This document shows, in pieces, positions 1 through 64,000 of a stretch of DNA of 64,000 nt (the stretch's first letter is position 1; the number at the start of each line of letters is the position of its first letter). The translations under genes were made by a program, and so were the position numbers. The DNA lies in the NCBI RefSeq assembly GCF_022346945.1, contig NZ_JAKRNI010000014.1, forward strand, positions 1 to 64,000, read 5' to 3'. Source of the DNA: Microbacterium sp. ACRRU (lineage in GTDB: Bacteria; Actinomycetota; Actinomycetes; Actinomycetales; Microbacteriaceae). Under the pieces are notes generated by a model. It made no database searches. It was not told where the DNA came from and saw only the letters and a list, made by a program, of their open reading frames with translations.

Positions 1-1220
1 CGCCCCGCCAGGCCCCCGAAGGGGAACCCGCCCGCTCCGGCCTCGCCGCTCGTGTGTCGCTCGGGCGCGCGTTCCAGCCGGTACCGAGCGAGTTCCTGCT
101 CATCGCGTCGGCGGCGCTGCTGCTGACGGGCTTCGGTCTGGTCATGGTGCTGTCGGCGACCTCGGCCCTCGACGGCGGACAGAACCCGTTCGACCACGTG
201 CTCAAGCAGGGCATCTTCGCCGTCCTCGGCATCCCTCTCATGTTCGTGCTGAGCCGGGCGCCGATGCGATTCTGGAAACGGATGGCCTGGCCCGCCCTGA
301 TCTTCGCGACGCTGTTCCAGCTGCTGGTGTACGTCCCGGGGCTGGGTATCGCGTCCTACGGAAACCGGAACTGGGTGCAGATCGCCGGGTTCCAATTCCA
401 GCCGGCCGAGTTCCTCAAGCTCGCCCTCGCGCTGTGGATGGCGGCGGTGCTGTACCGCAAACGGCGACTGCTGACCTCGTGGAAGCACGTGTTCATCCCC
501 GTCGTGCCCGTCGCCGTGCTCGTCATCGGCACGGTGCTGGGCGGCCGTGACCTCGGCACCGTGATGATCCTGGTCCTGGTCGTCCTCGGCGCCCTGTTCT
601 TCGCCGGGATCAAGCTCCGCATGTTCATCGTGCCCGCGGTGATCTCTCTTGTGGTCGTGCTCGTGTCCGCCTTCGGCAGTGAGAACCGTATGGCGCGGAT
701 CGCGAGCCTGTTCGACCCCGACGACGCCTCGTGCTACTACACCTCCTGCTATCAGTCGCTGCACGGCGTGTGGGGCTTGGCGAGCGGGGGAGTGCTGGGC
801 CTGGGGCTGGGGAACTCGAAAGAGAAGTACGACTGGCTCCCCGCGGCTGCCAACGACTACATCTTCGCCATCATCGGCGAGGAGCTGGGACTCATCGGAT
901 GCCTTGTCGTCCTGGTGCTCTTCGCGCTCTTCGCGGTGGGGGCGTTCCACATCATCCGTCGGACCGATGACGCGTTCGTGCGCATCGTGGCGGGCGCGAT
1001 CACGCTGTGGATCATCGGTCAGGCGATCGTGAACATCGGCGTCGTGCTGCGTATCTTCCCCGTGCTGGGTGTGCCTCTGCCGTTCATGTCGCAGGGCGGC
1101 ACCTCGCTGCTGTCGGTGCTCATCGCGTGCGGTGTCCTGCTGTCGTGCGCGCGGACGCTGCCGGACCGGAGGCCCCTCGAGACCCCGCCGGCGCGCGCCG
1201 GTCGGCGGCGTCGCGCCTGA
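1..1220 (+). CDS. ftsW: FtsW, septal peptidoglycan glycosyltransferase (SEDS family), 5' end cut by window edge
   Basis: Polytopic SEDS protein that polymerises lipid II at the division septum with a partner class B PBP. The frame is open from position 3, so the first in-window start (GTG at 54) is probably not the true one; codons before it look like a normal cytosolic N-terminal tail. About ten hydrophobic segments follow. SEDS landmarks are visible: the GLGNSKEKYDWLPAAANDYIFA stretch (about 825-890) and the GVPLPFMSQGGTSLL motif near the C-terminus (about 1070-1112). A basic tail ends the protein. It lies 52 nt upstream of murG in the dcw cluster. Confidence 0.96.
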   Translation, partial: PRQAPEGEPARSGLAARVSLGRAFQPVPSEFLLIASAALLLTGFGLVMVLSATSALDGGQNPFDHVLKQGIFAVLGIPLMFVLSRAPMRFWKRMAWPALIFATLFQLLVYVPGLGIASYGNRNWVQIAGFQFQPAEFLKLALALWMAAVLYRKRRLLTSWKHVFIPVVPVAVLVIGTVLGGRDLGTVMILVLVVLGALFFAGIKLRMFIVPAVISLVVVLVSAFGSENRMARIASLFDPDDASCYYTSCYQSLHGVWGLASGGVLGLGLGNSKEKYDWLPAAANDYIFAIIGEELGLIGCLVVLVLFALFAVGAFHIIRRTDDAFVRIVAGAITLWIIGQAIVNIGVVLRIFPVLGVPLPFMSQGGTSLLSVLIACGVLLSCARTLPDRRPLETPPARAGRRRRA

Positions 1221-1260
1221 CGGGCACCCGCCCGTGGCCTTCGGCGTCGCCCGACCTCGT

Positions 1261-1266
1261 TAGGGT
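1261..1266 (+). promoter_or_regulatory. -10 box (TAGGGT), leaderless promoter of murG
   Basis: TAGGGT ends 6 nt before the GTG of murG with no Shine-Dalgarno sequence in the gap. Confidence 0.55.
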
Positions 1267-1272
1267 CGAGGG

Positions 1273-2346
1273 GTGACGACCACGCTTCTGGCCGGCGGCG
1301 GAACCGCCGGACATGTGAACCCCCTGCTCGCCGTCGCCGACGGGTTGCGCGCGCGCGACGCGGACGACGAGGTCCTGGTGCTCGGCACCCGCGAGGGGCT
1401 CGAGGCCCGGCTCGTCCCGCTGCGCGGCTACGAGCTTCTGTTCGTCGACAAGGTGCCTTTTCCCCGTCGCCCCGACCGCGCGGCCGCGCTCTTCCCGTCG
1501 CGTTTCCGCCGTGCGATCGCCCAGGTGCGTCGTGTCATCCGCGACCGGGGTGTCGACGCCGTCATCGGTTTCGGCGGGTACGCCTCGGCGCCCGCGTACG
1601 TCGCAGCGCGCTGGGAGCGCGTGCCCTTCGTCGTCCACGAGGCCAACGCCAAGCCCGGTCTGGCCAACGTCCTGGGCGCGCGCGCCGCGGCGGCGGTCGG
1701 CGTGGCCTTCGAGGGCACCCCGCTCCGCGGCGCACGCGTGGTCGGGATGCCGCTGCGTCGCGAGATCGTGGATCTGGATCGCGACGCGGTGCGCGCCGAC
1801 GCCGCCGCGCACTTCGGGTTGGATGCCACGGTGCCGACGCTGCTCGTCTTCGGCGGCTCACTCGGTGCGCAGCGGCTCAACGCGGCGTTCGGCGCGGCGT
1901 GGCGGGAAGTCCTCGACGCCGGATGGCAGCTGCTCCACGTGACGGGGGAGAAGTCGGACCTTGCCGACCCCGGGGTTCCGGGGTACGCGCTCGTGCGCTA
2001 CGTGGACCGGATGGATCTGGCATTCGCTCTCGCCGATCTCATCGTCTCGCGCTCGGGGGCCGCCACGGTGAGCGAGGTCAGCGCTCTCGGCATCCCGGCG
2101 GTCTACGTCCCCTACGCCGTCGGCAACGGCGAGCAGAGCCTGAACGCCGCGTCGGCCGTACGGGCGGGCGCGGCACGCCTCATCGCCGACGCCGAGTTCA
2201 CCGCCGAGCGGGTGCGGGGCGAGATCGTGCCGCTGCTGCGGGACGCCGACGCGCGAGAGGCCATGCGTCTGGCCGCGATGCGGACGGGGACCCGCACGGG
2301 GACCGAGAACGTCATCGCGCTCCTCGACGCGGCGCTCGCCCGCTGA
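1273..2346 (+). CDS. murG: MurG, UDP-GlcNAc:undecaprenyl-PP-MurNAc-pentapeptide GlcNAc transferase
   Basis: Makes lipid II from lipid I at the inner face of the membrane (GT-B fold, family GT28). The glycine-rich GGGTAGH loop is at residues 8-14, HEANAKPGLAN near 120, a second glycine loop FGGSLGAQ near 192, and the UDP-GlcNAc binding SRSGAATVSE segment near 258, followed by GNGEQSLNA. At 357 residues it has the normal family length. GTG start chosen because the GGGTAGH motif follows at the usual distance. It sits between ftsW and murC, the standard dcw order, so lipid II synthesis and its polymerase are neighbours. Confidence 0.98.
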   Translation: MTTTLLAGGGTAGHVNPLLAVADGLRARDADDEVLVLGTREGLEARLVPLRGYELLFVDKVPFPRRPDRAAALFPSRFRRAIAQVRRVIRDRGVDAVIGFGGYASAPAYVAARWERVPFVVHEANAKPGLANVLGARAAAAVGVAFEGTPLRGARVVGMPLRREIVDLDRDAVRADAAAHFGLDATVPTLLVFGGSLGAQRLNAAFGAAWREVLDAGWQLLHVTGEKSDLADPGVPGYALVRYVDRMDLAFALADLIVSRSGAATVSEVSALGIPAVYVPYAVGNGEQSLNAASAVRAGAARLIADAEFTAERVRGEIVPLLRDADAREAMRLAAMRTGTRTGTENVIALLDAALAR

Positions 2347-2383
2347 CCGGGCGCGCCGGGTCGGCTGAGTCGCCCGGGCGACG

Positions 2384-2389
2384 TAGGAT
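2384..2389 (+). promoter_or_regulatory. -10 box (TAGGAT), near-leaderless promoter of murC
   Basis: TAGGAT ends 9 nt before the ATG of murC. AAGG lies in the gap but only 3 nt from the start, too close for a good ribosome binding site. Confidence 0.45.
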
Positions 2390-2398
2390 CGCAAGGTC

Positions 2399-3805
2399 AT
2401 GATCAGACCCGACCTGAGCCTCCCGATCCCTGAGACCATCACCTCCGCGCACTTCATCGGCGTGGGAGGCTCGGGCATGTCCGGGCTCGCCCGCATGTTC
2501 CTCGACCGCGGCATCCGGGTCTCCGGCTCGGATCGGGCCGACAGTGCGGCACTGCGCGATCTCGCCGCCCGCGGCGCGATCGTCCACGTCGGTCACGACG
2601 CCGCGCACCTCGGCGACGCGGACACCGTCGTCCACACGGGCGCCATCTGGCCGGAGAACCCCGAGTTCGTCATGGCGAAGGAGCGCGGTCTCCACGTCAT
2701 CCATCGTTCTCAGGCGCTGCACTGGCTCATCGGCGGTCGGCGGCTCGTGTCGGTCGCGGGCGCCCACGGCAAGACGACCTCGACCGGCATGATCGTCACG
2801 GCGCTGCGCGCGCTCCAGGTCGATCCGACCTTCGTCAACGGCGGGGTCATCGCCGACCTCGGCGCGTCCAGCGGCACGGGCTCGGACGAGCTCTTCGTCA
2901 TCGAAGCCGACGAGTCCGACGGGACGTTCCTGCTGTACGACACCTCGGTGGCGCTGATCACCAATGTCGACCCCGACCACCTCGATCACTACGGTTCGCG
3001 TGAGGCCTTCGACGCGGCGTTCGCGCGGTTCGCCGACGCGGCGCGCGAGGCGGTCGTCGTCTCGGCCGACGACCCCGGCGCGCGGGCCGTGACGGCACGT
3101 CTGACGCACCGCACCGTCGTGACCTTCGGCGAGGACCCGCGAGCCGACGTGCGTCTCACCGACGTGCGCACCGACGGACCCGTCGCCTTCACGCTCACCG
3201 CGGGCGGCGAGAGCGTCCCCGTGCAGCTGCGTGTCCCGGGGGCCCACAACGCGGTCAACGCCGCGGGGGCGGTGGCGGTGCTGCGTGTCCTCGGTCACGG
3301 TCTCGCCGAGTCGGCCCGCGCGGTCGAGGAGTTCGGCGGAACCGTACGGCGCTTCGAACTGCACGGCGTCGAACGCGGTGTGAGCGTCTACGACGACTAC
3401 GCCCACCACCCGACCGAGGTCGCCGCGGCGCTGTCCGCGGCGCGCACCGTGGTCGGCGAGGGGCGGATCATCGCGATCCAGCAGCCGCACACCTACTCGC
3501 GCACGCAGGAGATGTACCGAGAGTTCGCGGAGGTCCTGGAGGCACTGGCCGACCACACGGTCATGCTGGACGTGTTCGGTGCCCGCGAGGATCCCGTTCC
3601 CGGCGTCACCGGCGAGCTCGTCAGCAACGCGTTCCACGACCCCGGGCACGTGCACTACGTGCCCGACTGGCAGGAAGCGGCCGACTACACCGCCCGCATC
3701 GCGCGGCCCGGCGACTACGTCATCACGCTCGGCTGCGGCAACGTGTACCAGATCATCCCGCAGGTGCTCGAGGCGCTCTCCCGCACCGAGGCCGCGGCGG
3801 TCTGA
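2399..3805 (+). CDS. murC: MurC, UDP-N-acetylmuramate--L-alanine ligase
   Basis: ATP-dependent cytosolic ligase that adds L-Ala to UDP-MurNAc, the first amino acid of the stem peptide. The UDP-binding loop GVGGSGMSG is near residue 20, the Mur ligase P-loop [11 protein letters not shown] near 120, the ADES region ([12 protein letters not shown]) near 165, and [11 protein letters not shown] near 330 in the C-terminal domain. At 468 residues it is full length. ftsQ starts 3 nt after the stop, so the two are co-transcribed. Confidence 0.98.
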
Positions 3806-3808
3806 GCC

Positions 3809-4747
3809 GTGCGCCGGCCCTCGCCCCTGCCCTCGGCGCCCGACTCGTCCTCGCGAGGGCGACCGCGTCCCGGGGAACAGGCCGCGAGCACCGGGGCGGA
3901 CCCGGAGGAGACGACCGCCGACGTCGTTCCTCTGCCGCTCGCCGAACGCCGGGGCAGCGCCGATTCGCCCGCGGATGCCGAGGACACCGGCATCCGGGAC
4001 GTCTGGCGCGCCTCGCGGGCGCGGCGACGTGCGCTCCGCGCCGAGGTGCGACGTTTCACCGTGCGGCAGCGTCGGCGCCGCCGAGTCTGGATCGGCGCGG
4101 GGATCGCCTTCGTCGTGATGGTGCTGGGCACGGCGGGGGCGGCGTACAGTCCGTTGTTCGCCGTCGAGCGGGTCGAGGTCGTCGGCACGTCGCAGCTGGA
4201 CGCCGCGGCCGTCGCGGAGGCGCTGGGTCCGCAGGTGGGCACGCCGCTCGCCCTCGTCGACGACAGCGAGGTGAAGGCCGCGCTGGTCCGCTTTCCGCTC
4301 GTGGAGTCGTACACGCTCGAGGCCCGTCCGCCGCACGATCTGATCGTGCGCATCGTCGAACGCACCCCTGTCGGCGCCGTCCAGACCGCCGCGGGATTCA
4401 CGCTCGTGGATGCGGCCGGTGTCGTGCTGTCGACCACCCCGACCGCCCCCGCCGGGCAACCGGTGATCGAGGTCGCGGGCGGGACCGACTCCGACCCGTT
4501 CCGCGCGGCGGGACGAGTCGTGCGCGCTCTGCCGGACAGCATCCGGTCGCAGGTGACGGCGGTGTCGGCATCCACGCCGGACGACGTGACGCTGACTCTC
4601 GGAGCGACCGGCACCCGAGTGGTGTGGGGCAGTGCGGATCGATCCGCCGAGAAGGCGCGCGTGCTGGACCTCCTCATGCAGAAGAGCCCGCCCGATCGCA
4701 CGCGTGAATACGACGTGACCTCGCCCGAGGCGGGTGTGCTGCGCTGA
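3809..4747 (+). CDS. ftsQ: FtsQ/DivIB divisome protein
   Basis: Bitopic divisome scaffold linking cytosolic FtsZ events to septal wall synthesis. A long, charged, disordered cytosolic N-terminus (about 90 residues, rich in P, R and E) precedes one transmembrane helix (about 94-115). A POTRA domain follows at once ([23 protein letters not shown]), then the beta domain with [12 protein letters not shown] start 3 nt after the murC stop indicates translational coupling. Sequence is fast evolving, as usual for FtsQ; the call rests on topology, POTRA and position between murC and ftsZ. Confidence 0.95.
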
Positions 4748-4840
4748 TTCCGCGGGCGACTCTGGTCGTGTTCGGAGTGGATACCCCGACACGCCGCGTG
4801 TCGGTCGGGTGCGACGGGGGCGCCCGCTTACCTTCGAGCT

Positions 4841-4867
4841 AAGGAATTGCATACCGGGCAATTCTTT
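4841..4867 (+). promoter_or_regulatory. Inverted repeat in the ftsZ upstream region
   Basis: Ten-base arms AAGGAATTGC and GCAATTCTTT flank a 7-nt spacer; nine Watson-Crick pairs plus one G-T. This AT-rich patch stands out in GC-rich surroundings and lies directly before the longer palindrome. It could be an RNA hairpin or a protein site. Confidence 0.5.
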
Positions 4868-4892
4868 AACCCTCAACATGAGGTTTAGAGTT
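4868..4892 (+). promoter_or_regulatory. 25-bp interrupted palindrome upstream of ftsZ
   Basis: The half AACCCTCAACAT is mirrored by GAGGTTTAGAGTT: AAC, CT, AAC, then GTT, AG, GTT match symmetrically about position 4880, with a mismatch at regular single positions between them. It ends 27 nt before the ftsZ ATG. The spacing of conserved blocks suggests a dimeric protein contacting one DNA face. My recollection is that similar AACC/GGTT palindromes precede ftsZ in other Actinobacteria, but I cannot check that here. Confidence 0.5.
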
Positions 4893-4919
4893 TCAGGTTC
4901 GGGGATAACGGAGGCCGGC

Positions 4920-6098
4920 ATGAGCCAGAACCAGAACTACCTCGCCGTCATCAAGGTCGTCGGTGTGGGCGGAGGCGGCGTCAACGCCGTCAACCGCATG
5001 ATCGAGCTGGGCCTGCGCGGCGTGGAGTTCATCGCGATCAACACCGACGCCCAGGCGCTGCTGATGAGCGACGCCGACGTCAAGCTCGACGTCGGCCGCG
5101 AACTCACCCGCGGCCTCGGTGCCGGTGCGGATCCCGAGGTCGGCCGTCGCGCCGCCGAGGACCACGCCGAGGAGATCGAGGAGGCCCTGCGCGGCGCCGA
5201 CATGGTCTTCGTCACCGCGGGCGAAGGCGGTGGCACGGGCACGGGCGGTGCTCCGGTCGTGGCGAAGATCGCCAAGTCGATCGGTGCGCTGACGATCGGT
5301 GTCGTCACCAAGCCGTTCTCGTTCGAGGGGCGGCGTCGCCAGAGCCAGGCCGAGGGCGGTGTCTCCCGCCTGAAGGAAGAGGTCGACACCCTCATCGTGG
5401 TGCCGAACGACCGCCTGCTCGAGATCAGCGACCGCGGTATCTCGATGATCGAGGCGTTCGCTACGGCCGACCAGGTGCTGCTCGCCGGTGTGCAGGGCAT
5501 CACCGACCTCATCACCACGCCCGGCCTCATCAACCTCGACTTCGCGGACGTGAAGTCCGTCATGCAGGGTGCGGGCTCCGCGCTCATGGGTATCGGGTCG
5601 GCGCGCGGCGCGGACCGGGCCATCAAAGCCGCCGAGCTCGCCGTCGAGTCCCCGCTCCTCGAGGCCTCCATCGAGGGTGCGCACGGCGTGCTGCTGTCGA
5701 TCCAGGGCGGATCGAACCTCGGCATCTTCGAGATCAACGACGCGGCGCAGCTGGTGAAGGAGGCCGCGCACCCCGAGGCCAACATCATCTTCGGAACCGT
5801 CATCGACGACACCCTCGGCGACGAGGTGCGCGTCACGGTCATCGCCGCCGGCTTCGACGGCGGCGAGCCGTCGCTGCGCATCGATCCGGTCGGTGCCCAG
5901 CGCCCCGTCGCGGTGCCCGCCGTGCCGACGATCCCCGCCGACGATGTCGCGCGCGACCTGGACGCGGCCGAGGAGCAGAAGGCGCAGACCACTGAACGGG
6001 CTCCCGAGCCGGCCCCCGTGGCCGCGCGGGTACCCGACACGTCGTACGACTCCGGTTTCGCCGACGACGACCTCGACGTCCCCGATTTCCTGAAGTAA
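4920..6098 (+). CDS. ftsZ: FtsZ, tubulin-like division GTPase
   Basis: Forms the Z-ring. Translation starts at ATG 4920 after GGAG at 4910; an open stretch upstream is non-coding. The 392-residue product has the N-terminal glycine loop [12 protein letters not shown] (about 13-25), the tubulin signature [11 protein letters not shown] (about 103-113), and the T7 loop [11 protein letters not shown] disordered linker (about 318-380) ends in the acidic tail [11 protein letters not shown], which in this family binds SepF and FtsW. ftsA is absent, so SepF, encoded just downstream, is the likely membrane anchor. No pgeF/ylmD gene lies between ftsZ and the YggS gene. Confidence 0.99.
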
Positions 6099-6110
6099 GC
6101 GCGAGCGACT

Positions 6111-6148
6111 GACGCAGCGGGTCCGGTGTCCACCGGGCCCGCTGCGTC
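6111..6148 (+). terminator. Hairpin between ftsZ and the YggS gene
   Basis: A 17-bp stem (arms 6111-6127 and 6132-6148, one G-T pair) with a 4-nt loop, 12 nt after the ftsZ stop and 4 nt before the next Shine-Dalgarno sequence. No T-run follows. It probably lowers read-through or fixes the ftsZ mRNA 3' end rather than fully separating the genes. Confidence 0.6.
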
Positions 6149-6164
6149 GTCGAAGGAGAGAAGC

Positions 6165-6848
6165 ATGGATGCCGCCCTGGCCGACCGTCTCGCCGCCGTC
6201 GACGCCCGGATCACCGAGGCCGCGCGCGGCGCGGGTCGCGACCCCGCCGAGATCACCCGCATCGTGGTGACGAAGTTCCACCCCGTGTCCCTCATCACCG
6301 ATCTCTACGCCCTCGGCGTCCGCGACATCGGAGAGAACCGCCAGCAGGAGATCACGGCCAAGCGCCGTGAGCGGGAGCAGCTCGCCGACCTGCGCTGGCA
6401 CTTCATCGGCCAGGCGCAGACGAACAAGGCGCGGGCGGTGCGCGCGGCATCCGACGTCGTCCATTCGGTGGATCGTCCGCGCATCGCGGACGCTCTGCAC
6501 GCGGCGGCATCCGGAGACGTGCTCGACGTCCTGCTCCAGGTGAACCTGACGGACGACGCCGGCCGCGGCGGGGTCTCGCCCGCCGGTGTCGAGGGCCTTG
6601 CCGCTCACGTGCGGGAGCTCGACACGCTGCGCGTGCGCGGCGTCATGGCGGTGGCTCCGCTCGACGAGGAGCCCGCCCGCGCGTTCGAGAGATTGCGCGG
6701 GTGCGCGGATGCGGTGCGGCGGGTGGTGCCGGATGCGACGTGGATCTCCGCCGGCATGACGGGCGATTTCCCCGAGGCGATCGCGATGGGCGCGACACAC
6801 CTGCGGATCGGCTCCGCAATCACGGGTCCGCGCCCCCCGCGCGACTAG
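6165..6848 (+). CDS. YggS/PLPBP family pyridoxal phosphate homeostasis protein
   Basis: Single-domain alanine-racemase-fold protein that holds PLP and buffers B6; no catalytic activity is established for the family. The PLP lysine is K37 in [33 protein letters not shown] and the C-terminal [23 protein letters not shown] phosphate-binding region are all present. ATG 6165 follows AAGGAGAG by 4 nt; an upstream in-frame GTG would only add hairpin sequence. 227 residues is typical. Placement between ftsZ and sepF is conserved in Gram-positives. Confidence 0.96.
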
Positions 6849-6879
6849 CCTCGAAGCAGACGAGCGAACGGAGGATGCG

Positions 6880-7350
6880 ATGTCGAACCCGCTCAAGAAG
6901 ACGATGGTGTACCTGGGCCTCGCCGATGAGGAGGAGACCTATGAGGAGACCGCTCCGCAGCCGGTCGCGCGCAAGCAGAACGCGCAGCCCGCACCGGTCG
7001 AGAAGGCCGCTCCGGTGACCCCGCTGCACCGCCCGGCCGTGGTGCGTCAGCCCGCTCCGGGCCCGGTGAGCGAAATTCTCACGGTGCACCCCAAGCAGTA
7101 CCGGGACGCGCAGACGATCGCCGAGAACTTCCGTGAGGGCATCCCGGTCATCATCAACCTGTCGCAGATGAGCGACGCCGACGCGCGCCGCCTGATCGAC
7201 TTCGCGAGCGGCTTGTCGCTCGGTCTCTACGGCCGCATCGAGCGGGTCACGAGCAAGGTCTTCCTGCTCTCGCCCGAGAACATCGCCGTCTCCGGCGACG
7301 GTGCGATCGCGCAGGCCGATTCCGAGGCCGCGCCCTTCGCGTCCCAGTAA
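6880..7350 (+). CDS. sepF: SepF, membrane anchor of FtsZ
   Basis: A short amphipathic N-terminus ([14 protein letters not shown]) for membrane insertion is followed by a low-complexity linker (about 15-65) and the globular SepF domain (about 66-145) that dimerises and binds the FtsZ C-terminal tail; the [19 protein letters not shown] helix is characteristic. GGAGG-like sequence at 6870 sets the ATG. In bacteria without FtsA, SepF is essential. It lies between the YggS gene and a YggT gene, with 6 nt to the next start. Confidence 0.97.
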
Positions 7351-7356
7351 TCGATC

Positions 7357-7659
7357 GTGGCCGTCCTGAGCCTGGTCGGCTCCATCCTCAGCGCGCTCCT
7401 GTTCATCTACATCGTCCTGCTGCTCGCGCGGTTGGTTCTCGAGTACATCCCGATGTTCAATCGCGAGTGGCGTCCGCGCGGCGCCATGCTGGTGGTGGCC
7501 GAGATCGTCTTCACCGTGACCGACCCGCCCATCCGCCTCCTCCGGCGGGTGATTCCGCCCCTGCGCATCGGCGGTATCGCGATCGATTTCGCGTTCGCGA
7601 TCACGATGTTCGCGTGCTTCCTGCTCCTCAGCGTCACGCGGTCGCTCGCGGCCTTGTGA
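7357..7659 (+). CDS. YggT family membrane protein
   Basis: 100-residue membrane protein with hydrophobic segments at about 4-27 and 70-95 and the family signature TDPPIRLLRRVIPPLRIGGIAIDFA between them. Function is not settled; YggT/YlmG proteins neighbour sepF in most Gram-positives and have been linked to division or envelope functions. GTG start 6 nt after the sepF stop. Last gene before a strong hairpin. Confidence 0.9.
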   Translation: MAVLSLVGSILSALLFIYIVLLLARLVLEYIPMFNREWRPRGAMLVVAEIVFTVTDPPIRLLRRVIPPLRIGGIAIDFAFAITMFACFLLLSVTRSLAAL

Positions 7660-7670
7660 CCTCCGGCCCA

Positions 7671-7705
7671 GCCGTCGCCCTTCGACACCGGAGAAGGGCG
7701 GCGGC
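7671..7705 (+). terminator. Terminator hairpin after the ftsZ-sepF-yggT group
   Basis: 13-bp stem (arms 7671-7683 and 7693-7705, one G-T pair) with a 9-nt loop, 11 nt after the YggT stop and immediately before the divIVA -10 box. No T-run. Confidence 0.6.
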
Positions 7706-7711
7706 TATGCT
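7706..7711 (+). promoter_or_regulatory. -10 box (TATGCT) of divIVA
   Basis: TATGCT lies 71 nt before the divIVA ATG and directly abuts the preceding hairpin, giving divIVA its own promoter and a leader of about 65 nt containing a GGTGT/ACACC hairpin. Confidence 0.5.
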
Positions 7712-7782
7712 GTTCCGAAGCGGTGTGCCCCGGTGCGACACCCCCATAGTTCCGATTCAGAGCTCTCGAAAGAGGAAACACC

Positions 7783-8400
7783 ATGGCACTGACCCCCGAT
7801 GACGTCGTCACCAAGCAGTTCCAGCACGTGCGCTTCAAGGAGGGCTTCGACCCGGACGAGGTCGACGACTTCCTCGACGAGATCGTGGTCGAATGGCGCA
7901 AGACCATCGCCGAGAACGACGAGCTGAAGGCGAAGCTCGCCGCGTACGAGTCCGGCGAGTCCGCTCCCGCGGCCCCCGCCGCTGAGGCCGCCGAGACGCC
8001 GGAGCCCGTCGTCGCCGAGGTGCCGGCCGCGGCTCCCGCTGCGACCCCCTCCGCCGAGACCGATGCCGCTCCCGCGGCGCAGAGCGCCGGCATCATCGAG
8101 CTCGCGCAGCGTCTGCACGACGAGCACGTCGCCGAGGGCAAGGCCCAGCGCGACCAGCTCATCTCCGAGGCGCAGGCACAGGCGGCCTCGATCGTCGCCG
8201 AGGCCGAGAAGCAGGGTCGCGAAGAGCGCGCGCGTCTCGAGAAGGAGCGCACCACGCTCGAGGGCCGCATCACCGAGCTGCGCAACTTCGAGCGCGACTA
8301 CCGCTCGCAGCTGCGGTCGTACATCGAGGGTCAGCTTCGCGACCTCGACACCGCCGGTTCGTCGTCGGGCTCCACGCCCGTCTCGGCGATCGGTCTGTAG
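7783..8400 (+). CDS. divIVA: DivIVA/Wag31 polar growth protein
   Basis: Membrane-curvature-sensing coiled-coil protein that marks poles and directs apical wall growth in Actinobacteria. The N-terminal DivIVA lipid-binding domain (FKEGFDPDEVDDFLDEIV, about 17-34) leads into a coiled coil. An Ala/Pro/Glu linker (about 65-105) interrupts it, and a second long coiled coil (about 108-185) follows. 205 residues. ATG follows AGAGGAAA. The downstream lspA starts 9 nt after the stop. Confidence 0.97.
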   Translation: MALTPDDVVTKQFQHVRFKEGFDPDEVDDFLDEIVVEWRKTIAENDELKAKLAAYESGESAPAAPAAEAAETPEPVVAEVPAAAPAATPSAETDAAPAAQSAGIIELAQRLHDEHVAEGKAQRDQLISEAQAQAASIVAEAEKQGREERARLEKERTTLEGRITELRNFERDYRSQLRSYIEGQLRDLDTAGSSSGSTPVSAIGL

Positions 8401-8409
8401 GCCGACTCT

Positions 8410-8994
8410 TTGCGCAGTCGATCTCCTCTGCGTTCGGCGGCGGCCGGCGCCCTCATCGCGATCCTCGCGGCGACGGTGCTGGCCGCCGACCAGTTGGCGA
8501 AGATGGTCGCCATCGACAACCTCCCGCCGGAGCGCGTCGTGCCCGTCATCGGCGAGGCTCTGCAGTTCTACCTGGTTCGTAACCCCGGTGCGGCGTTCTC
8601 GCTGGGCGAGAGCGTCACCTGGATCTTCACGATCGCCCTCGCCGTCGTGGCCGGCATCATCGTGTACCTCGCCGTGGCGCGGGTGCGTTCGCGTCTCTGG
8701 GCCGTCGTGCTGGGGCTGCTCCTGGGGGGCGTGCTCGGTAATCTCACCGACCGTCTCTTCCGTGCTCCGGGCTTCCCCGTGGGACACGTCGTCGATTTCA
8801 TCTCCACCCCGTGGATGATGCCCGCGATCTACAACGTGGCGGACATCTTCATCGTCTCCATGATGATCTCGGTCGCGCTGCTCGTGCTCTTCGGTCTCCG
8901 CCTCGACGGTACGCGCGAGACGCGCGCCTCCCGGTCCTCGGACGCGGCGCCGGACGACGCGGTCGAAGCGTCCGGCGATCCCGGCGCACGCTGA
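8410..8994 (+). CDS. lspA: LspA, lipoprotein signal peptidase II
   Basis: Aspartyl membrane protease that cleaves prolipoprotein signal peptides before the lipidated cysteine. Four hydrophobic segments. The catalytic aspartates are in GNLTDRLF (about 114) and YNVADIFIV (about 144); [14 protein letters not shown] is the other conserved box. TTG start chosen because it precedes the first helix at the expected distance; no ATG is available. A substrate in this window is the CtaC lipoprotein. The C-terminal 35 residues are polar and variable. ATG of the next gene is 1 nt past the stop. Confidence 0.97.
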
Positions 8995-8995
8995 C

Positions 8996-9919
8996 ATGGA
9001 TTCACGGAGCTTGCCCGTTCCCGACGGGCTCGAGGGGGCGCGTGTCGACCAGGCGCTGGCCAAGATGCTCGGCTTCTCGCGCACGTTCGCGGCGGAGGTG
9101 GCCGATGCCGGCGGCGTCACCGTCGACGGCCGCACGCTCGGACGTTCCGATCGCCTCCGCGCGGGGGAGTGGCTGAACGTCGAGTGGGAGCCGCGACGCG
9201 ACCCCGAGGTCGTGCCGATGGCGGTACCCGATCTCGGCATCGTGTGGGACGACGACGAGATCGTCGTCGTCGACAAGCCGGCCGGCGTCGCCGCCCACCC
9301 GTCGGTGGGGTGGGAAGGGCCGACCGTGCTCGGGGCCCTCGCCGCCGCGGGGTTCCGCATCGCCACGAGCGGTGCTGCGGAGCGGCGGGGGATCGTGCAT
9401 CGTCTCGACGTCGGGACGAGCGGCCTCATGGTCGTGGCCAAGACCGAGCGGGCCTACACCCTGCTCAAGGCGGCCTTCAAGGATCGCACCGTCGAGAAGA
9501 TCTACCACGCCGTCGTCCAGGGGCACCCCGACCCGCTCGCCGGCACGATCGATGCGCCGATCGGGCGGCATCCGCACCACTCCTGGAAGTTCGCGGTCAC
9601 TCCCGACGGCAAGGATTCGGTGACACACTACGAGACGCTCGAGGCGTTCCCGCGCGCTTCGCTCCTGGAGATACACCTCGAGACCGGCCGGACTCACCAG
9701 ATCCGCGTGCACATGGCGGCTCATCGGCATCCGTGCGCCGGAGATCCGCTGTACGGTGCCGACCCCACGCTGTCGGCACGTCTGGGACTCACGCGCCAGT
9801 GGCTCCACGCCCACCGACTCGCCTTCGCCCATCCCGCGACGGGGGAGTGGTCGAGCTTCGAGTCGCCCTACCCGTCGGATCTGCAGCATGCCCTCGACGT
9901 GCTGCGCGAGGGTCTCTGA
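8996..9919 (+). CDS. RluA family 23S rRNA-type pseudouridine synthase (RluD-like)
   Basis: Converts uridine to pseudouridine in structured RNA. An S4 RNA-binding domain occupies about 10-75 ([13 protein letters not shown]...). The catalytic domain has [21 protein letters not shown] (about 130-150) with the nucleophilic Asp in RLD, and KIYHAVV and [11 protein letters not shown] boxes. 307 residues. The lspA-rluD pairing is conserved in Gram-positives; target uridine cannot be read from sequence. Confidence 0.95.
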
Positions 9920-9926
9920 CTCCGCG

Positions 9927-10400
9927 TCAGCGTCGGTTCTCGAACCTCGTCGGCCCCTCGGTCAGGGCGGCCCGCACGCGCGCGGTCATCTCGGCATCCA
10001 GCATCTCCTCGAACCGGTCGAGCGGATGCCAGCCGACTTCGGTCATCTCACCGTCGACTGGCCGTGGCTCGCCGTGCGTCCATGTGCACGCGAACGTCAG
10101 ATCGAGATAGTCGCTCTGGTCGCCGTTGTCGTACGTGACGCGCGGGATCTGATGCACCCAGGCGAGGCGCTCGACGCGGATGAGGACGCCCGCCTCCTCC
10201 TCGGCCTCGCGGGCGGCGGCATCCGCGGGTTCCTCGCCCGGGTCGACGATGCCCGTGACGGGGGTGAGGCGCCCGTTGTCGCTGCGGCGGCCCAGCAGCA
10301 GGTCGTCGCCGCGCAGGATGACGGCGGTGACTCCGACGAGCGGGAGCGGGCGGGTGCCGATGTGGCGACGCAGTTCCAGGACGAAGTCGGGAGTGGGCAC
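9927..10400 (-). CDS. Nudix hydrolase
   Basis: 157-residue Nudix protein; the box G-x5-E-x7-R-E-x-x-E-E-x-G runs from G50 to V72 (GIVDPGEEPADAAAREAEEE then AGV), complete for metal binding. Substrate unknown; proteins of this size in Actinobacteria are often called NUDIX or ADP-ribose/NTP hydrolases. Convergent with the RluA gene (7 nt between stops) and divergent from dnaE. Confidence 0.9.
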   Translation of the reverse strand: MPTPDFVLELRRHIGTRPLPLVGVTAVILRGDDLLLGRRSDNGRLTPVTGIVDPGEEPADAAAREAEEEAGVLIRVERLAWVHQIPRVTYDNGDQSDYLDLTFACTWTHGEPRPVDGEMTEVGWHPLDRFEEMLDAEMTARVRAALTEGPTRFENRR

Positions 10401-10406
10401 TCGCCC

Positions 10407-10412
10407 ACGCTA
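10407..10412 (-). promoter_or_regulatory. -10 box (TAGCGT), leaderless promoter of the Nudix gene
   Basis: On the minus strand TAGCGT ends 6 nt before the GTG at 10400. It is back to back with the dnaE -10 box 27 bp away. Confidence 0.55.
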
Positions 10413-10439
10413 ACCCAGGCCGATGTCGGAGGAGGAACG

Positions 10440-10445
10440 TACACT
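10440..10445 (+). promoter_or_regulatory. -10 box (TACACT), leaderless promoter of dnaE
   Basis: TACACT ends 6 nt before GTG 10452. A GGAGGAGG run at 10428-10435 lies 16 nt from the GTG and upstream of the -10, too far to act as ribosome binding site. Confidence 0.5.
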
Positions 10446-10451
10446 CGACGG

Positions 10452-13400
10452 GTGGCAGCTGACTCCTTCGTTCACCTTCACGTGCACAGCGAGTACTCCA
10501 TGCTCGACGGAGCCGCGCGCATCGGCCCCATGGTCCAGGAGGCCGTCAAGCTGGGCATGCCCGCGATCGCCGTCACCGACCACGGCAACACGTTCGCGGC
10601 GTTCGAGTTCTACAAGACCGCGAAGGATGCCGGGATCAAGCCGATCATCGGCATCGAGGCCTATGTCACTCCGGGCACGCATCGATCCGACAAGTCGCGC
10701 GTGCGGTGGGGCACGCCCGAGCAGAGCGACGACGACGTGTCCGGCGCCGGTGCCTACACGCACATGACGCTGCTGTCGCAGTCCACCGAGGGCATGCACA
10801 ACCTCTTCCGCCTGTCGTCGAAGGCGAGCATGGAGGGGTACTACTTCAAGCCCCGCATGGATCGCGAGCTGCTCGAGAAGTACGGCAAGGGGCTCATCGC
10901 CACCACGGGGTGCCCCTCGGGCGAGGTGCAGACACGCCTTCGGCTCGGCCAGTACGACGCGGCGAAGGCGGCCGCCGCCGAGTTCCAGGACATCTTCGGC
11001 AAAGAGAACTACTTCGCCGAGATCATGGACCACGGCCTGTCGATCGAGCGGCGGGTGATGGGCGACCTGTTGAAGATCGCGAAAGAGCTCGACATCCCCC
11101 TCGTGGCCACGAACGATCTGCACTACACGCACCAGCACGATGCGACGAGTCACGCCGCGCTCCTGTGCGTGCAGTCGGGCTCGACTCTCGACGACCCGAA
11201 GCGGTTCAAGTTCGACGGCGACGGCTACTACGTCAAGTCCGCCGCCGAGATGCGACAGGTCTTCCGCGACCACCCCGAGGCGTGCGACAACACGCTGTTG
11301 ATCGCCGAGCGGTGCGAGGTGGAGTTCAACACCTCGGCCAACTACATGCCGCGCTTCCCCGTCCCGCCGGGTGAGACCGAAGACAGCTGGCTCGTCAAAG
11401 AGGTCGAGAACGGTCTGCACGACCGATACCCCGGCGGTATCCCCGACGCGGTGCGCAAGCAGGCCGAGTACGAGACCGGCGTCATCCTGCAGATGGGCTT
11501 CCCCGGCTACTTCCTCGTCGTCGCCGACTTCATCAACTGGGCCAAAGACCACGGCATCCGCGTCGGGCCCGGTCGAGGATCGGGCGCCGGCTCGATGGTC
11601 GCGTACGCGATGAAGATCACCGACCTCGACCCGTTGCAGCACGGGCTCATCTTCGAGCGGTTCCTCAACCCCGACCGTGTGTCGATGCCCGACTTCGACG
11701 TCGACTTCGATGACCGCCGTCGTGGTGAGGTCATCCAGTACGTCACCGAGAAATACGGTGACGAGCGCGTGGCGCAGATCGTCACGTACGGCACGATCAA
11801 GGCGAAGCAGGCGCTCAAGGATGCCGGGCGTGTGCTCGGGTTCCCGTTCAGCATGGGCGAGAAGCTGACCAAGGCCATGCCGCCCGCCGTCATGGGCAAG
11901 GACATGCCGCTGGACGGCATGTTCAATCCGGAGCACCCCCGCTACAAGGAGGCGAGCGAGTTCCGCACGCTCATCGAGACCGATCCCGAGGCCAAGACGG
12001 TCTTCGACACCGCTCTCGGACTCGAGAACCTGAAGCGGCAGTGGGGCGTGCACGCAGCCGGCGTCATCATGTCGAGCGAGCCTCTCATCGACATCATCCC
12101 GATCATGCGGCGCGAGCAGGACGGGCAGATCGTCACGCAGTTCGACTACCCCGCGTGCGAGTCCCTCGGCCTGATCAAGATGGACTTCCTGGGGTTGCGC
12201 AACCTCACGATCATCAACGACGCCCTGGACAACATCGAGGCCAACCGCGGTCACCCCCTGGTTCTCGAAGACCTCGCGCTCGATGACACCGCCTCCTACG
12301 AGCTGCTGTCACGCGGTGACACGCTGGGTGTGTTCCAGCTCGACGGCGGACCCATGCGCTCGCTCCTGCGCCTGATGCGCCCCGACAACTTCGAGGACAT
12401 CTCGGCGGTGCTGGCGCTGTACCGGCCCGGGCCGATGGGTGTGAACTCGCACATCAACTATGCGCTGCGAAAGAACAAGCAGCAGGAGATCGAGCCCATC
12501 CACCCCGAGCTCGAAGAGCCGCTGGCCGACATCCTCGACACCACCTACGGCCTGATCGTCTACCAGGAGCAGGTGATGGCGGTCGCGCAGCGCGTGGCCG
12601 GGTACACGCTGGGCCAGGCCGACCTGCTGCGGCGCGCGATGGGCAAGAAGAAGAAGTCCGAGCTCGACAAGCAGAAAGAGATCTTCTTCGGCGGCATGAC
12701 CGAGCGCGGGTTCTCCGACGAAGCGCAGCAGACGCTGTGGAAGGTGCTCGAGTCGTTCGCCGACTACGCGTTCAACAAGGCCCACACGGCCGCCTACGGT
12801 CTCGTCTCCTACTGGACGGCGTACCTCAAGGCCCACTATCCCGCCGAGTACATGGCCGCACTGCTCACGAGCGTCGGCGACTCGAAAGACAAGATGGCCG
12901 TGTACCTCAACGAGTGCCGTCGCATGGGCATCCGCGTGCTGCCGCCGGACGTCAACGAGTCGATCCGATTCTTCGCGGCCGTCGGTGAAGACATTCGCTT
13001 CGGGCTCGGGGCGGTCCGCAACGTCGGCACCAACGTCGTCGACGGAATCGTCGCGGCGCGCCAGGAGGCGAAGTACACGTCGTTCCACGACTTCCTGTCC
13101 AAGGTGCCTCTGCACGTGGCGAACAAGCGCACCGTCGAGTCGCTCATCAAGGCCGGCGCCTTCGACTCCCTCGGTTCCACGCGCCGGGCGCTCGTCGAGA
13201 TCCACGAGGACGCGTGCGAAGGCGCGGTGCTCGACAAGCGTCGCGAGGCGAACGGCGAAGTCGGCTTCGACTTCGATTCGCTGTGGGACGAGCCCCAGCA
13301 GGTCGCCAAGGTGCCCGAGCGCCCCGAGTGGACGAAGAAGGACAAGCTCGCCTTCGAGCGCGAAATGCTCGGACTCTACGTCTCCGACCACCCGCTGGCC

Positions 13401-13964
13401 GGGCTCGAGGTGCCGCTCGCCAAGCACGCCTCCACGTCGATTCACGACTTGCTGGCCTCCGACGACGTGCAGGACGGAGACCAGGTCACCGTCGCGGGCC
13501 TGCTCACCAGCGTCCAGCATCGGGTGGCGAAGCAGAGCGGCAACCCGTACGGCATGGTCACCGTCGAAGACTTCAACGGCGAGGTGACCGTGATGTTCAT
13601 GGGCAAGACCTACGCCGAGTTCGCGCCCGTTCTCCAGGCCGATTCGATCCTGGTCGTGCGCGGCCGGGTATCGCGGCGCGATGACGGTCTCAACCTCCAT
13701 GCGCAGTCCGCATTCGCGCCCGACCTCGAAGGTTTCGACGCCCTGAGCGGGTTGACGCTCGTCGTTCCCGAGCAGCGGGCGAACGAGGCGCTGGTGGGCG
13801 AACTCGCGCAGATGCTGCAGCGGCACGCCGGCGACACCGAGGTGACTCTCAAGCTGCACAAAGGCGGGACCGCCAAGGTTTTCGAGGTGCCCATGCCGGT
13901 GCGTGTGACCGCCGACCTGTTCGGAGAGCTCAAGGGACTGCTCGGCCCCAACTGCCTGGGCTGA
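10452..13964 (+). CDS. dnaE: DnaE, DNA polymerase III alpha subunit
   Basis: Replicative polymerase, 1170 residues. Order: PHP domain from the start (FVHLHVHSEYSMLDG, residues 6-18), palm with the catalytic aspartates in MPDFDVDFDDRRRGEV (about 411-425) and GRGSGAGSMVAYAMKI just before, fingers (QWGVHAAGVI and YRPGPMG), HhH region, then an OB-fold near 1010 (VTVAGLLTSVQHRVAKQSGNPYGMVTVED). The frame is open upstream of 10452, but homology starts at VAADSFVHLHVH, so GTG 10452 is used. This is the DnaE1 type, not the ImuC/DnaE2 type, judging by length and the full PHP motif. Confidence 0.98.
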   Translation: MAADSFVHLHVHSEYSMLDGAARIGPMVQEAVKLGMPAIAVTDHGNTFAAFEFYKTAKDAGIKPIIGIEAYVTPGTHRSDKSRVRWGTPEQSDDDVSGAGAYTHMTLLSQSTEGMHNLFRLSSKASMEGYYFKPRMDRELLEKYGKGLIATTGCPSGEVQTRLRLGQYDAAKAAAAEFQDIFGKENYFAEIMDHGLSIERRVMGDLLKIAKELDIPLVATNDLHYTHQHDATSHAALLCVQSGSTLDDPKRFKFDGDGYYVKSAAEMRQVFRDHPEACDNTLLIAERCEVEFNTSANYMPRFPVPPGETEDSWLVKEVENGLHDRYPGGIPDAVRKQAEYETGVILQMGFPGYFLVVADFINWAKDHGIRVGPGRGSGAGSMVAYAMKITDLDPLQHGLIFERFLNPDRVSMPDFDVDFDDRRRGEVIQYVTEKYGDERVAQIVTYGTIKAKQALKDAGRVLGFPFSMGEKLTKAMPPAVMGKDMPLDGMFNPEHPRYKEASEFRTLIETDPEAKTVFDTALGLENLKRQWGVHAAGVIMSSEPLIDIIPIMRREQDGQIVTQFDYPACESLGLIKMDFLGLRNLTIINDALDNIEANRGHPLVLEDLALDDTASYELLSRGDTLGVFQLDGGPMRSLLRLMRPDNFEDISAVLALYRPGPMGVNSHINYALRKNKQQEIEPIHPELEEPLADILDTTYGLIVYQEQVMAVAQRVAGYTLGQADLLRRAMGKKKKSELDKQKEIFFGGMTERGFSDEAQQTLWKVLESFADYAFNKAHTAAYGLVSYWTAYLKAHYPAEYMAALLTSVGDSKDKMAVYLNECRRMGIRVLPPDVNESIRFFAAVGEDIRFGLGAVRNVGTNVVDGIVAARQEAKYTSFHDFLSKVPLHVANKRTVESLIKAGAFDSLGSTRRALVEIHEDACEGAVLDKRREANGEVGFDFDSLWDEPQQVAKVPERPEWTKKDKLAFEREMLGLYVSDHPLAGLEVPLAKHASTSIHDLLASDDVQDGDQVTVAGLLTSVQHRVAKQSGNPYGMVTVEDFNGEVTVMFMGKTYAEFAPVLQADSILVVRGRVSRRDDGLNLHAQSAFAPDLEGFDALSGLTLVVPEQRANEALVGELAQMLQRHAGDTEVTLKLHKGGTAKVFEVPMPVRVTADLFGELKGLLGPNCLG

Positions 13965-14063
13965 GGCTCGACGCGGCTTGTCAACCCGGGGTCTCCCGGG
14001 GGGGCAGTGCGGCCAGTCTCACAGTGAAGACGGGTGCTCCGGCGCCCGAGGGAAAGGACCATC

Positions 14064-15323
14064 GTGACCGATCGCTACGACGACCGTTCCGCGCCTGAGG
14101 AAGGCGTGTCGGCAGAGGACGACACCGCGCGCTCCGCCGACGCGCACGCGCTCTTCGCGGGCCTGGATTCTCCTGACGAGGCGCACGGCGTGCGCTCCGC
14201 TTCCGACACGGGCGACATCGATCGTGACGCCGCCGACGCCCACGTGTCGGGACAGCAGCTCGACGCCCGCGCCCACGTCAACGCCCGTCGCTCGACGCAC
14301 ACAGAACTCCCCGACGCGGACGGCGACACGCGTGCGTCGGCACCGGGTATGGGCGACGCTCCGCAGTACGGCGTCGGGCCGTTCTCGGTCCGCGAGGTCG
14401 CTCTGCTGGGGATCTGGGCGGTGACGTTCCTCGTGTCGTTCTTCCCGCTCAACAACCTCCCGGCCAACGTCCGCGTTCTCGGCGGCGGGGCCAATGTGTG
14501 GCTCTCGGGCCTCTGGTGGATTCCCGCCGTCGCGCTGCCGACGGTCGCGGTGGGGCTCCTCGCCCTCCGCCGCCTTTCTCCCCAGGGGATCCGCCGGGTC
14601 GGCTCGCTGGGAATCGATCAGTTCGCCTCCGTGGCCTTCTCGGTCGCTGCTCTGGTGTGGGTCGCGTGGGTCTGGGACACCGTGTCGGTGGCCGTCGAGA
14701 CGGGCATCTGGACGCGCACCTGGGTGGTGTGGGTCGGTGCGGTGTTCTCTCTGGCCGGTGTGGTGCTCACGGTATTCGCGCCGATCATCCCGCCTTTCGA
14801 GCAGGACTTCCAAGGTCGTCCCGAGGCTCCCGCCCACCGCAACGCGCGCCCGGTCCGCGCCGTCGTGAAGCGTCCCGCCCGCCCGCGGCCGGTGCGCACG
14901 GCTCCGGCGCACGATGAGCAGAAGGCGACGACCGCGGACGCGGCCGCCGACCGCGGCCCCGTCCCCGGCAGCTATACCGGATCCACCGACGTGCCCCACG
15001 GGACGCACGCCGAACCCGCCACATCGGTTCTGCCCACCCACGACGACACGCACGACACCGATGTGATCGTCGCGGGGAGCGATGCGGCATCCGCCGGTCC
15101 CACGGCCGAGCACGACGCACCGCGGCACCCTCAGCCGCAAGCGTTCTGGGCACTCGCCCCCACCGAGCGCGACGTCGTCGACGACTACGGCACGCCGATC
15201 TTCCGGATCGGACCGACCGCGTGGGCGCTGGTCATCGAGGACCGCGGCGAGACGTTCGTCATCCGACACGACGATGGGCGCATCGGTTATCTGCACGAGG
15301 TCGGCGGCGTCACGCGCGGCTGA
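14064..15323 (+). CDS. Hypothetical four-helix membrane protein
   Basis: 419 residues, not recognised beyond being an actinobacterial membrane protein. A long acidic, disordered N-terminus (about 1-110) precedes four hydrophobic segments (about 113-135, 150-172, 188-210, 218-240). A second disordered stretch follows, then a small folded C-terminal part (FWALAPTERDVVDDYGTPIFRIG, about 355-419). GTG follows GGAAAGGACC. Both hydrophilic ends are probably cytosolic. It sits alone between dnaE and hisD and is closed by a strong hairpin. Confidence 0.8.
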   Translation: MTDRYDDRSAPEEGVSAEDDTARSADAHALFAGLDSPDEAHGVRSASDTGDIDRDAADAHVSGQQLDARAHVNARRSTHTELPDADGDTRASAPGMGDAPQYGVGPFSVREVALLGIWAVTFLVSFFPLNNLPANVRVLGGGANVWLSGLWWIPAVALPTVAVGLLALRRLSPQGIRRVGSLGIDQFASVAFSVAALVWVAWVWDTVSVAVETGIWTRTWVVWVGAVFSLAGVVLTVFAPIIPPFEQDFQGRPEAPAHRNARPVRAVVKRPARPRPVRTAPAHDEQKATTADAAADRGPVPGSYTGSTDVPHGTHAEPATSVLPTHDDTHDTDVIVAGSDAASAGPTAEHDAPRHPQPQAFWALAPTERDVVDDYGTPIFRIGPTAWALVIEDRGETFVIRHDDGRIGYLHEVGGVTRG

Positions 15324-15336
15324 GCGACGCCTGCGA

Positions 15337-15360
15337 GCCGCCCGCCGCACGGCGGGCGGC
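15337..15360 (+). terminator. Terminator hairpin before hisD
   Basis: Perfect 11-bp G+C stem (GCCGCCCGCCG and its complement) around a 2-nt gap, 13 nt after the stop of the membrane protein gene and just upstream of the hisD -10 box. Confidence 0.65.
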
Positions 15361-15373
15361 CCGCAGCGAACGA

Positions 15374-15379
15374 TAGCCT
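15374..15379 (+). promoter_or_regulatory. -10 box (TAGCCT), leaderless promoter of hisD
   Basis: TAGCCT ends 6 nt before the hisD ATG at 15386. Confidence 0.55.
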
Positions 15380-15385
15380 TGACGA

Positions 15386-16687
15386 ATGCTCCGCACCATC
15401 GATCTGCGCGGCCGCGTGCTCTCGCCGGCCGAGTTCCTCGCTGTCGTCCCTCGCGCCGACGCCGCCCGCGATGAGGCCCTCGCCACGGCGGCGCGCATCG
15501 TCGACGACGTCGCGCGTCGCGGGGAGGACGCGCTGCGCGAGCAGGCGGCGACGTTCGACCGTGTGAGCGAGCACGAGATCGCCGTTCCGGCGTCACATCT
15601 CGACGAGGCACTCGCCCAGCTCGACCCGCGCATCCGAGCGGCGCTCGACGAAGCCATCCTCCGCGTGCGAGCCGCGTCCGCGGCTCAGGTGCCGGGACCC
15701 TCGGTCACCGAGCTAGGTCCTGGCGCGCGGGTCACGCAGCGCTGGCAGCCCGTGCGGCGGGTCGGCCTCTACGTTCCCGGCGGCAAGGCCGTATACCCCT
15801 CGAGCGTCGTGATGAACGTCGTCCCGGCCCAGGTCGCCGGTGTGCGAGAGGTCGCGCTCGCGTCGCCGCCGCAGGCGGAGTTCGACGGGCGCGTGCACCC
15901 CGTGATCCTGGCCGCGGCCCGCCTGCTGGGTGTGACCGAGGTGTACGCGATGGGCGGTGCCGGCGCCATCGGCGCCTTCGCCCACGGCATCCCCTCGCTC
16001 GGGCTCGACCCGGTCGACGTGGTGACCGGGCCCGGCAACAACTTCGTCGCCTCTGCGAAACGAGCCGTCGCGGGGCGCGTGGGCACGGACTCGGAAGCCG
16101 GCGCGACCGAGATCCTCATCGTCGCCGACGCCGCAGCCGACGCCCGTCTGATCGCGGCAGACCTCGTCAGTCAGGCCGAGCACGATGAGCAGGCCTCGGC
16201 CGTCCTCGTGACCGACGCCCCCGACCTCGCGGAGGCGGTGCGCGACGCGCTCGAGCCCCGTGTCGTCGACACCCGCCACACCGAGCGGGTCCGCGCCGCA
16301 TTCGGCGGGCCGCAGTCAGCGATCGTGCTCGTCGACGACATCGCCCAGGCCACCGCCTTCAGTAACGCGTACGCGCCGGAGCACCTCGAGCTGCACCTGA
16401 CCGATCCGCGTCCCGAGGACTACGTCAACGCGGGCGCGGTGTTCGTCGGTCCCTACACCCCCGTGAGCCTGGGCGACTATCTCGCCGGGAGCAATCACGT
16501 CCTCCCCACCGGCGGTCAGGCGCGGTACGGGGCGGGGCTGTCGGCCGCGACCTTCCTCCGCCCGCAGCAGGTCGTGGAGTACGACCGCGCGGCGTTGTCC
16601 GCGGTCCACGAGGCCATCGTGACCCTCGCCGATGCCGAGGCGCTCCCCGCGCACGGCGAGGCCGTCTCGGCGCGGTTCGCCGACTGA
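15386..16687 (+). CDS. hisD: HisD, histidinol dehydrogenase
   Basis: NAD-dependent, zinc-containing enzyme for the last two oxidations of histidine synthesis. 433 residues. Visible: the QPVRRVGLYVPGGKAVYPSS segment (about 128-148), GPGNNFVASAKR (about 214-225), zinc/catalytic QAEHDEQASA (about 259-268), and PEHLELH (about 332-338). No other his genes lie in the window, so it is detached from the rest of the pathway. 12 nt separate it from nrdR. Confidence 0.97.
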   Translation: MLRTIDLRGRVLSPAEFLAVVPRADAARDEALATAARIVDDVARRGEDALREQAATFDRVSEHEIAVPASHLDEALAQLDPRIRAALDEAILRVRAASAAQVPGPSVTELGPGARVTQRWQPVRRVGLYVPGGKAVYPSSVVMNVVPAQVAGVREVALASPPQAEFDGRVHPVILAAARLLGVTEVYAMGGAGAIGAFAHGIPSLGLDPVDVVTGPGNNFVASAKRAVAGRVGTDSEAGATEILIVADAAADARLIAADLVSQAEHDEQASAVLVTDAPDLAEAVRDALEPRVVDTRHTERVRAAFGGPQSAIVLVDDIAQATAFSNAYAPEHLELHLTDPRPEDYVNAGAVFVGPYTPVSLGDYLAGSNHVLPTGGQARYGAGLSAATFLRPQQVVEYDRAALSAVHEAIVTLADAEALPAHGEAVSARFAD

Positions 16688-16699
16688 TCGGGGTTTGCG

Positions 16700-17188
16700 A
16701 TGCACTGTCCGTTCTGTCGAAACCCCGACTCCCGCGTCATCGACTCCCGCACGAGCGATGACGGCTTGAGCATCCGTCGTCGGCGCCAGTGCCCGAAGTG
16801 CGGCGGTCGTTTCTCGACCGTCGAGACCGCGAGCCTGAACGTCATCAAACGCTCCGGGGTCGTCGAGCCGTTCAGCCGCGAGAAGGTCATGTCGGGTGTG
16901 CGCAAGGCCTGTCAGGGTCGTCCGGTGACGGATGCCGATCTGGCCATGCTCGCGCAGCAGGTCGAAGAGTCCATCCGTCAAACGGGCTCGTCGCAGATCG
17001 AGGCGAACGAGATCGGTCTGTCCATCCTCGGACCCCTGCGCGAACTCGACGAGGTCGCCTACCTGCGTTTCGCCAGCGTCTACCAGGCGTTCGAGTCGCT
17101 CGACGACTTCGACGCCGCTATCGCTCAGCTGCGCGCCGATCACGCGGCACGAGCGACCCGACCCGTCGGCGCGGACGACGTCCAGTAG
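16700..17188 (+). CDS. nrdR: NrdR, ribonucleotide reductase repressor
   Basis: Zinc-ribbon plus ATP-cone regulator of nrd genes. The ribbon has CPFC (3-6) and CPKC (31-34); the ATP-cone starts at [20 protein letters not shown] (about 49-68). 162 residues, normal. Its usual targets (NrdR boxes before nrd operons) are not in this window. ATG follows GGGG at 16689. pyrD starts 10 nt after the stop. Confidence 0.97.
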
Positions 17189-17191
17189 CCT
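17186..17191 (+). promoter_or_regulatory. -10 box (TAGCCT), leaderless promoter of pyrD
   Basis: TAGCCT overlaps the nrdR stop codon and ends 7 nt before the pyrD ATG. The gap GGCGGGG could also serve weakly as ribosome binding site for read-through mRNA. Confidence 0.5.
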
Positions 17192-17198
17192 GGCGGGG

Positions 17199-18224
17199 AT
17201 GTATCCGCTTCTTTTCCGCACCGTTCTGCGTCGCCTCGACCCGGAGTTCGCGCACCACCTCGGTGCTCTCGTCATCCGTCTGGCGGGCGTGGGGCCGGTG
17301 GCATCCGTGGTGCGGGCGACGACGGCCCCGCCCGCTCCGCTGACGGTGCGAGCGCTGGGTCTCACGTTCGATTCCCCCTTCGGTGTCGCCGCCGGGTTCG
17401 ACAAGAACGTCACGATGGTCCGCGGACTGCGGGCGCTCGGGTTCGGCCACGTCGAGGTGGGAACGGTGACGGCGCTGCCGCAGCCGGGCAACCCGAAGCC
17501 GCGCCTGTTCCGCCTCGTGGCGGACCGTGCGGTGATCAACCGGATGGGATTCAACAACGACGGCGCCCAGGTGGCTGCACGACGGCTGCGCGCGGTGCGC
17601 CGGTCCCGCCGACGGCCCGTCATCGGCGTCAACATCGGCAAGAGCAGGGCCGTGGCCGTCGAGGATGCCACGACCGACTACGTCCGCAGCGCCCGACTCC
17701 TGGCCCCGCTGGCCGATTATCTCGTCGTCAACGTCTCGTCGCCGAACACGCCCGGGCTCCGCGGTCTGCAGGCGGTGGAGACGCTGCGCCCCCTCCTGGC
17801 GGCGGTGCGTGAGGCGGCGGGCTCGACTCCGCTGCTGGTGAAGATCGCCCCCGACCTCGAGGACGGCGAGGTCGCGGACATCGCTCGGCTCGCCGTCGAC
17901 GTGGGTCTCTCGGGGATCATCGCCACGAACACCACGATCGGACGCACCGGGCTGCGCACCCCCGACGCGGCGGTCGAAGCCGCCGGAGCCGGCGGGCTCT
18001 CGGGCGCCCCCTTGAAGCAGAGGGCGCTCGAGGTGCTCGACCTCGTGCGCGCCGCCGTGCCGGACGATTTCGTCGTCATCTCGGCCGGGGGAGTGGAGAC
18101 CGCGGACGATGTGCGCGAGAGGCTCGCGCACGGTGCCACTCTCGTTCAGGGGTACACCGCGTTCCTCTACCGGGGTCCGTTCTGGGCGCGTCAGATCAAC
18201 CGGGGGCTCGCCGCGCGTCGGTGA
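17199..18224 (+). CDS. pyrD: PyrD, dihydroorotate dehydrogenase (class 2, quinone-linked)
   Basis: FMN enzyme of pyrimidine synthesis, membrane-associated and feeding electrons to quinone. 341 residues from ATG 17199. The N-terminal helices ([21 protein letters not shown]) are the membrane-binding element that marks class 2. [18 protein letters not shown], the catalytic serine loop [15 protein letters not shown] and the C-terminal [13 protein letters not shown] phosphate site are present. In-frame open sequence upstream overlaps nrdR and is not coding. Confidence 0.97.
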
Positions 18225-18300
18225 CTCCCAGGGGCTCGTCGCTCGCGAGCGCGAGGGCAGGGGGCAACGCGCGCCGGAGCAGAGACCGTCGCGCACGAAA

Positions 18301-18332
18301 ACGGCGGCGCCTCCCGAAGGAGACGCCGCCGT
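18301..18332 (-). terminator. Terminator of the DUF3043 gene, shared with pyrD
   Basis: 14-bp stem with one internal mismatch and a CGAA loop lies between the two convergent stops. On the minus strand it is followed by TTTTC, so it works best for the DUF3043 transcript. Confidence 0.75.
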
Positions 18333-18347
18333 CGAGGGTTCCGGTGA

Positions 18348-18920
18348 TCAGGCCGGGTACTGACCGCGCTTGACCTGAGCCTTGGGCAGTCGCATGAAGC
18401 GCATCTGGACGGTCCGCATCGCGGAGTACCACCCGAGCCCCTTCTCGACCTTGCCCTCGCCGAACTTGGCCTTGGCGGCCCGCTTGACGCGGATCGACGT
18501 GATGATCATGTCGCCGATGACGAACAGGATGAAGATCCACAGCGCGACGAACGACCAGTACTGGAAGAACCCGTTCGGGACGAGCGTGAGCACGATGACG
18601 AGGATCATGAACGGCATGACGCCTTCGCCCAGGTGCCAGCCGGCGTCGACGAAATCGCGGGCGAAGCGGCGCTGAGGACCCTTGTCGCGCACGGGGAGAT
18701 ACCGCTCGTCGCCGGCGGCCATGCCGACGCGGGCTTTCTCGCGCTGAGCGGCCAGCTCGGCACGGGCGCGGGCTTTGGCCTCTTTCGTGTCGGGCACCAG
18801 GGGACGCTTGCGCGCGGCCTCCTGCTCGGCCCGAGACGGCGTCGCGCGCCCCTTGCCCGAAGCGGTGACATCCGACGCGACGGGGGTGTCGTTGGGGACG
18901 GGGGCGGGGGACTTGGCCAC
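18348..18920 (-). CDS. DUF3043 membrane protein
   Basis: 190 residues from GTG 18920. A charged N-terminal half rich in K, R and A (including EQEAARKRPLVPDTKEAKAR) is followed by two hydrophobic segments (GVMPFMILVIVLTLVP and FVALWIFILFVIGDMIITSI, about 107-150) and a basic tail. This layout matches the actinobacterial DUF3043 family of unknown function. Upstream in-frame codons would run into the divergent dipeptidase gene and are rejected; GAGG lies 6 nt before the GTG. Confidence 0.85.
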   Translation of the reverse strand: MAKSPAPVPNDTPVASDVTASGKGRATPSRAEQEAARKRPLVPDTKEAKARARAELAAQREKARVGMAAGDERYLPVRDKGPQRRFARDFVDAGWHLGEGVMPFMILVIVLTLVPNGFFQYWSFVALWIFILFVIGDMIITSIRVKRAAKAKFGEGKVEKGLGWYSAMRTVQMRFMRLPKAQVKRGQYPA

Positions 18921-18953
18921 GGGTAACCTCGAGAGCTCACTGGATCGGAGACT

Positions 18954-18959
18954 TAAGAT
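18954..18959 (+). promoter_or_regulatory. -10 box (TAAGAT), leaderless promoter of the M20 gene
   Basis: TAAGAT ends 7 nt before ATG 18967; an AT-rich island in the 46-bp divergent gap. Confidence 0.55.
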
Positions 18960-18966
18960 TACCTGC

Positions 18967-20361
18967 ATGACCCCTGACCTGTCCCGGCAGGATGCCGTGC
19001 GCGCCACCGCGTCCGCCGGCATCCCCGCAGCCCTCGCCGATCTCGGTGCGCTCGTGCGCATCCCCTCCATCGCCTGGCCGGCGTTCGACCAGAGCGGTGT
19101 GCAGCGCAGCGCCGACGCCGTCGCCGAACTCCTGCGCGGCACGGGCGTGTTCGAGCGTGTCGAGGTGGCGCGCGCGGCCACCGGCGACGGCGACGAACTC
19201 GGTCAGCCCGCGGTGCTGGCATCCCGGCCGGCGCGCAACGGACGGCCGACCGTCCTTCTCTATGCCCACCACGACGTGCAGCCCCCCGGTGACGACGCAC
19301 TGTGGGATTCGCCGCCGTTCGAGCCGACGGTGCGGGACGGGCGCCTCTACGGTCGCGGCGCGGCCGACGACAAGGCGGGCATCATGGTCCACGTCGGCGC
19401 GATCCGCGCCCTCTCCGAGGCGCTCGGCGACGATCTCGACCTCGGCGTCGCCGTGTTCATCGAGGGCGAGGAGGAGTATGGCTCGCGCTCCTTCGCCCAG
19501 TTCCTCGTGGACCACGCCGACGTCCTCCGCTCCGATGTCATCGTGGTCGCCGACTCGGGCAACTGGGACGAGAAGACGCCCGGTCTGACCGTGTCCTTGC
19601 GCGGCAACGCGCGCTTCACCCTCACCGTCCGCACGCTCGCCCACGCGTCGCACTCGGGCATGATGGGCGGCGCGGTTCCGGATGCCATGCTCGCCACCGT
19701 CAAGCTCCTCTCCACGCTGTGGGATGACGACGGCGCCGTCGCCGTGGAGGGACTTCGCGTTCGGGACGCCGAGACGCCGCCCTACGACGAGGCAACCCTC
19801 CGTTCCGAGTCGGGGCTGCTCGACGGCGTCTCGCCGATCGGGCGCGACAGCATCCTCAGCCGCCTGTGGAACAAGCCCTCCGTCACGATCACGGGATGGG
19901 ATGCCACGCCGGTGGAGTCCGCCTCGAACACCCTGGCTCCCGAGACGCGCGTTGTGATCAGCGCGCGAGTGGCGCCGGGGCAGTCCGCGACCGACGCGTT
20001 CGCCGCGATCCAGGCGCACCTGCGGGCCCACGCGCCGTTCTGGGCGCACCTGGACTTCTCCGACGTCGACTGCGGCGACGCGTTCCTCGTCGACACGGCC
20101 GGGTGGGCGGTCCACGACGCCCGTGCCGCCTTCGCTGACGGGTACGGCGTGGATGCCGTCGATGTCGGTGTCGGCGGGTCCATCCCCTTCATCGCCGACC
20201 TCGTCCGTGAGTTCCCCGGCGCGCAGATCCTCGTGACCGGTGTCGAGGACCCGCATTCGCGGGCACACAGTCCGAACGAGTCGCTGCACCTCGAGACCTT
20301 CCACAATGCGCTGGTCTCGGAGGCGCTGCTGTTGGAGCGGTTGAACCGCCGCACCGTCTGA
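18967..20361 (+). CDS. M20 family dipeptidase
   Basis: Cytosolic zinc peptidase, 464 residues. Di-zinc site pieces are clear: YAHHDVQPPG (about 98-107) with the first His-Asp pair, GRGAADDKAG (about 134-143) with the bridging Asp, EGEEEYGS (about 166-173) with the catalytic Glu, and ADSGNWD (about 195). A dimerisation lid follows and GVEDPHSRAHSPNE (about 427) supplies the last His. The pattern fits the PepV/carnosinase-like branch that cuts dipeptides. In-frame sequence upstream of 18967 overlaps the divergent gene and is excluded. Confidence 0.95.
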   Translation: MTPDLSRQDAVRATASAGIPAALADLGALVRIPSIAWPAFDQSGVQRSADAVAELLRGTGVFERVEVARAATGDGDELGQPAVLASRPARNGRPTVLLYAHHDVQPPGDDALWDSPPFEPTVRDGRLYGRGAADDKAGIMVHVGAIRALSEALGDDLDLGVAVFIEGEEEYGSRSFAQFLVDHADVLRSDVIVVADSGNWDEKTPGLTVSLRGNARFTLTVRTLAHASHSGMMGGAVPDAMLATVKLLSTLWDDDGAVAVEGLRVRDAETPPYDEATLRSESGLLDGVSPIGRDSILSRLWNKPSVTITGWDATPVESASNTLAPETRVVISARVAPGQSATDAFAAIQAHLRAHAPFWAHLDFSDVDCGDAFLVDTAGWAVHDARAAFADGYGVDAVDVGVGGSIPFIADLVREFPGAQILVTGVEDPHSRAHSPNESLHLETFHNALVSEALLLERLNRRTV

Positions 20362-20433
20362 TCGAGGCCGCGGGGGCGAGGCGGGCGTAGAATCGACTCG
20401 TCCCCGCGACCGAACGACCCGAAGGGCCACGCC

Positions 20434-20799
20434 ATGACCGACACGACACTGTCGTCCGACGCCGCCACCCGCGAGCACGGAGTCGCCCTCACCGACGCCG
20501 CCGCCGACAAGGTGAAGAGCCTGCTGTCCCAGGAAGGGCGCGACGACCTGCGTCTGCGCGTCGCCGTGCAGCCGGGCGGATGCTCCGGCCTGATCTACCA
20601 GCTCTACTTCGACGAGCGCTACCTCGACGGCGACAAGGTCGTCGACTTCGACGGCGTCGAGGTCATCGTCGACGACATGAGCGTCCCGTACCTGGACGGG
20701 GCCAGCATCGACTTCAAGGACACGATCTCGGAGCAGGGCTTCACGATCGACAACCCCAACGCGCAGGGCTCCTGCGCGTGCGGCGACAGCTTCCACTGA
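20434..20799 (+). CDS. erpA: ErpA/HesB-type iron-sulfur cluster insertion protein
   Basis: A-type carrier that hands Fe-S clusters to apo-enzymes. 121 residues with the three ligand cysteines in GGCSGLIYQL (about 49) and GSCACGD (about 114-117). A -10 box TAGAAT (20388-20393) gives a 34-nt leader with GAAGGG before the ATG. It lies just upstream of the cytochrome oxidase genes, and the Rieske protein and other cluster proteins are plausible clients. A strong terminator follows. Confidence 0.95.
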   Translation: MTDTTLSSDAATREHGVALTDAAADKVKSLLSQEGRDDLRLRVAVQPGGCSGLIYQLYFDERYLDGDKVVDFDGVEVIVDDMSVPYLDGASIDFKDTISEQGFTIDNPNAQGSCACGDSFH

Positions 20800-20832
20800 C
20801 GCCTGCCACGACGCTCCGGCGCTCCGTTCGAC

Positions 20833-20876
20833 AACCCCCGGGAACCACGGATCACACCGTTGAACCCGGGGGTTTT
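20833..20876 (+). terminator. Rho-independent terminator of erpA
   Basis: Arms AACCCCCGGG (20833-20842) and CCCGGGGGTT (20865-20874) pair perfectly, with a smaller inner ACGG/CCGT stem, and TTTT follows. One of the few canonical T-run terminators here. Confidence 0.85.
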
Positions 20877-20919
20877 CGATGCTTCGGTGCTGGACGATTG
20901 GCCAGAGAACAGTAAGAGG

Positions 20920-20942
20920 TTGCTCTAGACTGTCGAGAGCAA
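20920..20942 (+). promoter_or_regulatory. 23-bp palindrome over the ctaC -10 box
   Basis: TTGCTCT is mirrored by AGAGCAA, and GAC by GTC, about a centre at 20931; mismatches only at positions 8/16 and the centre. The probable -10 TAGACT (20926-20931) lies inside it, so a bound dimer would block the promoter. If transcription starts further upstream it could instead be an RNA hairpin. Confidence 0.5.
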
Positions 20943-20967
20943 CATCCACGACCCGGAAAGGTGCACT

Positions 20968-21846
20968 GTGCCCTCCAAACGTCGCCTTCGTTGGGCAGCC
21001 GTCCCCGTCGGGATCGCTTCCGTCGCACTCTTGTCCGGCTGCACCACCTCGCAGCTGCACGGGTTCCTTCCGGGGTTCGTCGACGACGGAACGCCCGCGA
21101 CGAACCACACCGACATGGTCGCCGGTCTGTGGGTGAACTCGTGGATCGTCCTGCTGGCGGTCGGTGTCATCACGTGGGGTCTGATGCTGTGGGCGGTCAT
21201 CGCCTACCGTCGTCGCAAGGGGCAGTCCGGCCTTCCGGTTCAGCTGCGCTACAACATGCCGGTCGAGATCTTCTACACCGTCGTGCCCCTGATCCTCGTC
21301 GTGGGTTTCTTCGCCTTCACGGCCCGCGACCAGAACATCCTCGAGACGCAGTACGACGACCCCGAGGTGTCCATCACCGCGTACGGCAAGCAGTGGGCGT
21401 GGGACTTCCAGTACAACGGCGAGCGTGAGGACAACTCCGACGCCGTGTACTCCATGGGTGTGCAGGCCAACGCCACCGAGGACGGCTACGACCTCGATGA
21501 CGTGCCGACGCTCTACCTGCCGGTCAACAAGACCGTGCAGATCGAGCTGCGGTCCCGTGACGTGATCCACTCGTTCTGGATCATCGACTTCCTCTACAAG
21601 AAAGACATGTACCTCGGTCGCGAGAACTTCTGGTCGTTCACCCCGACCCGCGAAGGAACGTACGAGGGCAAGTGCGCCGAGCTGTGCGGTGAGTACCACT
21701 CCGCCATGCTCTTCAACGTCAAGGTCGTGAGCGAGGCCGAGTACGAGGACTACCTCGACTCGTTGCGCGCCGCGGGCGACGTCGGCGACATCAGCGATCT
21801 GTCCCGCCTGCAGAACCTCAGCACGGGCACCGAAGGGAACGAGTGA
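20968..21846 (+). CDS. ctaC: CtaC, cytochrome c oxidase subunit II (lipoprotein)
   Basis: Receives electrons at the binuclear CuA centre. 292 residues. Lipobox LLSGC with the modified Cys at 25, so it is an LspA substrate. Two transmembrane helices follow (about 55-77 and 95-117), then the cupredoxin domain with the CuA ligands: HSFW, and the [12 protein letters not shown] cluster (about 232-243). The aromatic electron entry patch is [12 protein letters not shown] preceded by GGAAAGG. Its stop overlaps an in-frame GTG of ctaD by 4 nt, so the pair is coupled. Confidence 0.98.
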
Positions 21847-21848
21847 CC

Positions 21849-23612
21849 ATGGCAACGACGCTTCCGCTTCAGGGGACGGGCCCTTCGCGTCCGACGACCC
21901 TGCCGCCCCGTCAAGCCGCTCTGCTCAGCAGCACCCGTGTGGAGCAGAAGGGCAACCTGGTCGTCAAGTGGATCACCTCCACCGACCACAAGACCATCGG
22001 GTACATGTACCTGATCTCCTCCGTGCTGTTCTTCATGCTCGGTGGCGTGATGGCGCTCATCATCCGTGCGGAGCTGTTCGAGCCCGGCATGCAGATCATC
22101 CCGACGAAAGAGCAGTACAACCAGCTCTTCACGATGCACGGCACGATCATGCTGCTGATGTTCGCGACGCCCCTGTTCGCCGGTTTCGCCAACGCGCTGC
22201 TGCCGCTGCAGATCGGTGCCCCCGACGTGGCGTTCCCGCGTCTGAACGCCTTCGCCTTCTGGCTCTTCCTGTTCGGGTCCACGATCGCCGTGTCGGGCTT
22301 CCTCACCCCGCAGGGTGCCGCCGGCTTCGGGTGGTTCGCCTATCAGCCCCTGGCTAACGCGAGCTTCTCCCCGGGCGTCGGAGGAAACCTCTGGATGCTC
22401 GGTCTGGGCATCAGCGGGTTCGGAACGATCCTCGGTGCCGTGAACTTCATCACGACGGTGCTGACGATGCGCGCCCCCGGCATGACGATGTGGCGGATGC
22501 CCATCTTCACGTGGAACACCCTCATCACGAGCATCCTGATCCTGCTCGCCTTCCCGGTGCTCGCTGCGGCGATCTTCGCCGCCGCCGCCGACCGCGTCCT
22601 GGGGGCACAGATCTACAACCCCGAGAACGGCGGAGTGCTCCTGTGGCAGCACCTGTTCTGGTTCTTCGGACACCCCGAGGTGTACATCATCGCGCTGCCG
22701 TTCTTCGGCATCGTGTCGGAGATCTTCCCCGTGTTCAGCCGCAAGCCGATCTTCGGCTACAAGACGCTGGTGTACGCCACGATCGCGATCGCGGCCCTGT
22801 CGGTGGCGGTGTGGGCGCACCACATGTACGTCACGGGCGGGGTGCTGCTGCCGTTCTTCGCGCTCATGACGATGCTGATCGCGGTCCCCACGGGCGTGAA
22901 GATCTTCAACTGGATCGGAACGCTGTGGCGCGGATCGGTCACCTTCGAGACGCCGATGGTGTTCGCGCTGGGCTTCCTGGTGTCGTTCGTCTTCGGTGGA
23001 CTGACCGGTGTCATCCTGGCGTCGCCCCCTCTGGACTTCCACCTGTCCGACTCGTACTTCGTCGTCGCGCACTTCCACTACGTCGTCTTCGGCACCGTCG
23101 TGTTCGCGATGTTCGCGGGGTTCTACTTCTGGTGGCCGAAGTGGACCGGCAAGATGCTCAACGAGCGCCTCGGCATGGTGCACTTCTGGATGCTGTTCAT
23201 CGGCTTCCACATGACCTTCCTCATCCAGCACTGGCTGGGCGTGGACGGCATGGTCCGCCGCTACGCGGATTACGCCGCCGCGGACGGCTTCACGTGGGGT
23301 AACCAGGTCTCGACCATCGGGTCCATGATCCTGGGCGCGTCGATGATCCCGTTCCTGCTCAACGTCTGGATCACCGCCCGCAAGGCGCCGCGCGTGACGG
23401 TGGACGACCCGTGGGGCTACGGCGCGTCGCTGGAGTGGGCGACCTCGTGCCCCCCGCCGCGGCACAACTTCACGTCGATCCCGCGTATCCGCAGCGAGCG
23501 TCCTGCCTTCGACCTGAACCACCCCGAGGCCGGTATTCCGGTCGGTGTGGGACCGGCGAAGGACGCCCCCGACACGCCCGTCGTCGACGCGGCCGCTGGA
23601 GAGGTCAAGTAA
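21849..23612 (+). CDS. ctaD: CtaD, cytochrome c oxidase subunit I
   Basis: Catalytic heme a / a3-CuB subunit, 587 residues with twelve hydrophobic helices. Visible: low-spin heme His in [11 protein letters not shown], CuB/tyrosine loop [17 protein letters not shown] (about 273-289), HHMY, and the heme a3/a region [18 protein letters not shown] (about 400-418). ATG 21849 chosen: AAGGGA lies 10 nt upstream; GTG 21843 is also possible and adds two residues. Followed 3 nt later by ctaF. Confidence 0.98.
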
Positions 23613-23615
23613 GTC

Positions 23616-24032
23616 ATGCGTACCAATGTCGGACTGTGGTGGCTCCTCGCGGGCTTCGGATTCTTCATCGCCGCCGTGTACACCGTGTGGAGCCTTATCC
23701 AGCACGGTGGGGTGGAATGGGTGGGAACGGTCGCCCTCGTCTTCCTCGGCCTGATGTCGGCGATGATCGCCTTCTACATCGCTCGCGTGCTGAAGGCGCA
23801 GCGCGGTGAACTGCCCGAAGACTCGCTGACGGCCGATATCGACGACGGTGACCCCGAGATGGGCGAGTTCAGCCCGTGGTCGTGGTGGCCCATCGTTCTC
23901 GCCGGGTCCGCGGCCCTCGCCGCTGTCGGCCTCGCCGTGGGCAGCTGGCTCGTTCCCATCGCCTTCGGCGTCTTCGCGATCGCCATCGTCGGATGGGTCT
24001 ACGAGTACTACCGCGGGTACTTCGCGCGCTGA
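23616..24032 (+). CDS. ctaF: CtaF, actinobacterial cytochrome c oxidase subunit IV
   Basis: 138-residue small subunit special to the actinobacterial aa3 oxidase. Four hydrophobic helices (about 5-27, 34-55, 88-106, 112-132) separated by an acidic loop with DIDDGDPEMGEFSPWSWWP. It stabilises subunit I and the bc1-aa3 supercomplex in this phylum. The stop is followed at 4 nt by the GTG of the phosphatase gene. Confidence 0.95.
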   Translation: MRTNVGLWWLLAGFGFFIAAVYTVWSLIQHGGVEWVGTVALVFLGLMSAMIAFYIARVLKAQRGELPEDSLTADIDDGDPEMGEFSPWSWWPIVLAGSAALAAVGLAVGSWLVPIAFGVFAIAIVGWVYEYYRGYFAR

Positions 24033-24036
24033 TCTC

Positions 24037-24825
24037 GTGCCCCTTCGGCTGAACACTTCCGCCGTCTCTGACGCCGGCGCCCACCGTCCCACCAATCAGG
24101 ATGCCGCTTTCGCGGCGTCCTGGGGTGCGGCGGTGGCCGACGGCGTCGGGGGAGGGCCGTCGGGAGATCTCGCGTCGGCGGCTCTCGTGCATCGACTGGT
24201 GGCAACACGGGGCACCGGTCTCGACGCGGATGGTCTCCTGGTGCGCATCCGTGAAGCCAATTGGGACATCCGAGCCCATGTCGAGCGCGATCCGGCTCTG
24301 CAGGGAATGGCGACGACCTTCACCGGAGTGTTCCTCGGGACGGACTCCGAGCTGTTGCTCGCCCACACCGGTGATTCGCGGGCGTACCTGCTCCGGGACG
24401 GCGAGTTCTCCCGGCAGACGCGCGACGACTCGTACGTGCAGGCGCTCGTCGACCACGGCATCATCTCGCCGGAGGCTGCCGCCGCTCACCCCCGACGCAA
24501 CATCATCACGGCGTCACTCGCCGGTTCGGAGGGGGACGTGGTGTCGGTCGCGTCCCACGCGCCGCAGCCCGGCGATCGATGGCTGCTGTGCAGCGACGGC
24601 TTGACCGATTACGTTCCCGAGACCGACGTCGCTCGGCTCGTCGCCGACGCTGTCGATCCGCGCTCCGCCGCCGCCGCTGCGGTGGGTCTGGCCCTGGACG
24701 CCGGCACGCGAGACAACGTGACCGTCGTCGTGTGCGATGTGGTCGATGATGACGCGCCGTCGGCCGAGCCCATCTTCTTCGGCTCGGCGGCACGGTGGTT
24801 CACCGAGGACGTGGAGACCGCCTGA
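24037..24825 (+). CDS. PP2C-type serine/threonine protein phosphatase
   Basis: 262-residue PPM phosphatase; metal-binding aspartates are in HRPTNQDAAF (about 14-22), VADGVGG (about 32-38), SDGLTDY (about 186-192) and DNVTVVV (about 226-232). HTGDSRAYLL is the conserved core strand. No kinase or extra domain is attached. Its position directly after ctaF suggests co-transcription with the oxidase, though a functional tie is not known. The last 26 bp overlap the 3' end of the convergent pip gene. Confidence 0.9.
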   Translation: MPLRLNTSAVSDAGAHRPTNQDAAFAASWGAAVADGVGGGPSGDLASAALVHRLVATRGTGLDADGLLVRIREANWDIRAHVERDPALQGMATTFTGVFLGTDSELLLAHTGDSRAYLLRDGEFSRQTRDDSYVQALVDHGIISPEAAAAHPRRNIITASLAGSEGDVVSVASHAPQPGDRWLLCSDGLTDYVPETDVARLVADAVDPRSAAAAAVGLALDAGTRDNVTVVVCDVVDDDAPSAEPIFFGSAARWFTEDVETA

Positions 24826-25798
24826 CAGGCGTGTCCTCGACGGATTCCTCTCGCGCGGTCCGCGCGAAGGCGTCGATGGCCTCCGTCGCGAAGCGTGCGC
24901 TCGTGGGGCCTCCGTGGCCGTCCTCCTCGACGATGACGAGGCGGCTTCCGGGCCACTCTCGCTGAAGTCGCCACGCGGTGAGGGACGGGCCGCTGATGTC
25001 TCTTCGTCCGTGCACGAGAACGCCGGGGATCCGTGCGAGCGCGTGCGCTCGGTGCAGGATCGCCCGGTCGCCCGGGAGGAAACAGTCTTGCGCCCAGAAG
25101 TGGGTCACGAGCGTGGCGAAGTTCACACGCTGGTGTGGATCCGGGTGCAGGGGACCCGGTTGAGCCAGAGGGCCGAGGGACACGTGCGTTGCCTCCCATG
25201 CGTCCCACTCGTCGGCGGCGCTGCGTCGCACCCGCGGGTCTGCATCGCGGAGGAGGCGCGCGTAGCCCTCGATCGTCCGCTCTTCCGGGTGGAGAGGAGC
25301 GCGCAGTCGCTCGTGCGCCTCGGGGAACACCGGCCGCATGCCGTCGGTGATCCAGTCGATCTCCCATCGGCTCCCCGTCGTCACCGCCATGGCGACGACC
25401 TCGGTGACACGGTCGGGGTGCTCGAGGGCGTAAGCGAGGGCGAGCGTCGATCCCCAGGACACACCGTGGACCAGCCAGGCGTCGATCGACAGATGGGCAC
25501 GCAACGCCTCCAGATCGTCGATGAGGTGCGTCATCGTCTGCGTCGTCAGAGTAGCGAGGTCGTCACATGCCCACGGTGTACTAAGGCCACAGCCACGCTG
25601 ATCCAGCCCCACGATGAGGTACAGCTCCGGATCGAACCGACGTCGGTACCCACCGCGTCCGAGCCCGCCTCCCGGCCCGCCGTGCAGATAAAGGGCCGGA
25701 CGCCCTCGGGGATTGCCCGACGTCTCCCAGTACACGCGGGCGCCGTCGGGGCGGTCGAGATAGCCGGAGGCGAAGGGCTCGAGAGGGGGATGCGACAC
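24800..25798 (-). CDS. pip: Proline iminopeptidase (alpha/beta hydrolase)
   Basis: Removes N-terminal proline from peptides; 332 residues. Oxyanion loop LHGGPGGG (about 39-46), DQRGCGLSTPWA (about 69-80), nucleophile elbow HGVSWGSTLAL with Ser near 113, late catalytic Asp in HGRRDISGP and His in EEDGHGG. Standard Pip has GGSWGS; here the elbow is GVSWGS, still G-x-S-x-G. Full length for the family (about 310-330). Confidence 0.92.
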   Translation of the reverse strand: MSHPPLEPFASGYLDRPDGARVYWETSGNPRGRPALYLHGGPGGGLGRGGYRRRFDPELYLIVGLDQRGCGLSTPWACDDLATLTTQTMTHLIDDLEALRAHLSIDAWLVHGVSWGSTLALAYALEHPDRVTEVVAMAVTTGSRWEIDWITDGMRPVFPEAHERLRAPLHPEERTIEGYARLLRDADPRVRRSAADEWDAWEATHVSLGPLAQPGPLHPDPHQRVNFATLVTHFWAQDCFLPGDRAILHRAHALARIPGVLVHGRRDISGPSLTAWRLQREWPGSRLVIVEEDGHGGPTSARFATEAIDAFARTAREESVEDTPVRRSPRPR

Positions 25799-25804
25799 CG
25801 ACGC

Positions 25805-25810
25805 ATCCTA
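25805..25810 (-). promoter_or_regulatory. -10 box (TAGGAT), leaderless promoter of pip
   Basis: Minus-strand TAGGAT ends 6 nt before the GTG at 25798. Confidence 0.55.
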
Positions 25811-25835
25811 CGTCAGCGGCGCAACCCTGTACGAG

Positions 25836-26243
25836 TCAGGGGCGCACGACCATCACGGTGCGGTCGAACACGCGCTCGCACGCCCCCTCGTCGTTCTCGT
25901 AGGGTTGGCCCTCACGCACCCAGTACTCGTACCCGCCGATCATCTCCCGTACGGCGAATCCGAGGCGGCTGAACGCGAGGGCACCCTTCTGGCCGGCGTT
26001 GCAGCCGGGGCTCCAGCAGTACACGACCACGGGCACGTCAGGATCGAGCTCTCGGGGCGCGCGCTCGGCGATCTGCTGGTAGGGCATATGGAGCGCTCCC
26101 GTGATCCGGCCTTGCGCCCACGCTTCATCGCCGCGCACATCGACCAGCACGAACCGTTCGCCCGCCTTCTGAGCCGCGTAGACGTCGGAGGGGTCGGTCT
26201 CGAGCTCGAGACGCCGGGAGAAGTAGTCTGCAGGGTTGGTCAT
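25836..26243 (-). CDS. Single-domain rhodanese-like protein
   Basis: 135 residues from ATG 26243. Rhodanese fold landmarks: FVLVDVRGDEAWAQGRITGALHMP and the active loop VVVYCWSPGCNAGQKGA, where the first Cys (after VVVY) sits at the usual catalytic place and a second Cys is five residues on. The two close cysteines might form a disulfide. C-terminal GYEYWVREG is common in this subgroup. Sulfur acceptor unknown. An open in-frame stretch upstream overlaps the terminator and is not coding. Confidence 0.88.
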   Translation of the reverse strand: MTNPADYFSRRLELETDPSDVYAAQKAGERFVLVDVRGDEAWAQGRITGALHMPYQQIAERAPRELDPDVPVVVYCWSPGCNAGQKGALAFSRLGFAVREMIGGYEYWVREGQPYENDEGACERVFDRTVMVVRP

Positions 26244-26249
26244 GACCTC

Positions 26250-26255
26250 ACAGTA
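26250..26255 (-). promoter_or_regulatory. -10 box (TACTGT), leaderless promoter of the rhodanese gene
   Basis: Minus-strand TACTGT ends 6 nt before ATG 26243; this also fixes the short start. Confidence 0.55.
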
Positions 26256-26343
26256 CGATCCTGCGATGCCGGCGGTGGAGTGGGCGGGATGCCACGCACA
26301 GGCACCATTCTGCCAATCAGCGGGGGAGCCGGGACCGTGTGTG

Positions 26344-26389
26344 CAGACGACGAAACCCCGGTGCCGAAGCACCGGGGTCTCGTCGTCTG
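26344..26389 (-). terminator. Strong hairpin terminator of the ctaE-qcrCAB operon
   Basis: 21-bp stem with one mismatch and a CGAA loop begins 3 nt after the qcrB stop. It separates the respiratory operon from the rhodanese gene. Confidence 0.8.
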
Positions 26390-26391
26390 GT

Positions 26392-28230
26392 TTACTCGCT
26401 CTTGTCGCGACGGGAGTCGTTCTGCTCGCCCAAACCCTTCGGCGCGGGGAACTCGACTTCGGCTCGCTCGCCGACGGCCATGTGGGGTCGCCCCTCGGCG
26501 TCCGCGCGAGCGTTGGCCCCGGCGATCTCGTCGGCCTCTTCGTGGTCGATGTGATCGAGTTCGTGGTGCTGGTGCGCCACCGCGGCGTCGAGCTCCGCCT
26601 GCGTCAGGGGCGTGAGGCGGTCCTCGAAGAACCAGCGCGACACCGACGCACGGAACTGCTGCAGGCCGGAGATCTGACCCTTGGCGTTGGGCCGCACCAC
26701 GAGGGGCTCGTAGGTCTCGTTGTCGACCAGCTTCCACCGCTCGTACTCGTCGACCGGCTGGTGGACCTCGATGTACTCGCCACCGGGGAGGCGGACGATT
26801 CGACCGGACTCGTAGCCGTGCAGGGCGATCTCGCGGTCCTTCTTCTGCAGCGCGAGACAGATCCGCTTGGTGACGAAGTAGGCGATGATCGGGCCGAGGA
26901 TGAGAAGGGCCTGCAGCGTGTGGATGACCCCTTCCATCGTCAGGCGGAAGTGCGTGGCCATGATGTCGGACGAGGCTGCTGCCCACATGACCGCGTAGAA
27001 GGTGACACCGGCGGCACCGATGGCGGTGCGCGTAGCCGCGTTGCGCGGACGCTGAGCGATGTGGTGCTCGCGCTTGTCGCCGGTGATCCACGCCTCGATG
27101 AAGGGGTAGATCATCACGATGACGATGAACAGACCCAGGATGCCGACCGGGATGATGATGTTCCACGACCACGTGTGGCCCCACAGGACGAACTCGAGGT
27201 GCGGCGGGATGAGGCGCAGCATGCCGTCGGCGAAGCCGATGTACCAGTCGGGCTGGGTACCGGCCGACACGGGAGACGGGTCGTAGGGCCCGTAGTTCCA
27301 GATGGGGTTGATCGTCACCAGTGCGGCGATCAGAACGATCACGCCGAACGTGATGAAGAAGAACCCGCCCATCTTGGACGCGTAGACCGGGAGCATCGGG
27401 TAGCCCACGACGTTGCTGTTCGTGCGGGCGGGGCCGGCGAACTGCGTGTGCTTGTTGATGATCATCAACATCAGGTGCACCGCGAGCAGGGCGACCAGGA
27501 TCGCGGGCAGCAACAGGATGTGCAGCGTGTAGAGGCGACCCACGATCGCGGTGCCCGGGAACTCGCCACCGAACAGGAGGAACGAGGTCCAGGTGCCGAT
27601 CACGGGGAGGCCCTTGATCATGCCGTCGATGATGCGAAGGCCGTTGCCCGAGAGCAGGTCGTCGGGCAGCGAGTACCCCGTGAAGCCCTCGGCCATCGCG
27701 AGGATGAAGAGGATGAAGCCGACGACCCAGTTGAGCTCACGCGGCTTGCGGAAGGCGCCGGTGAAGAAGACGCGCAGCATGTGCACGCCGATGCCGGCCA
27801 CGAAGACCAGTGCGGCCCAGTGGTGGATCTGCCGGACCAGCAGGCCGCCGCGCAGGTCGAACGAGATGTGCAGCGCGGACTCCATGGCCGCCGACATCGC
27901 GATACCGCGCATGGGCTCGTACGCACCGTTGTAGTGCGTCTCGACCATCGACGCCTGGAAGAAGAACGTCAGGAACGTGCCCGAGAGCAGAACGACGACG
28001 AAGCTCCACAGGGCGATCTCGCCCAGCATGAACGACCAGTGGTCGGGGAAGATCTTGCGTCCGAGTTCCTTGACGATGCCCGAGATGCTGGTGCGCTCAT
28101 CGAGGTAGTTCGCCGCCGCGCCGACGAAACGGCCGCCGAGAGGCTTGCCGTTGAGGTCCGCCTTGGGGGGGCCCGAGTAGACCGCCGGTTCGGTGGTCAC
28201 GTTCTCGGTGGGGTGGGTGGAGGTGCTCAT
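26392..28230 (-). CDS. qcrB: QcrB, cytochrome b subunit of the bc1 complex
   Basis: Quinol oxidising membrane core, 612 residues, longer than mitochondrial cytochrome b because of the actinobacterial C-terminal tail. Heme ligands lie in HISFDLRGGLLVRQIHHWAAL (about 120-140) and HILLLPAILVALLAVHLMLM (about 223-242); the Qo-site PDWY stretch is near 327. After the last helices (about 420-450) a long hydrophilic, acidic tail (about 455-612) extends to the cytosol. Its ATG overlaps the qcrA stop by 4 nt. Confidence 0.98.
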   Translation of the reverse strand: MSTSTHPTENVTTEPAVYSGPPKADLNGKPLGGRFVGAAANYLDERTSISGIVKELGRKIFPDHWSFMLGEIALWSFVVVLLSGTFLTFFFQASMVETHYNGAYEPMRGIAMSAAMESALHISFDLRGGLLVRQIHHWAALVFVAGIGVHMLRVFFTGAFRKPRELNWVVGFILFILAMAEGFTGYSLPDDLLSGNGLRIIDGMIKGLPVIGTWTSFLLFGGEFPGTAIVGRLYTLHILLLPAILVALLAVHLMLMIINKHTQFAGPARTNSNVVGYPMLPVYASKMGGFFFITFGVIVLIAALVTINPIWNYGPYDPSPVSAGTQPDWYIGFADGMLRLIPPHLEFVLWGHTWSWNIIIPVGILGLFIVIVMIYPFIEAWITGDKREHHIAQRPRNAATRTAIGAAGVTFYAVMWAAASSDIMATHFRLTMEGVIHTLQALLILGPIIAYFVTKRICLALQKKDREIALHGYESGRIVRLPGGEYIEVHQPVDEYERWKLVDNETYEPLVVRPNAKGQISGLQQFRASVSRWFFEDRLTPLTQAELDAAVAHQHHELDHIDHEEADEIAGANARADAEGRPHMAVGERAEVEFPAPKGLGEQNDSRRDKSE

Positions 28231-29285
28231 GAGCGCTCCCAGAAGCTGGGGCCGACGGGCTCCTGGAAGTCACTCTGCGCGACGAGGTATCCCTCGGCGT
28301 CGACGGTGATCGGGAGCTGCGGCAGGGGACGGGCGGCCGGGCCGAAGATGACGGCCGCTCCGTTGGCGACGTCGAACTGCGACTGGTGGCAGGGGCACAG
28401 GAGGTGGTGGGTCTGCTGCTCGTACAAGGCGACGGGGCAGCCGACGTGCGTGCAGACCTTGGAGTAGGCGACGATGCCGTCGTACGTCCAGTCCATCCGG
28501 TTGGTGTCGGGGTTCAGCTGCTCGGGCTGCAGACGCATGAGCAGAACGATCGCCTTGGCCTTCTCTTCGAGGTAGCCCTCGTCGTGACCGAGACCGGCGA
28601 GTTCTTCCGGGATGACGTGGAAGGCGGAGCCGAGGGTGACGTCCGCGGCACGGATCGGCCGGCCCGAGGGGTCGTGCGCGAGACGCATGCCTCCCTCCCA
28701 CATGGTGTGGCGGAGGAGGGCGACCGGATCCTGATCCTGCGGAGCGAGACCGCGGAACAGCGTGATACCGGGGATGACGGAGGCGACCAGAGCGGCGAAC
28801 AGCGAGTTACGGATGATCTCGCGCCGACCGAATCCGGAGTCCTTGTCGGCCTCGACGAACACGTTGACCGCGCCTTCGCGGGTGGTGTCGCGCCCACGGG
28901 TGGCGTGACGGTCCTCGATGTGCTCCTTGTCGGCCATGACGGCCTTGGACCAGTGGATCGCGCCGATACCGATGGCCAGCAGCGCGAATCCGATGCCGAG
29001 CCCCACGAAGAGGTTGTTGTAGCGGATGTCGATCAGCGCGCCCGACTCGATCGGGAAGATCATGTAGGCGATGCTGGCCCAGATGCTGGCGGCGACCGAG
29101 AAGTAGAACAGCGTGTAGATCGTGCGGACCGCACGCTTCATCGCTTGCGGATCCTGGTCGGTTGCGCGCTGGCGGTGCTCCGGAAGACCCGGGTTCTGCA
29201 CGGGGTCGGGAACCGCGACGGCGAGCCCGGCGGAGGGCTTCCATGAAGCCCTCTCGTGCTCGAGTGCGTCTTCCTCGTGTGCCAT
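28227..29285 (-). CDS. qcrA: QcrA, Rieske iron-sulfur subunit
   Basis: 352 residues. Unlike most Rieske proteins it has three N-terminal transmembrane helices (about 57-78, 92-112 and 160-180), an actinobacterial trait. The [2Fe-2S] ligands are in CTHVGCP and CPCHQSQFD (about 292-318). It takes electrons from quinol to the diheme cytochrome QcrC. Upstream a 38-nt gap separates it from qcrC. Confidence 0.98.
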   Translation of the reverse strand: MAHEEDALEHERASWKPSAGLAVAVPDPVQNPGLPEHRQRATDQDPQAMKRAVRTIYTLFYFSVAASIWASIAYMIFPIESGALIDIRYNNLFVGLGIGFALLAIGIGAIHWSKAVMADKEHIEDRHATRGRDTTREGAVNVFVEADKDSGFGRREIIRNSLFAALVASVIPGITLFRGLAPQDQDPVALLRHTMWEGGMRLAHDPSGRPIRAADVTLGSAFHVIPEELAGLGHDEGYLEEKAKAIVLLMRLQPEQLNPDTNRMDWTYDGIVAYSKVCTHVGCPVALYEQQTHHLLCPCHQSQFDVANGAAVIFGPAARPLPQLPITVDAEGYLVAQSDFQEPVGPSFWERS

Positions 29286-29323
29286 GGTGCTCCTCGTACG
29301 TTACGTAATGTCGATGACGACGA

Positions 29324-30133
29324 TCAGTTGGACTTCGCCGCGATCCACACGGTGAGCGCGACGAGCGCTCCGATGCCGAAGACCCAGATGAACAGACCCT
29401 CCGAGACCGGGCCGAGCGACCCGAGCGAGAACCCGCCGGGGGATTCGCTCTTCTGGAGGTACATCAGGTAGGAAATGACGTCGCGCTTGTCTTCAGGAGT
29501 CAGGTTCAGGTCGTTGAAGACCGGCATGTTCTGCGGACCGGTGACCATGGCGGCGTACATGTTGACCGGGGTCACGGTCTGCAGACCGGGCGCCCACTTG
29601 CCTTCCGTGAGGGCGCCGCCGGCGCCGGCCACGTTGTGGCACATCGCGCAGTTGATGCGGAAAAGCTCGGCGCCGTGCGAGAGGTCTCCTTCGCCGTCGA
29701 CGATGTCGTCGGTCGGGTAGGTGGGCCCGGGAGCCGAGGCCTGCACGTACGCGGCGAGGGCGTTGATCTGCTCCTCGGTGAACTGGACCGGCTTCTGGGG
29801 AGCCTGCGGTCCCTGCGCCTGCAGCGGCATGCGTCCGGTCGACACCTGGAAGTGGACGGAGAGCTCACCGACGCCGAAGAGCGACGGGCCCTGTTCGCTG
29901 CCCTGCAGGTCGAGCCCGTGACAGGTGGCGCAGTTGGCCTGGAACAGCTTCTCGCCCTCTTCGACCGTGCTGGCCGAGTTGGACGCGCTCGTCGGCGTGT
30001 CCGTCGCGGCCATCGCCGCGGACGCACCGGCGTACGCGCCACCGGTGAGGAGCAGGCCGATGCCGATCAATGCGGCGGCGGCCAGGGGACTGCGGCGTCC
30101 GTTCGAGCGACGCGGCTTCTTCTCTCGTGCCAT
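29324..30133 (-). CDS. qcrC: QcrC, diheme cytochrome c subunit
   Basis: 269 residues. N-terminal membrane helix (about 15-40) with twin basic residues before it, then two c-type heme motifs, CATCHGLD (about 68) and CAMCHNVAG (about 162), and a C-terminal helix (about 245-265). The second heme replaces a soluble cytochrome c in the bc1-aa3 supercomplex, which explains why no separate cytochrome c gene is seen here. 16 nt separate it from ctaE. Confidence 0.98.
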   Translation of the reverse strand: MAREKKPRRSNGRRSPLAAAALIGIGLLLTGGAYAGASAAMAATDTPTSASNSASTVEEGEKLFQANCATCHGLDLQGSEQGPSLFGVGELSVHFQVSTGRMPLQAQGPQAPQKPVQFTEEQINALAAYVQASAPGPTYPTDDIVDGEGDLSHGAELFRINCAMCHNVAGAGGALTEGKWAPGLQTVTPVNMYAAMVTGPQNMPVFNDLNLTPEDKRDVISYLMYLQKSESPGGFSLGSLGPVSEGLFIWVFGIGALVALTVWIAAKSN

Positions 30134-30149
30134 GAGGGGTGCAGCTCTC

Positions 30150-30785
30150 TTACTTCAGGAAGTAGATGACGAAGAACAGCGCGATCCAGACGACGTCGAC
30201 GAAGTGCCAGTAGTAGGACACGACGATCGAGGTGGTCATCTCTTTGCGACCGAAGTTCTTCACGGCGTACGCACGGCCGATGACGAGGAGGAAGGCGATG
30301 AGGCCACCCGTCACGTGCAGGGCGTGGAAGCCGGTGGTCAGGTAGAAGGCCGAGGCGTAGGGGTTGGCGCTGATGGGCAAGCCTTCGGCCACCAGGGTCG
30401 CGTACTCCCACACCTGGCCCGACACGAAGATCGCGCCGAGGATGAAGGTGAGGTAGAACCACTCCACCATGCCCCACTTGGCCAGACCGGTGCGCTTGCC
30501 GGTGCGGTACGGCTGGTACCGCTCGGCGGCGAACACGCCCATCTGGCACGTGACCGAGGACAGCACGAGAATGATCGTGTTGACGGTCGCGAAGGGGACG
30601 TTGAGCAGCTGCGTCTCTTCGGCCCACAGGGGCGCGGACGTGCTGCGCAGAGTGAAGTAGATCGCGAAAAGGCCGGCGAAGAACATGACTTCGCTGCCCA
30701 GCCACACGATGGTGCCGACAGCGACCGGGTCGGGCCGCTTCACGGCACGCACGGCCTGGGAATACGTCGCTGGGGTCGTCACCAT
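30150..30785 (-). CDS. ctaE: CtaE, cytochrome c oxidase subunit III
   Basis: 211 residues, five hydrophobic helices, typical of short bacterial subunit III. Conserved [21 protein letters not shown] (about 26-46), HALHVTGG (about 156) and the C-terminal [21 protein letters not shown]. Start: ATG 30785 and the adjacent GTG 30782 are both possible; a CATAAT -10 box ends 3 nt before the ATG and 6 nt before the GTG, which favours the GTG if the mRNA is leaderless. First gene of ctaE-qcrC-qcrA-qcrB. Confidence 0.96.
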
Positions 30786-30787
30786 CC

Positions 30788-30793
30788 CATTAT
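30788..30793 (-). promoter_or_regulatory. -10 box (CATAAT) of ctaE-qcrCAB
   Basis: Minus-strand CATAAT, the closest match to TATAAT in the window, directly before the ctaE start. Fits a strong promoter for a respiratory operon. Confidence 0.55.
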
Positions 30794-30850
30794 GCGCGAT
30801 CCGACGGCGCGATATTCCCATCTCCGGCTGAAGATATTCCATCGTCGAGA

Positions 30851-30866
30851 CTTAGGGAAGCCTAAG
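30851..30866. promoter_or_regulatory. Palindrome resembling half of a DtxR/IdeR iron box
   Basis: CTTAGG-GAAG-CCTAAG, a perfect 6-bp inverted repeat with 4-bp spacer. Twelve of the first fourteen positions agree with the DtxR-type consensus TTAGGTTAGSCTAA. It lies about 65 bp upstream of the ctaE start and 89 bp before trpD. A link to iron is attractive for a heme and Fe-S rich operon but unproven. Confidence 0.4.
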
Positions 30867-30954
30867 AATTCGCAAGGAATCCCCGGTGCGGAACGGGTTC
30901 GCCCGCGGCCGTCATCGGCGCGGCGCGACACGGTCGGTGTGGAAGGATCGTCGC

Positions 30955-32016
30955 ATGGCGGAACGCTTCACCTGGCCCGATCTGCTCACCTCCCTGCTGC
31001 AGGGCCGCGACCTCAGCGTGTCGGAGTCGACCTGGGCGATGCGTCGCGTGATGTCGGGGGAGGCCACTCCCTCTCAACTGGCCGGATTCCTGGTCGCCCT
31101 CCGGGCGAAGGGGGAGACGGTCGAAGAGATCGTGGGCTTCCGCGACGCGATCCTGGAGGCGGCCGTTCCGCTTCCCGTGCGCGCCGAAGTGCTCGACATC
31201 GTCGGCACCGGAGGCGACCGCTACGGCACGGTGAACGTGTCGACGATGGCAGCGGTCGTCGCTGCGGCATCCGGCGTCCCGGTGGTCAAGCACGGCAACC
31301 GCGCCGCCAGCTCGGCATCCGGGTCCTCGGACGTGCTGTCGTCGCTGGGCATCGCGTTGACCCTCGACCCGGACGCGGTCGCCGAGACTCTCGAGCGCAC
31401 CGGCATCACGTTCGCTTTCGCCGCCGCTTTTCACCCGGGGTTCCGTCACGCGGCGGCGACGCGGTCGGAGCTCGGCGTGCCCACGGTGTTCAACTTCCTC
31501 GGACCGTTGTGCAATCCCGCCCGGGCTGAGGCCAACGCCGTCGGCGTCGCGCACCTCGACCGTGTCCCGCTCATCACGGGCGTCTTCCGCACCCGCGGGG
31601 CCACGGCGCTGGTGTTCCGCGGCGACGACGGACTCGACGAACTCACGACGACCGGGCACAGCAGGGTGTGGGAGATCAGCCGCGGCGACGTCCACGAGCA
31701 CGACCTGGATCCCCGCGATCTCGGCATCCCGCTCGCCGACATGGACGATCTGCTCGGTGGCACGCCCGACCACAACGCCGAGGTGGTGCGGCGGACGCTC
31801 GCGGGCGAGACCGGCGCCGTGCGCGACATCGTTCTGCTCAACGCAGCGGCCGGACTCGTGTCGTACCGCTTGTTCCGGGATGCCACCGAGGTGCAGCGCC
31901 CGATCCTCGAGCGCCTCGCGGAAGCGATGTCCGACGCGGCCAGCGCCGTCGACGACGGACGCGCGCTGGCGAAGCTCGACGCGTGGGTGGACACGACACG
32001 GCAGCTGGCGGACTGA
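30955..32016 (+). CDS. trpD: TrpD, anthranilate phosphoribosyltransferase
   Basis: Joins anthranilate and PRPP in tryptophan synthesis. 353 residues from ATG 30955, which follows GGAAGG. PRPP loop DIVGTGGDRYGTVNVST (about 81-97), KHGNRAASSASGSSDVL (about 110-126) and NFLGPLCNPAR (about 181-191) identify it. No other trp genes are near; a lone trpD divergent from ctaE-qcrCAB is a common actinobacterial arrangement. Confidence 0.96.
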   Translation: MAERFTWPDLLTSLLQGRDLSVSESTWAMRRVMSGEATPSQLAGFLVALRAKGETVEEIVGFRDAILEAAVPLPVRAEVLDIVGTGGDRYGTVNVSTMAAVVAAASGVPVVKHGNRAASSASGSSDVLSSLGIALTLDPDAVAETLERTGITFAFAAAFHPGFRHAAATRSELGVPTVFNFLGPLCNPARAEANAVGVAHLDRVPLITGVFRTRGATALVFRGDDGLDELTTTGHSRVWEISRGDVHEHDLDPRDLGIPLADMDDLLGGTPDHNAEVVRRTLAGETGAVRDIVLLNAAAGLVSYRLFRDATEVQRPILERLAEAMSDAASAVDDGRALAKLDAWVDTTRQLAD

Positions 32017-32018
32017 TC

Positions 32019-33011
32019 GTGCACCCGCTCGACGCGCTCACCGAGATCGCGTATCTGCTCGAGCGGGAGAGGTCGTCGCGGTACAAGTCGAAGGCGTTCC
32101 GCACCGCGGCGGCCGCGATCGAGGGGCTGGGCGACGCCGAGCTGCGTGATCCGGGCCTTCGCCGTCGCCCCGGCATCGGTGATTCCACGTTCGCGGTCAT
32201 CCGCGAGGCCCTCGAGGGCGGCGTGCCGCAACGGCTGGCCGCGTTGCGCGCGGCGGCAGGGCTCGACGGCGGAGGGGAGTTGCGGTCGGCGCTGCGCGGA
32301 GACCTGCACAGCCACAGCGATTGGTCCGACGGGCTGACGCCGATCGAACCGCTGGTGGACGCCGCCCGGCGGCTGGGGCACGAGTACCTCGCCCTGACCG
32401 ATCATTCGCCGCGGCTCACGGTCGCGAACGGTCTCTCCCCGGAACGACTGCGGGCGCAGCTCGAGGTCGTTCGTGGATTCTCCGACGACGCCTTCACCCT
32501 GCTCACGGGCATCGAAGTCGACATCTTGGACGACGGCGGTCTGGATCAGGAGGATGCACTGCTGCGCGAGCTCGATGTGGTCGTGGCATCCGTTCATTCG
32601 AAGCTGCGCATGGAGGCGCCCGCGATGACGCGGCGTCTCGTCGCGGCCGCGAGCGACCCCCGCGTCGACGTGCTCGGACACGTCACCGGCCGGCTCGTCG
32701 AGGGCTCCCGGGGGACGCGTCCGCCGTCGGAATTCGACGCGCGCGCCGTCTTCGCGGCGTGCGCGGCGTCGGGCGTCGCTGTCGAGATCAACGCGCGTCC
32801 GGAGCGGCAGGACCCGCCCGACGACCTCCTCGCGCTGGCCCTCGCGGAGGGCTGCGTGTTCTCGATCGATTCCGATGCCCACGCCCCCGGTCAGCTGTCG
32901 CTGCTCGACTACGGGGCCGCGCGTGCGGAGGCCATGGGCGTCCCGGCGGATCGCATCGTCACGACGTGGCCGCTGCCGCGCCTGCGGGAGTGGCTCACCC
33001 GCGAGCGCTGA
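32019..33011 (+). CDS. PHP domain protein with N-terminal helix-hairpin-helix region
   Basis: 330 residues. The N-terminal part (about 1-90: ERERSSRYKSKAFRTAAAAI, RRRPGIGDSTFAVIREAL) resembles the DNA polymerase X-type HhH region. The PHP domain (about 90-310) has metal motifs DLHSHSDWSDG, LALTDHSPRL, GIEVDIL, ASVHSK and SIDSDAHAPGQ, all intact. It looks like the PolX C-terminal half without the polymerase core, or a phosphoesterase such as histidinol phosphatase. GTG start 2 nt after the trpD stop implies coupling. Confidence 0.85.
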   Translation: MHPLDALTEIAYLLERERSSRYKSKAFRTAAAAIEGLGDAELRDPGLRRRPGIGDSTFAVIREALEGGVPQRLAALRAAAGLDGGGELRSALRGDLHSHSDWSDGLTPIEPLVDAARRLGHEYLALTDHSPRLTVANGLSPERLRAQLEVVRGFSDDAFTLLTGIEVDILDDGGLDQEDALLRELDVVVASVHSKLRMEAPAMTRRLVAAASDPRVDVLGHVTGRLVEGSRGTRPPSEFDARAVFAACAASGVAVEINARPERQDPPDDLLALALAEGCVFSIDSDAHAPGQLSLLDYGAARAEAMGVPADRIVTTWPLPRLREWLTRER

Positions 33012-33018
33012 TCCCTGC

Positions 33019-33936
33019 TCAGCCTCGCAGCGCGGCGACGGCTCGGGTAACGGAGCTGCCGAGGTTCCAGCGGTCGGCGAGCGCCGCCGCAGCTGCGGCG
33101 CGGCGGTCGTCGACGGCGATGCGGTCGTCGACGGCGGGCAGATCGAGGTCGCGCGCGACGCGCACGACGGTCGGCGCCACGTCGAGGTAGTCGGCGGCGG
33201 CCAGGATCTTCGCGCGCTGCGCGGGGGTTCCCGCCGTCCCCTCCGCGGCGGCGGAGCGGATGCCGTCCAGGTCGCCGCACGCGGCGAGGAGCGCTGCCGC
33301 GGACTTCTCGCCGATGCCGGCCACGCCCGGCAGGCCGTCCGAGGGGTCGCCGCGCAAGGCGGCGAAATCGGCGTACTGATCCGCGTCGATGCCGTACCGG
33401 GACCGGACGGCCGCGTCGTCGATGACCTCGAGGTTGCTCATTCCCCGAGCGGTATAGATGACGCGGATGCCGCGGGCGTCGTCGACGAGCTGGAAGAGGT
33501 CCCGGTCTCCGGTGACGATGTCGACGGGGCCTTCGGCCCGCGCCGCCAGGGTGCCGATCACGTCGTCGGCCTCGTGGTCTGCCGCACCGACGACGGGGAT
33601 GCCGAGGCTGTCGAGCGTCTCGCGGATGAGCGGGATCTGAGCGGTGAGCGCGGCCGGCACCTCCTCGGTGTCGGGCGCCGCTTCGCCGGTCTCCACGACC
33701 CGGTGTGCCTTGTAGGTCGGGATGAGGGCGACGCGCCAGGCCGGCCGCCAGTCGTCGTCCCAGCAGGCCACGAGTCGCGTGGGCTCGTACGTCGCGACGA
33801 GCTTGGCGATCATGTCGAGGAGTCCCCTGACGGCGTTCACCGAGGTGCCGTCGTCGGCCTTCACCTTGTCGGGCACGCCGTAGAACGCGCGGAAGTACAG
33901 GGACGCGGTGTCCAGGAGCATGAGACGGTCGGACAT
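33019..33936 (-). CDS. Stand-alone 5'-3' exonuclease (FEN family)
   Basis: 305-residue FEN nuclease matching the N-terminal domain of DNA polymerase I without the polymerase. LLDTASLYFRAFYGVPD (about 6-22) and CWDDDWRP carry early metal ligands; ADHEADDVIGTLA and VTGDRDLFQLV the central ones; GDPSDGLPGVAGIGEKSAAALL is the helix-3-turn-helix. ATG 33936 after GGAAAGG; upstream codons add nothing conserved. Likely removes RNA primers or flaps. 7 bp separate its stop from the PHP gene stop (convergent). Confidence 0.93.
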   Translation of the reverse strand: MSDRLMLLDTASLYFRAFYGVPDKVKADDGTSVNAVRGLLDMIAKLVATYEPTRLVACWDDDWRPAWRVALIPTYKAHRVVETGEAAPDTEEVPAALTAQIPLIRETLDSLGIPVVGAADHEADDVIGTLAARAEGPVDIVTGDRDLFQLVDDARGIRVIYTARGMSNLEVIDDAAVRSRYGIDADQYADFAALRGDPSDGLPGVAGIGEKSAAALLAACGDLDGIRSAAAEGTAGTPAQRAKILAAADYLDVAPTVVRVARDLDLPAVDDRIAVDDRRAAAAAALADRWNLGSSVTRAVAALRG

Positions 33937-34010
33937 GCCGAGCCTTTCCGACGACACGACAGGACGGCCGCCTCCGCCCATCGTACGAAGGACCGCTCGG
34001 CGCGAGAACC

Positions 34011-34016
34011 TAGAGT
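34011..34016 (+). promoter_or_regulatory. -10 box (TAGAGT), leaderless promoter of the YchJ-like gene
   Basis: TAGAGT ends 6 nt before ATG 34023. Confidence 0.55.
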
Positions 34017-34022
34017 GGCGGG

Positions 34023-34430
34023 ATGTCCTTCGGCGTCTCCTTCTCGCGCCCCTCCGCCTCCGCGCCGTGCCCGTGTGGGCGAGCGGTCTTCGGTGACTGC
34101 TGCGGGCCGCTGCTCGACGGTGCGCCGGCTCCGTCGGCTGAGCGCCTCATGCGGTCGAGGTACACCGCCTTCGCGGTCGGTGATGACCGGCACCTGGCGC
34201 GCACGTGGCATCCGCGTACTCGTCCCGACGAGATCGACCTCGACGACATCGAATGGGTGGGCCTGGTCGTCGAGGATGCCGCGGAGGAGGGGGATGCCGC
34301 GACGGTGACGTTCCGCGCCGCCTGGCGGCGTGGGACCGAACGCGGAGAGCTCGCGGAACTCAGCCGATTCGTGCGGCGGGCGGGGCGATGGGTGTACGTC
34401 GACGGGGTGGTCAACCCCCCGGGTGCGTGA
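34023..34430 (+). CDS. YchJ family zinc-binding protein (UPF0225)
   Basis: 135 residues. N-terminal SEC-C-like cysteine cluster CPCGRAVFGDCCGPLL (about 16-31), MRSRYTAFAVGDDRHLARTWHPRTRP and FRAAWRR.. strands of the NTF2-like YchJ fold. Full length for the short members, which lack the C-terminal second SEC-C motif. Function unknown. Confidence 0.88.
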   Translation: MSFGVSFSRPSASAPCPCGRAVFGDCCGPLLDGAPAPSAERLMRSRYTAFAVGDDRHLARTWHPRTRPDEIDLDDIEWVGLVVEDAAEEGDAATVTFRAAWRRGTERGELAELSRFVRRAGRWVYVDGVVNPPGA

Positions 34431-34476
34431 CGCCGGGCCGCCTAGGCTCGCGTCGAATCCCCACGAGAGGACCCGC

Positions 34477-34860
34477 ATGATCCCCGATGCCCTGCGCGAT
34501 CTGCTCGAGAACCCGAACTACGGCGCCCTCGGCACCGTCCGCCCCGATGCGACGGTGCAGGTCAACCCGATGTGGTTCGAGTTCGACGGAGAGCACGTGC
34601 TCTTCACGCACACGACGACGCGCCAGAAGTACCGCAACCTCCGGGCCAACCCGTCGATGAGCCTGATGGTCTTCGACCCGGCCCAGCCGTACCGGTACAT
34701 CGAGGTGCGCGGCCGCCTGGTGGACGAGGTGCCCGACCCCGAGGGGGCGTTCTACGTCCGTCTCGGCAAGCGTTATGGCAACGCTGCGCAAGAGGCCCCG
34801 GCGGATCGGGCCGACCGGGTGATTCTGAAGATGTCGGTCGAGAAGGTCGGAGGACAGTGA
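34477..34860 (+). CDS. PPOX-class probable F420-dependent oxidoreductase
   Basis: 127-residue split-barrel flavin/deazaflavin protein. GALGTVRPDATVQVNPMWFEFDGEHVLFTH, KYRNLRANPSMSLMVFDP and YRYIEVRGRLV are the family pattern of actinobacterial F420-binding PPOX proteins; F420 versus FMN cannot be decided by eye. ATG follows GAGAGG; a TAGGCT -10 box at 34443-34448 gives a short leader. The next gene begins 1 nt after the stop. Confidence 0.88.
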   Translation: MIPDALRDLLENPNYGALGTVRPDATVQVNPMWFEFDGEHVLFTHTTTRQKYRNLRANPSMSLMVFDPAQPYRYIEVRGRLVDEVPDPEGAFYVRLGKRYGNAAQEAPADRADRVILKMSVEKVGGQ

Positions 34861-34861
34861 G

Positions 34862-35521
34862 ATGGAACGCATCGTGATCATCGGTGGCCACGGCAAGGTG
34901 GCGCTGCATCTGGCGGGCCTGCTCGCCGAGCGCGGCGACGAGGCGGTGTCGGTCGTGCGCAATCCCGATCACCGCGCCGATGTCGAGGACGCGGGTGGTC
35001 GCCCGCTCGTGCTCGATGTCGAGAAGGCGGACGTCGACGAGATGGCCGCGGCCTTCGACGGTGCCGACGCCGTGGTGTGGTCCGCCGGCGCCGGCGGCGG
35101 TGACGCGGCACGCACCTACGCCGTCGACCGCGACGCCGCTCAGCGAGCCATGGATGCCGCGAGCCGGGCCGGCGTGCGCCGGTTCGTCATGGTGTCCTGG
35201 ATCGGCTCCACCCCCGATCACGGCATCCCGGAGGACGACCCCTTCTTCGCGTACGCGGATGCCAAGCTCGCCGCCGACGACCACCTGCGCGCGAGCGACC
35301 TGGACTGGACGATTTTGGGGCCCGGCACCCTGACGCTCGATCCGCCGACCGGCCGGATCACGACGGCGCCCCAGGGGAAGGGCGAGGTCGGCCGGGCCGA
35401 CGTCGCCGCGGTCGTCGCAGCGACGCTGGTGCAACCGGCGACGATCGGACGATTCATCCGATTCGGCGCGGGCGACACCCTCATCCCGGAGGCTCTCGTG
35501 GCCGAGGCGCCCGACGCGTGA
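34862..35521 (+). CDS. NAD(P)H-binding atypical SDR
   Basis: 219 residues. Rossmann loop IVIIGGHGKVALHLA (about 4-18), VVWSAGAGGGD, MVSWIG and YADAKLAADDHLRASDLDWTILGPGTLT match the NmrA/YwnB-like atypical SDR family, which often binds NAD(P) for regulation or isomerisation. No substrate can be assigned. Co-transcribed with the PPOX gene, so a redox pair is possible. Confidence 0.88.
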   Translation: MERIVIIGGHGKVALHLAGLLAERGDEAVSVVRNPDHRADVEDAGGRPLVLDVEKADVDEMAAAFDGADAVVWSAGAGGGDAARTYAVDRDAAQRAMDAASRAGVRRFVMVSWIGSTPDHGIPEDDPFFAYADAKLAADDHLRASDLDWTILGPGTLTLDPPTGRITTAPQGKGEVGRADVAAVVAATLVQPATIGRFIRFGAGDTLIPEALVAEAPDA

Positions 35522-35545
35522 ACCACGCCTCGTTCTGAGCGACGC

Positions 35546-36208
35546 TCAGTATTCGGTGTCGTCGTCGCCGTCCTCGTCGTCCGCGACGACGATCACTCCG
35601 TCGGGGATCGGGTCACCCAGCAGCGGCTCGGCGGCGAGCGTGAGGTCGATCGTCGCGCGCAGGAGGCCGCCCATCGTCGGGGAACGGAGCAGTTCCATCT
35701 GGTCCAGTTCGCCCAGGGGAGCGATCGCGGCGATCTGCCAGGCCCGCTCCAGAGGCTCATCGGAGAGCTCAACGTCCGGGTCCCAGCGGGTGACGCCGAA
35801 CTCGCGGGCGCGGCCGAGCACGCGGCGGACGATGCGCTCGGACTCCTCGAGCAGTGGCGCCAGGGCGTCGTTCCACTCCAGGTCGGGGAGGGTTCGCACG
35901 TCAGCGCGCGGGTAGGGCGCATCGTCCAGCCACTCGACGATCTCGAAGCGCTCCGCACCGCGGGCGACGATGGACATCTGGCCCGCTTGCGGAACCACGT
36001 GACTCAGGTGCGCCATGGTTCCCAGGGCGAAGCGCTGGTCGCCGCCGCCGGTTTCGGTGCCGCGCTCGATCAGGACGACGCCGAACCGCGGGTCGACCTC
36101 GTCGAGCAGCATGCCGAGCATCACGAGGTAGCGCTCCTCGAAGATGCGCAGCGCCAAGGGCGTGTGGGGGAAGAGAACTGCTCCCAACGGGAACATCGCG
36201 GTACCCAT
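35546..36208 (-). CDS. LON N-terminal substrate-binding domain protein
   Basis: 220 residues, LON-SB fold without ATPase or protease parts. MFPLGAVLFPHTPLALRIFEERY (about 5-27), GTMAHL, VVPQAGQMSIVARGAERFEI are characteristic. The C-terminus is very acidic (ADDEDGDDDTEY). ATG 36208 preferred to an upstream TTG that adds four residues. Function of the stand-alone bacterial form is unknown. Confidence 0.88.
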   Translation of the reverse strand: MGTAMFPLGAVLFPHTPLALRIFEERYLVMLGMLLDEVDPRFGVVLIERGTETGGGDQRFALGTMAHLSHVVPQAGQMSIVARGAERFEIVEWLDDAPYPRADVRTLPDLEWNDALAPLLEESERIVRRVLGRAREFGVTRWDPDVELSDEPLERAWQIAAIAPLGELDQMELLRSPTMGGLLRATIDLTLAAEPLLGDPIPDGVIVVADDEDGDDDTEY

Positions 36209-36255
36209 GCCCCCAGTCAACCAGGGCCAGGCGGTACCGGGGTCGCTGGCGCCGG

Positions 36256-37311
36256 TCAGGCCGCCTCGTCGCTGAGGCTCTCGTGGATGCGGTGCAGGTC
36301 CATCAGGAGCGATCCCACCAGCACCCAGTGCTCGGTCGACGGTGTGCGGATCTCCAGCGGGCGGGTGAGGGCCGGCTCCTCCTCGCGGGGCTGCTGCTGC
36401 GTGACGGGATCGAGCGCGAAGCGCAGCCGCACGTCGTGCGCGGCGCGATGCAGCTGCTCGGCGATCGCCCGCACCGAGGGGTCATCGACGATGGTCGACG
36501 AGTAGCCGTCGTAGACGGCGCGGGTCATTCCGATCGTCTGCGTCACGACGGGCGTAAAGCGGTCGAGCTGCGCCTGCATGTCGGCGAGGTCGGCTCGGTG
36601 GCGCGAACTGCGCGGATTGAGAGAGAGCGAGTCGGCGCCGTCGCTGATCGCGTCCGCGGCGGCGTCGCGCACCGGGCGCAACAGACGCGCCTCCAACAGC
36701 AGTCCTTCCAGCGACTCCCTGCTCTGCGGAGCTTCGAGGGCGTCGGCGAGGCGTTCGAGCGCCGCAGCCAGCTCGCGGCCCAGCACGTTCAGCTTCTCGC
36801 GCGCGGGCGGCACCAGCACGGGCGGGACGAGGACGGTGTTGACCACGATGCCGATCGCGGCGCCGATGATCGTCTCCAGCACGCGATCCAGCGCGTAGTT
36901 CGGCGTTGCGGTCCCCAGTGCCAGAACCAGGACCGAGCTGATGGCGACCTGGTTCGTGGTCCCCGGTGACATCCGAAGAGCCCACGCCACCACCAGCGAC
37001 ACGGCCGCCGCCAGCAGGATCACCCATGTCGGCGAACCGAGCGCGATGCCGAGCGCGGAGGCGATCAACACACCGACGATGACACCCACGCTGCGTTCCA
37101 CCGCCCGCGTGAACGATTGGTTGATGCTCGGCTGCACCACGAGCACGGCGGCGATGGCGGCGAAGATGGGCGGCGGGCCGGGCACGAGCACATCGGCGAC
37201 GATCCAGGCGGCGACCATGGCCACGGCGGACTTGGCGACCTGCAGGAACGGCCCCCGCCGCGGTGAACGGAACGTCAGGCTTTCGCGCGGGAGTCGCAGC
37301 GGGAGGCGCAT
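36256..37311 (-). CDS. FUSC/aromatic acid exporter-like membrane protein
   Basis: 351 residues. Six hydrophobic segments in the first half (about 20-165, e.g. PPPIFAAIAAVLVVQPSINQS, VGVIVGVLIASALGIALG, VLIASS-type repeats, LETIIGAAIGIVVNTVLVPP), then a long helical cytosolic domain (about 170-351). This is the half-size FUSC layout; such proteins are thought to be transport components for aromatic acids. ATG 37311 set by the leaderless -10 box. Confidence 0.85.
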   Translation of the reverse strand: MRLPLRLPRESLTFRSPRRGPFLQVAKSAVAMVAAWIVADVLVPGPPPIFAAIAAVLVVQPSINQSFTRAVERSVGVIVGVLIASALGIALGSPTWVILLAAAVSLVVAWALRMSPGTTNQVAISSVLVLALGTATPNYALDRVLETIIGAAIGIVVNTVLVPPVLVPPAREKLNVLGRELAAALERLADALEAPQSRESLEGLLLEARLLRPVRDAAADAISDGADSLSLNPRSSRHRADLADMQAQLDRFTPVVTQTIGMTRAVYDGYSSTIVDDPSVRAIAEQLHRAAHDVRLRFALDPVTQQQPREEEPALTRPLEIRTPSTEHWVLVGSLLMDLHRIHESLSDEAA

Positions 37312-37317
37312 GTGTCG

Positions 37318-37323
37318 AGCGTA
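37318..37323 (-). promoter_or_regulatory. -10 box (TACGCT), leaderless promoter of the FUSC gene
   Basis: Minus-strand TACGCT ends 6 nt before ATG 37311. Confidence 0.55.
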
Positions 37324-37411
37324 GGCCGCCGGACCTCGAGTCGGCCGCGGACAGTGGCATCCCGCGCTGCCCGTGAGCGGAGCGAGGCGCACGATGCCGT
37401 CGCGGCCGGCA

Positions 37412-37762
37412 TCACGTCGTCTCGCGGCCCCGGGCGGTGAGACGACGCTCGCGCATCGCCAGGAAGAGGGGGAAGGTGAACGCGAAGGCCGTCAGCCCCG
37501 ACAGCACGACGTACAGCCACGCGAATCGCATACCCAGGCGTCGCCCCTCGACGAGGATGAAGATGCTGCCGGCCACCGCAACCACCAGCAGATCGACGGT
37601 GATGGACGAGACCGCCGGGCCGCTGGAGACGAGGTCGCCCAGAAAGTCCACCATCTGCACGATGGCCAGGGCGTTGAACGTCCAGGTCCCCACCAACCCC
37701 AGGATCGAGATCACGAGGAAGGCCAGGGCCAGCGGAGTCCAGTGCTTTCTGAGGTCAGCCAT
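37412..37762 (-). CDS. DUF2834 membrane protein
   Basis: 116 residues with three hydrophobic segments (about 8-30, 45-68, 80-103). TWTFNALAIVQMVDFLGDLVSSGPAVSSITVDLLVV fits the DUF2834 family, function unknown. ATG 37762 is 6 nt after a CAGGAT sequence that may be a weak -10 box; upstream in-frame sequence crosses the divergent zinc finger gene and is not used. Confidence 0.8.
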   Translation of the reverse strand: MADLRKHWTPLALAFLVISILGLVGTWTFNALAIVQMVDFLGDLVSSGPAVSSITVDLLVVAVAGSIFILVEGRRLGMRFAWLYVVLSGLTAFAFTFPLFLAMRERRLTARGRETT

Positions 37763-37825
37763 GGGCCGATCCTGGCCCGTGTGCGGCCCAGGATCCAGCC
37801 CCGCCGCGGTATCGGAGGTGCGCAG

Positions 37826-37831
37826 TAGCGT
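37826..37831 (+). promoter_or_regulatory. -10 box (TAGCGT), leaderless promoter of the DksA-like gene
   Basis: TAGCGT ends 6 nt before ATG 37838. Confidence 0.55.
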
Positions 37832-37837
37832 CGAAGA

Positions 37838-38179
37838 ATGGATGCCACCCGCGCCTCGGCCTTGCTCGACGAGCTCGAGCGCGCCGTCGAGCGTCGGCTG
37901 CAGCACCTGACCGACGACGCCGAGAGTCTCCGTCACGATCGTGCGGACGCGACCGCCGACGACGAACACGACCCCGAAGGATCGACCTTGTCGGGGGAGT
38001 GGGCGCACGTGGACGCCCTCGCGCGCGCCGCGCGCGAAGAGCGGCGCGAGATCCGTGCGGCGCGGGAGCGCGTGGCATCCGGAACGTTCGGCGTCTGCGA
38101 GGTGTGCGGCCGGGGGATCGCGGACGCGCGGCTGGAGGCGCGTCCGACCGCGCGACGGTGCATCGCCTGCGCCGTCTGA
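37838..38179 (+). CDS. TraR/DksA C4-type zinc finger protein
   Basis: 113 residues: a helical hairpin N-terminus (about 1-75) and a four-cysteine finger CEVCGRGIADARLEARPTAR plus RCIAC (about 87-112). Acidic residues at the hairpin tip (DADSLRHDRADATADDEHD region) suggest an RNA polymerase secondary-channel binder like DksA/TraR, but the hairpin is short. Targets unknown. Confidence 0.88.
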   Translation: MDATRASALLDELERAVERRLQHLTDDAESLRHDRADATADDEHDPEGSTLSGEWAHVDALARAAREERREIRAARERVASGTFGVCEVCGRGIADARLEARPTARRCIACAV

Positions 38180-38195
38180 CGGCAGCGTGGCCGCG

Positions 38196-38201
38196 TAGGC
38201 T
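38196..38201 (+). promoter_or_regulatory. -10 box (TAGGCT), leaderless promoter of the SCO4848-like gene
   Basis: TAGGCT ends 6 nt before GTG 38208. Confidence 0.55.
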
Positions 38202-38207
38202 CGAGGG

Positions 38208-38423
38208 GTGGAACCGCTCCTGATCGCCCTGCTGCTGGCCAACGCCGTCTTCAATGTCGTCGTCTGGCCGCGGTTCTACCCGCGCATCGCGAATGACCCT
38301 CGGGCCCGAGACGCTGCGGGCAAGGCCACGGCGTTCCTCATCGTCCACACGGTGCTCATCGCGGTTGCCCTGCTCCTCGCTGTGGCCTCGGTCATCGGGG
38401 CGATCGCCGCGATGGTCTCCTGA
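38208..38423 (+). CDS. Small two-helix membrane protein (SCO4848-like)
   Basis: 71 residues. Two hydrophobic helices (about 3-22 and 43-68) joined by WPRFYPRIANDPRARDAAGKATAFLIVH. The W-P-x-F start of the loop and helix spacing resemble actinobacterial SCO4848 family proteins of unknown function; the family name is from memory. Short but with its own promoter box and clean codon use. Confidence 0.7.
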   Translation: MEPLLIALLLANAVFNVVVWPRFYPRIANDPRARDAAGKATAFLIVHTVLIAVALLLAVASVIGAIAAMVS

Positions 38424-38444
38424 GCCGCGGCTCGGGGCCTGCTG

Positions 38445-38450
38445 TAGAAT
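38445..38450 (+). promoter_or_regulatory. -10 box (TAGAAT) of the MFS gene, with structured leader
   Basis: TAGAAT predicts a leader of about 78 nt. The leader opens with a UUCG-tetraloop hairpin, GCGGG-TTCG-CCCGC (38457-38470), which would cap the 5' end of the mRNA and protect it or slow decay. Confidence 0.45.
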
Positions 38451-38534
38451 AGATGCGCGGGTTCGCCCGCCGCACCTCGTGCATCTACCTACCGGACCGG
38501 CAAGGCGGCACCGCCCCCTGCTCCGGAGATCCTC

Positions 38535-39782
38535 ATGCACCACCCCGCCCCGACCGTCGCGCAGCGCTCGCTGATCCACCACACGGGGTTCTGGTACTTC
38601 CCCGTCGCGTTCGTCGCGCGGCTGCCGTTCGCGATGATGACCGTCGGCGTGCTGGCGCTGGTCGTCGCGGTGCGCGGCTCCGTCGCCCTCGGCGGGCTCA
38701 CCTCGGCTGCCGTCGGTATTGGCGTCGTCGTGGCGGGGCCGATCCTCGGGGATCTGGCCGACCGGTTCGGTCAGTCGCGGGTGCTCGTTCCGACGGGCCT
38801 GGCCAACGGCATCCTCCTCGCCCTGTTCCCGGTCGTCGTGGGCTCTCCCGCGACGACCGGCCTCGTGCTGGCCACCGCGGTGGCGATCGGTGTGACGGGG
38901 CCGCAGACTGCCGCGATGTCGCGAAGCCGTGTCATGGCGCTCATCGGTGCGCGCATCGCGCCCGATCGACGCGAACGGACGTTCTCGCGCGCGATGGCCT
39001 ACGAGTCGGCGGCCGACGAGACGGCCTTCGTCATCGGCCCGTTCGTCGTCGGTCTGCTCGCGGCCGTCATCGCCCCCTGGGCGCCGATCGCCGCGGCCGC
39101 CGCGCTCAGCTTCGTCTTCGTCACGGCCTTCGCCCTTCACCCGACCGGTCGTGTCGTGCCGGTGGCCTCCGCACGCGGGGCGATGGCGCCCGCCCGCGAG
39201 CTCGTGCGACCGCGCATGCTCATGCTCGTGGTGGCCGTCTTCGGCGTCGGCGCCTTCTTCGGCTCCACCCTGACGTCGTTGACGGCGTTCATGGAGGCGC
39301 GCGGCGCCCCCGAGGCGGGCGCTCTGCTGTACGGCGTCATGGGCGTCGGATCGGCGGTGCTCGCCCTCGCCGTGGTCCTGCTCCCGGCCCGGTTCTCACT
39401 GCGCTGGCGTCTGGTGGTGTTCGCTGTGCTGCTGTTCTCCTCGGCGGGCGCCTACTCGGTGGGCGGTTCGGTTCTGACGGTGACCGTCGTCCTGTGCCTC
39501 ATGGGCATCGGGGTCGGACCGTCCCTGGTGACCCTGTTCAGTCTCGCCGGGCACCGCGCACCGGCCGGGCGCACCGCGACCACGATGACGCTGCTCGCTT
39601 CGGCGCTCACGTTGGCGCAGGCACTCTCTTCGGCGGTCACGGGCGCGGTGGCCGAGAGGGTGGCGGTCGAGACGGCGATGCTGTTTCCCGCCGGTGCCGC
39701 GCTCGTGGTGCTCGTGATGGCGGCGGTGAACGCGGCCCACGCGCCGCGATGGGACCGGGCGCCTCAGGCCTCGATCGGATAG
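38535..39782 (+). CDS. MFS transporter
   Basis: 415 residues with twelve hydrophobic segments in two six-helix halves. The helix 2-3 loop GDLADRFGQSRVLV is the MFS motif A variant. N-terminal HHTGFWYFPVAFVARLPFAMMTVGVLALV is typical of actinobacterial drug or sugar efflux-like permeases; substrate unknown. ATG follows CCGGAG by 7 nt. Its last 19 bp overlap the convergent yidC-like gene. Confidence 0.9.
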   Translation: MHHPAPTVAQRSLIHHTGFWYFPVAFVARLPFAMMTVGVLALVVAVRGSVALGGLTSAAVGIGVVVAGPILGDLADRFGQSRVLVPTGLANGILLALFPVVVGSPATTGLVLATAVAIGVTGPQTAAMSRSRVMALIGARIAPDRRERTFSRAMAYESAADETAFVIGPFVVGLLAAVIAPWAPIAAAAALSFVFVTAFALHPTGRVVPVASARGAMAPARELVRPRMLMLVVAVFGVGAFFGSTLTSLTAFMEARGAPEAGALLYGVMGVGSAVLALAVVLLPARFSLRWRLVVFAVLLFSSAGAYSVGGSVLTVTVVLCLMGIGVGPSLVTLFSLAGHRAPAGRTATTMTLLASALTLAQALSSAVTGAVAERVAVETAMLFPAGAALVVLVMAAVNAAHAPRWDRAPQASIG

Positions 39783-40495
39783 CGGCGCCGCAGAATCATC
39801 CGCTGGCCGAGCGTCCACACCGTCGTCACGGTGAGGTAGAGGCCGGCGGCCAGCGGGACCAGGAGCGCGACGATCGCCGTCGTGAAAGGCAGGATCGCGA
39901 CCAGTCGTGCCGTCCACGCCGGCGTTTCCGGAACCTGCGGCGGACGCAGGAACCGTCGCGTCAGTTCGCTCGCTCCGGCGATGACGGTGACGACCGCGGC
40001 CACGAGCAGGAGAGTCGCGCCGTCCGCGGCACCAGTGGCCAGGGCCGAGAGGAGACTGGTGCCGAGGGGCACCCCGGCCAGCCGCTCGGTCAGGAGCGCG
40101 TTGGCGTGTCCGCCGACGGTGGGGTGCAGGAACACTGCGTACAGCAGCCCGACGACCGGCGCCTGGGCGAGAACGGGGAGGCACCCGGCGAACGGCGAGA
40201 TCCCGGTGTCGCGGTAGAGCTGCATCGTCTCGCGCTGCAGGCGTTCGGGGTTCTTCGCCCATCGTTCCCGCAGGAGCCGGAGCCGGGGGGCCAGTCGCGC
40301 GCGATCCCGTTCGGCGCGAGCCTGAGACACGCCGACGGGGATGAGTGCCGCCCGGACCGTGAGCGTGACGAGCACGACGGCGAGAGCGGCGGCCGCAGAA
40401 CCGGCCGCGGGGGAGAGGACAGCGGTCAGGGCCAGCAGGCCCTCGGTGGTGAGGTCGAGAAGAGCCGCGAGGGGCGGCAGAGCGAAGAGGTCCAA
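39764..40495 (-). CDS. yidC: YidC/Oxa1-type membrane insertase paralog
   Basis: 243 residues, five hydrophobic segments. The 60KD_IMP core is clear: VSQARAERDRARLAPRLRLLRERWAKNPERLQRETMQLYRDTGISPFAGCLPVLAQAPVVGLLYAVFL, with the conserved hydrophilic-groove Arg region at about 44-60. It lacks the rpmH-rnpA context of the main yidC, so it is probably a second copy. TTG start, no strong ribosome binding site. The DUF6412 gene lies 80 nt upstream on the same strand. Confidence 0.88.
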   Translation of the reverse strand: MDLFALPPLAALLDLTTEGLLALTAVLSPAAGSAAAALAVVLVTLTVRAALIPVGVSQARAERDRARLAPRLRLLRERWAKNPERLQRETMQLYRDTGISPFAGCLPVLAQAPVVGLLYAVFLHPTVGGHANALLTERLAGVPLGTSLLSALATGAADGATLLLVAAVVTVIAGASELTRRFLRPPQVPETPAWTARLVAILPFTTAIVALLVPLAAGLYLTVTTVWTLGQRMILRRRYPIEA

Positions 40496-40575
40496 GGCGA
40501 CGTCCGTTCGTGGAAGCGATCAGGGCTGATCGGCCACGCGGGGGCCCGGGCGCGCCGGCGTCGGCGCGGGGCTGG

Positions 40576-40863
40576 CTACGCGGCCGCGGCCGCGCGTCCG
40601 GGCGCTCGGGGTCGGGGGTGGCCCGCGGCGTCAGGGTCGCTCTGTGCGAGGGGTGCGGAGGGATCGATGGGCCGCGTCGCTGTCGTGGGCGGCCGAGTCG
40701 TCGAAAGACCGAAGAACGCCATCGCGATCGCCGCGGTGAGCGCGACCGCGGCCGCCAGAGCGAGCACGAGGAGGGGCGTGGACGAGGATCCGTCCGCGGG
40801 AAGGAGGGCGATCTCGGCCGTGACGAGGAGGAGATTCACCGCGGCGAGCAGCGAGGCGATCAT
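40576..40863 (-). CDS. DUF6412 small membrane protein
   Basis: 95 residues from ATG 40863 (GAGGAG 6 nt upstream). Two hydrophobic helices (about 3-23 and 31-55) then a soluble tail with IDPSAPLAQSDPDAAGHPRPRAPG, the hallmark of DUF6412 proteins. These are usually encoded beside a YidC paralog in Microbacteriaceae, so the two may act together in insertion of some membrane proteins; that is inference. Confidence 0.8.
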   Translation of the reverse strand: MIASLLAAVNLLLVTAEIALLPADGSSSTPLLVLALAAAVALTAAIAMAFFGLSTTRPPTTATRPIDPSAPLAQSDPDAAGHPRPRAPGRAAAAA

Positions 40864-40920
40864 GTTCTCCTCACCCCCTGTCACCCGTCTATTTCCTCAC
40901 CGTAGCAGGGGTGCGCTGAC

Positions 40921-40926
40921 TACGCT
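40921..40926 (+). promoter_or_regulatory. -10 box (TACGCT), leaderless promoter of the ACT gene
   Basis: TACGCT ends 7 nt before ATG 40934. Confidence 0.55.
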
Positions 40927-40933
40927 GGCGGGC

Positions 40934-41443
40934 ATGACGACTCTTGTGATCACCGTGGTGGGCGACGATCGGGCAGGACTCGTGGCATCCATCGCCGACA
41001 TCGTCGACGCCCACGGGGGCAACTGGGAGACCAGTGAGATGGCGGAGCTGGCCGGCGCCTTCGCGGGGATCGTCGAGGTCTCGGTGGCGCCGGAGCGGGC
41101 CGATGATCTGCGGGGCGCTCTCGAGGCGGCCGCCGGAACTCTTCGGGTGGCGGTGCACGGTCCGGCCGGCGCGGCGCAGACCGCCACGCGTTCGGTGGTC
41201 CTCACCGTGATGGGGAACGACCGTCCCGGCATCGTCCGCGAGATCACGGGCGCGCTGCGTACCCGAGGGGCGAGCATCGAGCGGATGTCGACGCAGACGA
41301 CGGATGCCGCGATGGCGGGCGGGCGACTGTTCGAGGCGACCGTGACGGCGACGCTCGCCGAGGGCGGAGAGCTCGACGAACTCGTGGAGGACGTTCAGCG
41401 TCTGGCGACCGAGATCCAGGTGGACGTCACGCTGAGCGAGTGA
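40934..41443 (+). CDS. Double ACT domain protein (GcvR-like)
   Basis: 169 residues, two ACT domains: LVITVVGDDRAGLVASIADIVDAHGGNWETSEMAELAGAFAGI (about 4-46) and VVLTVMGNDRPGIVREITGALRTRGASIERMST (about 88-120). The layout equals GcvR, the glycine cleavage repressor accessory protein, but a GcvA partner or gcv genes are not in the window. Probably senses an amino acid. In-frame open sequence upstream crosses the DUF6412 and yidC-like genes and is not coding. The 3' end overlaps the DUF3054 gene by 17 bp. Confidence 0.85.
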   Translation: MTTLVITVVGDDRAGLVASIADIVDAHGGNWETSEMAELAGAFAGIVEVSVAPERADDLRGALEAAAGTLRVAVHGPAGAAQTATRSVVLTVMGNDRPGIVREITGALRTRGASIERMSTQTTDAAMAGGRLFEATVTATLAEGGELDELVEDVQRLATEIQVDVTLSE

Positions 41444-41816
41444 GGCGAGCGCGGGCGATCAGCCCGACGATCACGCGCCACCCGACGAGGAAGACCAGCA
41501 GCGTCACCGCCGCGACGATCACGAACGCCACCGCGACGCCCTGGCCGCTCACCGCGCGCAGGAGCATCCCCACCACTAGCGTCAGCCCCCACACGACCAG
41601 TCCCGTGCGCAAGGGGGCCAGGGGGCGTCGCCAGCCACGGCTGACGGCCCACCCCGCCAGCAGCCCGGTGACGAACGGCCAGGCCGTCATCAGCAGACCG
41701 GAGCCGCCCTCACCGAGGACGTCGCCGTCGTGCGTCGCCCGTCCGATCGCGGTGAACACCACGACGAGGACGACGTCGGCGAGCAGGGCGAGGAGGGCAG
41801 AGCGGCGGGAGGTCAC
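41427..41816 (-). CDS. DUF3054 membrane protein
   Basis: 129 residues, four hydrophobic helices (about 6-26, 38-57, 66-86, 93-118). LLADVVLVVVFTAIGRATHDGDV and TAWPFVTGLLAGWAVSRGWRRP are the DUF3054 signature; function unknown. GTG 41816 lies 6 nt after CAGGAT, possibly a weak leaderless -10 box like that of the DUF2834 gene. Confidence 0.85.
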   Translation of the reverse strand: MTSRRSALLALLADVVLVVVFTAIGRATHDGDVLGEGGSGLLMTAWPFVTGLLAGWAVSRGWRRPLAPLRTGLVVWGLTLVVGMLLRAVSGQGVAVAFVIVAAVTLLVFLVGWRVIVGLIARARLTRSA

Positions 41817-41839
41817 CCTGCCATCCTGCCCGAGGCGGG

Positions 41840-41845
41840 TAGCGT
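41840..41845 (+). promoter_or_regulatory. -10 box (TAGCGT), leaderless promoter of the phosphoesterase gene
   Basis: TAGCGT ends 7 nt before ATG 41853. Confidence 0.55.
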
Positions 41846-41852
41846 GGGCGCG

Positions 41853-42356
41853 ATGACGACACGTGTGCTGCTGATCGCCGACACTCACGTGCCGAAGAGG
41901 GCACGCGCTCTCCCGACGGCCGTGCGAGACGCGGCATCGCGCGCGGATGTGATCGTCCACGCCGGCGATTGGGTGGAGGAGTCGGTCCTCGACGAGCTGG
42001 AGGCTCTGGGGTCGGTACTGGGGGTGTGGGGTAACAACGACGGACCCGCACTGCGGGCCCGTCTGCCCGAGGTCGCGCGCGCCGAGATCGACGGTGTCCG
42101 CATCGCCGTCATCCATGAGACCGGGGCCGCCGCCGGACGGGAACGTCGGATGGATGCCGCTTTCCCCGACACCGATGTGCTGGTGTTCGGCCACAGCCAC
42201 ATCCCCTGGGACTCCACGACTCCCGCGGGACTGCGCCTGCTCAACCCGGGATCGCCCACCGACCGTCGCCGTCAGCCGGCGTGCACGATGATGCAGCTCA
42301 CACTGGACGCCGGGGCGGTGCGGTCGCTCGATCTCGTCGAGGTCGAGCGCCGCTGA
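41853..42356 (+). CDS. YfcE/MJ0936-type metallophosphoesterase
   Basis: 167 residues. Dimetal motifs LLIADTHVPKRA (about 6-17), VIVHAGDWVEE (about 36), LGVWGNNDGP (about 61), VIHETG (about 88) and FGHSHIPW (about 111). The first motif has DTH in place of the usual DxH spacing found in YfcE (DTH is common there). The HG or HGH of the fourth motif is replaced by HETG, which keeps one His. Phosphodiesterase with unknown natural substrate. Confidence 0.88.
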   Translation: MTTRVLLIADTHVPKRARALPTAVRDAASRADVIVHAGDWVEESVLDELEALGSVLGVWGNNDGPALRARLPEVARAEIDGVRIAVIHETGAAAGRERRMDAAFPDTDVLVFGHSHIPWDSTTPAGLRLLNPGSPTDRRRQPACTMMQLTLDAGAVRSLDLVEVERR

Positions 42357-42365
42357 CCGCCGACG

Positions 42366-43472
42366 TCACACGCGACGCGCAGCGGATGTCATCGGGCACT
42401 CGAACGGGTCGCGAGCGGCGAGGCCGACGCGGTTCAGGTACGCGATGACGATGCCGTAGGACTGCAGCAGCGTCGTCTCGACGTAGGGCACGTTCAGGGT
42501 CGCGCACTGCTCGCGCACGATCTCGCGCGCGCGGCTGAGGTACGGCCGCGGCATGTTGGGGAACAGGTGGTGCTCGATCTGGTAGTTGAGACCGCCCATG
42601 AGCCACGTCGCCCACCATCCGCCGGAGATGTTGCGCGACGTGCGGACCTGCTTGCTGAAGAAGTCCAGCTTGGCTCCGGGCGCGATGACCGCCATGCCCT
42701 TGTGATTGGGGGCGAATGAGGCCCCCATGTACACACCGAAGACCGCCAGCTGCACGCCGAGGAAAGCGAAGGCCATCCCGATCGGCAGAAAGATGAACAC
42801 CGGAGCGACGAAGACGGCGAAGCGCAGCGCGATCAGCCCGAGCTCGGTCCAGCGCCCCTTGACCTCTCCGCGCGAGAGCAGGTGGCGAATGGCCAGTGCG
42901 TGGAGGTTGAGGCCCTCGAGCGTCAACAGCGGGAAGAACAGCCAGCCCTGTCGGAGGGTGATCCACCGGCGGAGTCCGCGAGCGGTGGCGGCATCCTCGT
43001 CGAGGAACGAGATCGTGTCGATCTCGATGTCGGGATCCTTGCCGACCCGGTTCGGATTGGCGTGATGGCGCGTGTGCTTCGTGGCCCACCAGGACTGGCT
43101 CATGCCGACGATTCCGTTGCCGATCCACAGCGCCAGACGGTCGTTGGCACGTCCGGACGAGAAGATCTGCCGGTGATTGGCCTCGTGCGCGAGGAAGGCG
43201 ACCTGGGTGAACAGGATGCCGAAGGCCGCGGCGATCAGGAGCTGGAACCAGCTGTCGCCGAGGAGGACGAAGCCGGTGATCGCTCCGCCGAAGCCGAGCG
43301 CGATCGCCGCGGCGACGAGCGCGTAGAAGACCGGGGTGCGGGCGAGCAGCCCGCTCTCACGGACGACCTGCGAGAGCTCCGTATAGGCCTTGGCGATCGG
43401 GGGGAATTCGGTGGTGCCGGAATACGTCTGTCGGACGGGACCGAGGCGGGACTCGGCGATGGTGGAGGCGAT
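42366..43472 (-). CDS. Membrane fatty acid (acyl-lipid) desaturase, with a non-canonical start
   Basis: Introduces double bonds in membrane acyl chains with a diiron centre. With the proposed start the product is 368 residues, normal for the family. Histidine boxes: HEANH (96-100), HTRHH (133-137) and QIEHHLFP in the C-terminal third; four to six hydrophobic segments. The first ATG in frame is 43103, after box 1, which would give a dead 245-residue fragment. Upstream to the stop at 43527 there is no ATG, GTG or TTG in frame. ATC 43472 lies 7 nt after AGGAG and begins IASTIAESRLGPVRQ, so it is used here. Possible promoter TAGTGT at 43541-43536. Confidence 0.85.
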   Translation of the reverse strand: MASTIAESRLGPVRQTYSGTTEFPPIAKAYTELSQVVRESGLLARTPVFYALVAAAIALGFGGAITGFVLLGDSWFQLLIAAAFGILFTQVAFLAHEANHRQIFSSGRANDRLALWIGNGIVGMSQSWWATKHTRHHANPNRVGKDPDIEIDTISFLDEDAATARGLRRWITLRQGWLFFPLLTLEGLNLHALAIRHLLSRGEVKGRWTELGLIALRFAVFVAPVFIFLPIGMAFAFLGVQLAVFGVYMGASFAPNHKGMAVIAPGAKLDFFSKQVRTSRNISGGWWATWLMGGLNYQIEHHLFPNMPRPYLSRAREIVREQCATLNVPYVETTLLQSYGIVIAYLNRVGLAARDPFECPMTSAARRV

Positions 43473-43640
43473 GAAGATGCTCCTCGCGATGATGACCGAA
43501 GTCGGGAGCCGGAGCGAATGCCCGGGCTATGGCCCACACTACGTCGATGCGTATGGGCCCACCGGTATACACGGGCATGCACGGGAGACTCGCCGGAACC
43601 ACTCATCGGATCTCCCGCCGCGACGGGCCTCTCGAACGCG

Positions 43641-43683
43641 GCGAAGGCCGGGCGGTCGCCGAAGCGACCGACCCGGCCTTCGC
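43641..43683 (-). terminator. Terminator hairpin of the cold-shock gene
   Basis: Arms 43641-43659 and 43664-43683 pair over 18 bp (with a small internal bulge) around a CGAA loop, 14 nt past the csp stop. It also separates csp from the desaturase promoter. Confidence 0.7.
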
Positions 43684-43697
43684 TGAGGAGCGTGAGC

Positions 43698-43901
43698 TCA
43701 GAGGGGGCGGATGTTCGCCGCCTGCATGCCCTTGGGGCCCTGCTCGGCGTCGAATTCGACCTTCTGTGCTTCCTGCAGCTCCTTGAAGCCATTGCCCTGG
43801 ATCGCGCTGAAGTGCGCGAACAGGTCGGCCGAGCCGTCGTCGGGTGCGATGAACCCGTAGCCCTTCTCGGAGTTGAACCATTTCACGGTGCCAGTGGCCA
43901 T
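43698..43901 (-). CDS. CspA-family cold-shock protein
   Basis: 67-residue single cold-shock domain with both RNA-binding motifs KGYGFIA and DLFAHFSA (RNP1 K-G-Y-G-F-I at about 14-19, RNP2 at about 27-34). RNA chaperone, cytosolic. ATG 43901 follows GGAAG by 7 nt. Unusually, the frame stays open for another 100 codons upstream to GTG 44201. A long 5' leader is also typical of cold-shock genes. Confidence 0.95.
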
Positions 43902-44201
43902 CGTGTTCTTCCTTTTTCTTTTCGGGCCGCAACTGCGACCGTGGGCGCCGCTCCGACGCATGCGGAGCGGACGGGGACGCCGCGCGACCGGGAGGGTCGT
44001 GCGAACGCGGTGGCCGTCGACGGCGGCGCGAGCCGCATCGACGGAATCATGGATGCCGAGATCTTCGCCGCGCGGACCCTGGGCTTCGAAGCCCTCGGGG
44101 ACGGAGCCGACGAAACCGGCGTAGGCGGAGTCGGCCGTCGCGACGAAGACGTCGAGATCGGCCTGTCGCCACGACAGGGGCGGGGGGAGCAGAGCAGACA
44201 C
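43902..44201 (-). other. Open in-frame extension upstream of the cold-shock gene, possible small gene
   Basis: From GTG 44201 the frame runs without a stop into csp. The first 65 codons show strong G/C third-position bias and a protein-like sequence ([20 protein letters not shown], then [33 protein letters not shown]). The last 35 are Arg-rich, ending in an A-rich AAAAGAAAAAGGAAG tract that holds the csp ribosome binding site. I do not recognise a Pfam domain; short proteins of this flavour exist in Microbacteriaceae by recollection. Either a separate gene lost its stop, or a 167-residue fusion form of Csp is made. Confidence 0.4.
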
Positions 44202-44358
44202 GCGGACTTTCCGCGACCCGGGGCCGACCGACGGGTCGATCCGAGCGGGTCGCGCGGAGATGAGGGGGGAATCGCATCGATGACGGCTCGGTGCCGCGCG
44301 CCCGGCATCTCAACGATGAGGCGGACGTCGATGAAGCAAGTCCCAGAACGAATACTCC

Positions 44359-44364
44359 ACGGTA
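44359..44364 (-). promoter_or_regulatory. Candidate -10 box (TACCGT) for the csp transcript
   Basis: In the 526-nt stretch without a firm gene (43902-44427) this is the best -10-like element on the minus strand. It predicts a leader of about 450 nt to csp or 150 nt to GTG 44201. I see nothing else in 44202-44358. Confidence 0.3.
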
Positions 44365-44427
44365 GCACGGATGTGTGCGCGGACCTATGGCTCCCTTTCA
44401 AGCGGCACCCCGGTGTGCACTGGGCAG

Positions 44428-44775
44428 ATGGACTCCGACGACGCCTCCACGGACGATGAACGATGGATCGTTCTCGACGGTCGGCGATGGCGTCGCACCG
44501 ATCCGGCTCTGAGCGACGACCTCGCCGCGCGACTGCGGTCACACCTCGGCCGGGCACGGGCGGCCGTGCGAACCGGCACGCGCGCGGGCGACGAGGCGGC
44601 CGTCGCGGCCGCGCGGCAGCGCGTCGGGCTGGCCAAGAACGGTCTCGGCGAGCGCGGTCCGCGGTGGTGGGAGGAGCCGGTGGACGCGAGGCTCGCGCGA
44701 GCACGCGACGCCGCGGACCGACTCGACCGGCTCGCGCCGCTCGGAGCAGAGCCCCGGCACGACGTCAACGGGTAG
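44428..44775 (+). CDS. Conserved hypothetical protein (often mislabelled biopolymer transporter Tol)
   Basis: 115 residues, all soluble and helix-rich: DERWIVLDGRRWRRTDPALSDDLAARLRSHLGRARAAVR then VGLAKNGLGERGPRWWEEP. This W-x-x-x-D-GRRWR...LA-GLGER pattern recurs in Microbacteriaceae proteins carried in databases under a Tol name, which the sequence does not support. No motif for catalysis. ATG 44428 chosen because conservation begins there. Confidence 0.7.
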   Translation: MDSDDASTDDERWIVLDGRRWRRTDPALSDDLAARLRSHLGRARAAVRTGTRAGDEAAVAAARQRVGLAKNGLGERGPRWWEEPVDARLARARDAADRLDRLAPLGAEPRHDVNG

Positions 44776-44830
44776 CCGCCGGCGGGACCGACCCTGTGGT
44801 CTGGAGGGGAAACCGGAAAGAGGAGGACCC

Positions 44831-45319
44831 ATGTCCGACACCGTGTCCGAGCTCGACAAGCTCAACGAAATGCTCAAGAAGTTCCGCTTCGCCATGCTCA
44901 CCACGCGGGCGGCGGAAGGTGATCTGCACGCGCACCCGCTGACCGTCCAGGAAACCGAATCCGATGGTGATCTCTGGTTCATCGTCGGGACGCACGCCTC
45001 CGCGGTCGAGCACGTTCGACGCGATCCCCAGGTCGGTCTGTCGTTCAGCTCGGACGGATTGTGGCTCTCGCTGGCCGGTGAGGCTCAGGTGGTCGACGAT
45101 CCGGCGAAGCTCAAGGAGCTGTGGTCGACGACGGTCGAGGCGTGGTTCCCGGACGGGCCGGAGTCGCCCGGTGTGACCCTGCTGCGGGTCTCGGCTCTGA
45201 GCGGGGAGTACTGGGGGAGCGCGGGCGGTCGCATCGCAACCGCGGTGGCCCTGGTGACATCGAAGGTCACGGGCGAGCGTCCTCGCGGAGAGAACGAGAA
45301 GTTCGACCTGCCCGACTGA
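44831..45319 (+). CDS. PPOX-family general stress protein (GS26-like flavoprotein)
   Basis: 162 residues, split-barrel FMN-binding fold. ELDKLNEMLKKFRFAMLTTRAAEGDLHAHPLTVQETESDGDLWFIVG (about 6-52) and WSTTVEAWFPDGPESPGVTLLRV (about 98-120) match the general stress protein 26 subgroup. AGAGGAGG precedes the ATG. Closed by a hairpin after the stop. Confidence 0.9.
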   Translation: MSDTVSELDKLNEMLKKFRFAMLTTRAAEGDLHAHPLTVQETESDGDLWFIVGTHASAVEHVRRDPQVGLSFSSDGLWLSLAGEAQVVDDPAKLKELWSTTVEAWFPDGPESPGVTLLRVSALSGEYWGSAGGRIATAVALVTSKVTGERPRGENEKFDLPD

Positions 45320-45337
45320 GTCGAGGCGGCACGGACC

Positions 45338-45377
45338 GCCCCCGTGGTCACCCGCCCGACGGGTTGTCCACGGGGGC
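45338..45377 (+). terminator. Terminator hairpin of the GS26-like gene
   Basis: 10-bp stem GCCCCCGTGG/CCACGGGGGC with a 20-nt loop. Its right arm lies inside the small acidic ORF on the other strand. Confidence 0.6.
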
Positions 45378-45479
45378 GTCGTCGTCGTCGGTGCCGTGGT
45401 CGATCTCGGGGAGGTCGGCGGTCTCGAGCTCGTCGGGCTGGTCGGCGGTGTCGGGGGTGTTGTCGGGTGTCGATGTCAT
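45348..45479 (-). CDS. Small acidic protein, unknown
   Basis: 43 residues from ATG 45479 to TGA 45348: no hydrophobic segment, net strongly negative (14 D/E), Pro-rich, ending DDDAPVDNPSGG. Such tiny D/P-rich proteins with a DNPSG-like end recur in Microbacteriaceae by memory, unnamed. GGTGG lies 5 nt before the ATG. Convergent with the GS26-like gene. Confidence 0.5.
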   Translation of the reverse strand: MTSTPDNTPDTADQPDELETADLPEIDHGTDDDDAPVDNPSGG

Positions 45480-45592
45480 GGCATCCACCCGACCAGCGCT
45501 CGCGCTTGTGCGCACCGGCCTTGTGCGAGAGCTCTCTTTGTGCAGGACGCAAGCCCCCGATCCGGGCCCGGGCGCGCTGAGACCATGACGGC

Positions 45593-45748
45593 ATGGTTCG
45601 ACCCCCTCGGCAGACGAAACCGTGCGCGTTCTGCGGCAGGCCCTTCACCGATCGCAAACGCTGGAGCGGCCGCGGCCAATGGGACGAGGTGCTGTACTGC
45701 TCTCGCGGGTGCCGGGCGGATGCCGCGCGACAGAGGCGGCGCGCATGA
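45593..45748 (+). CDS. DUF2256 small zinc-ribbon protein
   Basis: 51 residues. Two cysteine pairs, CAFCGRPFTDRKRW (11-24) and YCSRGCRADAARQRRR (35-50), the DUF2256 pattern, probably binding zinc. Its last four bases ATGA overlap the start of the photolyase gene, so the two are translationally coupled. DUF2256 genes are commonly found beside FeS-type photolyases, suggesting a maturation or accessory role. Confidence 0.88.
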   Translation: MVRPPRQTKPCAFCGRPFTDRKRWSGRGQWDEVLYCSRGCRADAARQRRRA

Positions 45749-47193
45749 AGGCGGCACTGATCCTCGCCACTCAGCAGTTCGAGGAGCATCCCGCGTACGC
45801 CGACAGAGACGTGACGGAGTTCTTCTTCATCGAGTCGGCGCCGCGCTTCGCGAAACTGCCGTATCACCGGCACAAGATCGTGCTGTTGGTTTCGGCGATG
45901 CGGCACACCGCCGCGCGGCTCGAGGCGGAGGGCCGCACGGTGCGGCGCGTCTGTCTCGGTGACGATCTGACCTTCGCGGCTGCGCTGTCACGACTGCTCA
46001 CCGAGCACGGGGTCACGGAGCTGTCGTGGATGAGCGACCCCAATCGTCCGGTCGACGAGCGGATCGCGCGGATCTGCGCCGACCACGATGTCGACACCGA
46101 GATCCACTCCGACGCCCTCTTCCTGACACCGGAGGAGGAGGTGGACGAGTGGTTCGCCGATCACCCCACACCCCTCATGGAGGACTTCTATCGGTGGCAG
46201 CGCCGGCGCACCGGCATCCTGATGGACGGCCCGCGCCCCGCCGGACGTCGCTGGAACTTCGACGCCGAGAACCGCAAGCCGCTGCCGAAGAAGGGCATCG
46301 AGATCCCCCCGCTGCCGAACACGGAGCAGGACGAGATCACCGCCACCGTCATCGCCGAGGTCGATGCGCGCTTCTCGGGACACCCGGGGCGGGCGTCGGA
46401 CTTCTGGCTCCCGGTCACTCCGGAAGACGCGCGAGCCTGGCTCGGAGTCTTCGTCGCGCAACGTCTTGCGGATTTCGGTCGCTACGAGGACGCGATGAAG
46501 GCCGACGAGCCGTTCCTCTTCCACGCGGTGATCTCGCCGATGCTCAACATCGGACTCCTCACCGTCGACGAGGTCATCACCGCGGTCACGCGCACGAATG
46601 CCCCGTTGGCATCCGTCGAGGGGTTCGTGCGTCAGGTGATCGGCTGGCGAGAGTACATGCGCGGGATGTATCGGGCGCACCCGAAGCTGGAGAAGGTGAA
46701 CGCGCTCAAGCTGGAACGACGCCTGGAGAAGTACTGGTACTCCGGGCGCCGGATGCCCGCAGACGTTCCCGTTCCGGTGCGCACGGTCCTCGAGCGCGTG
46801 CACCGGTGGGGCTACGCGCATCACATCGAGCGGCTGATGGTGCTGGGCAACTGGTTCCTTCTTCAGGGCTATGCGCCCCGAGAGGTGAACGCGTGGTTCC
46901 TGGCGCTGTTCGTCGACGCCTACGACTGGGTCATGGTGCCCAACGTCATGGGGATGAGTCAATACGCCGATGGCGGCTTCGTCGCGACCAAACCCTACGT
47001 CTCGGGCGGGGCGTATCTGCAGAAGATGGGGTCCTGGTGGCCCTCGGCCCAGGATGCCAAGGATTCGGTGTTCACCGATGCGTACTGGGCGTTCCTCGAG
47101 GAGCACGAAGACGTCCTCGCGGGCAACCATCGGCTGTCCCTCGCGCTCGCGCAGATGCGCAAACGGAGGGACGCCGACGGCTCTAGCTCTTGA
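45745..47193 (+). CDS. Cryptochrome/photolyase family protein (FeS-BCP/PhrB clade) without cluster cysteines
   Basis: 482 residues. N-terminal alpha/beta antenna domain (LILATQQFEEHP..., LSWMSDPNRPVDERI) and C-terminal FAD-binding helical domain: RQVIGWREYMRGMY, WGYAHHIERLMVLGNWFLLQGY with the HHxxR catalytic motif, DWVMVPNVMGMSQYADGG and SGGAYLQKMG. This clade normally binds [4Fe-4S] through one Cys before the HHxxR segment and three in a C-x2-C...C loop after the SGGxY box. Here that loop reads SWWPSAQDAKDSVFTDAYW; the protein's only cysteines are two in the N-terminal domain. Likely repairs (6-4) photoproducts. Confidence 0.93.
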   Translation: MKAALILATQQFEEHPAYADRDVTEFFFIESAPRFAKLPYHRHKIVLLVSAMRHTAARLEAEGRTVRRVCLGDDLTFAAALSRLLTEHGVTELSWMSDPNRPVDERIARICADHDVDTEIHSDALFLTPEEEVDEWFADHPTPLMEDFYRWQRRRTGILMDGPRPAGRRWNFDAENRKPLPKKGIEIPPLPNTEQDEITATVIAEVDARFSGHPGRASDFWLPVTPEDARAWLGVFVAQRLADFGRYEDAMKADEPFLFHAVISPMLNIGLLTVDEVITAVTRTNAPLASVEGFVRQVIGWREYMRGMYRAHPKLEKVNALKLERRLEKYWYSGRRMPADVPVPVRTVLERVHRWGYAHHIERLMVLGNWFLLQGYAPREVNAWFLALFVDAYDWVMVPNVMGMSQYADGGFVATKPYVSGGAYLQKMGSWWPSAQDAKDSVFTDAYWAFLEEHEDVLAGNHRLSLALAQMRKRRDADGSSS

Positions 47194-47398
47194 GCTTGCG
47201 CAGCGCCGAGCCCTTGTGCGCCGCGGTGGCGTCGGTCTTCTCCGACTTCACGATGTACGCGGGGTCGTCCTCCGAGGCGGTGAATTTCTGTCCGTCGTGC
47301 TGGAAGTCCTTGGTCTTCTTCTCCACGACCTCGCCCTGGGTGCGGCCCTGCGAGGTGTCCCAGCTGACGCGGTCGCCCTTGGACAGATCCTTCGACAT
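47183..47398 (-). CDS. DUF2945 / hypervirulence-associated Tudor-like protein
   Basis: 71 residues: KGDRVSWDTSQGRTQGEVVEKKTKDF then DPAYIVKSEKTDATAAHKGSALRKL. Small SH3/Tudor-like barrel found in bacteria and fungi; the hypervirulence name comes from fungal homologs and says nothing about virulence here. Overlaps the photolyase 3' end by 11 bp and is divergent from the catalase gene. Confidence 0.88.
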   Translation of the reverse strand: MSKDLSKGDRVSWDTSQGRTQGEVVEKKTKDFQHDGQKFTASEDDPAYIVKSEKTDATAAHKGSALRKLKS

Positions 47399-47568
47399 GG
47401 TGTGTTCCTCTCGTTCGGTCCCGCCATGCTCGCGAGCCGTCGGCGGTCGCTGCGGGGGATTGACAGACGCCGGACCGTAGGCGCTCGGGCCGGGATGCGC
47501 AACTGCTCGCCCGCGCGCGAAGGCCCGCGTAGCGTCGCACGCACCCCCACCGCGATGACAGGAGCGTC

Positions 47569-49098
47569 ATGACCGAGCCCACCACCGCCAACAACGGAGC
47601 CCCCGTCGCCAGCGACGAGCACTCCCAGAGCGTCGGAGCCGATGGCTCCATCGCCCTCACCGACCACTACCTGATCGAGAAGCTGGCGCAGTTCAACCGG
47701 GAGCGTGTCCCGGAGCGCGTCGTCCACGCGAAAGGCGGTGGTGCGTTCGGCACGTTCCGCACCACCGGCGACGTCTCCGCCTACACGCGGGCGGCGCTGT
47801 TCCAGCCCGGCGTCGAGACCGAGATGCTCGCGCGGTTCTCGTCGGTCGCCGGTGAACAGGGCAGCCCCGACACCTGGCGCGACCCCCGCGGCTTCTCGTT
47901 GAAGTTCTACACGAGCGAGGGCAACTACGATCTCGTCGGCAACAACACCCCGGTGTTCTTCGTCAAGGACGGGATCAAGTTCCCGGACTTCATTCGTTCG
48001 CAGAAGCGCCTGCCCGGCAGCCACCTGCGGGACAACACGATGCAGTGGGACTTCTGGACCCTCTCGCCCGAGAGCGCGCACCAGGTGACCTGGCTCATGG
48101 GCGACCGCGGCATCCCGGCCTCGTGGCGGCACATGAACGGGTACGGGTCGCACACCTACCAGTGGATCAACGCCGACGGCGAGCGTTTCTGGGTGAAGTA
48201 CCACTTCCACACCGACCAGGGCCACAAGACGCTGACCCAGGACGAGGCCGACCAGATCGCCGGCCAGGACGCCGACTTCCACATCCGCGACCTGTACGCC
48301 GCGATCGAGCGTCAGGAATTCCCCACGTGGACGCTCAAGGTGCAGATCATGCCGTACGAGGATGCCAAGACCTACCGTTTCAACCCGTTCGATCTGACGA
48401 AGGTGTGGCCGCACAGCGACTACCCCGAGATCGAGGTCGGCACGATGGAGCTCAACCGCAACCCGGGCAACTACTTCGCCGAGATCGAACAGGCGGCGTT
48501 CGAGCCGTCGAACTTCGTTCCCGGGATCGACGGGAGCCCCGACAAGATGCTGCAGGCGCGCATCTTCAGCTACGCCGACGCGCACCGCTACCGCGTGGGC
48601 ACCAACTACCAGCAGCTCCCGGTGAACCGTCCGCGCACAGAGGTGCACTCCTACTCGAAGGAGGGCGCCATGCGTTACGAGTACAACCCGCCGGAGGTAC
48701 CCGTGTATGCGCCGAACTCGGTCGGTGGTCCCGCGGCCGATCCTCGTCGCGCGGGCGACGGCGGGTGGCAGAGCGACGGTGAGCTCGTGCGTTCGGCGGC
48801 GACGCTGCACCCCGAGGACGACGACTTCGGCCAGGCCGGAACACTCGTGCGCGAGGTGATGTCCGCGGCGGAGCGCGACCGTCTCGTCGAGACGATCGCC
48901 GGTCACGTCGGTGGCGTGACGCGCGCCGACGTCCGTGCGCGGGCGGTTCAGTACTGGAAGAACGTGGATGCCGAGGTCGGCTCGCGCGTCGAGGCGGCGC
49001 TGCCGCCGTTGGAGGGTTCGTCGTCCCCGGGGGAGCAGCTCAGCGAGCCCAACCCCGATGGCGATCTCGTGGGGCGCGACGTCGCCGGCCGCATCTGA
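47569..49098 (+). CDS. Monofunctional heme catalase
   Basis: 509 residues, small-subunit (clade 3-like) catalase. Distal His in [14 protein letters not shown] (about 43-56), Asn in the [12 protein letters not shown] region, proximal heme Tyr in [14 protein letters not shown] (about 327-340). The C-terminal part (about 390-509) is short and lacks the flavodoxin-like domain of large catalases. TAGCGT at 47530-47535 is a likely -10 box giving a leader of about 27 nt with AGGAG before the ATG. Confidence 0.97.
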
Positions 49099-49104
49099 GG
49101 CGAC

Positions 49105-49148
49105 CACGGGGCGACCGCGCGGTCACAGTGCCGCGCGATCGCCCCGTG
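49105..49148. terminator. Bidirectional terminator between catalase and membrane protein genes
   Basis: 18-bp stem with one mismatch and an 8-nt loop. The stop codon of the minus-strand membrane protein gene is in the loop, so the last codons of that gene form one arm. Confidence 0.7.
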
Positions 49149-49710
49149 TCAGCCGGACGCGGGAGGCGAGGATGCCGACCACGAGCGCTCCCAGGCCGCC
49201 CGCGACCATGTCGCCGATGGTGTCGTCGTACGTGACGAAGATGCTGTCGGTGATGAAGCGATAGCCGAACCACTCGACCATCTCCCACACGGCGCTCAGC
49301 GCGAGCCCCGCCGTCGTCGCCACGACGATCGGCGTCCGTCGGCGGCCGGTGCGCGGCACGACGCCGGAATCGTCGAGGACGACGAGCGCCACGGCCGCCA
49401 GAACGCCGGTGCAGGCGGCGTGCACGACCAGATCCCAGCCCGTCCACGACCGGTAAAGGTCGAGCACGTTGCTGCCGGCCGCCACAATCACCGTCACGCA
49501 CGTGAGCAGGTCCAGTCCCGCGCGCAGGCCCAGCATGCGAGAGAGCATGACCGCCGGCAGCGCCATGGAGAGCACCGCAGTATCGGTGGCGGGAAGAACG
49601 AACAGCGACACCAGCACGAGGAGGATCGCGGCGGCGCGCACGGCATCCGCGGTCCATTCCGCAGCCGTGCGCGGAGGTCGCTTCAGGTTCGCGTAGAGCG
49701 CGCCGATCAT
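49123..49710 (-). CDS. Membrane protein, YjdF/DUF2238-like
   Basis: 195 residues with six hydrophobic segments. The C-terminal half has AGLALSAVWEMVEWFGYRFI and FVTYDDTIGDMVAGGLGALVVGILASR, a WE..E and D-x-IGD pattern like YjdF-type proteins, function unknown. Its ATG overlaps the stop of the phosphatase gene (ATGA), and that gene in turn overlaps the glycosyltransferase, so the three form a tight operon. Confidence 0.75.
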   Translation of the reverse strand: MIGALYANLKRPPRTAAEWTADAVRAAAILLVLVSLFVLPATDTAVLSMALPAVMLSRMLGLRAGLDLLTCVTVIVAAGSNVLDLYRSWTGWDLVVHAACTGVLAAVALVVLDDSGVVPRTGRRRTPIVVATTAGLALSAVWEMVEWFGYRFITDSIFVTYDDTIGDMVAGGLGALVVGILASRVRLTRGDRAAL

Positions 49711-50540
49711 CGCTCTCCCGCCGACGGGATCCGTACGACCGCCTGGACGGGAAGGTGATCGGAGGGCCAACTCGTCCCCGTGGGCCGCGGGTCGATGCCG
49801 ACGGCTCGCACGCCGACATCGGGCGTCGCCAGGATCGCATCGATGCGGCGCGCGCCGAGTTTCGCTCGACGGTAGTTGTTGAAGGTGCCCCACTCCGCCG
49901 TCCGGCGCACCGGCGCATAAGACCACGTGTCGATGAGGCGTCCGCCGGTGAACATCGCGGCCAGCTCCCCCGAGCGAACCGGGGCGTTGACGTCGGCGGT
50001 GAACAGCACGGGCAGGCTCTCCCCGGCCACGACCTCCGCCAACCACCGTGCCGATCGCCGACGGGCGCGCGCGGAGAAGGCGTCGAAATGACTGTTGATG
50101 AACACGAACGGCGCGCCCGTGGCGAGGTCACGCAGACCCGCGGTCACGGCGATTCGCGGGATGGTGTTGCCCCACCCCGTGGACCCGTCCACCGCGGGGG
50201 TGTCCGACAGGGCGACCTGCGTCCAATCCATGAGCTCGAGGCGATCGCGGTCGTAGAAGATCGGGGTGCCCTCGCCGCCGCGGTCCCGCCCGCGGCCCAG
50301 GCCGACCCGCCCGTACGACGAGCCCAGCGAGTCCTGCACCCAGCGCGCCTGGTCCGGCAACGCCTCCTGCGACCCGAGGACGTGGGGCCTGTTCGCACCC
50401 AGGAACACGCGCAGCCGTTGTTTCCGAAGGGCCCACCGGTCCTCGGGAGGCCAGGTGATCCGTTCGAACCGACGACGGATGTTGAAACTCATCACGTGCA
50501 GATCGGGCGCTTCGACGTTCGGGAACAGCACCGCGCCCAT
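49707..50540 (-). CDS. Endonuclease/exonuclease/phosphatase (EEP) family protein
   Basis: 277 residues. LHVMSFNIRRRF (about 14-25), SQEALPDQ with the metal Glu, VFINSHFDAFSARARRRSA (about 150), PVLFTADVNAPVRSGEL (about 180), and the C-terminal WPSDHLPVQA with the catalytic His. No secretion signal, so cytosolic. Substrate may be a phosphorylated sugar, lipid or nucleic acid; bacterial members near glycosyltransferases are unassigned. Confidence 0.9.
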   Translation of the reverse strand: MGAVLFPNVEAPDLHVMSFNIRRRFERITWPPEDRWALRKQRLRVFLGANRPHVLGSQEALPDQARWVQDSLGSSYGRVGLGRGRDRGGEGTPIFYDRDRLELMDWTQVALSDTPAVDGSTGWGNTIPRIAVTAGLRDLATGAPFVFINSHFDAFSARARRRSARWLAEVVAGESLPVLFTADVNAPVRSGELAAMFTGGRLIDTWSYAPVRRTAEWGTFNNYRRAKLGARRIDAILATPDVGVRAVGIDPRPTGTSWPSDHLPVQAVVRIPSAGER

Positions 50541-51274
50541 CAGCGGGCACGGCCCAGTCGTCGCGCCCACCGCAGCGGCGGGATCTCGCGCGGCCAGTGC
50601 GCGAACACCGTCCCCATGCCGCGCGAAAAGCTCTTGGCGAACCGGCGCGGCCGAACCGTGCGCGAGGAGACGCGCATCTGCTGGCGTCCGGCGACAATGC
50701 GGATGCGGTGGCGCTCGCCCAGGTGGAACGCCAGATCGAGATCGTCGTGCAGGTCGGGGTCCAAGTGAACCTGGTCGCGGACGCTCTCCCACGCGCGGCG
50801 GCGGAAGGCCATGTTCGACCCCCACAGCGGGGCGTGGCCCAGCGCCGGGAACGCGAAGGCGGTGTAGGTGCCCAGGAACGCCCACGCCAGGGGACGACGC
50901 TGTGCTTCGGGGCCGTCATGGAAGACGGCGCCGGCGGTGACGGCATCCACCGCCGGATCGGCGAGCGCCTCCACCATGCTGGCGATCCACCCCGGCGCCG
51001 GCAGACTGTCGGCGTCGAGCCGGAGGATGAGGTCGCCGCGCGCGGCGTCGTAGCCTGCGGCAGCCGCAGCGGGGATGCCGCGCTCGCCGCAGAACACCAC
51101 GCGGGCGCCCGCGTCCCGGGCGACATCGCCGCTGTCGTCGGTCGAGGCGTTGTCGACCACGACGATCTCATCCGCGGGGCGGTGCTGTGCGGCGAGCGCC
51201 TCGAGGCACGCGGCAAGGGGGACGGCGTCGTCGCGGACGGGGATGACGACCGAGACGGTGGGCTCTATGGGCAC
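50540..51274 (-). CDS. Family 2 glycosyltransferase
   Basis: 244 residues, GT-A fold. VSVVIPVRDDAVPLAACLEAL (about 6-26), EIVVVDNASTDDSGD, and the metal-binding DxD in ILRLDADSLP (about 97). LWGSNMAFRRRAWE and DDLDLAFHLGERHRIRIV form the acceptor half. No transmembrane segment. GTG after GGAGG. Its stop overlaps the next ATG by one base. Confidence 0.9.
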   Translation of the reverse strand: MPIEPTVSVVIPVRDDAVPLAACLEALAAQHRPADEIVVVDNASTDDSGDVARDAGARVVFCGERGIPAAAAAGYDAARGDLILRLDADSLPAPGWIASMVEALADPAVDAVTAGAVFHDGPEAQRRPLAWAFLGTYTAFAFPALGHAPLWGSNMAFRRRAWESVRDQVHLDPDLHDDLDLAFHLGERHRIRIVAGRQQMRVSSRTVRPRRFAKSFSRGMGTVFAHWPREIPPLRWARRLGRAR

Positions 51275-51347
51275 GGAACCTCCAGGGAAGCGGTCCTGCC
51301 ACGCTATCGAGGCCCGTGCGCCACCCGGGGGCGCCTTGCGCTCTGCG

Positions 51348-51353
51348 TACCCT
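51348..51353 (+). promoter_or_regulatory. -10 box (TACCCT), leaderless promoter of trhO
   Basis: TACCCT ends 7 nt before ATG 51361. Confidence 0.5.
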
Positions 51354-51360
51354 GGATGAC

Positions 51361-52125
51361 ATGGCATCCGTCCTCAACGTCTCGGCGTACCTGTTCACGC
51401 GCATCGACGAGCCGCACGCGCTCCGCCCGGTGCTGCGCGAGCGCGCCGCGGCCGCGGCGCTGCGGGGCACGATCCTGCTCGCCGAAGAAGGCATCAACCT
51501 CTTCCTCGCCGGCGACGCCGACGCCCTTCGTTCCTTCCTCGACGCGCTCCGCTCCGATCCGCGCTTCGCCGCACTCGCGACGAAGGAGAGCTGGTCGGAT
51601 GCCGTGCCCTTCGGCAGGCTCCTGGTCAAAGTCAAGCGCGAGATCATCCGCATGGATCGTCCCGAGGTGCGCCCTCAGGACGGTCGCGCCCCCGCGGTGT
51701 CCCCGGCGACGTTGCGCCGGTGGCTCGACCGCGGTGCCGATGACGACGGCCGCGAGGTGGTGCTCGTCGACACCCGCAACGCCTTCGAGGTCGACTACGG
51801 CACCTTCACCGGCGCCCGCGACTGGCGCATCGAGCGCTTCACCCAGTTCCCGGATGCCGCGACCTCCCATCGTGCCGAACTCGACGGCAAGACCGTGGTG
51901 AGCTTCTGCACGGGCGGCATCCGCTGCGAGAAGGCGGCGATCTACCTCCGGCATCAGGGATTGGACGCGTACCAGCTCGACGGCGGCATCCTGGGCTGGT
52001 TCGCGGAGCACGGCGACGCGCACTGGGACGGCGACTGCTTCGTCTTCGACGAGCGCGAGGCCCTCGACCCGGCGCTGGCTGCGCGCACCGAGGTCGCCAC
52101 CGGCAGCGGGGAGGCCCGGTCGTGA
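51361..52125 (+). CDS. trhO: TrhO, tRNA uridine(34) hydroxylase (rhodanese superfamily)
   Basis: 254 residues. N-terminal acylphosphatase-like domain with GTILLAEEGINLFLAG (about 35-50), then rhodanese domain (VVLVDTRNAFEVDYGTFTGA, about 134-153) with active-site VVSFCTGGIRCEKAAIYL (about 178-195) where both cysteines of C-x5-C are kept. Makes ho5U34 in tRNA. The next gene starts inside its stop codon. Confidence 0.92.
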   Translation: MASVLNVSAYLFTRIDEPHALRPVLRERAAAAALRGTILLAEEGINLFLAGDADALRSFLDALRSDPRFAALATKESWSDAVPFGRLLVKVKREIIRMDRPEVRPQDGRAPAVSPATLRRWLDRGADDDGREVVLVDTRNAFEVDYGTFTGARDWRIERFTQFPDAATSHRAELDGKTVVSFCTGGIRCEKAAIYLRHQGLDAYQLDGGILGWFAEHGDAHWDGDCFVFDEREALDPALAARTEVATGSGEARS

Positions 52126-52619
52126 CCGCCTTGACCGACGGCGCCGTCCTCCGCCCCGCCCGTCCCGGCGACGAGGCGGGAATCCTCGCCTGCATCCAGT
52201 CCCTCGCCGACTACGAGCGGGAACCGGATGCCGTCGACAACACCGTGGAGATGCTCAGCGCCACGCTGTTCGGTGAAGACCCGCGTGCCTTCGCGTTCGT
52301 GGTGGCCGGGGAGGACGGGGAGGTGCGGGCGATCGCGATCTGGTTCCTCACCTACTCCACGTGGACCGGAAAGCACGGCATCTGGCTCGAAGACCTGTAC
52401 GTGCACGAGCGATACCGCTCGAACGGCTACGGGGTGGCGCTGCTGTCGGCGCTCGCCGCGGAGTGCCTCACGCGGGGGTACCCGCGCCTGGAGTGGACGG
52501 TGCTGGACTGGAACGAGCCGGCGATCGGCTTCTACCGTGCGCTGGGCGCCGAGGCGATGGAGGAGTGGACGACCCGCCGGGTCACCGGCGCGGCGCTGGA
52601 GGCGCTGGCTCAGCGCTGA
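52122..52619 (+). CDS. GNAT family N-acetyltransferase
   Basis: 165 residues. LRPARPGDEAGILACIQSLADYERE (about 9-33), ALYLEDLYVHERYRSNGYG variant GIWLEDLYVHERYRSNGYGVALLSALA with the acetyl-CoA loop R-x-x-G-x-G/A (about 86-112), and WNEPAIGFYRALGAE. Similar to diamine (spermidine/thialysine) acetyltransferases. GTG overlaps the trhO stop (GTGA), so the pair is coupled. Confidence 0.9.
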   Translation: MTALTDGAVLRPARPGDEAGILACIQSLADYEREPDAVDNTVEMLSATLFGEDPRAFAFVVAGEDGEVRAIAIWFLTYSTWTGKHGIWLEDLYVHERYRSNGYGVALLSALAAECLTRGYPRLEWTVLDWNEPAIGFYRALGAEAMEEWTTRRVTGAALEALAQR

Positions 52620-53849
52620 CCCCGACCCTGCAGCACGGCTTCCGCAGCCCGCTGCCCGGAGACCAGCGCGCCCTGGATCGACGCGGTGTCGCGATGGTCG
52701 CCCGCGACGTACCGCCCGTCGCCCAGGCGGACCGGACGCCGCAGCCGAAGCGGCGGGTCCTGCGCCGGGAGCGCTGCGGCGATGTCGTCGCGCCGCAGGA
52801 GCCGCCACGGTCGAGCGTCGGTTCCCCACAGCTCGGTGAGCTGCCGGCGGACGTCCGCCTCGGTCGCCTCGCTCGGCAGGACGACGGTCGCCTCGACGAG
52901 GTGTTGTCCGCGAGGGGCGTAGGTGGGGGCGGTGTTCGAGACGATCGCGGTGTGCACGATGGGCCCGCGCCGCAGGCCGTCCACGCGCAGCGCAGCATCG
53001 TCGTTGTGCCGCTCGTCGGTGGCGAACCACCACGTCTGGAGCCCGCGAGCGCGGGGGAGGGGCACGTCCAGACCGGGGGTGAGCCCGGTGGCGACGACGA
53101 CGTCGCGGGACTCGATGGCATCCGCCCCGTCGACCTCGACGCGCCACCCGCGTCCGTGCCGGCGCGTGGCGGTGACGCGATGGGAGAGGCGGATGCCGGC
53201 CCCCGCGCGCCGTGCGGTGTCGGCCAGCTGCGCGGGGAGGGCGCCGATCCCGGCGGCCGGCACTCCGGGAGCCCCGAGCGCGAAGCTGCGAACGAGCAGG
53301 CGGACGAAGGTGTCGGAGGATTCCTGCCGGTCGTCGGCGAGGACACCCGCGAGGAACGGCTCCAGCACGCTCTCGCGCAGGGGCCCGCGCAGCCCCGCCC
53401 GGTCCCACGCTTCGGCGAGCCGGCGATCGGGTCCACGTTTCACGGCGCGGGCATTCGCCAGGACGGGCAGGGCCCATCGGGGCGAGCGGGAGGAGGTCGG
53501 CGGGGCGGACGAGCCCGCTGGCGAGCGCCCCCGGGACCGTCGCGGGCGAGCGCACGGGGTGGGCGATGCGTGCCACGCCGTCCTCGAGCCGCACGCCGAG
53601 GGCGACAGGGAATCGCCGGAGCGCCAGCGCGCCGACATCGACCCACCGCCGCACCCCCGGATACGCGGGGTTGAGCACGTGGAAGCCGCGGTCGAGCCGG
53701 AACCCCTCCACGACGTCCGTGCGCTCCCGCCCGCCGACCGAATCGTCCGCCTCGAGGACGACGACATCGCGTCCCGCTTCGGCAAGGCGTGTTGCGCACC
53801 GCAATCCGGCCAGCCCCGCCCCGATCACCACGACGTCGTATCCGCTCAC
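52610..53849 (-). pseudogene. FAD-dependent amine oxidase/phytoene desaturase-like gene with a frameshift
   Basis: Frame A from GTG 53849 gives VVVIGAGLAGLRCATRLAEAG, the FAD-binding Rossmann loop, and runs to RPADLLPLA. Frame B takes over with RWALPVLANARAVKRGPDRRLAEAW and continues to the stop at 52610, including LESVLEP-type FLAGVLADD and the C-terminal FAD motif YVAGDHRDTASIQGALVSGQRAAEAVL. The frames join if one base is removed from the GGGG run at 53479-53482; the repaired product is about 412 residues. Either a real disabling insertion or a homopolymer sequencing error. Overlaps the GNAT gene end by 10 bp. Confidence 0.85.
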
Positions 53850-53855
53850 CGTTCG

Positions 53856-53861
53856 AGCGTA
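53856..53861 (-). promoter_or_regulatory. -10 box (TACGCT), leaderless promoter of the FAD oxidoreductase gene
   Basis: Minus-strand TACGCT ends 6 nt before GTG 53849. Confidence 0.5.
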
Positions 53862-53898
53862 GGCATCCCCGAAGGGCGCGAGCCGGGGCTTGCGCGCT

Positions 53899-54261
53899 TC
53901 ACGCCTCGTTCATCAGCGCCGCCCGCGCGAGGTCGAGCGCATCGGATGCCTCGACACCGAGATCGTGCATCGCGCGGGCGAACGTCGCCGCGGCTTCGAC
54001 GGCGCGGGCGCGCGTGGCATCCGTGCCCGCGGACACGAACGTGCCGGCACGACCGCGGGTCTCGACGAAGCGCGCCTCTTCCAGCTCCTTGTAGACGCGC
54101 GCCACGGTGTTCGCCGCCAGACCGAGATCCGTGGCCAGTGCGCGCACCGGCGGCAGGCGCGTGCCCGTGGGAAGGGTGCCGTCGTCGATCAGGGCGATGA
54201 TCTGCGCGCGCACCTGCGCGAACGGCGGTGTCGTCGAAGAGGCGTCCAGACGGATGTCCAT
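53899..54261 (-). CDS. GntR-family (YtrA/YhcF-like) transcriptional regulator
   Basis: 120 residues: N-terminal winged helix FAQVRAQIIALIDDGTLPTGTRLPPVRALATDLGLAANTVARVYKELEEARFVETRGRAGTFV (about 14-76) and only a short helical tail (about 77-120), the YhcF/YtrA layout. These usually control a neighbouring ABC exporter, but none is here; the FAD oxidoreductase and msr genes are the closest neighbours. Confidence 0.9.
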   Translation of the reverse strand: MDIRLDASSTTPPFAQVRAQIIALIDDGTLPTGTRLPPVRALATDLGLAANTVARVYKELEEARFVETRGRAGTFVSAGTDATRARAVEAAATFARAMHDLGVEASDALDLARAALMNEA

Positions 54262-54270
54262 GGTGCCGCC

Positions 54271-54276
54271 ACCGTA
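54271..54276 (-). promoter_or_regulatory. -10 box (TACGGT) of the GntR gene
   Basis: Minus-strand TACGGT ends 9 nt before ATG 54261; leaderless or nearly so. Confidence 0.4.
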
Positions 54277-54308
54277 TCAACCGCCCGGTCCCGTCCCGGG
54301 AACGATGA

Positions 54309-54336
54309 GGGCCCGGATGCCATGGCATCCGGGCCC
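54309..54336 (-). terminator. Perfect 28-bp palindrome after msrA
   Basis: GGGCCCGGATGCCA followed by its exact complement, with no spacer, 12 bp past the msrA stop. Its core is built from one GGATGCC and one GGCATCC. Likely terminator of msrB-msrA, though a protein-binding role is possible. Confidence 0.6.
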
Positions 54337-54348
54337 CGCTGTCGTGAC

Positions 54349-54903
54349 TCAGGCGGTCGCGTCCTCGCGCTTGGGCAGCACCCAGCCGGGGCGTACGAAG
54401 TGGCACGTGTAGCCGTTGGGGATGCGCAGGAGGTAGTCCTGGTGCTCGGGCTCGGCCTCCCAGAAGGGCGCCTCGGGCTCGATCGTCGTGACGACCTTCG
54501 CGGGCCAGATCCCCGACGCGTCGACATCGGCGATGGTGTCGCGCGCGACCTGCTCCTGCTCCGGGGAGAGCGGGAAGATCGCCGAGCGGTAGCTCGTGCC
54601 GATGTCGTTGCCCTGACGGTTCAGGGTCGAGGGGTCGTGGATCTGGAAGAAGAACGCGAGGATGTCGCGATACGACGTCTTCGCCGGGTCGAAGACGATC
54701 TCGACGGCCTCGGCGTGACCCGGGTGATTGCGGTACGTCGCGTGGTCGTTCTGTCCGCCGGTGTAGCCGACGCGCGTGTCGAGCACGCCCGGCTGGCGAC
54801 GGATGAGGTCCTCGACGCCCCAGAAGCAGCCGCCGGCGAGGACGGCGGTCTCGGTGCCGGGGCGGCGAGTGATCTCGCCGGTGTCGGTGGGTCCGCTGGT
54901 CAT
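54349..54903 (-). CDS. msrA: MsrA, peptide-methionine (S)-S-oxide reductase
   Basis: 184 residues from ATG 54903 (AAAAGGAG upstream). Catalytic Cys in [12 protein letters not shown] (about 26-37), [24 protein letters not shown] and [25 protein letters not shown] are all typical. Repairs the S-epimer of oxidised methionine. Encoded 47 nt downstream of msrB in one operon, so both epimers are handled together. Confidence 0.97.
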
Positions 54904-54950
54904 GGTGTCGCTCCTTTTGCGATCGCGGTGGGAGAAGAAGGAGAAGAGGT

Positions 54951-55409
54951 TCACGAGGCGCGGCTCTCGCGGAAGAGCGCCAGGTAGGCCCCGTAGCCCT
55001 GGGCTTCGAGTTCGTGAACGGGCACGAACCGCAGAGCGGCCGAATTCATGCAGTATCTCAGCCCGCCGGCCTGCCGGGGGCCGTCGTCGAACACGTGGCC
55101 GAGGTGGCTGTCCGCCCCGCTCGAGCGCACCTCGGTGCGCGTCATCCACAGCGTCCGGTCGGTCTTCTCGACGACGGCGTCGGCGTCGATGGGCTTGGTG
55201 AAGCTCGGCCAGCCCGACCCGCTGTCGAACTTGTCGGTGGAGGAGAACAGCGGCTGCCCCGACACGACGTCGACGTAGATCCCTGCCTCGTGGTTGTCCC
55301 AGTACTCGTTGCGGAACGGCGGCTCGGTCGCGTCGTCCTGCGTGACGGCGAACTGGCGGTCGGTCAGGCGTCCCAGCGCCTCCGACGTCTTGCGGTACTC
55401 CGTGGTCAC
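54951..55409 (-). CDS. msrB: MsrB, peptide-methionine (R)-S-oxide reductase
   Basis: 152 residues. [18 protein letters not shown] (about 57-74), [11 protein letters not shown] and the catalytic Cys in [15 protein letters not shown] (about 115-129). The two CxxC zinc pairs of many MsrB proteins are absent, as in the zinc-free subclass. Normal length. Confidence 0.97.
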
Positions 55410-55554
55410 GGTGTGATCCTTTCGCCTGCGATGCCCGGTTCAGGCATCACCGAGGAGAACGCACGTCGCGCCGAATTTGGTCCCGCGGGGCTGGGAGCGA
55501 GCTGTGAGTTATCGGAGGTCCCGGATGCCGAGGGCAACCCCCGCATCCGACACA

Positions 55555-55564
55555 TGAGCGCTCA
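55555..55564. promoter_or_regulatory. TGAGCGCTCA palindrome before the SDR promoter
   Basis: Perfect 10-bp palindrome immediately upstream of a TAACGT -10 box (55566-55571), inside the -35/-10 spacer of the SDR gene. TetR-type proteins often use such sites, but no regulator gene is adjacent. Confidence 0.35.
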
Positions 55565-55598
55565 CTAACGTGGCGCCTCGACACCCTCAGGAGGACAC

Positions 55599-56426
55599 AT
55601 GCCCCGCACGATCGTCATCACCGGAGCCAGCGACGGAATCGGTGCAGCCGCGGCCCGCCAGCTGCAGGAGATCGGCGAGGAGGTCGTCGTGGTCGGTCGG
55701 AATCCCGAGAAGACCCGTCGCGTCGCCGACGCTCTCGGCGCGCGCTCCTTCGTCGCCGACTTCTCCGACCTCGCGCAGGTGCGCGATCTCGCGGCCTCCC
55801 TGCGGGCGGAGTTCCCGCGGATCGATGTCCTGGCCAACAACGCCGGCGGGATCTTCGACGAGCGAACACTCACGGTCGACGGGTTCGAACTCACGTTCCA
55901 GGTCAACCACCTGGCTCCGTTCCTGCTCACCCACCTTCTGCGCGAGACGTTGGTGGCATCCCGTGCGTCGGTCATCCAGACCTCCAGCGCCGCGGCTCGC
56001 CTGTTCTCCCGGTTCGACATCGACGACCTCCAGGGCGAGCGCCGCTACTCCGCTTCCGCCGCGTACGGCAACGCCAAGCTCGCGAACATCCTGTTCACGA
56101 AAGAGCTGCACCGGCGCTTCGGCGACGCGGGCCTCTCCGCCGTCGCGTTCCACCCGGGGGTGATCGCGTCGAGCTTCGGATCGACCTCGAGCGGCTCGTG
56201 GAAATTCCTCTACGGCGGGCCGTTGGCCGAACGGTTCATGACCTCGACCGACGTGGGCGGCGCCCGGCTCACGTGGCTCGCACTGGGCAAGCCGGGAGTG
56301 GACTGGCATCCGGGCGGCTTCTACGCCAACAACAAGCCCGCGAAGACGAGCCGACGCGCCGACGATCCGGCCCTGGCGCGCCTGCTGTGGGACCGCAGCA
56401 GCGAACTCGTCGGGGTGGCGCCCTAG
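55599..56426 (+). CDS. Short-chain dehydrogenase/reductase (retinol dehydrogenase-like)
   Basis: 275 residues, classical SDR. TGASDGIGAAAA (about 7-18) for cofactor, RNPEKT suggesting NADPH preference, NNAGGIFDER (about 85), catalytic Ser in QTSSAAA and YGNAKLANILF (about 156) with Tyr-x3-Lys. C-terminal HPGGFYANNKPAKTS is common in the RDH-like group. AGGAGG precedes the ATG. Substrate unknown. Confidence 0.93.
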   Translation: MPRTIVITGASDGIGAAAARQLQEIGEEVVVVGRNPEKTRRVADALGARSFVADFSDLAQVRDLAASLRAEFPRIDVLANNAGGIFDERTLTVDGFELTFQVNHLAPFLLTHLLRETLVASRASVIQTSSAAARLFSRFDIDDLQGERRYSASAAYGNAKLANILFTKELHRRFGDAGLSAVAFHPGVIASSFGSTSSGSWKFLYGGPLAERFMTSTDVGGARLTWLALGKPGVDWHPGGFYANNKPAKTSRRADDPALARLLWDRSSELVGVAP

Positions 56427-56460
56427 GACGTCCCGTCTGCGCGTCGGTCGTCGAGAGACG

Positions 56461-56772
56461 TCACCGCACGCCCGCGCGGGGCGGCTCCACGGTCCACCCG
56501 AGGCGCTCGAGCGCGGTGTGCAGACGGCGAGCCTGCGCCCAGGCGATCTCTGCCGAAACGTCGGAGTAGACGTCGATCGCGAACGGGGGCGGGTCGGCGA
56601 ACTTCGGAATCTCCACCTCTGCCCACGCGTGCGGCGCCAGCCAGACGCGCGGGTACGGCGTGCCCGGATCCTCGACGCCCCCGTCCGCGGCAAAAGCGAT
56701 GACGTCGAGCGCGTCGATCTTCGCGATGGGCATGTCGACGACGAGAGTCACGGCGTGGAGCTTTTCGGTCAT
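56461..56772 (-). CDS. Hypothetical protein
   Basis: 103 residues, not recognised. Soluble, mixed alpha/beta by composition: KLHAVTLVVDMPIAKIDALDVIAFAADGG, then YPRVWLAPHAWAEVEIPKFADPPPFAIDVYSD and a C-terminal amphipathic helix. No cysteine and no catalytic motif. ATG follows GGGAGGTG. Convergent with the SDR gene (34 bp between stops). Third-position G/C bias supports coding. Confidence 0.75.
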   Translation of the reverse strand: MTEKLHAVTLVVDMPIAKIDALDVIAFAADGGVEDPGTPYPRVWLAPHAWAEVEIPKFADPPPFAIDVYSDVSAEIAWAQARRLHTALERLGWTVEPPRAGVR

Positions 56773-56882
56773 CGGGCACCTCCCGGGTTCATCCTCACAC
56801 GTGCCACGCGCATCGGGGCGGACGACGAGCGACCCGCGCTGGGGGAGAGCTGTCGAGTCCGCCCCCCTGGCGCACTCGGGGC

Positions 56883-56888
56883 TAGCCT
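56883..56888 (+). promoter_or_regulatory. -10 box (TAGCCT), leaderless promoter of the CoA Nudix gene
   Basis: TAGCCT ends 6 nt before ATG 56895. Confidence 0.55.
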
Positions 56889-56894
56889 CGACCC

Positions 56895-57608
56895 ATGCGT
56901 TCCCCTCGTGACGAGCTCCGCGCCCTCGTCGACGATGCCACGGGGGAGATGTTCGCCGAGCTGCGCGCCCTTCCCATCGACGGCGACGCGCGCGACGCCG
57001 CGGTGCTCATCCTCTTCGGTGCCCTGGATGCCGCGCCCAGCTCCCACGTGTCCGCGTCCGTGCCGTCCGCGCTCGACGTCCTCCTCCTCGCGCGGGCCGA
57101 CACCCTGCGGGCTCACCCGGGACAAGTAGCCTTCCCCGGCGGCCGGGTCGACCCGGGCGACGCCGACGCGGCGGCGGCAGCGCTCCGCGAGGCGAAGGAA
57201 GAGACCGGTCTCGACCCCGGGGGAGTGAGCGTCATCGGGGCGCTGCCCCGCGTGCCGCTCGCGTACTCGCGGCACCTCGTGACCCCCGTGGTCGGGTGGT
57301 GGGATCGACCGACGCCGGTACGGGCCGTCGATGCCGCCGAATCGACGGCGGTCTTCCGCGTTCCGGTCGCGGATCTCCTCGATCCGCAACGGCGCGGAGT
57401 GACGACGATCCGCCGCGAGGGCCGCCTCTGGCGCGGGCCGGCCTTCGTCGTGCCCCACGCGACCGGCTCCCACGTCGTCTGGGGCTTCACGGCGACGCTG
57501 CTCGACGGCATGTTCGATCGCCTGGGGTGGACCGAGCCCTGGGATCGCACGCGCGAGGTCGCCCTTCCCCGGACGGCCACGGCGACCCCGCGCCCGTCGA
57601 TCGCCTAG
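56895..57608 (+). CDS. Nudix hydrolase, CoA pyrophosphatase type
   Basis: 237 residues. LLLARADTLRAHPGQVAFPGGRVDPGDADAAAAALREAKEETGL (about 62-105) holds the Nudix box and the upstream R-x-HPGQVAFPGG signature that marks CoA-cleaving NudL/UPF0035 proteins. AYSRHLVTPVVGWW is the matching later box. Splits CoA to 4'-phosphopantetheine and 3',5'-ADP in this family. Confidence 0.92.
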   Translation: MRSPRDELRALVDDATGEMFAELRALPIDGDARDAAVLILFGALDAAPSSHVSASVPSALDVLLLARADTLRAHPGQVAFPGGRVDPGDADAAAAALREAKEETGLDPGGVSVIGALPRVPLAYSRHLVTPVVGWWDRPTPVRAVDAAESTAVFRVPVADLLDPQRRGVTTIRREGRLWRGPAFVVPHATGSHVVWGFTATLLDGMFDRLGWTEPWDRTREVALPRTATATPRPSIA

Positions 57609-57658
57609 CCGTTTCCCCGTCGTTCGTCATCCCGCACGCACGCGCCGTCCGGGGTCGC

Positions 57659-57664
57659 TAGCGT
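57659..57664 (+). promoter_or_regulatory. -10 box (TAGCGT), leaderless promoter of pgi
   Basis: TAGCGT ends 7 nt before GTG 57672, which supports that start over the GTG at 57663. Confidence 0.55.
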
Positions 57665-57671
57665 GGGGGTC

Positions 57672-59351
57672 GTGACTGCTCCCGTTGACCCCACCACCAC
57701 GTCCGCCTGGACCCGTCTCACGGCTCTTCGCGAGGGCTTCGATCCCGATCTGCGCGGGTGGTTCGCCGCAGACCCGGGTCGCGTCGACAGCCTCACGCGC
57801 TCCGTCGGCGACCTGCACGTCGACCTGTCGAAGAACCTGGTGACACCCGAGATCTTCGAGGCGCTGGTCGCGCTCGCCGACGAGACCGGCGTGCGCGAGC
57901 GGTTCGCCGAGATGCTGCGGGGTGTCCACCTCAACACGTCCGAGGACCGCGCGGTCCTGCACACCGCGTTGCGTCGTCCTGCGGGCGTCACGCCCGCGCT
58001 GCAGGTCGACGGTCAAGACGTCGATCACGACGTCCAGGCCGTCCTTTCCGCCATGTCCGAATTCTCCGACCGTGTGCGCAGCGGCGAGTGGCAGGGGGTG
58101 ACCGGCAGGAAGGTCACGCACGTCGTCAACATCGGTATCGGCGGCTCCGACCTCGGCCCCGTGATGGTCTACGAGGCGCTCAAGCCTCTCGCGGATGCCG
58201 GCATTCAGGCTCGATTCGTCAGCAACATCGATCCCACCGACATCGCCGAGAAGACCGCCGACCTCGATCCCGAGACGACGCTCTTCATCGTCGCCTCGAA
58301 GACCTTTACGACGCTCGAGACGCTGACCAATGCCCGCCTCGCCCGCGATTGGCTGTGGGCCGGCCTCGCCGGATCCGGCGCGATCGACGACGGCGACGCT
58401 GCCCGCGTCGACGCCGTCGCGCACCACTTCGTCGCGGTGTCGACCGCGCTCGACAAGGTCGAGGCCTTCGGGATCGACCCGGCGAACGCCTTCGGCTTCT
58501 GGGACTGGGTGGGTGGTCGCTACTCGGTCGACTCGGCGATCGGGCTCTCGCTGATGATCGCCTTCGGCCCGGACGCGTTCCGCGAGCTCCTGGCAGGATT
58601 CCACACCGTCGACGTGCACGTCGCCACGACTCCGGTCGAGCGGAACGTCCCCGTCCTGATGGGACTGCTGAACGTCTGGTACACCAACTTCCTCGGCGCG
58701 CAGTCGCATGCCGTCCTTCCGTACGCCCAGCAGCTGAGTCGCTTCGCGGCGTATCTGCAGCAGCTCACGATGGAATCGAACGGCAAGTCCGTCCGCTGGG
58801 ACGGCTCGCCCGTCACCACCGACACGGGAGAGATCTTCTGGGGGGAGCCGGGAACGAACGGCCAGCACGCCTTCTATCAGCTCATCCACCAGGGCACGCG
58901 CTTGATCCCCGCGGACTTCATCGCTTTCGTCAATCCCGCCTACCCCCTGGCCGATGACGGCCGCGATGTTCACGGTCTGTTCCTGGCGAACTTCCTCGCT
59001 CAGACGAAGGCACTGGCTTTCGGCAAGACCGCAGAAGAGGTCGAGGCCGAGGGAACGACCGGTGCACTGGTGGCGGCCCGCACCTTCCCCGGGAACCGTC
59101 CGACCACTTCCCTCTTCGCCCCCGCGTTGACCCCTTCGGTTCTCGGCCAGCTCATCGCCCTGTACGAGCACATCACGTTCACGCAGGGCACGATCTGGGG
59201 GATCAACTCGTTCGACCAGTGGGGTGTCGAGCTCGGCAAGCAGCTCGCGCTGCAGATCGCGCCGGCCATCGAGGGCGACGACGACGCACTCGCCGCTCAG
59301 GATGCCTCGACCGCGGCGCTGCTGCAGTACTACCGCGCACACCGGTCGTAA
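57672..59351 (+). CDS. pgi: Pgi, glucose-6-phosphate isomerase
   Basis: 559 residues, long bacterial/eukaryotic type. [21 protein letters not shown] (about 152-172), FVSNIDPTD (about 183), [13 protein letters not shown] (about 209), [12 protein letters not shown] (about 282), and the C-terminal [13 protein letters not shown] signature (about 515). Interconverts glucose-6-P and fructose-6-P in glycolysis. Followed by a strong hairpin. Confidence 0.98.
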
Positions 59352-59387
59352 CCGCCCCGGGCCGCGAGGCCCTGCACGGATCCACGA

Positions 59388-59428
59388 CGAACGGGTCGAT
59401 TCGGGAGATTCCCGGATCGGCCCGTTCG
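59388..59428 (+). terminator. Terminator hairpin of pgi
   Basis: 18-bp stem including two G-T pairs, 5-nt loop AGATT, 36 nt after the pgi stop; no T-run. Confidence 0.75.
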
Positions 59429-59521
59429 CCTTCCCGGCGGGCCCGGACAGCTCGTGACGAGGCGCCGGTGTCGAACGCGGGCGCCCGGGGCGAGAACCCG
59501 TGGTCGGCGAGGCTGTGAAGT

Positions 59522-59688
59522 CGTTCCGTGCACCGTCCGCGTGGCGCGCGCGCCGCCGACGAGGGCCCGTGCGGGGGGCGAGGTCGCTGGCCCGCCATGC
59601 ACGGAACGCCCAGGTAACGAAGAGATAACGCTCAGAACGGTCGCGCACACTCGGGGGCTTGTGTCGACCCGACGACACCGTTCCGTGC
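59522..59688 (+). promoter_or_regulatory. Upstream region with mutually exclusive helices, before the lytic-domain gene
   Basis: CGTTCCGTGC occurs at 59522-59531 and again at 59679-59688. Their exact complement GCACGGAACG lies between them at 59599-59608, so it can pair with either copy but not both. The first pairing encloses a G+C-rich loop, the second encloses the direct repeats at 59614-59630 and a GTGTCG/CGACAC hairpin (59661-59678). If transcribed, this is an attenuator-like design; if not, the copies may be protein sites. Confidence 0.45.
59614..59630 (+). promoter_or_regulatory. Direct repeats GTAACG-n5-ATAACG, MtrA-like site
   Basis: Two TAACG hexamers at 11-bp spacing, one helical turn. 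Tandem GTAAC-type repeats are the binding pattern reported for actinobacterial MtrA response regulators, which control cell wall hydrolases. The downstream gene encodes such a wall protein. No mtrA gene is in the window. Confidence 0.5.
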
Positions 59689-59728
59689 TCGTACCCGGCG
59701 AGCTGCGTCGATCCGAAAGACCTTTCTC

Positions 59729-60622
59729 TTGCTGCGTTCCGATCTCAAGCTCAACCACGTCCACCGCGCGCGACGGACGATCGTCACCGCCGCGACCTGC
59801 GCGGGCGTCGCCCTCGGGCTCGTCGCCACCACGGGGGTGGCGGCCGCGCCCCTGTCGGCGCCCGGTGCCCTGGCATCCCCGTCTTCCGTCCCCGCCGTCA
59901 GCATGATGAACGCGACGTTCGATGGCGTCACGGCCGATGCCGACGCCGCGCTGACGCGCGCGCAGGAGACGCTGGCGGATGCCACGACCGTGCGCGCCGA
60001 CATCGAGGCCGCCGGTCTGCCCCTCGCCGTCGGGGACACGTCCGTCGACACCGCCGCCCTGCAGGCTGCAACGGACCGTCTGTCCTCGACCGACCTCATG
60101 CCGGTGCTCCTCGTGCCCGCGCTCAGTCAGAACGCCGCGAGCGAGTCCGAGCGCGTCGCGGAGCGCATCGCCGTCCTGCGGGGGAGCCTGGACGATGCCG
60201 TCGCGGCGAAGGCGGCGGCGGATGCCGCGGCCGAGGCGCAGCGACAGGCCGAGGCGGCCGCGGCGGCCGAGGCGCAGCGTCAGAAGGAAGCCGCCGAGGC
60301 GCTCGCGCAGGTCAACACACCCGCCGGCGCCAAGGAGTACGCCGCCACCCTCGCGGCGGAGCGATACGGCTGGGGTGCCGACCAGTTCTCGTGCCTTGAG
60401 TCGTTATGGACCAAGGAGTCCGGCTGGGACTACCAGGCCTATAACCCCAGCGGAGCGACGGGAATCCCGCAGTCGCTCCCCGGCAGCAAGATGGCGACGT
60501 TCGGCGACGACTGGCAGACCAACGCCGCTACGCAGATCGCCTGGGGTCTGGACTACATCTCGCGGGCCTACGGCGCTCCGTGCAGCGCGTGGGGTCACTC
60601 TCAGGCGGTCAACTGGTACTGA
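59729..60622 (+). CDS. Secreted cell wall protein with lytic transglycosylase-like (aggregation-promoting factor type) C-terminal domain
   Basis: 297 residues. Signal peptide: basic RARR then TIVTAATCAGVALGLVATTGVAAAP, cleaved near residue 40. A coiled-coil region (about 60-200, rich in A, E, Q with AAEAQRQAEAAAAAEAQRQ) leads to a compact C-terminal domain (about 205-297): FSCLESLWTKESGWDYQAYN, GATGIPQSLPGSKM, TQIAWGLDYISRAYGAPCSAW, with two cysteines that may pair. The Glu in KESGW fits a transglycosylase catalytic acid. TTG start after GAAAGACC. Confidence 0.88.
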   Translation: MLRSDLKLNHVHRARRTIVTAATCAGVALGLVATTGVAAAPLSAPGALASPSSVPAVSMMNATFDGVTADADAALTRAQETLADATTVRADIEAAGLPLAVGDTSVDTAALQAATDRLSSTDLMPVLLVPALSQNAASESERVAERIAVLRGSLDDAVAAKAAADAAAEAQRQAEAAAAAEAQRQKEAAEALAQVNTPAGAKEYAATLAAERYGWGADQFSCLESLWTKESGWDYQAYNPSGATGIPQSLPGSKMATFGDDWQTNAATQIAWGLDYISRAYGAPCSAWGHSQAVNWY

Positions 60623-60661
60623 CGTCGCCTGGCGGCGGATTCCCAGCCGCGCCTCGCGCCT

Positions 60662-60685
60662 AGCGATATATCGTTGTATATCGCT
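60662..60685. promoter_or_regulatory. Operator-like inverted repeat before padR
   Basis: AGCGATATA-TCGTTG-TATATCGCT, perfect 9-bp arms in the 96-bp gap before the PadR gene. The AT-rich core contrasts with the surroundings. ATAT-containing palindromes of this kind are typical PadR autorepression sites, so the regulator probably binds here. Confidence 0.7.
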
Positions 60686-60718
60686 GGACCCATCCGGGGT
60701 CCGATTCAGGAGGTCATC

Positions 60719-61297
60719 ATGAGTGGTTCGTTCCTGGGAGACGCCTTCGGCCCGCGCGGCGGTTCCGCCGGTCAGGGGTGGCCGATGTCCAACATCCTCG
60801 ACGCAATGGAGCAGCTGCGCGCGCAGTTCGAGCAGAAGACGTCGGGTGGGTCGCGGATGAACAAGGGCGACGTGCGGTCCGCGGTGCTTTCGCTCCTGCT
60901 CGAGCAGCCGATGCACGGGTACCAGATCATCCGCGAGATCGAGGAGCGCAGCGGCGGGACGTGGAAGCCGAGCCCCGGTTCGGTCTACCCCACCCTGCAG
61001 TTGCTCACCGACGAAGGTCTCGTGCGCGCCGAGGAGTCCGGCGGTCGCAAGACCTACTCCCTCACGGAGGAGGGCCGCGCCGCCGCCGGTGACGAGACCA
61101 CCGAGCGCACGGCGCCGTGGGAGTCGGCCGGTTCCCGCGACAGCGGTCGCATGACCGCTCTTCCCAAGGCGGGCGTCGAGCTGGCGCAAGCCGCCGCGCA
61201 GGTGGCTCGCACGGGAGACAGGGAGCAGGTCGCGAAGGCCGTCGAGATCCTCGACGAGGCGCGCCGTAAGCTCTACTCCATCCTCGCCCAGAGCTGA
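60719..61297 (+). CDS. PadR family transcriptional regulator
   Basis: 192 residues. A glycine-rich N-terminus (about 1-50) precedes the winged helix: KGDVRSAVLSLLLEQPMHGYQIIREIEERSGGTWKPSPGSVYPTLQLLTDEGLVRAEESGGRKTYSLTEEG (about 55-125), then a helical C-terminal dimerisation tail. ATG 60719 follows CAGGAGGT, the best ribosome binding site nearby; a GTG at 60674 lies inside the operator and is not used. Often regulates adjacent membrane or stress genes; the ABC1 kinase gene follows 53 nt later. Confidence 0.93.
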   Translation: MSGSFLGDAFGPRGGSAGQGWPMSNILDAMEQLRAQFEQKTSGGSRMNKGDVRSAVLSLLLEQPMHGYQIIREIEERSGGTWKPSPGSVYPTLQLLTDEGLVRAEESGGRKTYSLTEEGRAAAGDETTERTAPWESAGSRDSGRMTALPKAGVELAQAAAQVARTGDREQVAKAVEILDEARRKLYSILAQS

Positions 61298-61350
61298 GGG
61301 GTGCTCGAACCTCGCGGTGGTCGTGGGGTCCTCGGCATCCTGGAGATCCG

Positions 61351-63048
61351 ATGACCGACGACGCCCTCATGCGCGCCCGTTACCGGCGCATCACGCGCTT
61401 CGCCGCGCGGTATCTCGTGCAGGCCTGGTGGTACGAGCTGTTCCTGCCCCGGTTCGGTCTCGAGCGTCTGTCCGCTCGAGGCCGGACCCGGCGCCTGCAG
61501 ATCATCGCCCGCCGCTTTCACGCGCTGGCCGTCGACCTCGGCGGTCTGATGATCAAGGTCGGGCAGTTCATGTCGTCACGGCTCGATGTCCTGCCGCCGG
61601 TCATCACGAAGGAGCTCGAAGGGCTGCAGGACGAAGTCCCGTCGGTTCCCTTCGCGCTGATGCGGGAGCGGGCCGAAGAAGAGCTCGGGATGCCGCTGGA
61701 GCGCGCATTCACGTGGGTCGACGAACGACCCCTCGCGGCCGCGTCGCTCGGACAGGCGCATCGGGCGATCCTCACCGAGGCCCTCGCCGAGGACACCGGG
61801 CTTCGCGAGGTCGTCGTCAAGATCCAGCGTCCCGGTATCGACCGGATCGTCGACGTCGACCTGCGCGCTCTGCGGAAGGTCGGCGGCTGGCTGAGCCGCG
61901 TCGCGCTCGTGCGCGATCGGGTCGACATGCCGGCGCTCGTGGAGGAGTTCGCCGCCACGAGTCTCGAAGAGATCGACTATCTGCACGAGGCCGCCAATTC
62001 CGAGCGGTTCGCCGAGGATTTCGGCGGCGAAGGGGGACTCGCGGTTCCCGCGGTCGTGTGGGAGCGGACGACGCGACGTCTCCTCACCCTGCAAGACGTC
62101 ACCGCGATCAAGATCAACGACGTGGACGCCCTGCGCGCGGCCGGTATCGATCCGGCCGAGGTCGCGTCGCGGTTCGCCGCGGTGATGTTCGACCAGCTCT
62201 TCGACGACGGGTTCTTCCACGCCGACCCGCACCCGGGGAACGTTTTCGTGACACCGGTGACGGACACCACGGATGCCGGCTCCCCGGCGTGGCGATTCAC
62301 CTTCATCGATTTCGGGATGATGGGAGAAGTGCCGCCGAACCTCCGGCGGGGCCTGCGTCGCGTCCTGATCGCGGCCGCCTCGCGTGACGGGAAAGGACTC
62401 GTCGACGGCATCCGGGACGTGGGCGTTCTGCTTCCCTCGGCGGATACGGTGCAGCTCGAACGCGCGATGACGCAGCTCTTCGCCCGCTTCGGCGGGATGG
62501 GATTCGCCGAACTGCAGGAGGTGGACCCGCGGGAGTTCCGCGCGTTCGCGGTCGAGTTCGGCGACGTCGTACGGGCGCTTCCGTTCCAGTTGCCGGAGAA
62601 CTTCCTTCTCATCGTGCGTGCCATGTCGCTCACGAGCGGAATGTGCAGCGCCCTGGACCCGGCGTTCAACATCTGGGATGCGGTCGAACCCTACGCTCAG
62701 CGGCTCATCCGGGAGGAGAGCGGCAACACCGTCCAGGCGCTGGCGCGCGAGGCGGCGTCGGTTGCTGCGCTGACGGCGCGTCTTCCGCGGCGCCTCGACG
62801 CCCTCATCGACCGGGTGGAAGAGGGCGGGGTCTCCGCCCAGGTGCCTCGGGTGGAGCGTCGCCTGCGCGATCTCGAGCGCATGGTCCGACGCGTCGTCTC
62901 CGCGGTTCTGTTCACGGGACTGCTTGTCGGCGGCATCCTGCTGCAGGCGGAGCAGGCGCTCTTCGGTGCCGTTCTGATGATCCTCTCCCTCGGGCCCCTC
63001 GCCCATGCGCTCCTGGCCGGGGTGATCGCGCGACGCAGCGGCGGGTGA
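61351..63048 (+). CDS. ABC1/UbiB (AarF) atypical kinase family protein
   Basis: 565 residues. KVGQFMSSRLDVLP (about 69-82, the KxGQ signature), AAASLGQAHRAIL with the Ala-rich loop in place of a P-loop, VVVKIQRPGI, FFHADPHPGNVFV (about 288-300, metal and catalytic loop) and FIDFGMMGEV. Two C-terminal helices (VVSAVLFTGLLVGGILLQAEQALFGAVLMILSLGPLAHALLAG, about 515-558) anchor it in the membrane. In other bacteria the family supports quinone synthesis by ATPase activity; in a menaquinone organism its client is uncertain. Confidence 0.93.
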   Translation: MTDDALMRARYRRITRFAARYLVQAWWYELFLPRFGLERLSARGRTRRLQIIARRFHALAVDLGGLMIKVGQFMSSRLDVLPPVITKELEGLQDEVPSVPFALMRERAEEELGMPLERAFTWVDERPLAAASLGQAHRAILTEALAEDTGLREVVVKIQRPGIDRIVDVDLRALRKVGGWLSRVALVRDRVDMPALVEEFAATSLEEIDYLHEAANSERFAEDFGGEGGLAVPAVVWERTTRRLLTLQDVTAIKINDVDALRAAGIDPAEVASRFAAVMFDQLFDDGFFHADPHPGNVFVTPVTDTTDAGSPAWRFTFIDFGMMGEVPPNLRRGLRRVLIAAASRDGKGLVDGIRDVGVLLPSADTVQLERAMTQLFARFGGMGFAELQEVDPREFRAFAVEFGDVVRALPFQLPENFLLIVRAMSLTSGMCSALDPAFNIWDAVEPYAQRLIREESGNTVQALAREAASVAALTARLPRRLDALIDRVEEGGVSAQVPRVERRLRDLERMVRRVVSAVLFTGLLVGGILLQAEQALFGAVLMILSLGPLAHALLAGVIARRSGG

Positions 63049-63098
63049 CGATCGTGGCGATGGCGGGGGAGCGGACGCCGCGAGATCCGCGACGCCCG

Positions 63099-63145
63099 AC
63101 GACGAAGCGCCGTACCGGAGATCCGGCACGGCGCTTCGTCGTTTT
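63099..63145 (+). terminator. Terminator after the ABC1 kinase gene
   Basis: 20-bp stem with one mismatch and a 4-nt loop (AGAT), followed by TTTT on the plus strand. It lies between two convergent genes and may serve both. Confidence 0.85.
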
Positions 63146-63157
63146 GTGAGGGGGAGG

Positions 63158-64000
63158 TCAGTACCAGCCGACCGACTGCGAGTGTCCCCAGGCGCTGCAC
63201 GGGCTGCCGTAGCGGCCCGAGATGTAGCCCAGACCCCAGGAGATCTGGGTCGCGGCGTTGGTCTCCCAGTCGGCGCCCGCGGACGACATCTTGCTGCCGG
63301 GCAGGGCCTGCGGGATGCCGAAGGCGCCGCTGCTGGAGTTGTAGGCGCGGTAGTTCCAGCCCGACTCCTTGTTCCACAGCGACACCAGGCACGAGAACTG
63401 GTCGTCGCCCCAGCCGAAGCCGGCGAGCATCCCTCGTGCCGTCGCCTGTGCGCCCCCGGGGCTGTTGTCTCCCGAGCCGCCGCCCGCGGGGGCGACCGGC
63501 CGGGGGGCGGGCGCGGACGAGGACCCACCCGATGACGACGTCGAGCGCGCCGCAGCAGCTTCGGCCTCGGCCTTGGCCTTGGCCGCAGCCTCGGCTTCCT
63601 GACGGGCCTTCTCCGCGGCTTCCTCGGCCTGCTTCTTGGCGACCGCTGCGTCGAGGCTTCCCCGCAGCTCGGCGACGCGCTGATCGACGGTGGATGCGGC
63701 CTCGGTCACCTGGTCGGTCAGCTCCGGCAGGAACGTGGCCGGCAGCGACTGAGCGTCGGCGAGCCGTTCGGTGGCCTCGGTGAGAGCGGAGGTGTCGACG
63801 GTGGCCGGCTGGCCGATGTCCAGACCAGAGGCTGCGATGTCGTTCTGCACGGACGTCGCCGCCGCGGCGGTGGTCTCCGCGGCGGAGACGGCGGCGCGTG
63901 CCGCGAGGGACTCCGGGGCGGCGGACGTCGTCGATGTGCTGTAGGCGGCCAAGCGGAACGAGGCCGACGAGAGGTCGGGGGAAGAGGCGGATGCCAAGGG
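63158..64000 (-). CDS. Second lytic-domain cell wall protein, N-terminus beyond window
   Basis: Paralog of the protein at 59729-60622, entering the window from the right on the minus strand. The visible 280 residues comprise a coiled-coil part with AEKARQEAEAAAKAKAEAEAAAA, a Ser/Gly/Pro linker and the same C-terminal domain (FSCLVSLWNKESGWNYRAYN, GAFGIPQALPGSKM, GLGYISGRYGSPCSAW). A linker between coil and domain is longer than in the first copy. The signal peptide and true start are outside; the first in-window codon start is not meaningful. Confidence 0.88.
   Translation of the reverse strand, partial: PLASASSPDLSSASFRLAAYSTSTTSAAPESLAARAAVSAAETTAAAATSVQNDIAASGLDIGQPATVDTSALTEATERLADAQSLPATFLPELTDQVTEAASTVDQRVAELRGSLDAAVAKKQAEEAAEKARQEAEAAAKAKAEAEAAAARSTSSSGGSSSAPAPRPVAPAGGGSGDNSPGGAQATARGMLAGFGWGDDQFSCLVSLWNKESGWNYRAYNSSSGAFGIPQALPGSKMSSAGADWETNAATQISWGLGYISGRYGSPCSAWGHSQSVGWY

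Follow-up and report, generated by a model that had tools for sequence, protein, structure and literature searches.

Evidence for a conserved AUC start codon, probably repressed by IF3 proofreading, in a fatty-acid desaturase gene of Microbacterium

Where does translation begin in a gene whose reading frame offers no canonical start codon ahead of its conserved domain? A desaturase gene on the minus strand of the window – the whole stretch of 64,000 nucleotides from Microbacterium sp. ACRRU that was analysed – raises this question. An earlier note on this DNA had remarked that the desaturase frame contains no ATG, GTG or TTG (NTG below) between its in-frame upstream stop and the ATG at 43103, that starting at this ATG would cost the first histidine box, and that an ATC seven bases past a Shine-Dalgarno (SD) sequence would give a protein of 368 residues. 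The absence of NTG codons was confirmed on the sequence, and the description of the ATC and its SD is exact (Table 1). The frame terminates at the TGA at 42368–42366, and its first NTG is indeed the ATG at 43103, 123 codons past the ATC. A protein begun there would lack, as the note had foreseen, HEANH, and with it positions 2–56 of the Pfam family PF00487.

Read from the ATC, the protein matches PF00487 with an E-value of 1.6e-41 and a score of 143.2 bits against a gathering cut-off of 29.7, and covers positions 2–252 of the 253 in the profile. Read from the ATG at 43103 it matches only positions 57–252, at 113.7 bits, which is still over the cut-off. Boxes of the HEANH, HTRHH and QIEHH type are the established diiron histidine boxes of the PF00487 family. 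Judged by the full-length domain and the three boxes, the gene product is a PF00487 membrane fatty-acid desaturase; desaturase activity was not assayed. The NCBIfam DesA and DesB equivalogs match it only far under their cut-offs, so no regiospecificity was assigned.

Table 1. Features at the desaturase locus, in coordinates of the window
Feature	Position	Strand	Basis
Cold-shock protein gene (csp), just upstream of the desaturase	43698–43901	minus	Pfam CSD, 7.2e-31
Possible −10 box TAGTGT	43536–43541	minus	by eye, from alignment
In-frame upstream stop TAG closing the desaturase frame	43527–43529	minus	sequence
SD GAGGAG, 7 nt before the ATC	43480–43485	minus	sequence; spacing in relatives
Inferred AUC start codon	43470–43472	minus	start calls in relatives, codon replacements, tree, conservation boundary
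Membrane fatty-acid desaturase coding sequence (PF00487), 368 aa and TGA, from the ATC	42366–43472	minus	Pfam and sequence
First histidine box HEANH, residues 96–100	43173–43187	minus	sequence
Second histidine box HTRHH	43062–43076	minus	sequence
Third histidine box QIEHH	42567–42581	minus	sequence

A sequence like TAGTGT is also found in close ATC-start relatives in the alignment. If it is a −10 box, which is possible but inferred by eye, the desaturase leader would be roughly 55 nt long. A scan for the sigma-70 consensus found no promoter at the desaturase locus, and Rfam gave no match there. In RNA folding the SD was largely paired at all temperatures tried, its unpaired fraction ranging from 0.01 (8 °C) to 0.07 (37 °C). 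Temperature-dependent exposure of the SD was considered as a candidate and rejected, as the folding model shows hardly any change between 8 °C and 37 °C.

Searches for the desaturase gave a match in 243 of 247 genomes of the same genus, 272 of 299 genomes at the level of the family and 105 of 149 at the level of the order, and a scan of the collection for relatives kept 80 named loci. The nearest named relatives are Microbacterium records, with protein identities of up to 96%. Sequence was read for 264 gene loci, a non-random subset of the matches; dereplication on identity of 600 bases left 215 distinct loci. The Microbacterium set consists of 148 distinct genes, the one in the window included. 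A Leucobacter gene (L106) was moved out of this set, and three genes titled only as from a Microbacteriaceae or Actinomycetes bacterium (L051, L079 and L105) remain in it. The rule for calling starts was biased against the finding: ATC, ATT or ATA (ATN below) was called only where no ATG, GTG or TTG was preceded by an SD matching in 4 bases or more. Under a rule based on the SD only and blind to the codon, ATC was the commonest call at each of four spacing optima (42, 65, 96 and 75 of 148), but ties were frequent, and at an optimum of 6.5 many of them went to the next codon. One SD can serve two codons that lie three bases apart, which made this rule ambiguous, and it was dropped.

The comparison of start codons among orthologues, a check that the earlier note had proposed, supports its suggestion that the desaturase initiates at the ATC. 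Within the Microbacterium set ATC was called in 112 of the 148 genes, ATT in 4, ATA in 3, ATG in 13, TTG in 5 and GTG in 2, with 9 undetermined; canonical starts thus amount to 20 of 148. In more than one-third of the genes (53 of 148), the stretch from the upstream in-frame stop to the conserved N-terminal block is free of NTG codons; these genes were called ATC (50), ATT (1) or undetermined (2). The SD of the 119 ATN starts was mainly AGGAG (46) or AGGTG (30), at an aligned spacing of 7 (44), 5 (39), 6 (31), 8 (3) or 4 (2) bases, so that 114 of the 119 lie within 5–7. The ATC start recurs in relatives down to ca. 70% protein identity (L260). Going by these calls, an ATC conserved in more than 100 related genes excludes chance as the source of the observation. 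The desaturase appears to have an AUA start in L020, L022 and L051 (and in L052, the duplicate of L051 from M. testaceum NBRC 12675), and an AUU start in L159, L167, L171 and L173 and, by eye, in L105. AUA and AUU are further codons that IF3 should reject.

Outside Microbacterium the picture is more mixed. In 45 genes from other Microbacteriaceae, the rule called ATG in 11, ATC in 10, TTG in 3, ATT, ATA, GTG and CTG in 1 each, and left 17 undetermined; calls made by eye on the same genes were ATG 20, ATC 16, ATT 1, GTG 2, TTG 2 and undetermined 4. An NTG ahead of the block is missing in seven of the 45, six of which have an ATC or ATT candidate. ATG is dominant in the 22 genes from other families of the order (ATG 14, ATC 2, ATT 1, CTG 1, undetermined 4). 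For the analyses of ancestral states and of leader motifs, start states in other genera and other families were assigned by eye, with the other-family genes L264–L283 except L272 assigned ATG wholesale; seven genes of the Microbacterium set also had by-eye states in the ancestral-state analysis. On the tree, these states place an NTG start at the root of the family and an ATN start at the ancestor of an AUC-rich branch of 165 leaves, which contains the whole Microbacterium set and within which there were repeated later moves from ATN to NTG.

Changes at the third base of the start were counted by parsimony on a FastTree tree of 193 genes, with the 132 AT-type starts compared to 72 fourfold-degenerate sites. 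The third base of the start changed 10 times, against a median of 33 at the fourfold sites, only one of which was as low. For changes to or from G the count was 6; the fourfold sites had a median of 25, and 4 of the 72 were as low. Simple base frequencies at the third position of the 132 starts were less distinctive: 5 of the 72 fourfold sites were as rich in C and 9 as poor in G. In the close set, 41 of 54 aligned starts end in C, versus 65% at fourfold sites where the window has C. Raw third-base frequency gives no clear sign of selection – only the change count, on one gene tree, separates clearly. Because of that count, the AUC appears to be kept by selection and held away from AUG, which is one step away, with the reservation that a single gene tree was used.

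Conservation alone is no proof of a start, because ATC is retained at conserved Ile positions of the desaturase as well (0 to 3 changes in each of 8 columns). This near-constancy of conserved Ile codons is what speaks for taking the ATC as an ordinary internal Ile codon, with the start lying further upstream and reached by a frameshift or at another non-NTG codon, but several observations make that very improbable. Among 24 close relatives (20 with an ATC start, 4 with ATG), mismatches to the window in the 45 bases upstream were 0.54, 0.49 and 0.44 at codon positions 1, 2 and 3, while downstream of the start they were 0.05, 0.06 and 0.33, as is typical of coding sequence. The flat, non-coding rates 5’ of the ATC contradict a frameshift from an upstream frame in the orthologues, which the earlier note had named as a possible refutation. 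GC content by codon position shifts at the start in the 119 ATN-start genes, the upstream alignment shows insertions and deletions that are not multiples of three, and in-frame stops lie 2 (L126), 5 (L074) and 10 codons (L077 and L121) upstream; in L126 an in-frame TGA directly precedes ATC ATC. The codons that replace the ATC also differ from those at Ile sites. Where identity is 80% or more (58 genes), the start aligns with ATC in 41, ATG in 8, ATA in 3 and TTG in 2, and in 4 the ATC is shifted by 1–3 codons. Internal Ile positions with ATC (21 sites, 1197 cells) had 303 replacements, mostly GTC (111), CTC (78), GTG (44) and CTG (37); ATG accounts for 18 replacements, all at one site. At the start, by contrast, the ATC gives way to codons of start type (ATG, ATA, TTG) and not to the GTC and CTC usual at internal Ile sites. 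Two further explanations deserve next to no credence. A recent ATG-to-ATC mutation or a single wrong base had been kept as an alternative in the earlier note, and such errors do happen, with ATG only one base off, but the same codon stands in those 112 genes, the nearest relatives included, and in so many separately sequenced genomes that a fresh change or error is excluded. Initiation of the functional protein inside the domain, at the ATG at 43103 or another downstream NTG, can appeal to that ATG being the first in frame and to a shortened protein that passes the Pfam cut-off; it would sacrifice HEANH and the start of the profile, and the residues from the ATC onward are conserved. The AUC is well supported as the native desaturase start, in the absence of N-terminal, mutation or ribosome-profiling data.

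The gene for IF3 itself offers a comparison. In the genome that bears the desaturase, infC begins GAGGAG-TTCCGC-ATC. By eye, infC has an ATC behind GAGGAG or AAGGAG in 13 of 13 Microbacterium genomes looked at (this one included), and across the order an ATC in 18 of 19 loci and an ATT in one; a twentieth fetched locus missed the motif. The pattern GAGGAG-N5-7-ATC occurs at 157 sites in the genome, versus 28 for the reversed pattern. Among the 30 of the 157 sites that were examined, only the desaturase met strict frame criteria (at least 100 codons open from the ATC, and no NTG either between it and the upstream stop or within the first 100 codons), and infC was the other plausible one. Very few bacterial non-NTG start codons have been characterised so far, according to PMC5472188; the same paper describes repression by IF3 at the conserved non-canonical start of Streptomyces sigR, and infC there is said to have an ATC. 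In vitro, more IF3 favours strong third-base pairs and lowers the products from most weak ones (PMC10158994), and AUC paired with CAU is itself absent from the portion of that evidence used here.

The desaturase start belongs to the codon class that IF3 rejects, and it follows a good SD. In the mechanism proposed, the initiator tRNA would read the AUC as fMet, positioned by the strong GAGGAG. The third base of the AUC forms a mismatch with the CAU anticodon, and IF3 would thereby destabilise most initiation complexes and keep synthesis low; synthesis would rise when IF3 is scarce or its proofreading relaxed, and the start codon would be a control point common to the desaturase and infC. Both the low output and the IF3 dependence of this putatively weak start are inferred, with no translation, proteomic or IF3 data, and the inference gains weight from infC, which in this genome combines the same start codon with the same SD. 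Taken as a whole, a native AUC start that IF3 proofreading represses, on the pattern of infC and Streptomyces sigR, is considered likely. The weak start, at a codon that ribosomes as a rule reject, has the look of a deliberate brake; only a few bacterial genes are known to have one of this kind. A literature search of titles and abstracts, with most subscription journals outside its coverage, found no desaturase with an AUC start.

It remains possible, with a lesser chance, that the AUC is the true start but a fixed low setting, with no sensing of IF3 and no regulation. Any weak start lowers output, and the level looks tunable, given the NTG versions in 20 of the 148 genes, several of them second copies beside an ATN copy. 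The sequence evidence fits a fixed setting equally well, including the ATT or ATA that stands for ATC in 7 genes and the way the third base resists change. The start shared with infC makes IF3 dependence more likely, but it excludes nothing.

A csp gene is found no more than 600 bases upstream in 26 of 46 ATN copies versus 1 of 10 NTG copies of the named set (Fisher p 0.012, uncorrected for phylogeny); the comparison rests on the 80 named loci less 21 duplicates and 3 undetermined, and the ten NTG copies include the Leucobacter L106. ATN and NTG copies occur together in several genomes, among them those of Leaf151 (L041 and L050), RU1D (L060 and L048) and M. hydrothermale (L057 and L049). In M. 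testaceum NBRC 12675, the ATA copy L052 is accompanied by a TTG copy, L062. Copies without csp within 600 bases upstream include eight with ATG (L046, L048, L049, L050, L054, L056, L066 and L083) and two with TTG (L058 and L062), and in the alignment close canonical-start copies also differ from the AUC copies in the promoter region. The canonical-start copies that lack csp are a natural control for the AUC copies. Cold as the signal for the desaturase is suggested, by inference, by the csp neighbour and the type of enzyme. Simple cold induction is argued against, because IF3 in E. coli rises relative to ribosomes in the cold, according to PMC6511846, and this should repress an AUC start.

Two other features of the window were recorded. 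Between csp and the desaturase is a strong G+C-rich inverted repeat (43643–43680) without a T tract, which by eye may end csp transcription and leave the desaturase with its own promoter; it was not listed by the terminator scan. On the minus strand at 39767–40495 is a gene for a 243-aa protein with a 60KD_IMP (YidC/Oxa1-type) membrane insertase domain.

In other genera and families, the 11-mer CTGGGAAGTCG is frequent ca. 30 bases before the ATG or GTG of canonical-start desaturases. Allowing up to 2 mismatches, it precedes 15 of 24 NTG genes versus 1 of 17 ATN genes in other Microbacteriaceae, and 14 of 20 versus 0 of 2 in other families; undetermined genes were omitted from these counts, which are based on by-eye start states and not corrected for phylogeny. 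It is absent from the Microbacterium NTG copies (0 of 20), and Microbacterium ATN copies have only weak hits (13 of 119), all farther upstream. A candidate leader RNA, in which a GAGC/GCTC-type hairpin with compensatory changes and a near-invariant GGCTGGGAAGTCG are followed by the start codon ca. 20–30 bases on, was seen in L207, L214, L216, L220–L222, L224, L225, L227, L228, L230, L231, L233, L276 and others. Outside Microbacterium, the element of hairpin and GGCTGGGAAGTCG is common ahead of ATG- and GTG-start copies; AUC copies hardly ever have it. A four-pair hairpin precedes CTGGGAAGTCG in 18 of 30 sequences, which were hand-picked, the hairpin being defined after viewing them. Its cells were paired in 92% of cases versus 29 to 44% when slid, and its covariation score exceeded all 500 shuffles; 2 of the 4 pairs had changed on both sides, a count reached by 188 of 500 shuffles. 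Rfam at gathering thresholds gave no match for the leader element in the 20 loci searched, and a text search of the literature found no report on such a leader motif. Of the 14 genomes with a match to the 12-mer GCTGGGAAGTCG of the leader, 11 also have it antisense to an apparent 23S rRNA gene (30 of 32 places read; loci L319, L320, L322, L324, L327, L329–L332, L338, L341 and L343, with Rfam confirmation for L320 only), and this complementarity of the leader to 23S rRNA may be a coincidence. The AUC start may have replaced an older leader element – a lead, not a result. A wider and only tentative proposal, thought doubtful at present, is that a large branch of the Microbacteriaceae put desaturation under IF3 via the conserved AUC, in place of the leader with its hairpin and GGCTGGGAAGTCG, and that the state of IF3, perhaps with cold, sets membrane fluidity. 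If true, the IF3 regulon would extend past infC.

The desaturase AUC is a case of a non-NTG start kept across a genus in a metabolic gene. The natural AUC, AUU, AUA, AUG and UUG variants and the copies within one genome allow comparison, and make the reach of IF3 beyond its own gene testable. Annotation restricted to ATG, GTG and TTG would probably shorten or misplace the desaturase across Microbacterium; deposited annotations were not inspected.

The desaturase shares with the PF00487 family the three histidine boxes and a full-length Pfam match, but differs in its start codon. E. coli pcnB starts at AUU and is, like the desaturase, a gene other than infC with an AUN start, although it encodes an RNA polyadenylation enzyme and belongs to another phylum. 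A survey in E. coli has reportedly assayed all 64 codons as starts. The infC gene, with an ATT start in E. coli and an ATC in Streptomyces, is autoregulated by IF3 (PMC5472188). In this genome infC has the same ATC and SD as the desaturase, in the form GAGGAG-N6-ATC rather than GAGGAG-N7-ATC. However, the product of infC is the discriminating factor itself, which closes a feedback loop, whereas the desaturase is a metabolic enzyme for which no such feedback is possible. The start of sigR is given as GTC in 32 of 34 Streptomyces and GTT in the other 2 in PMC5472188. Codon, gene and lineage all differ from those of the desaturase, and IF3 control has been experimentally tested for sigR only, but both are actinobacterial genes with a conserved non-canonical start codon behind a strong SD.
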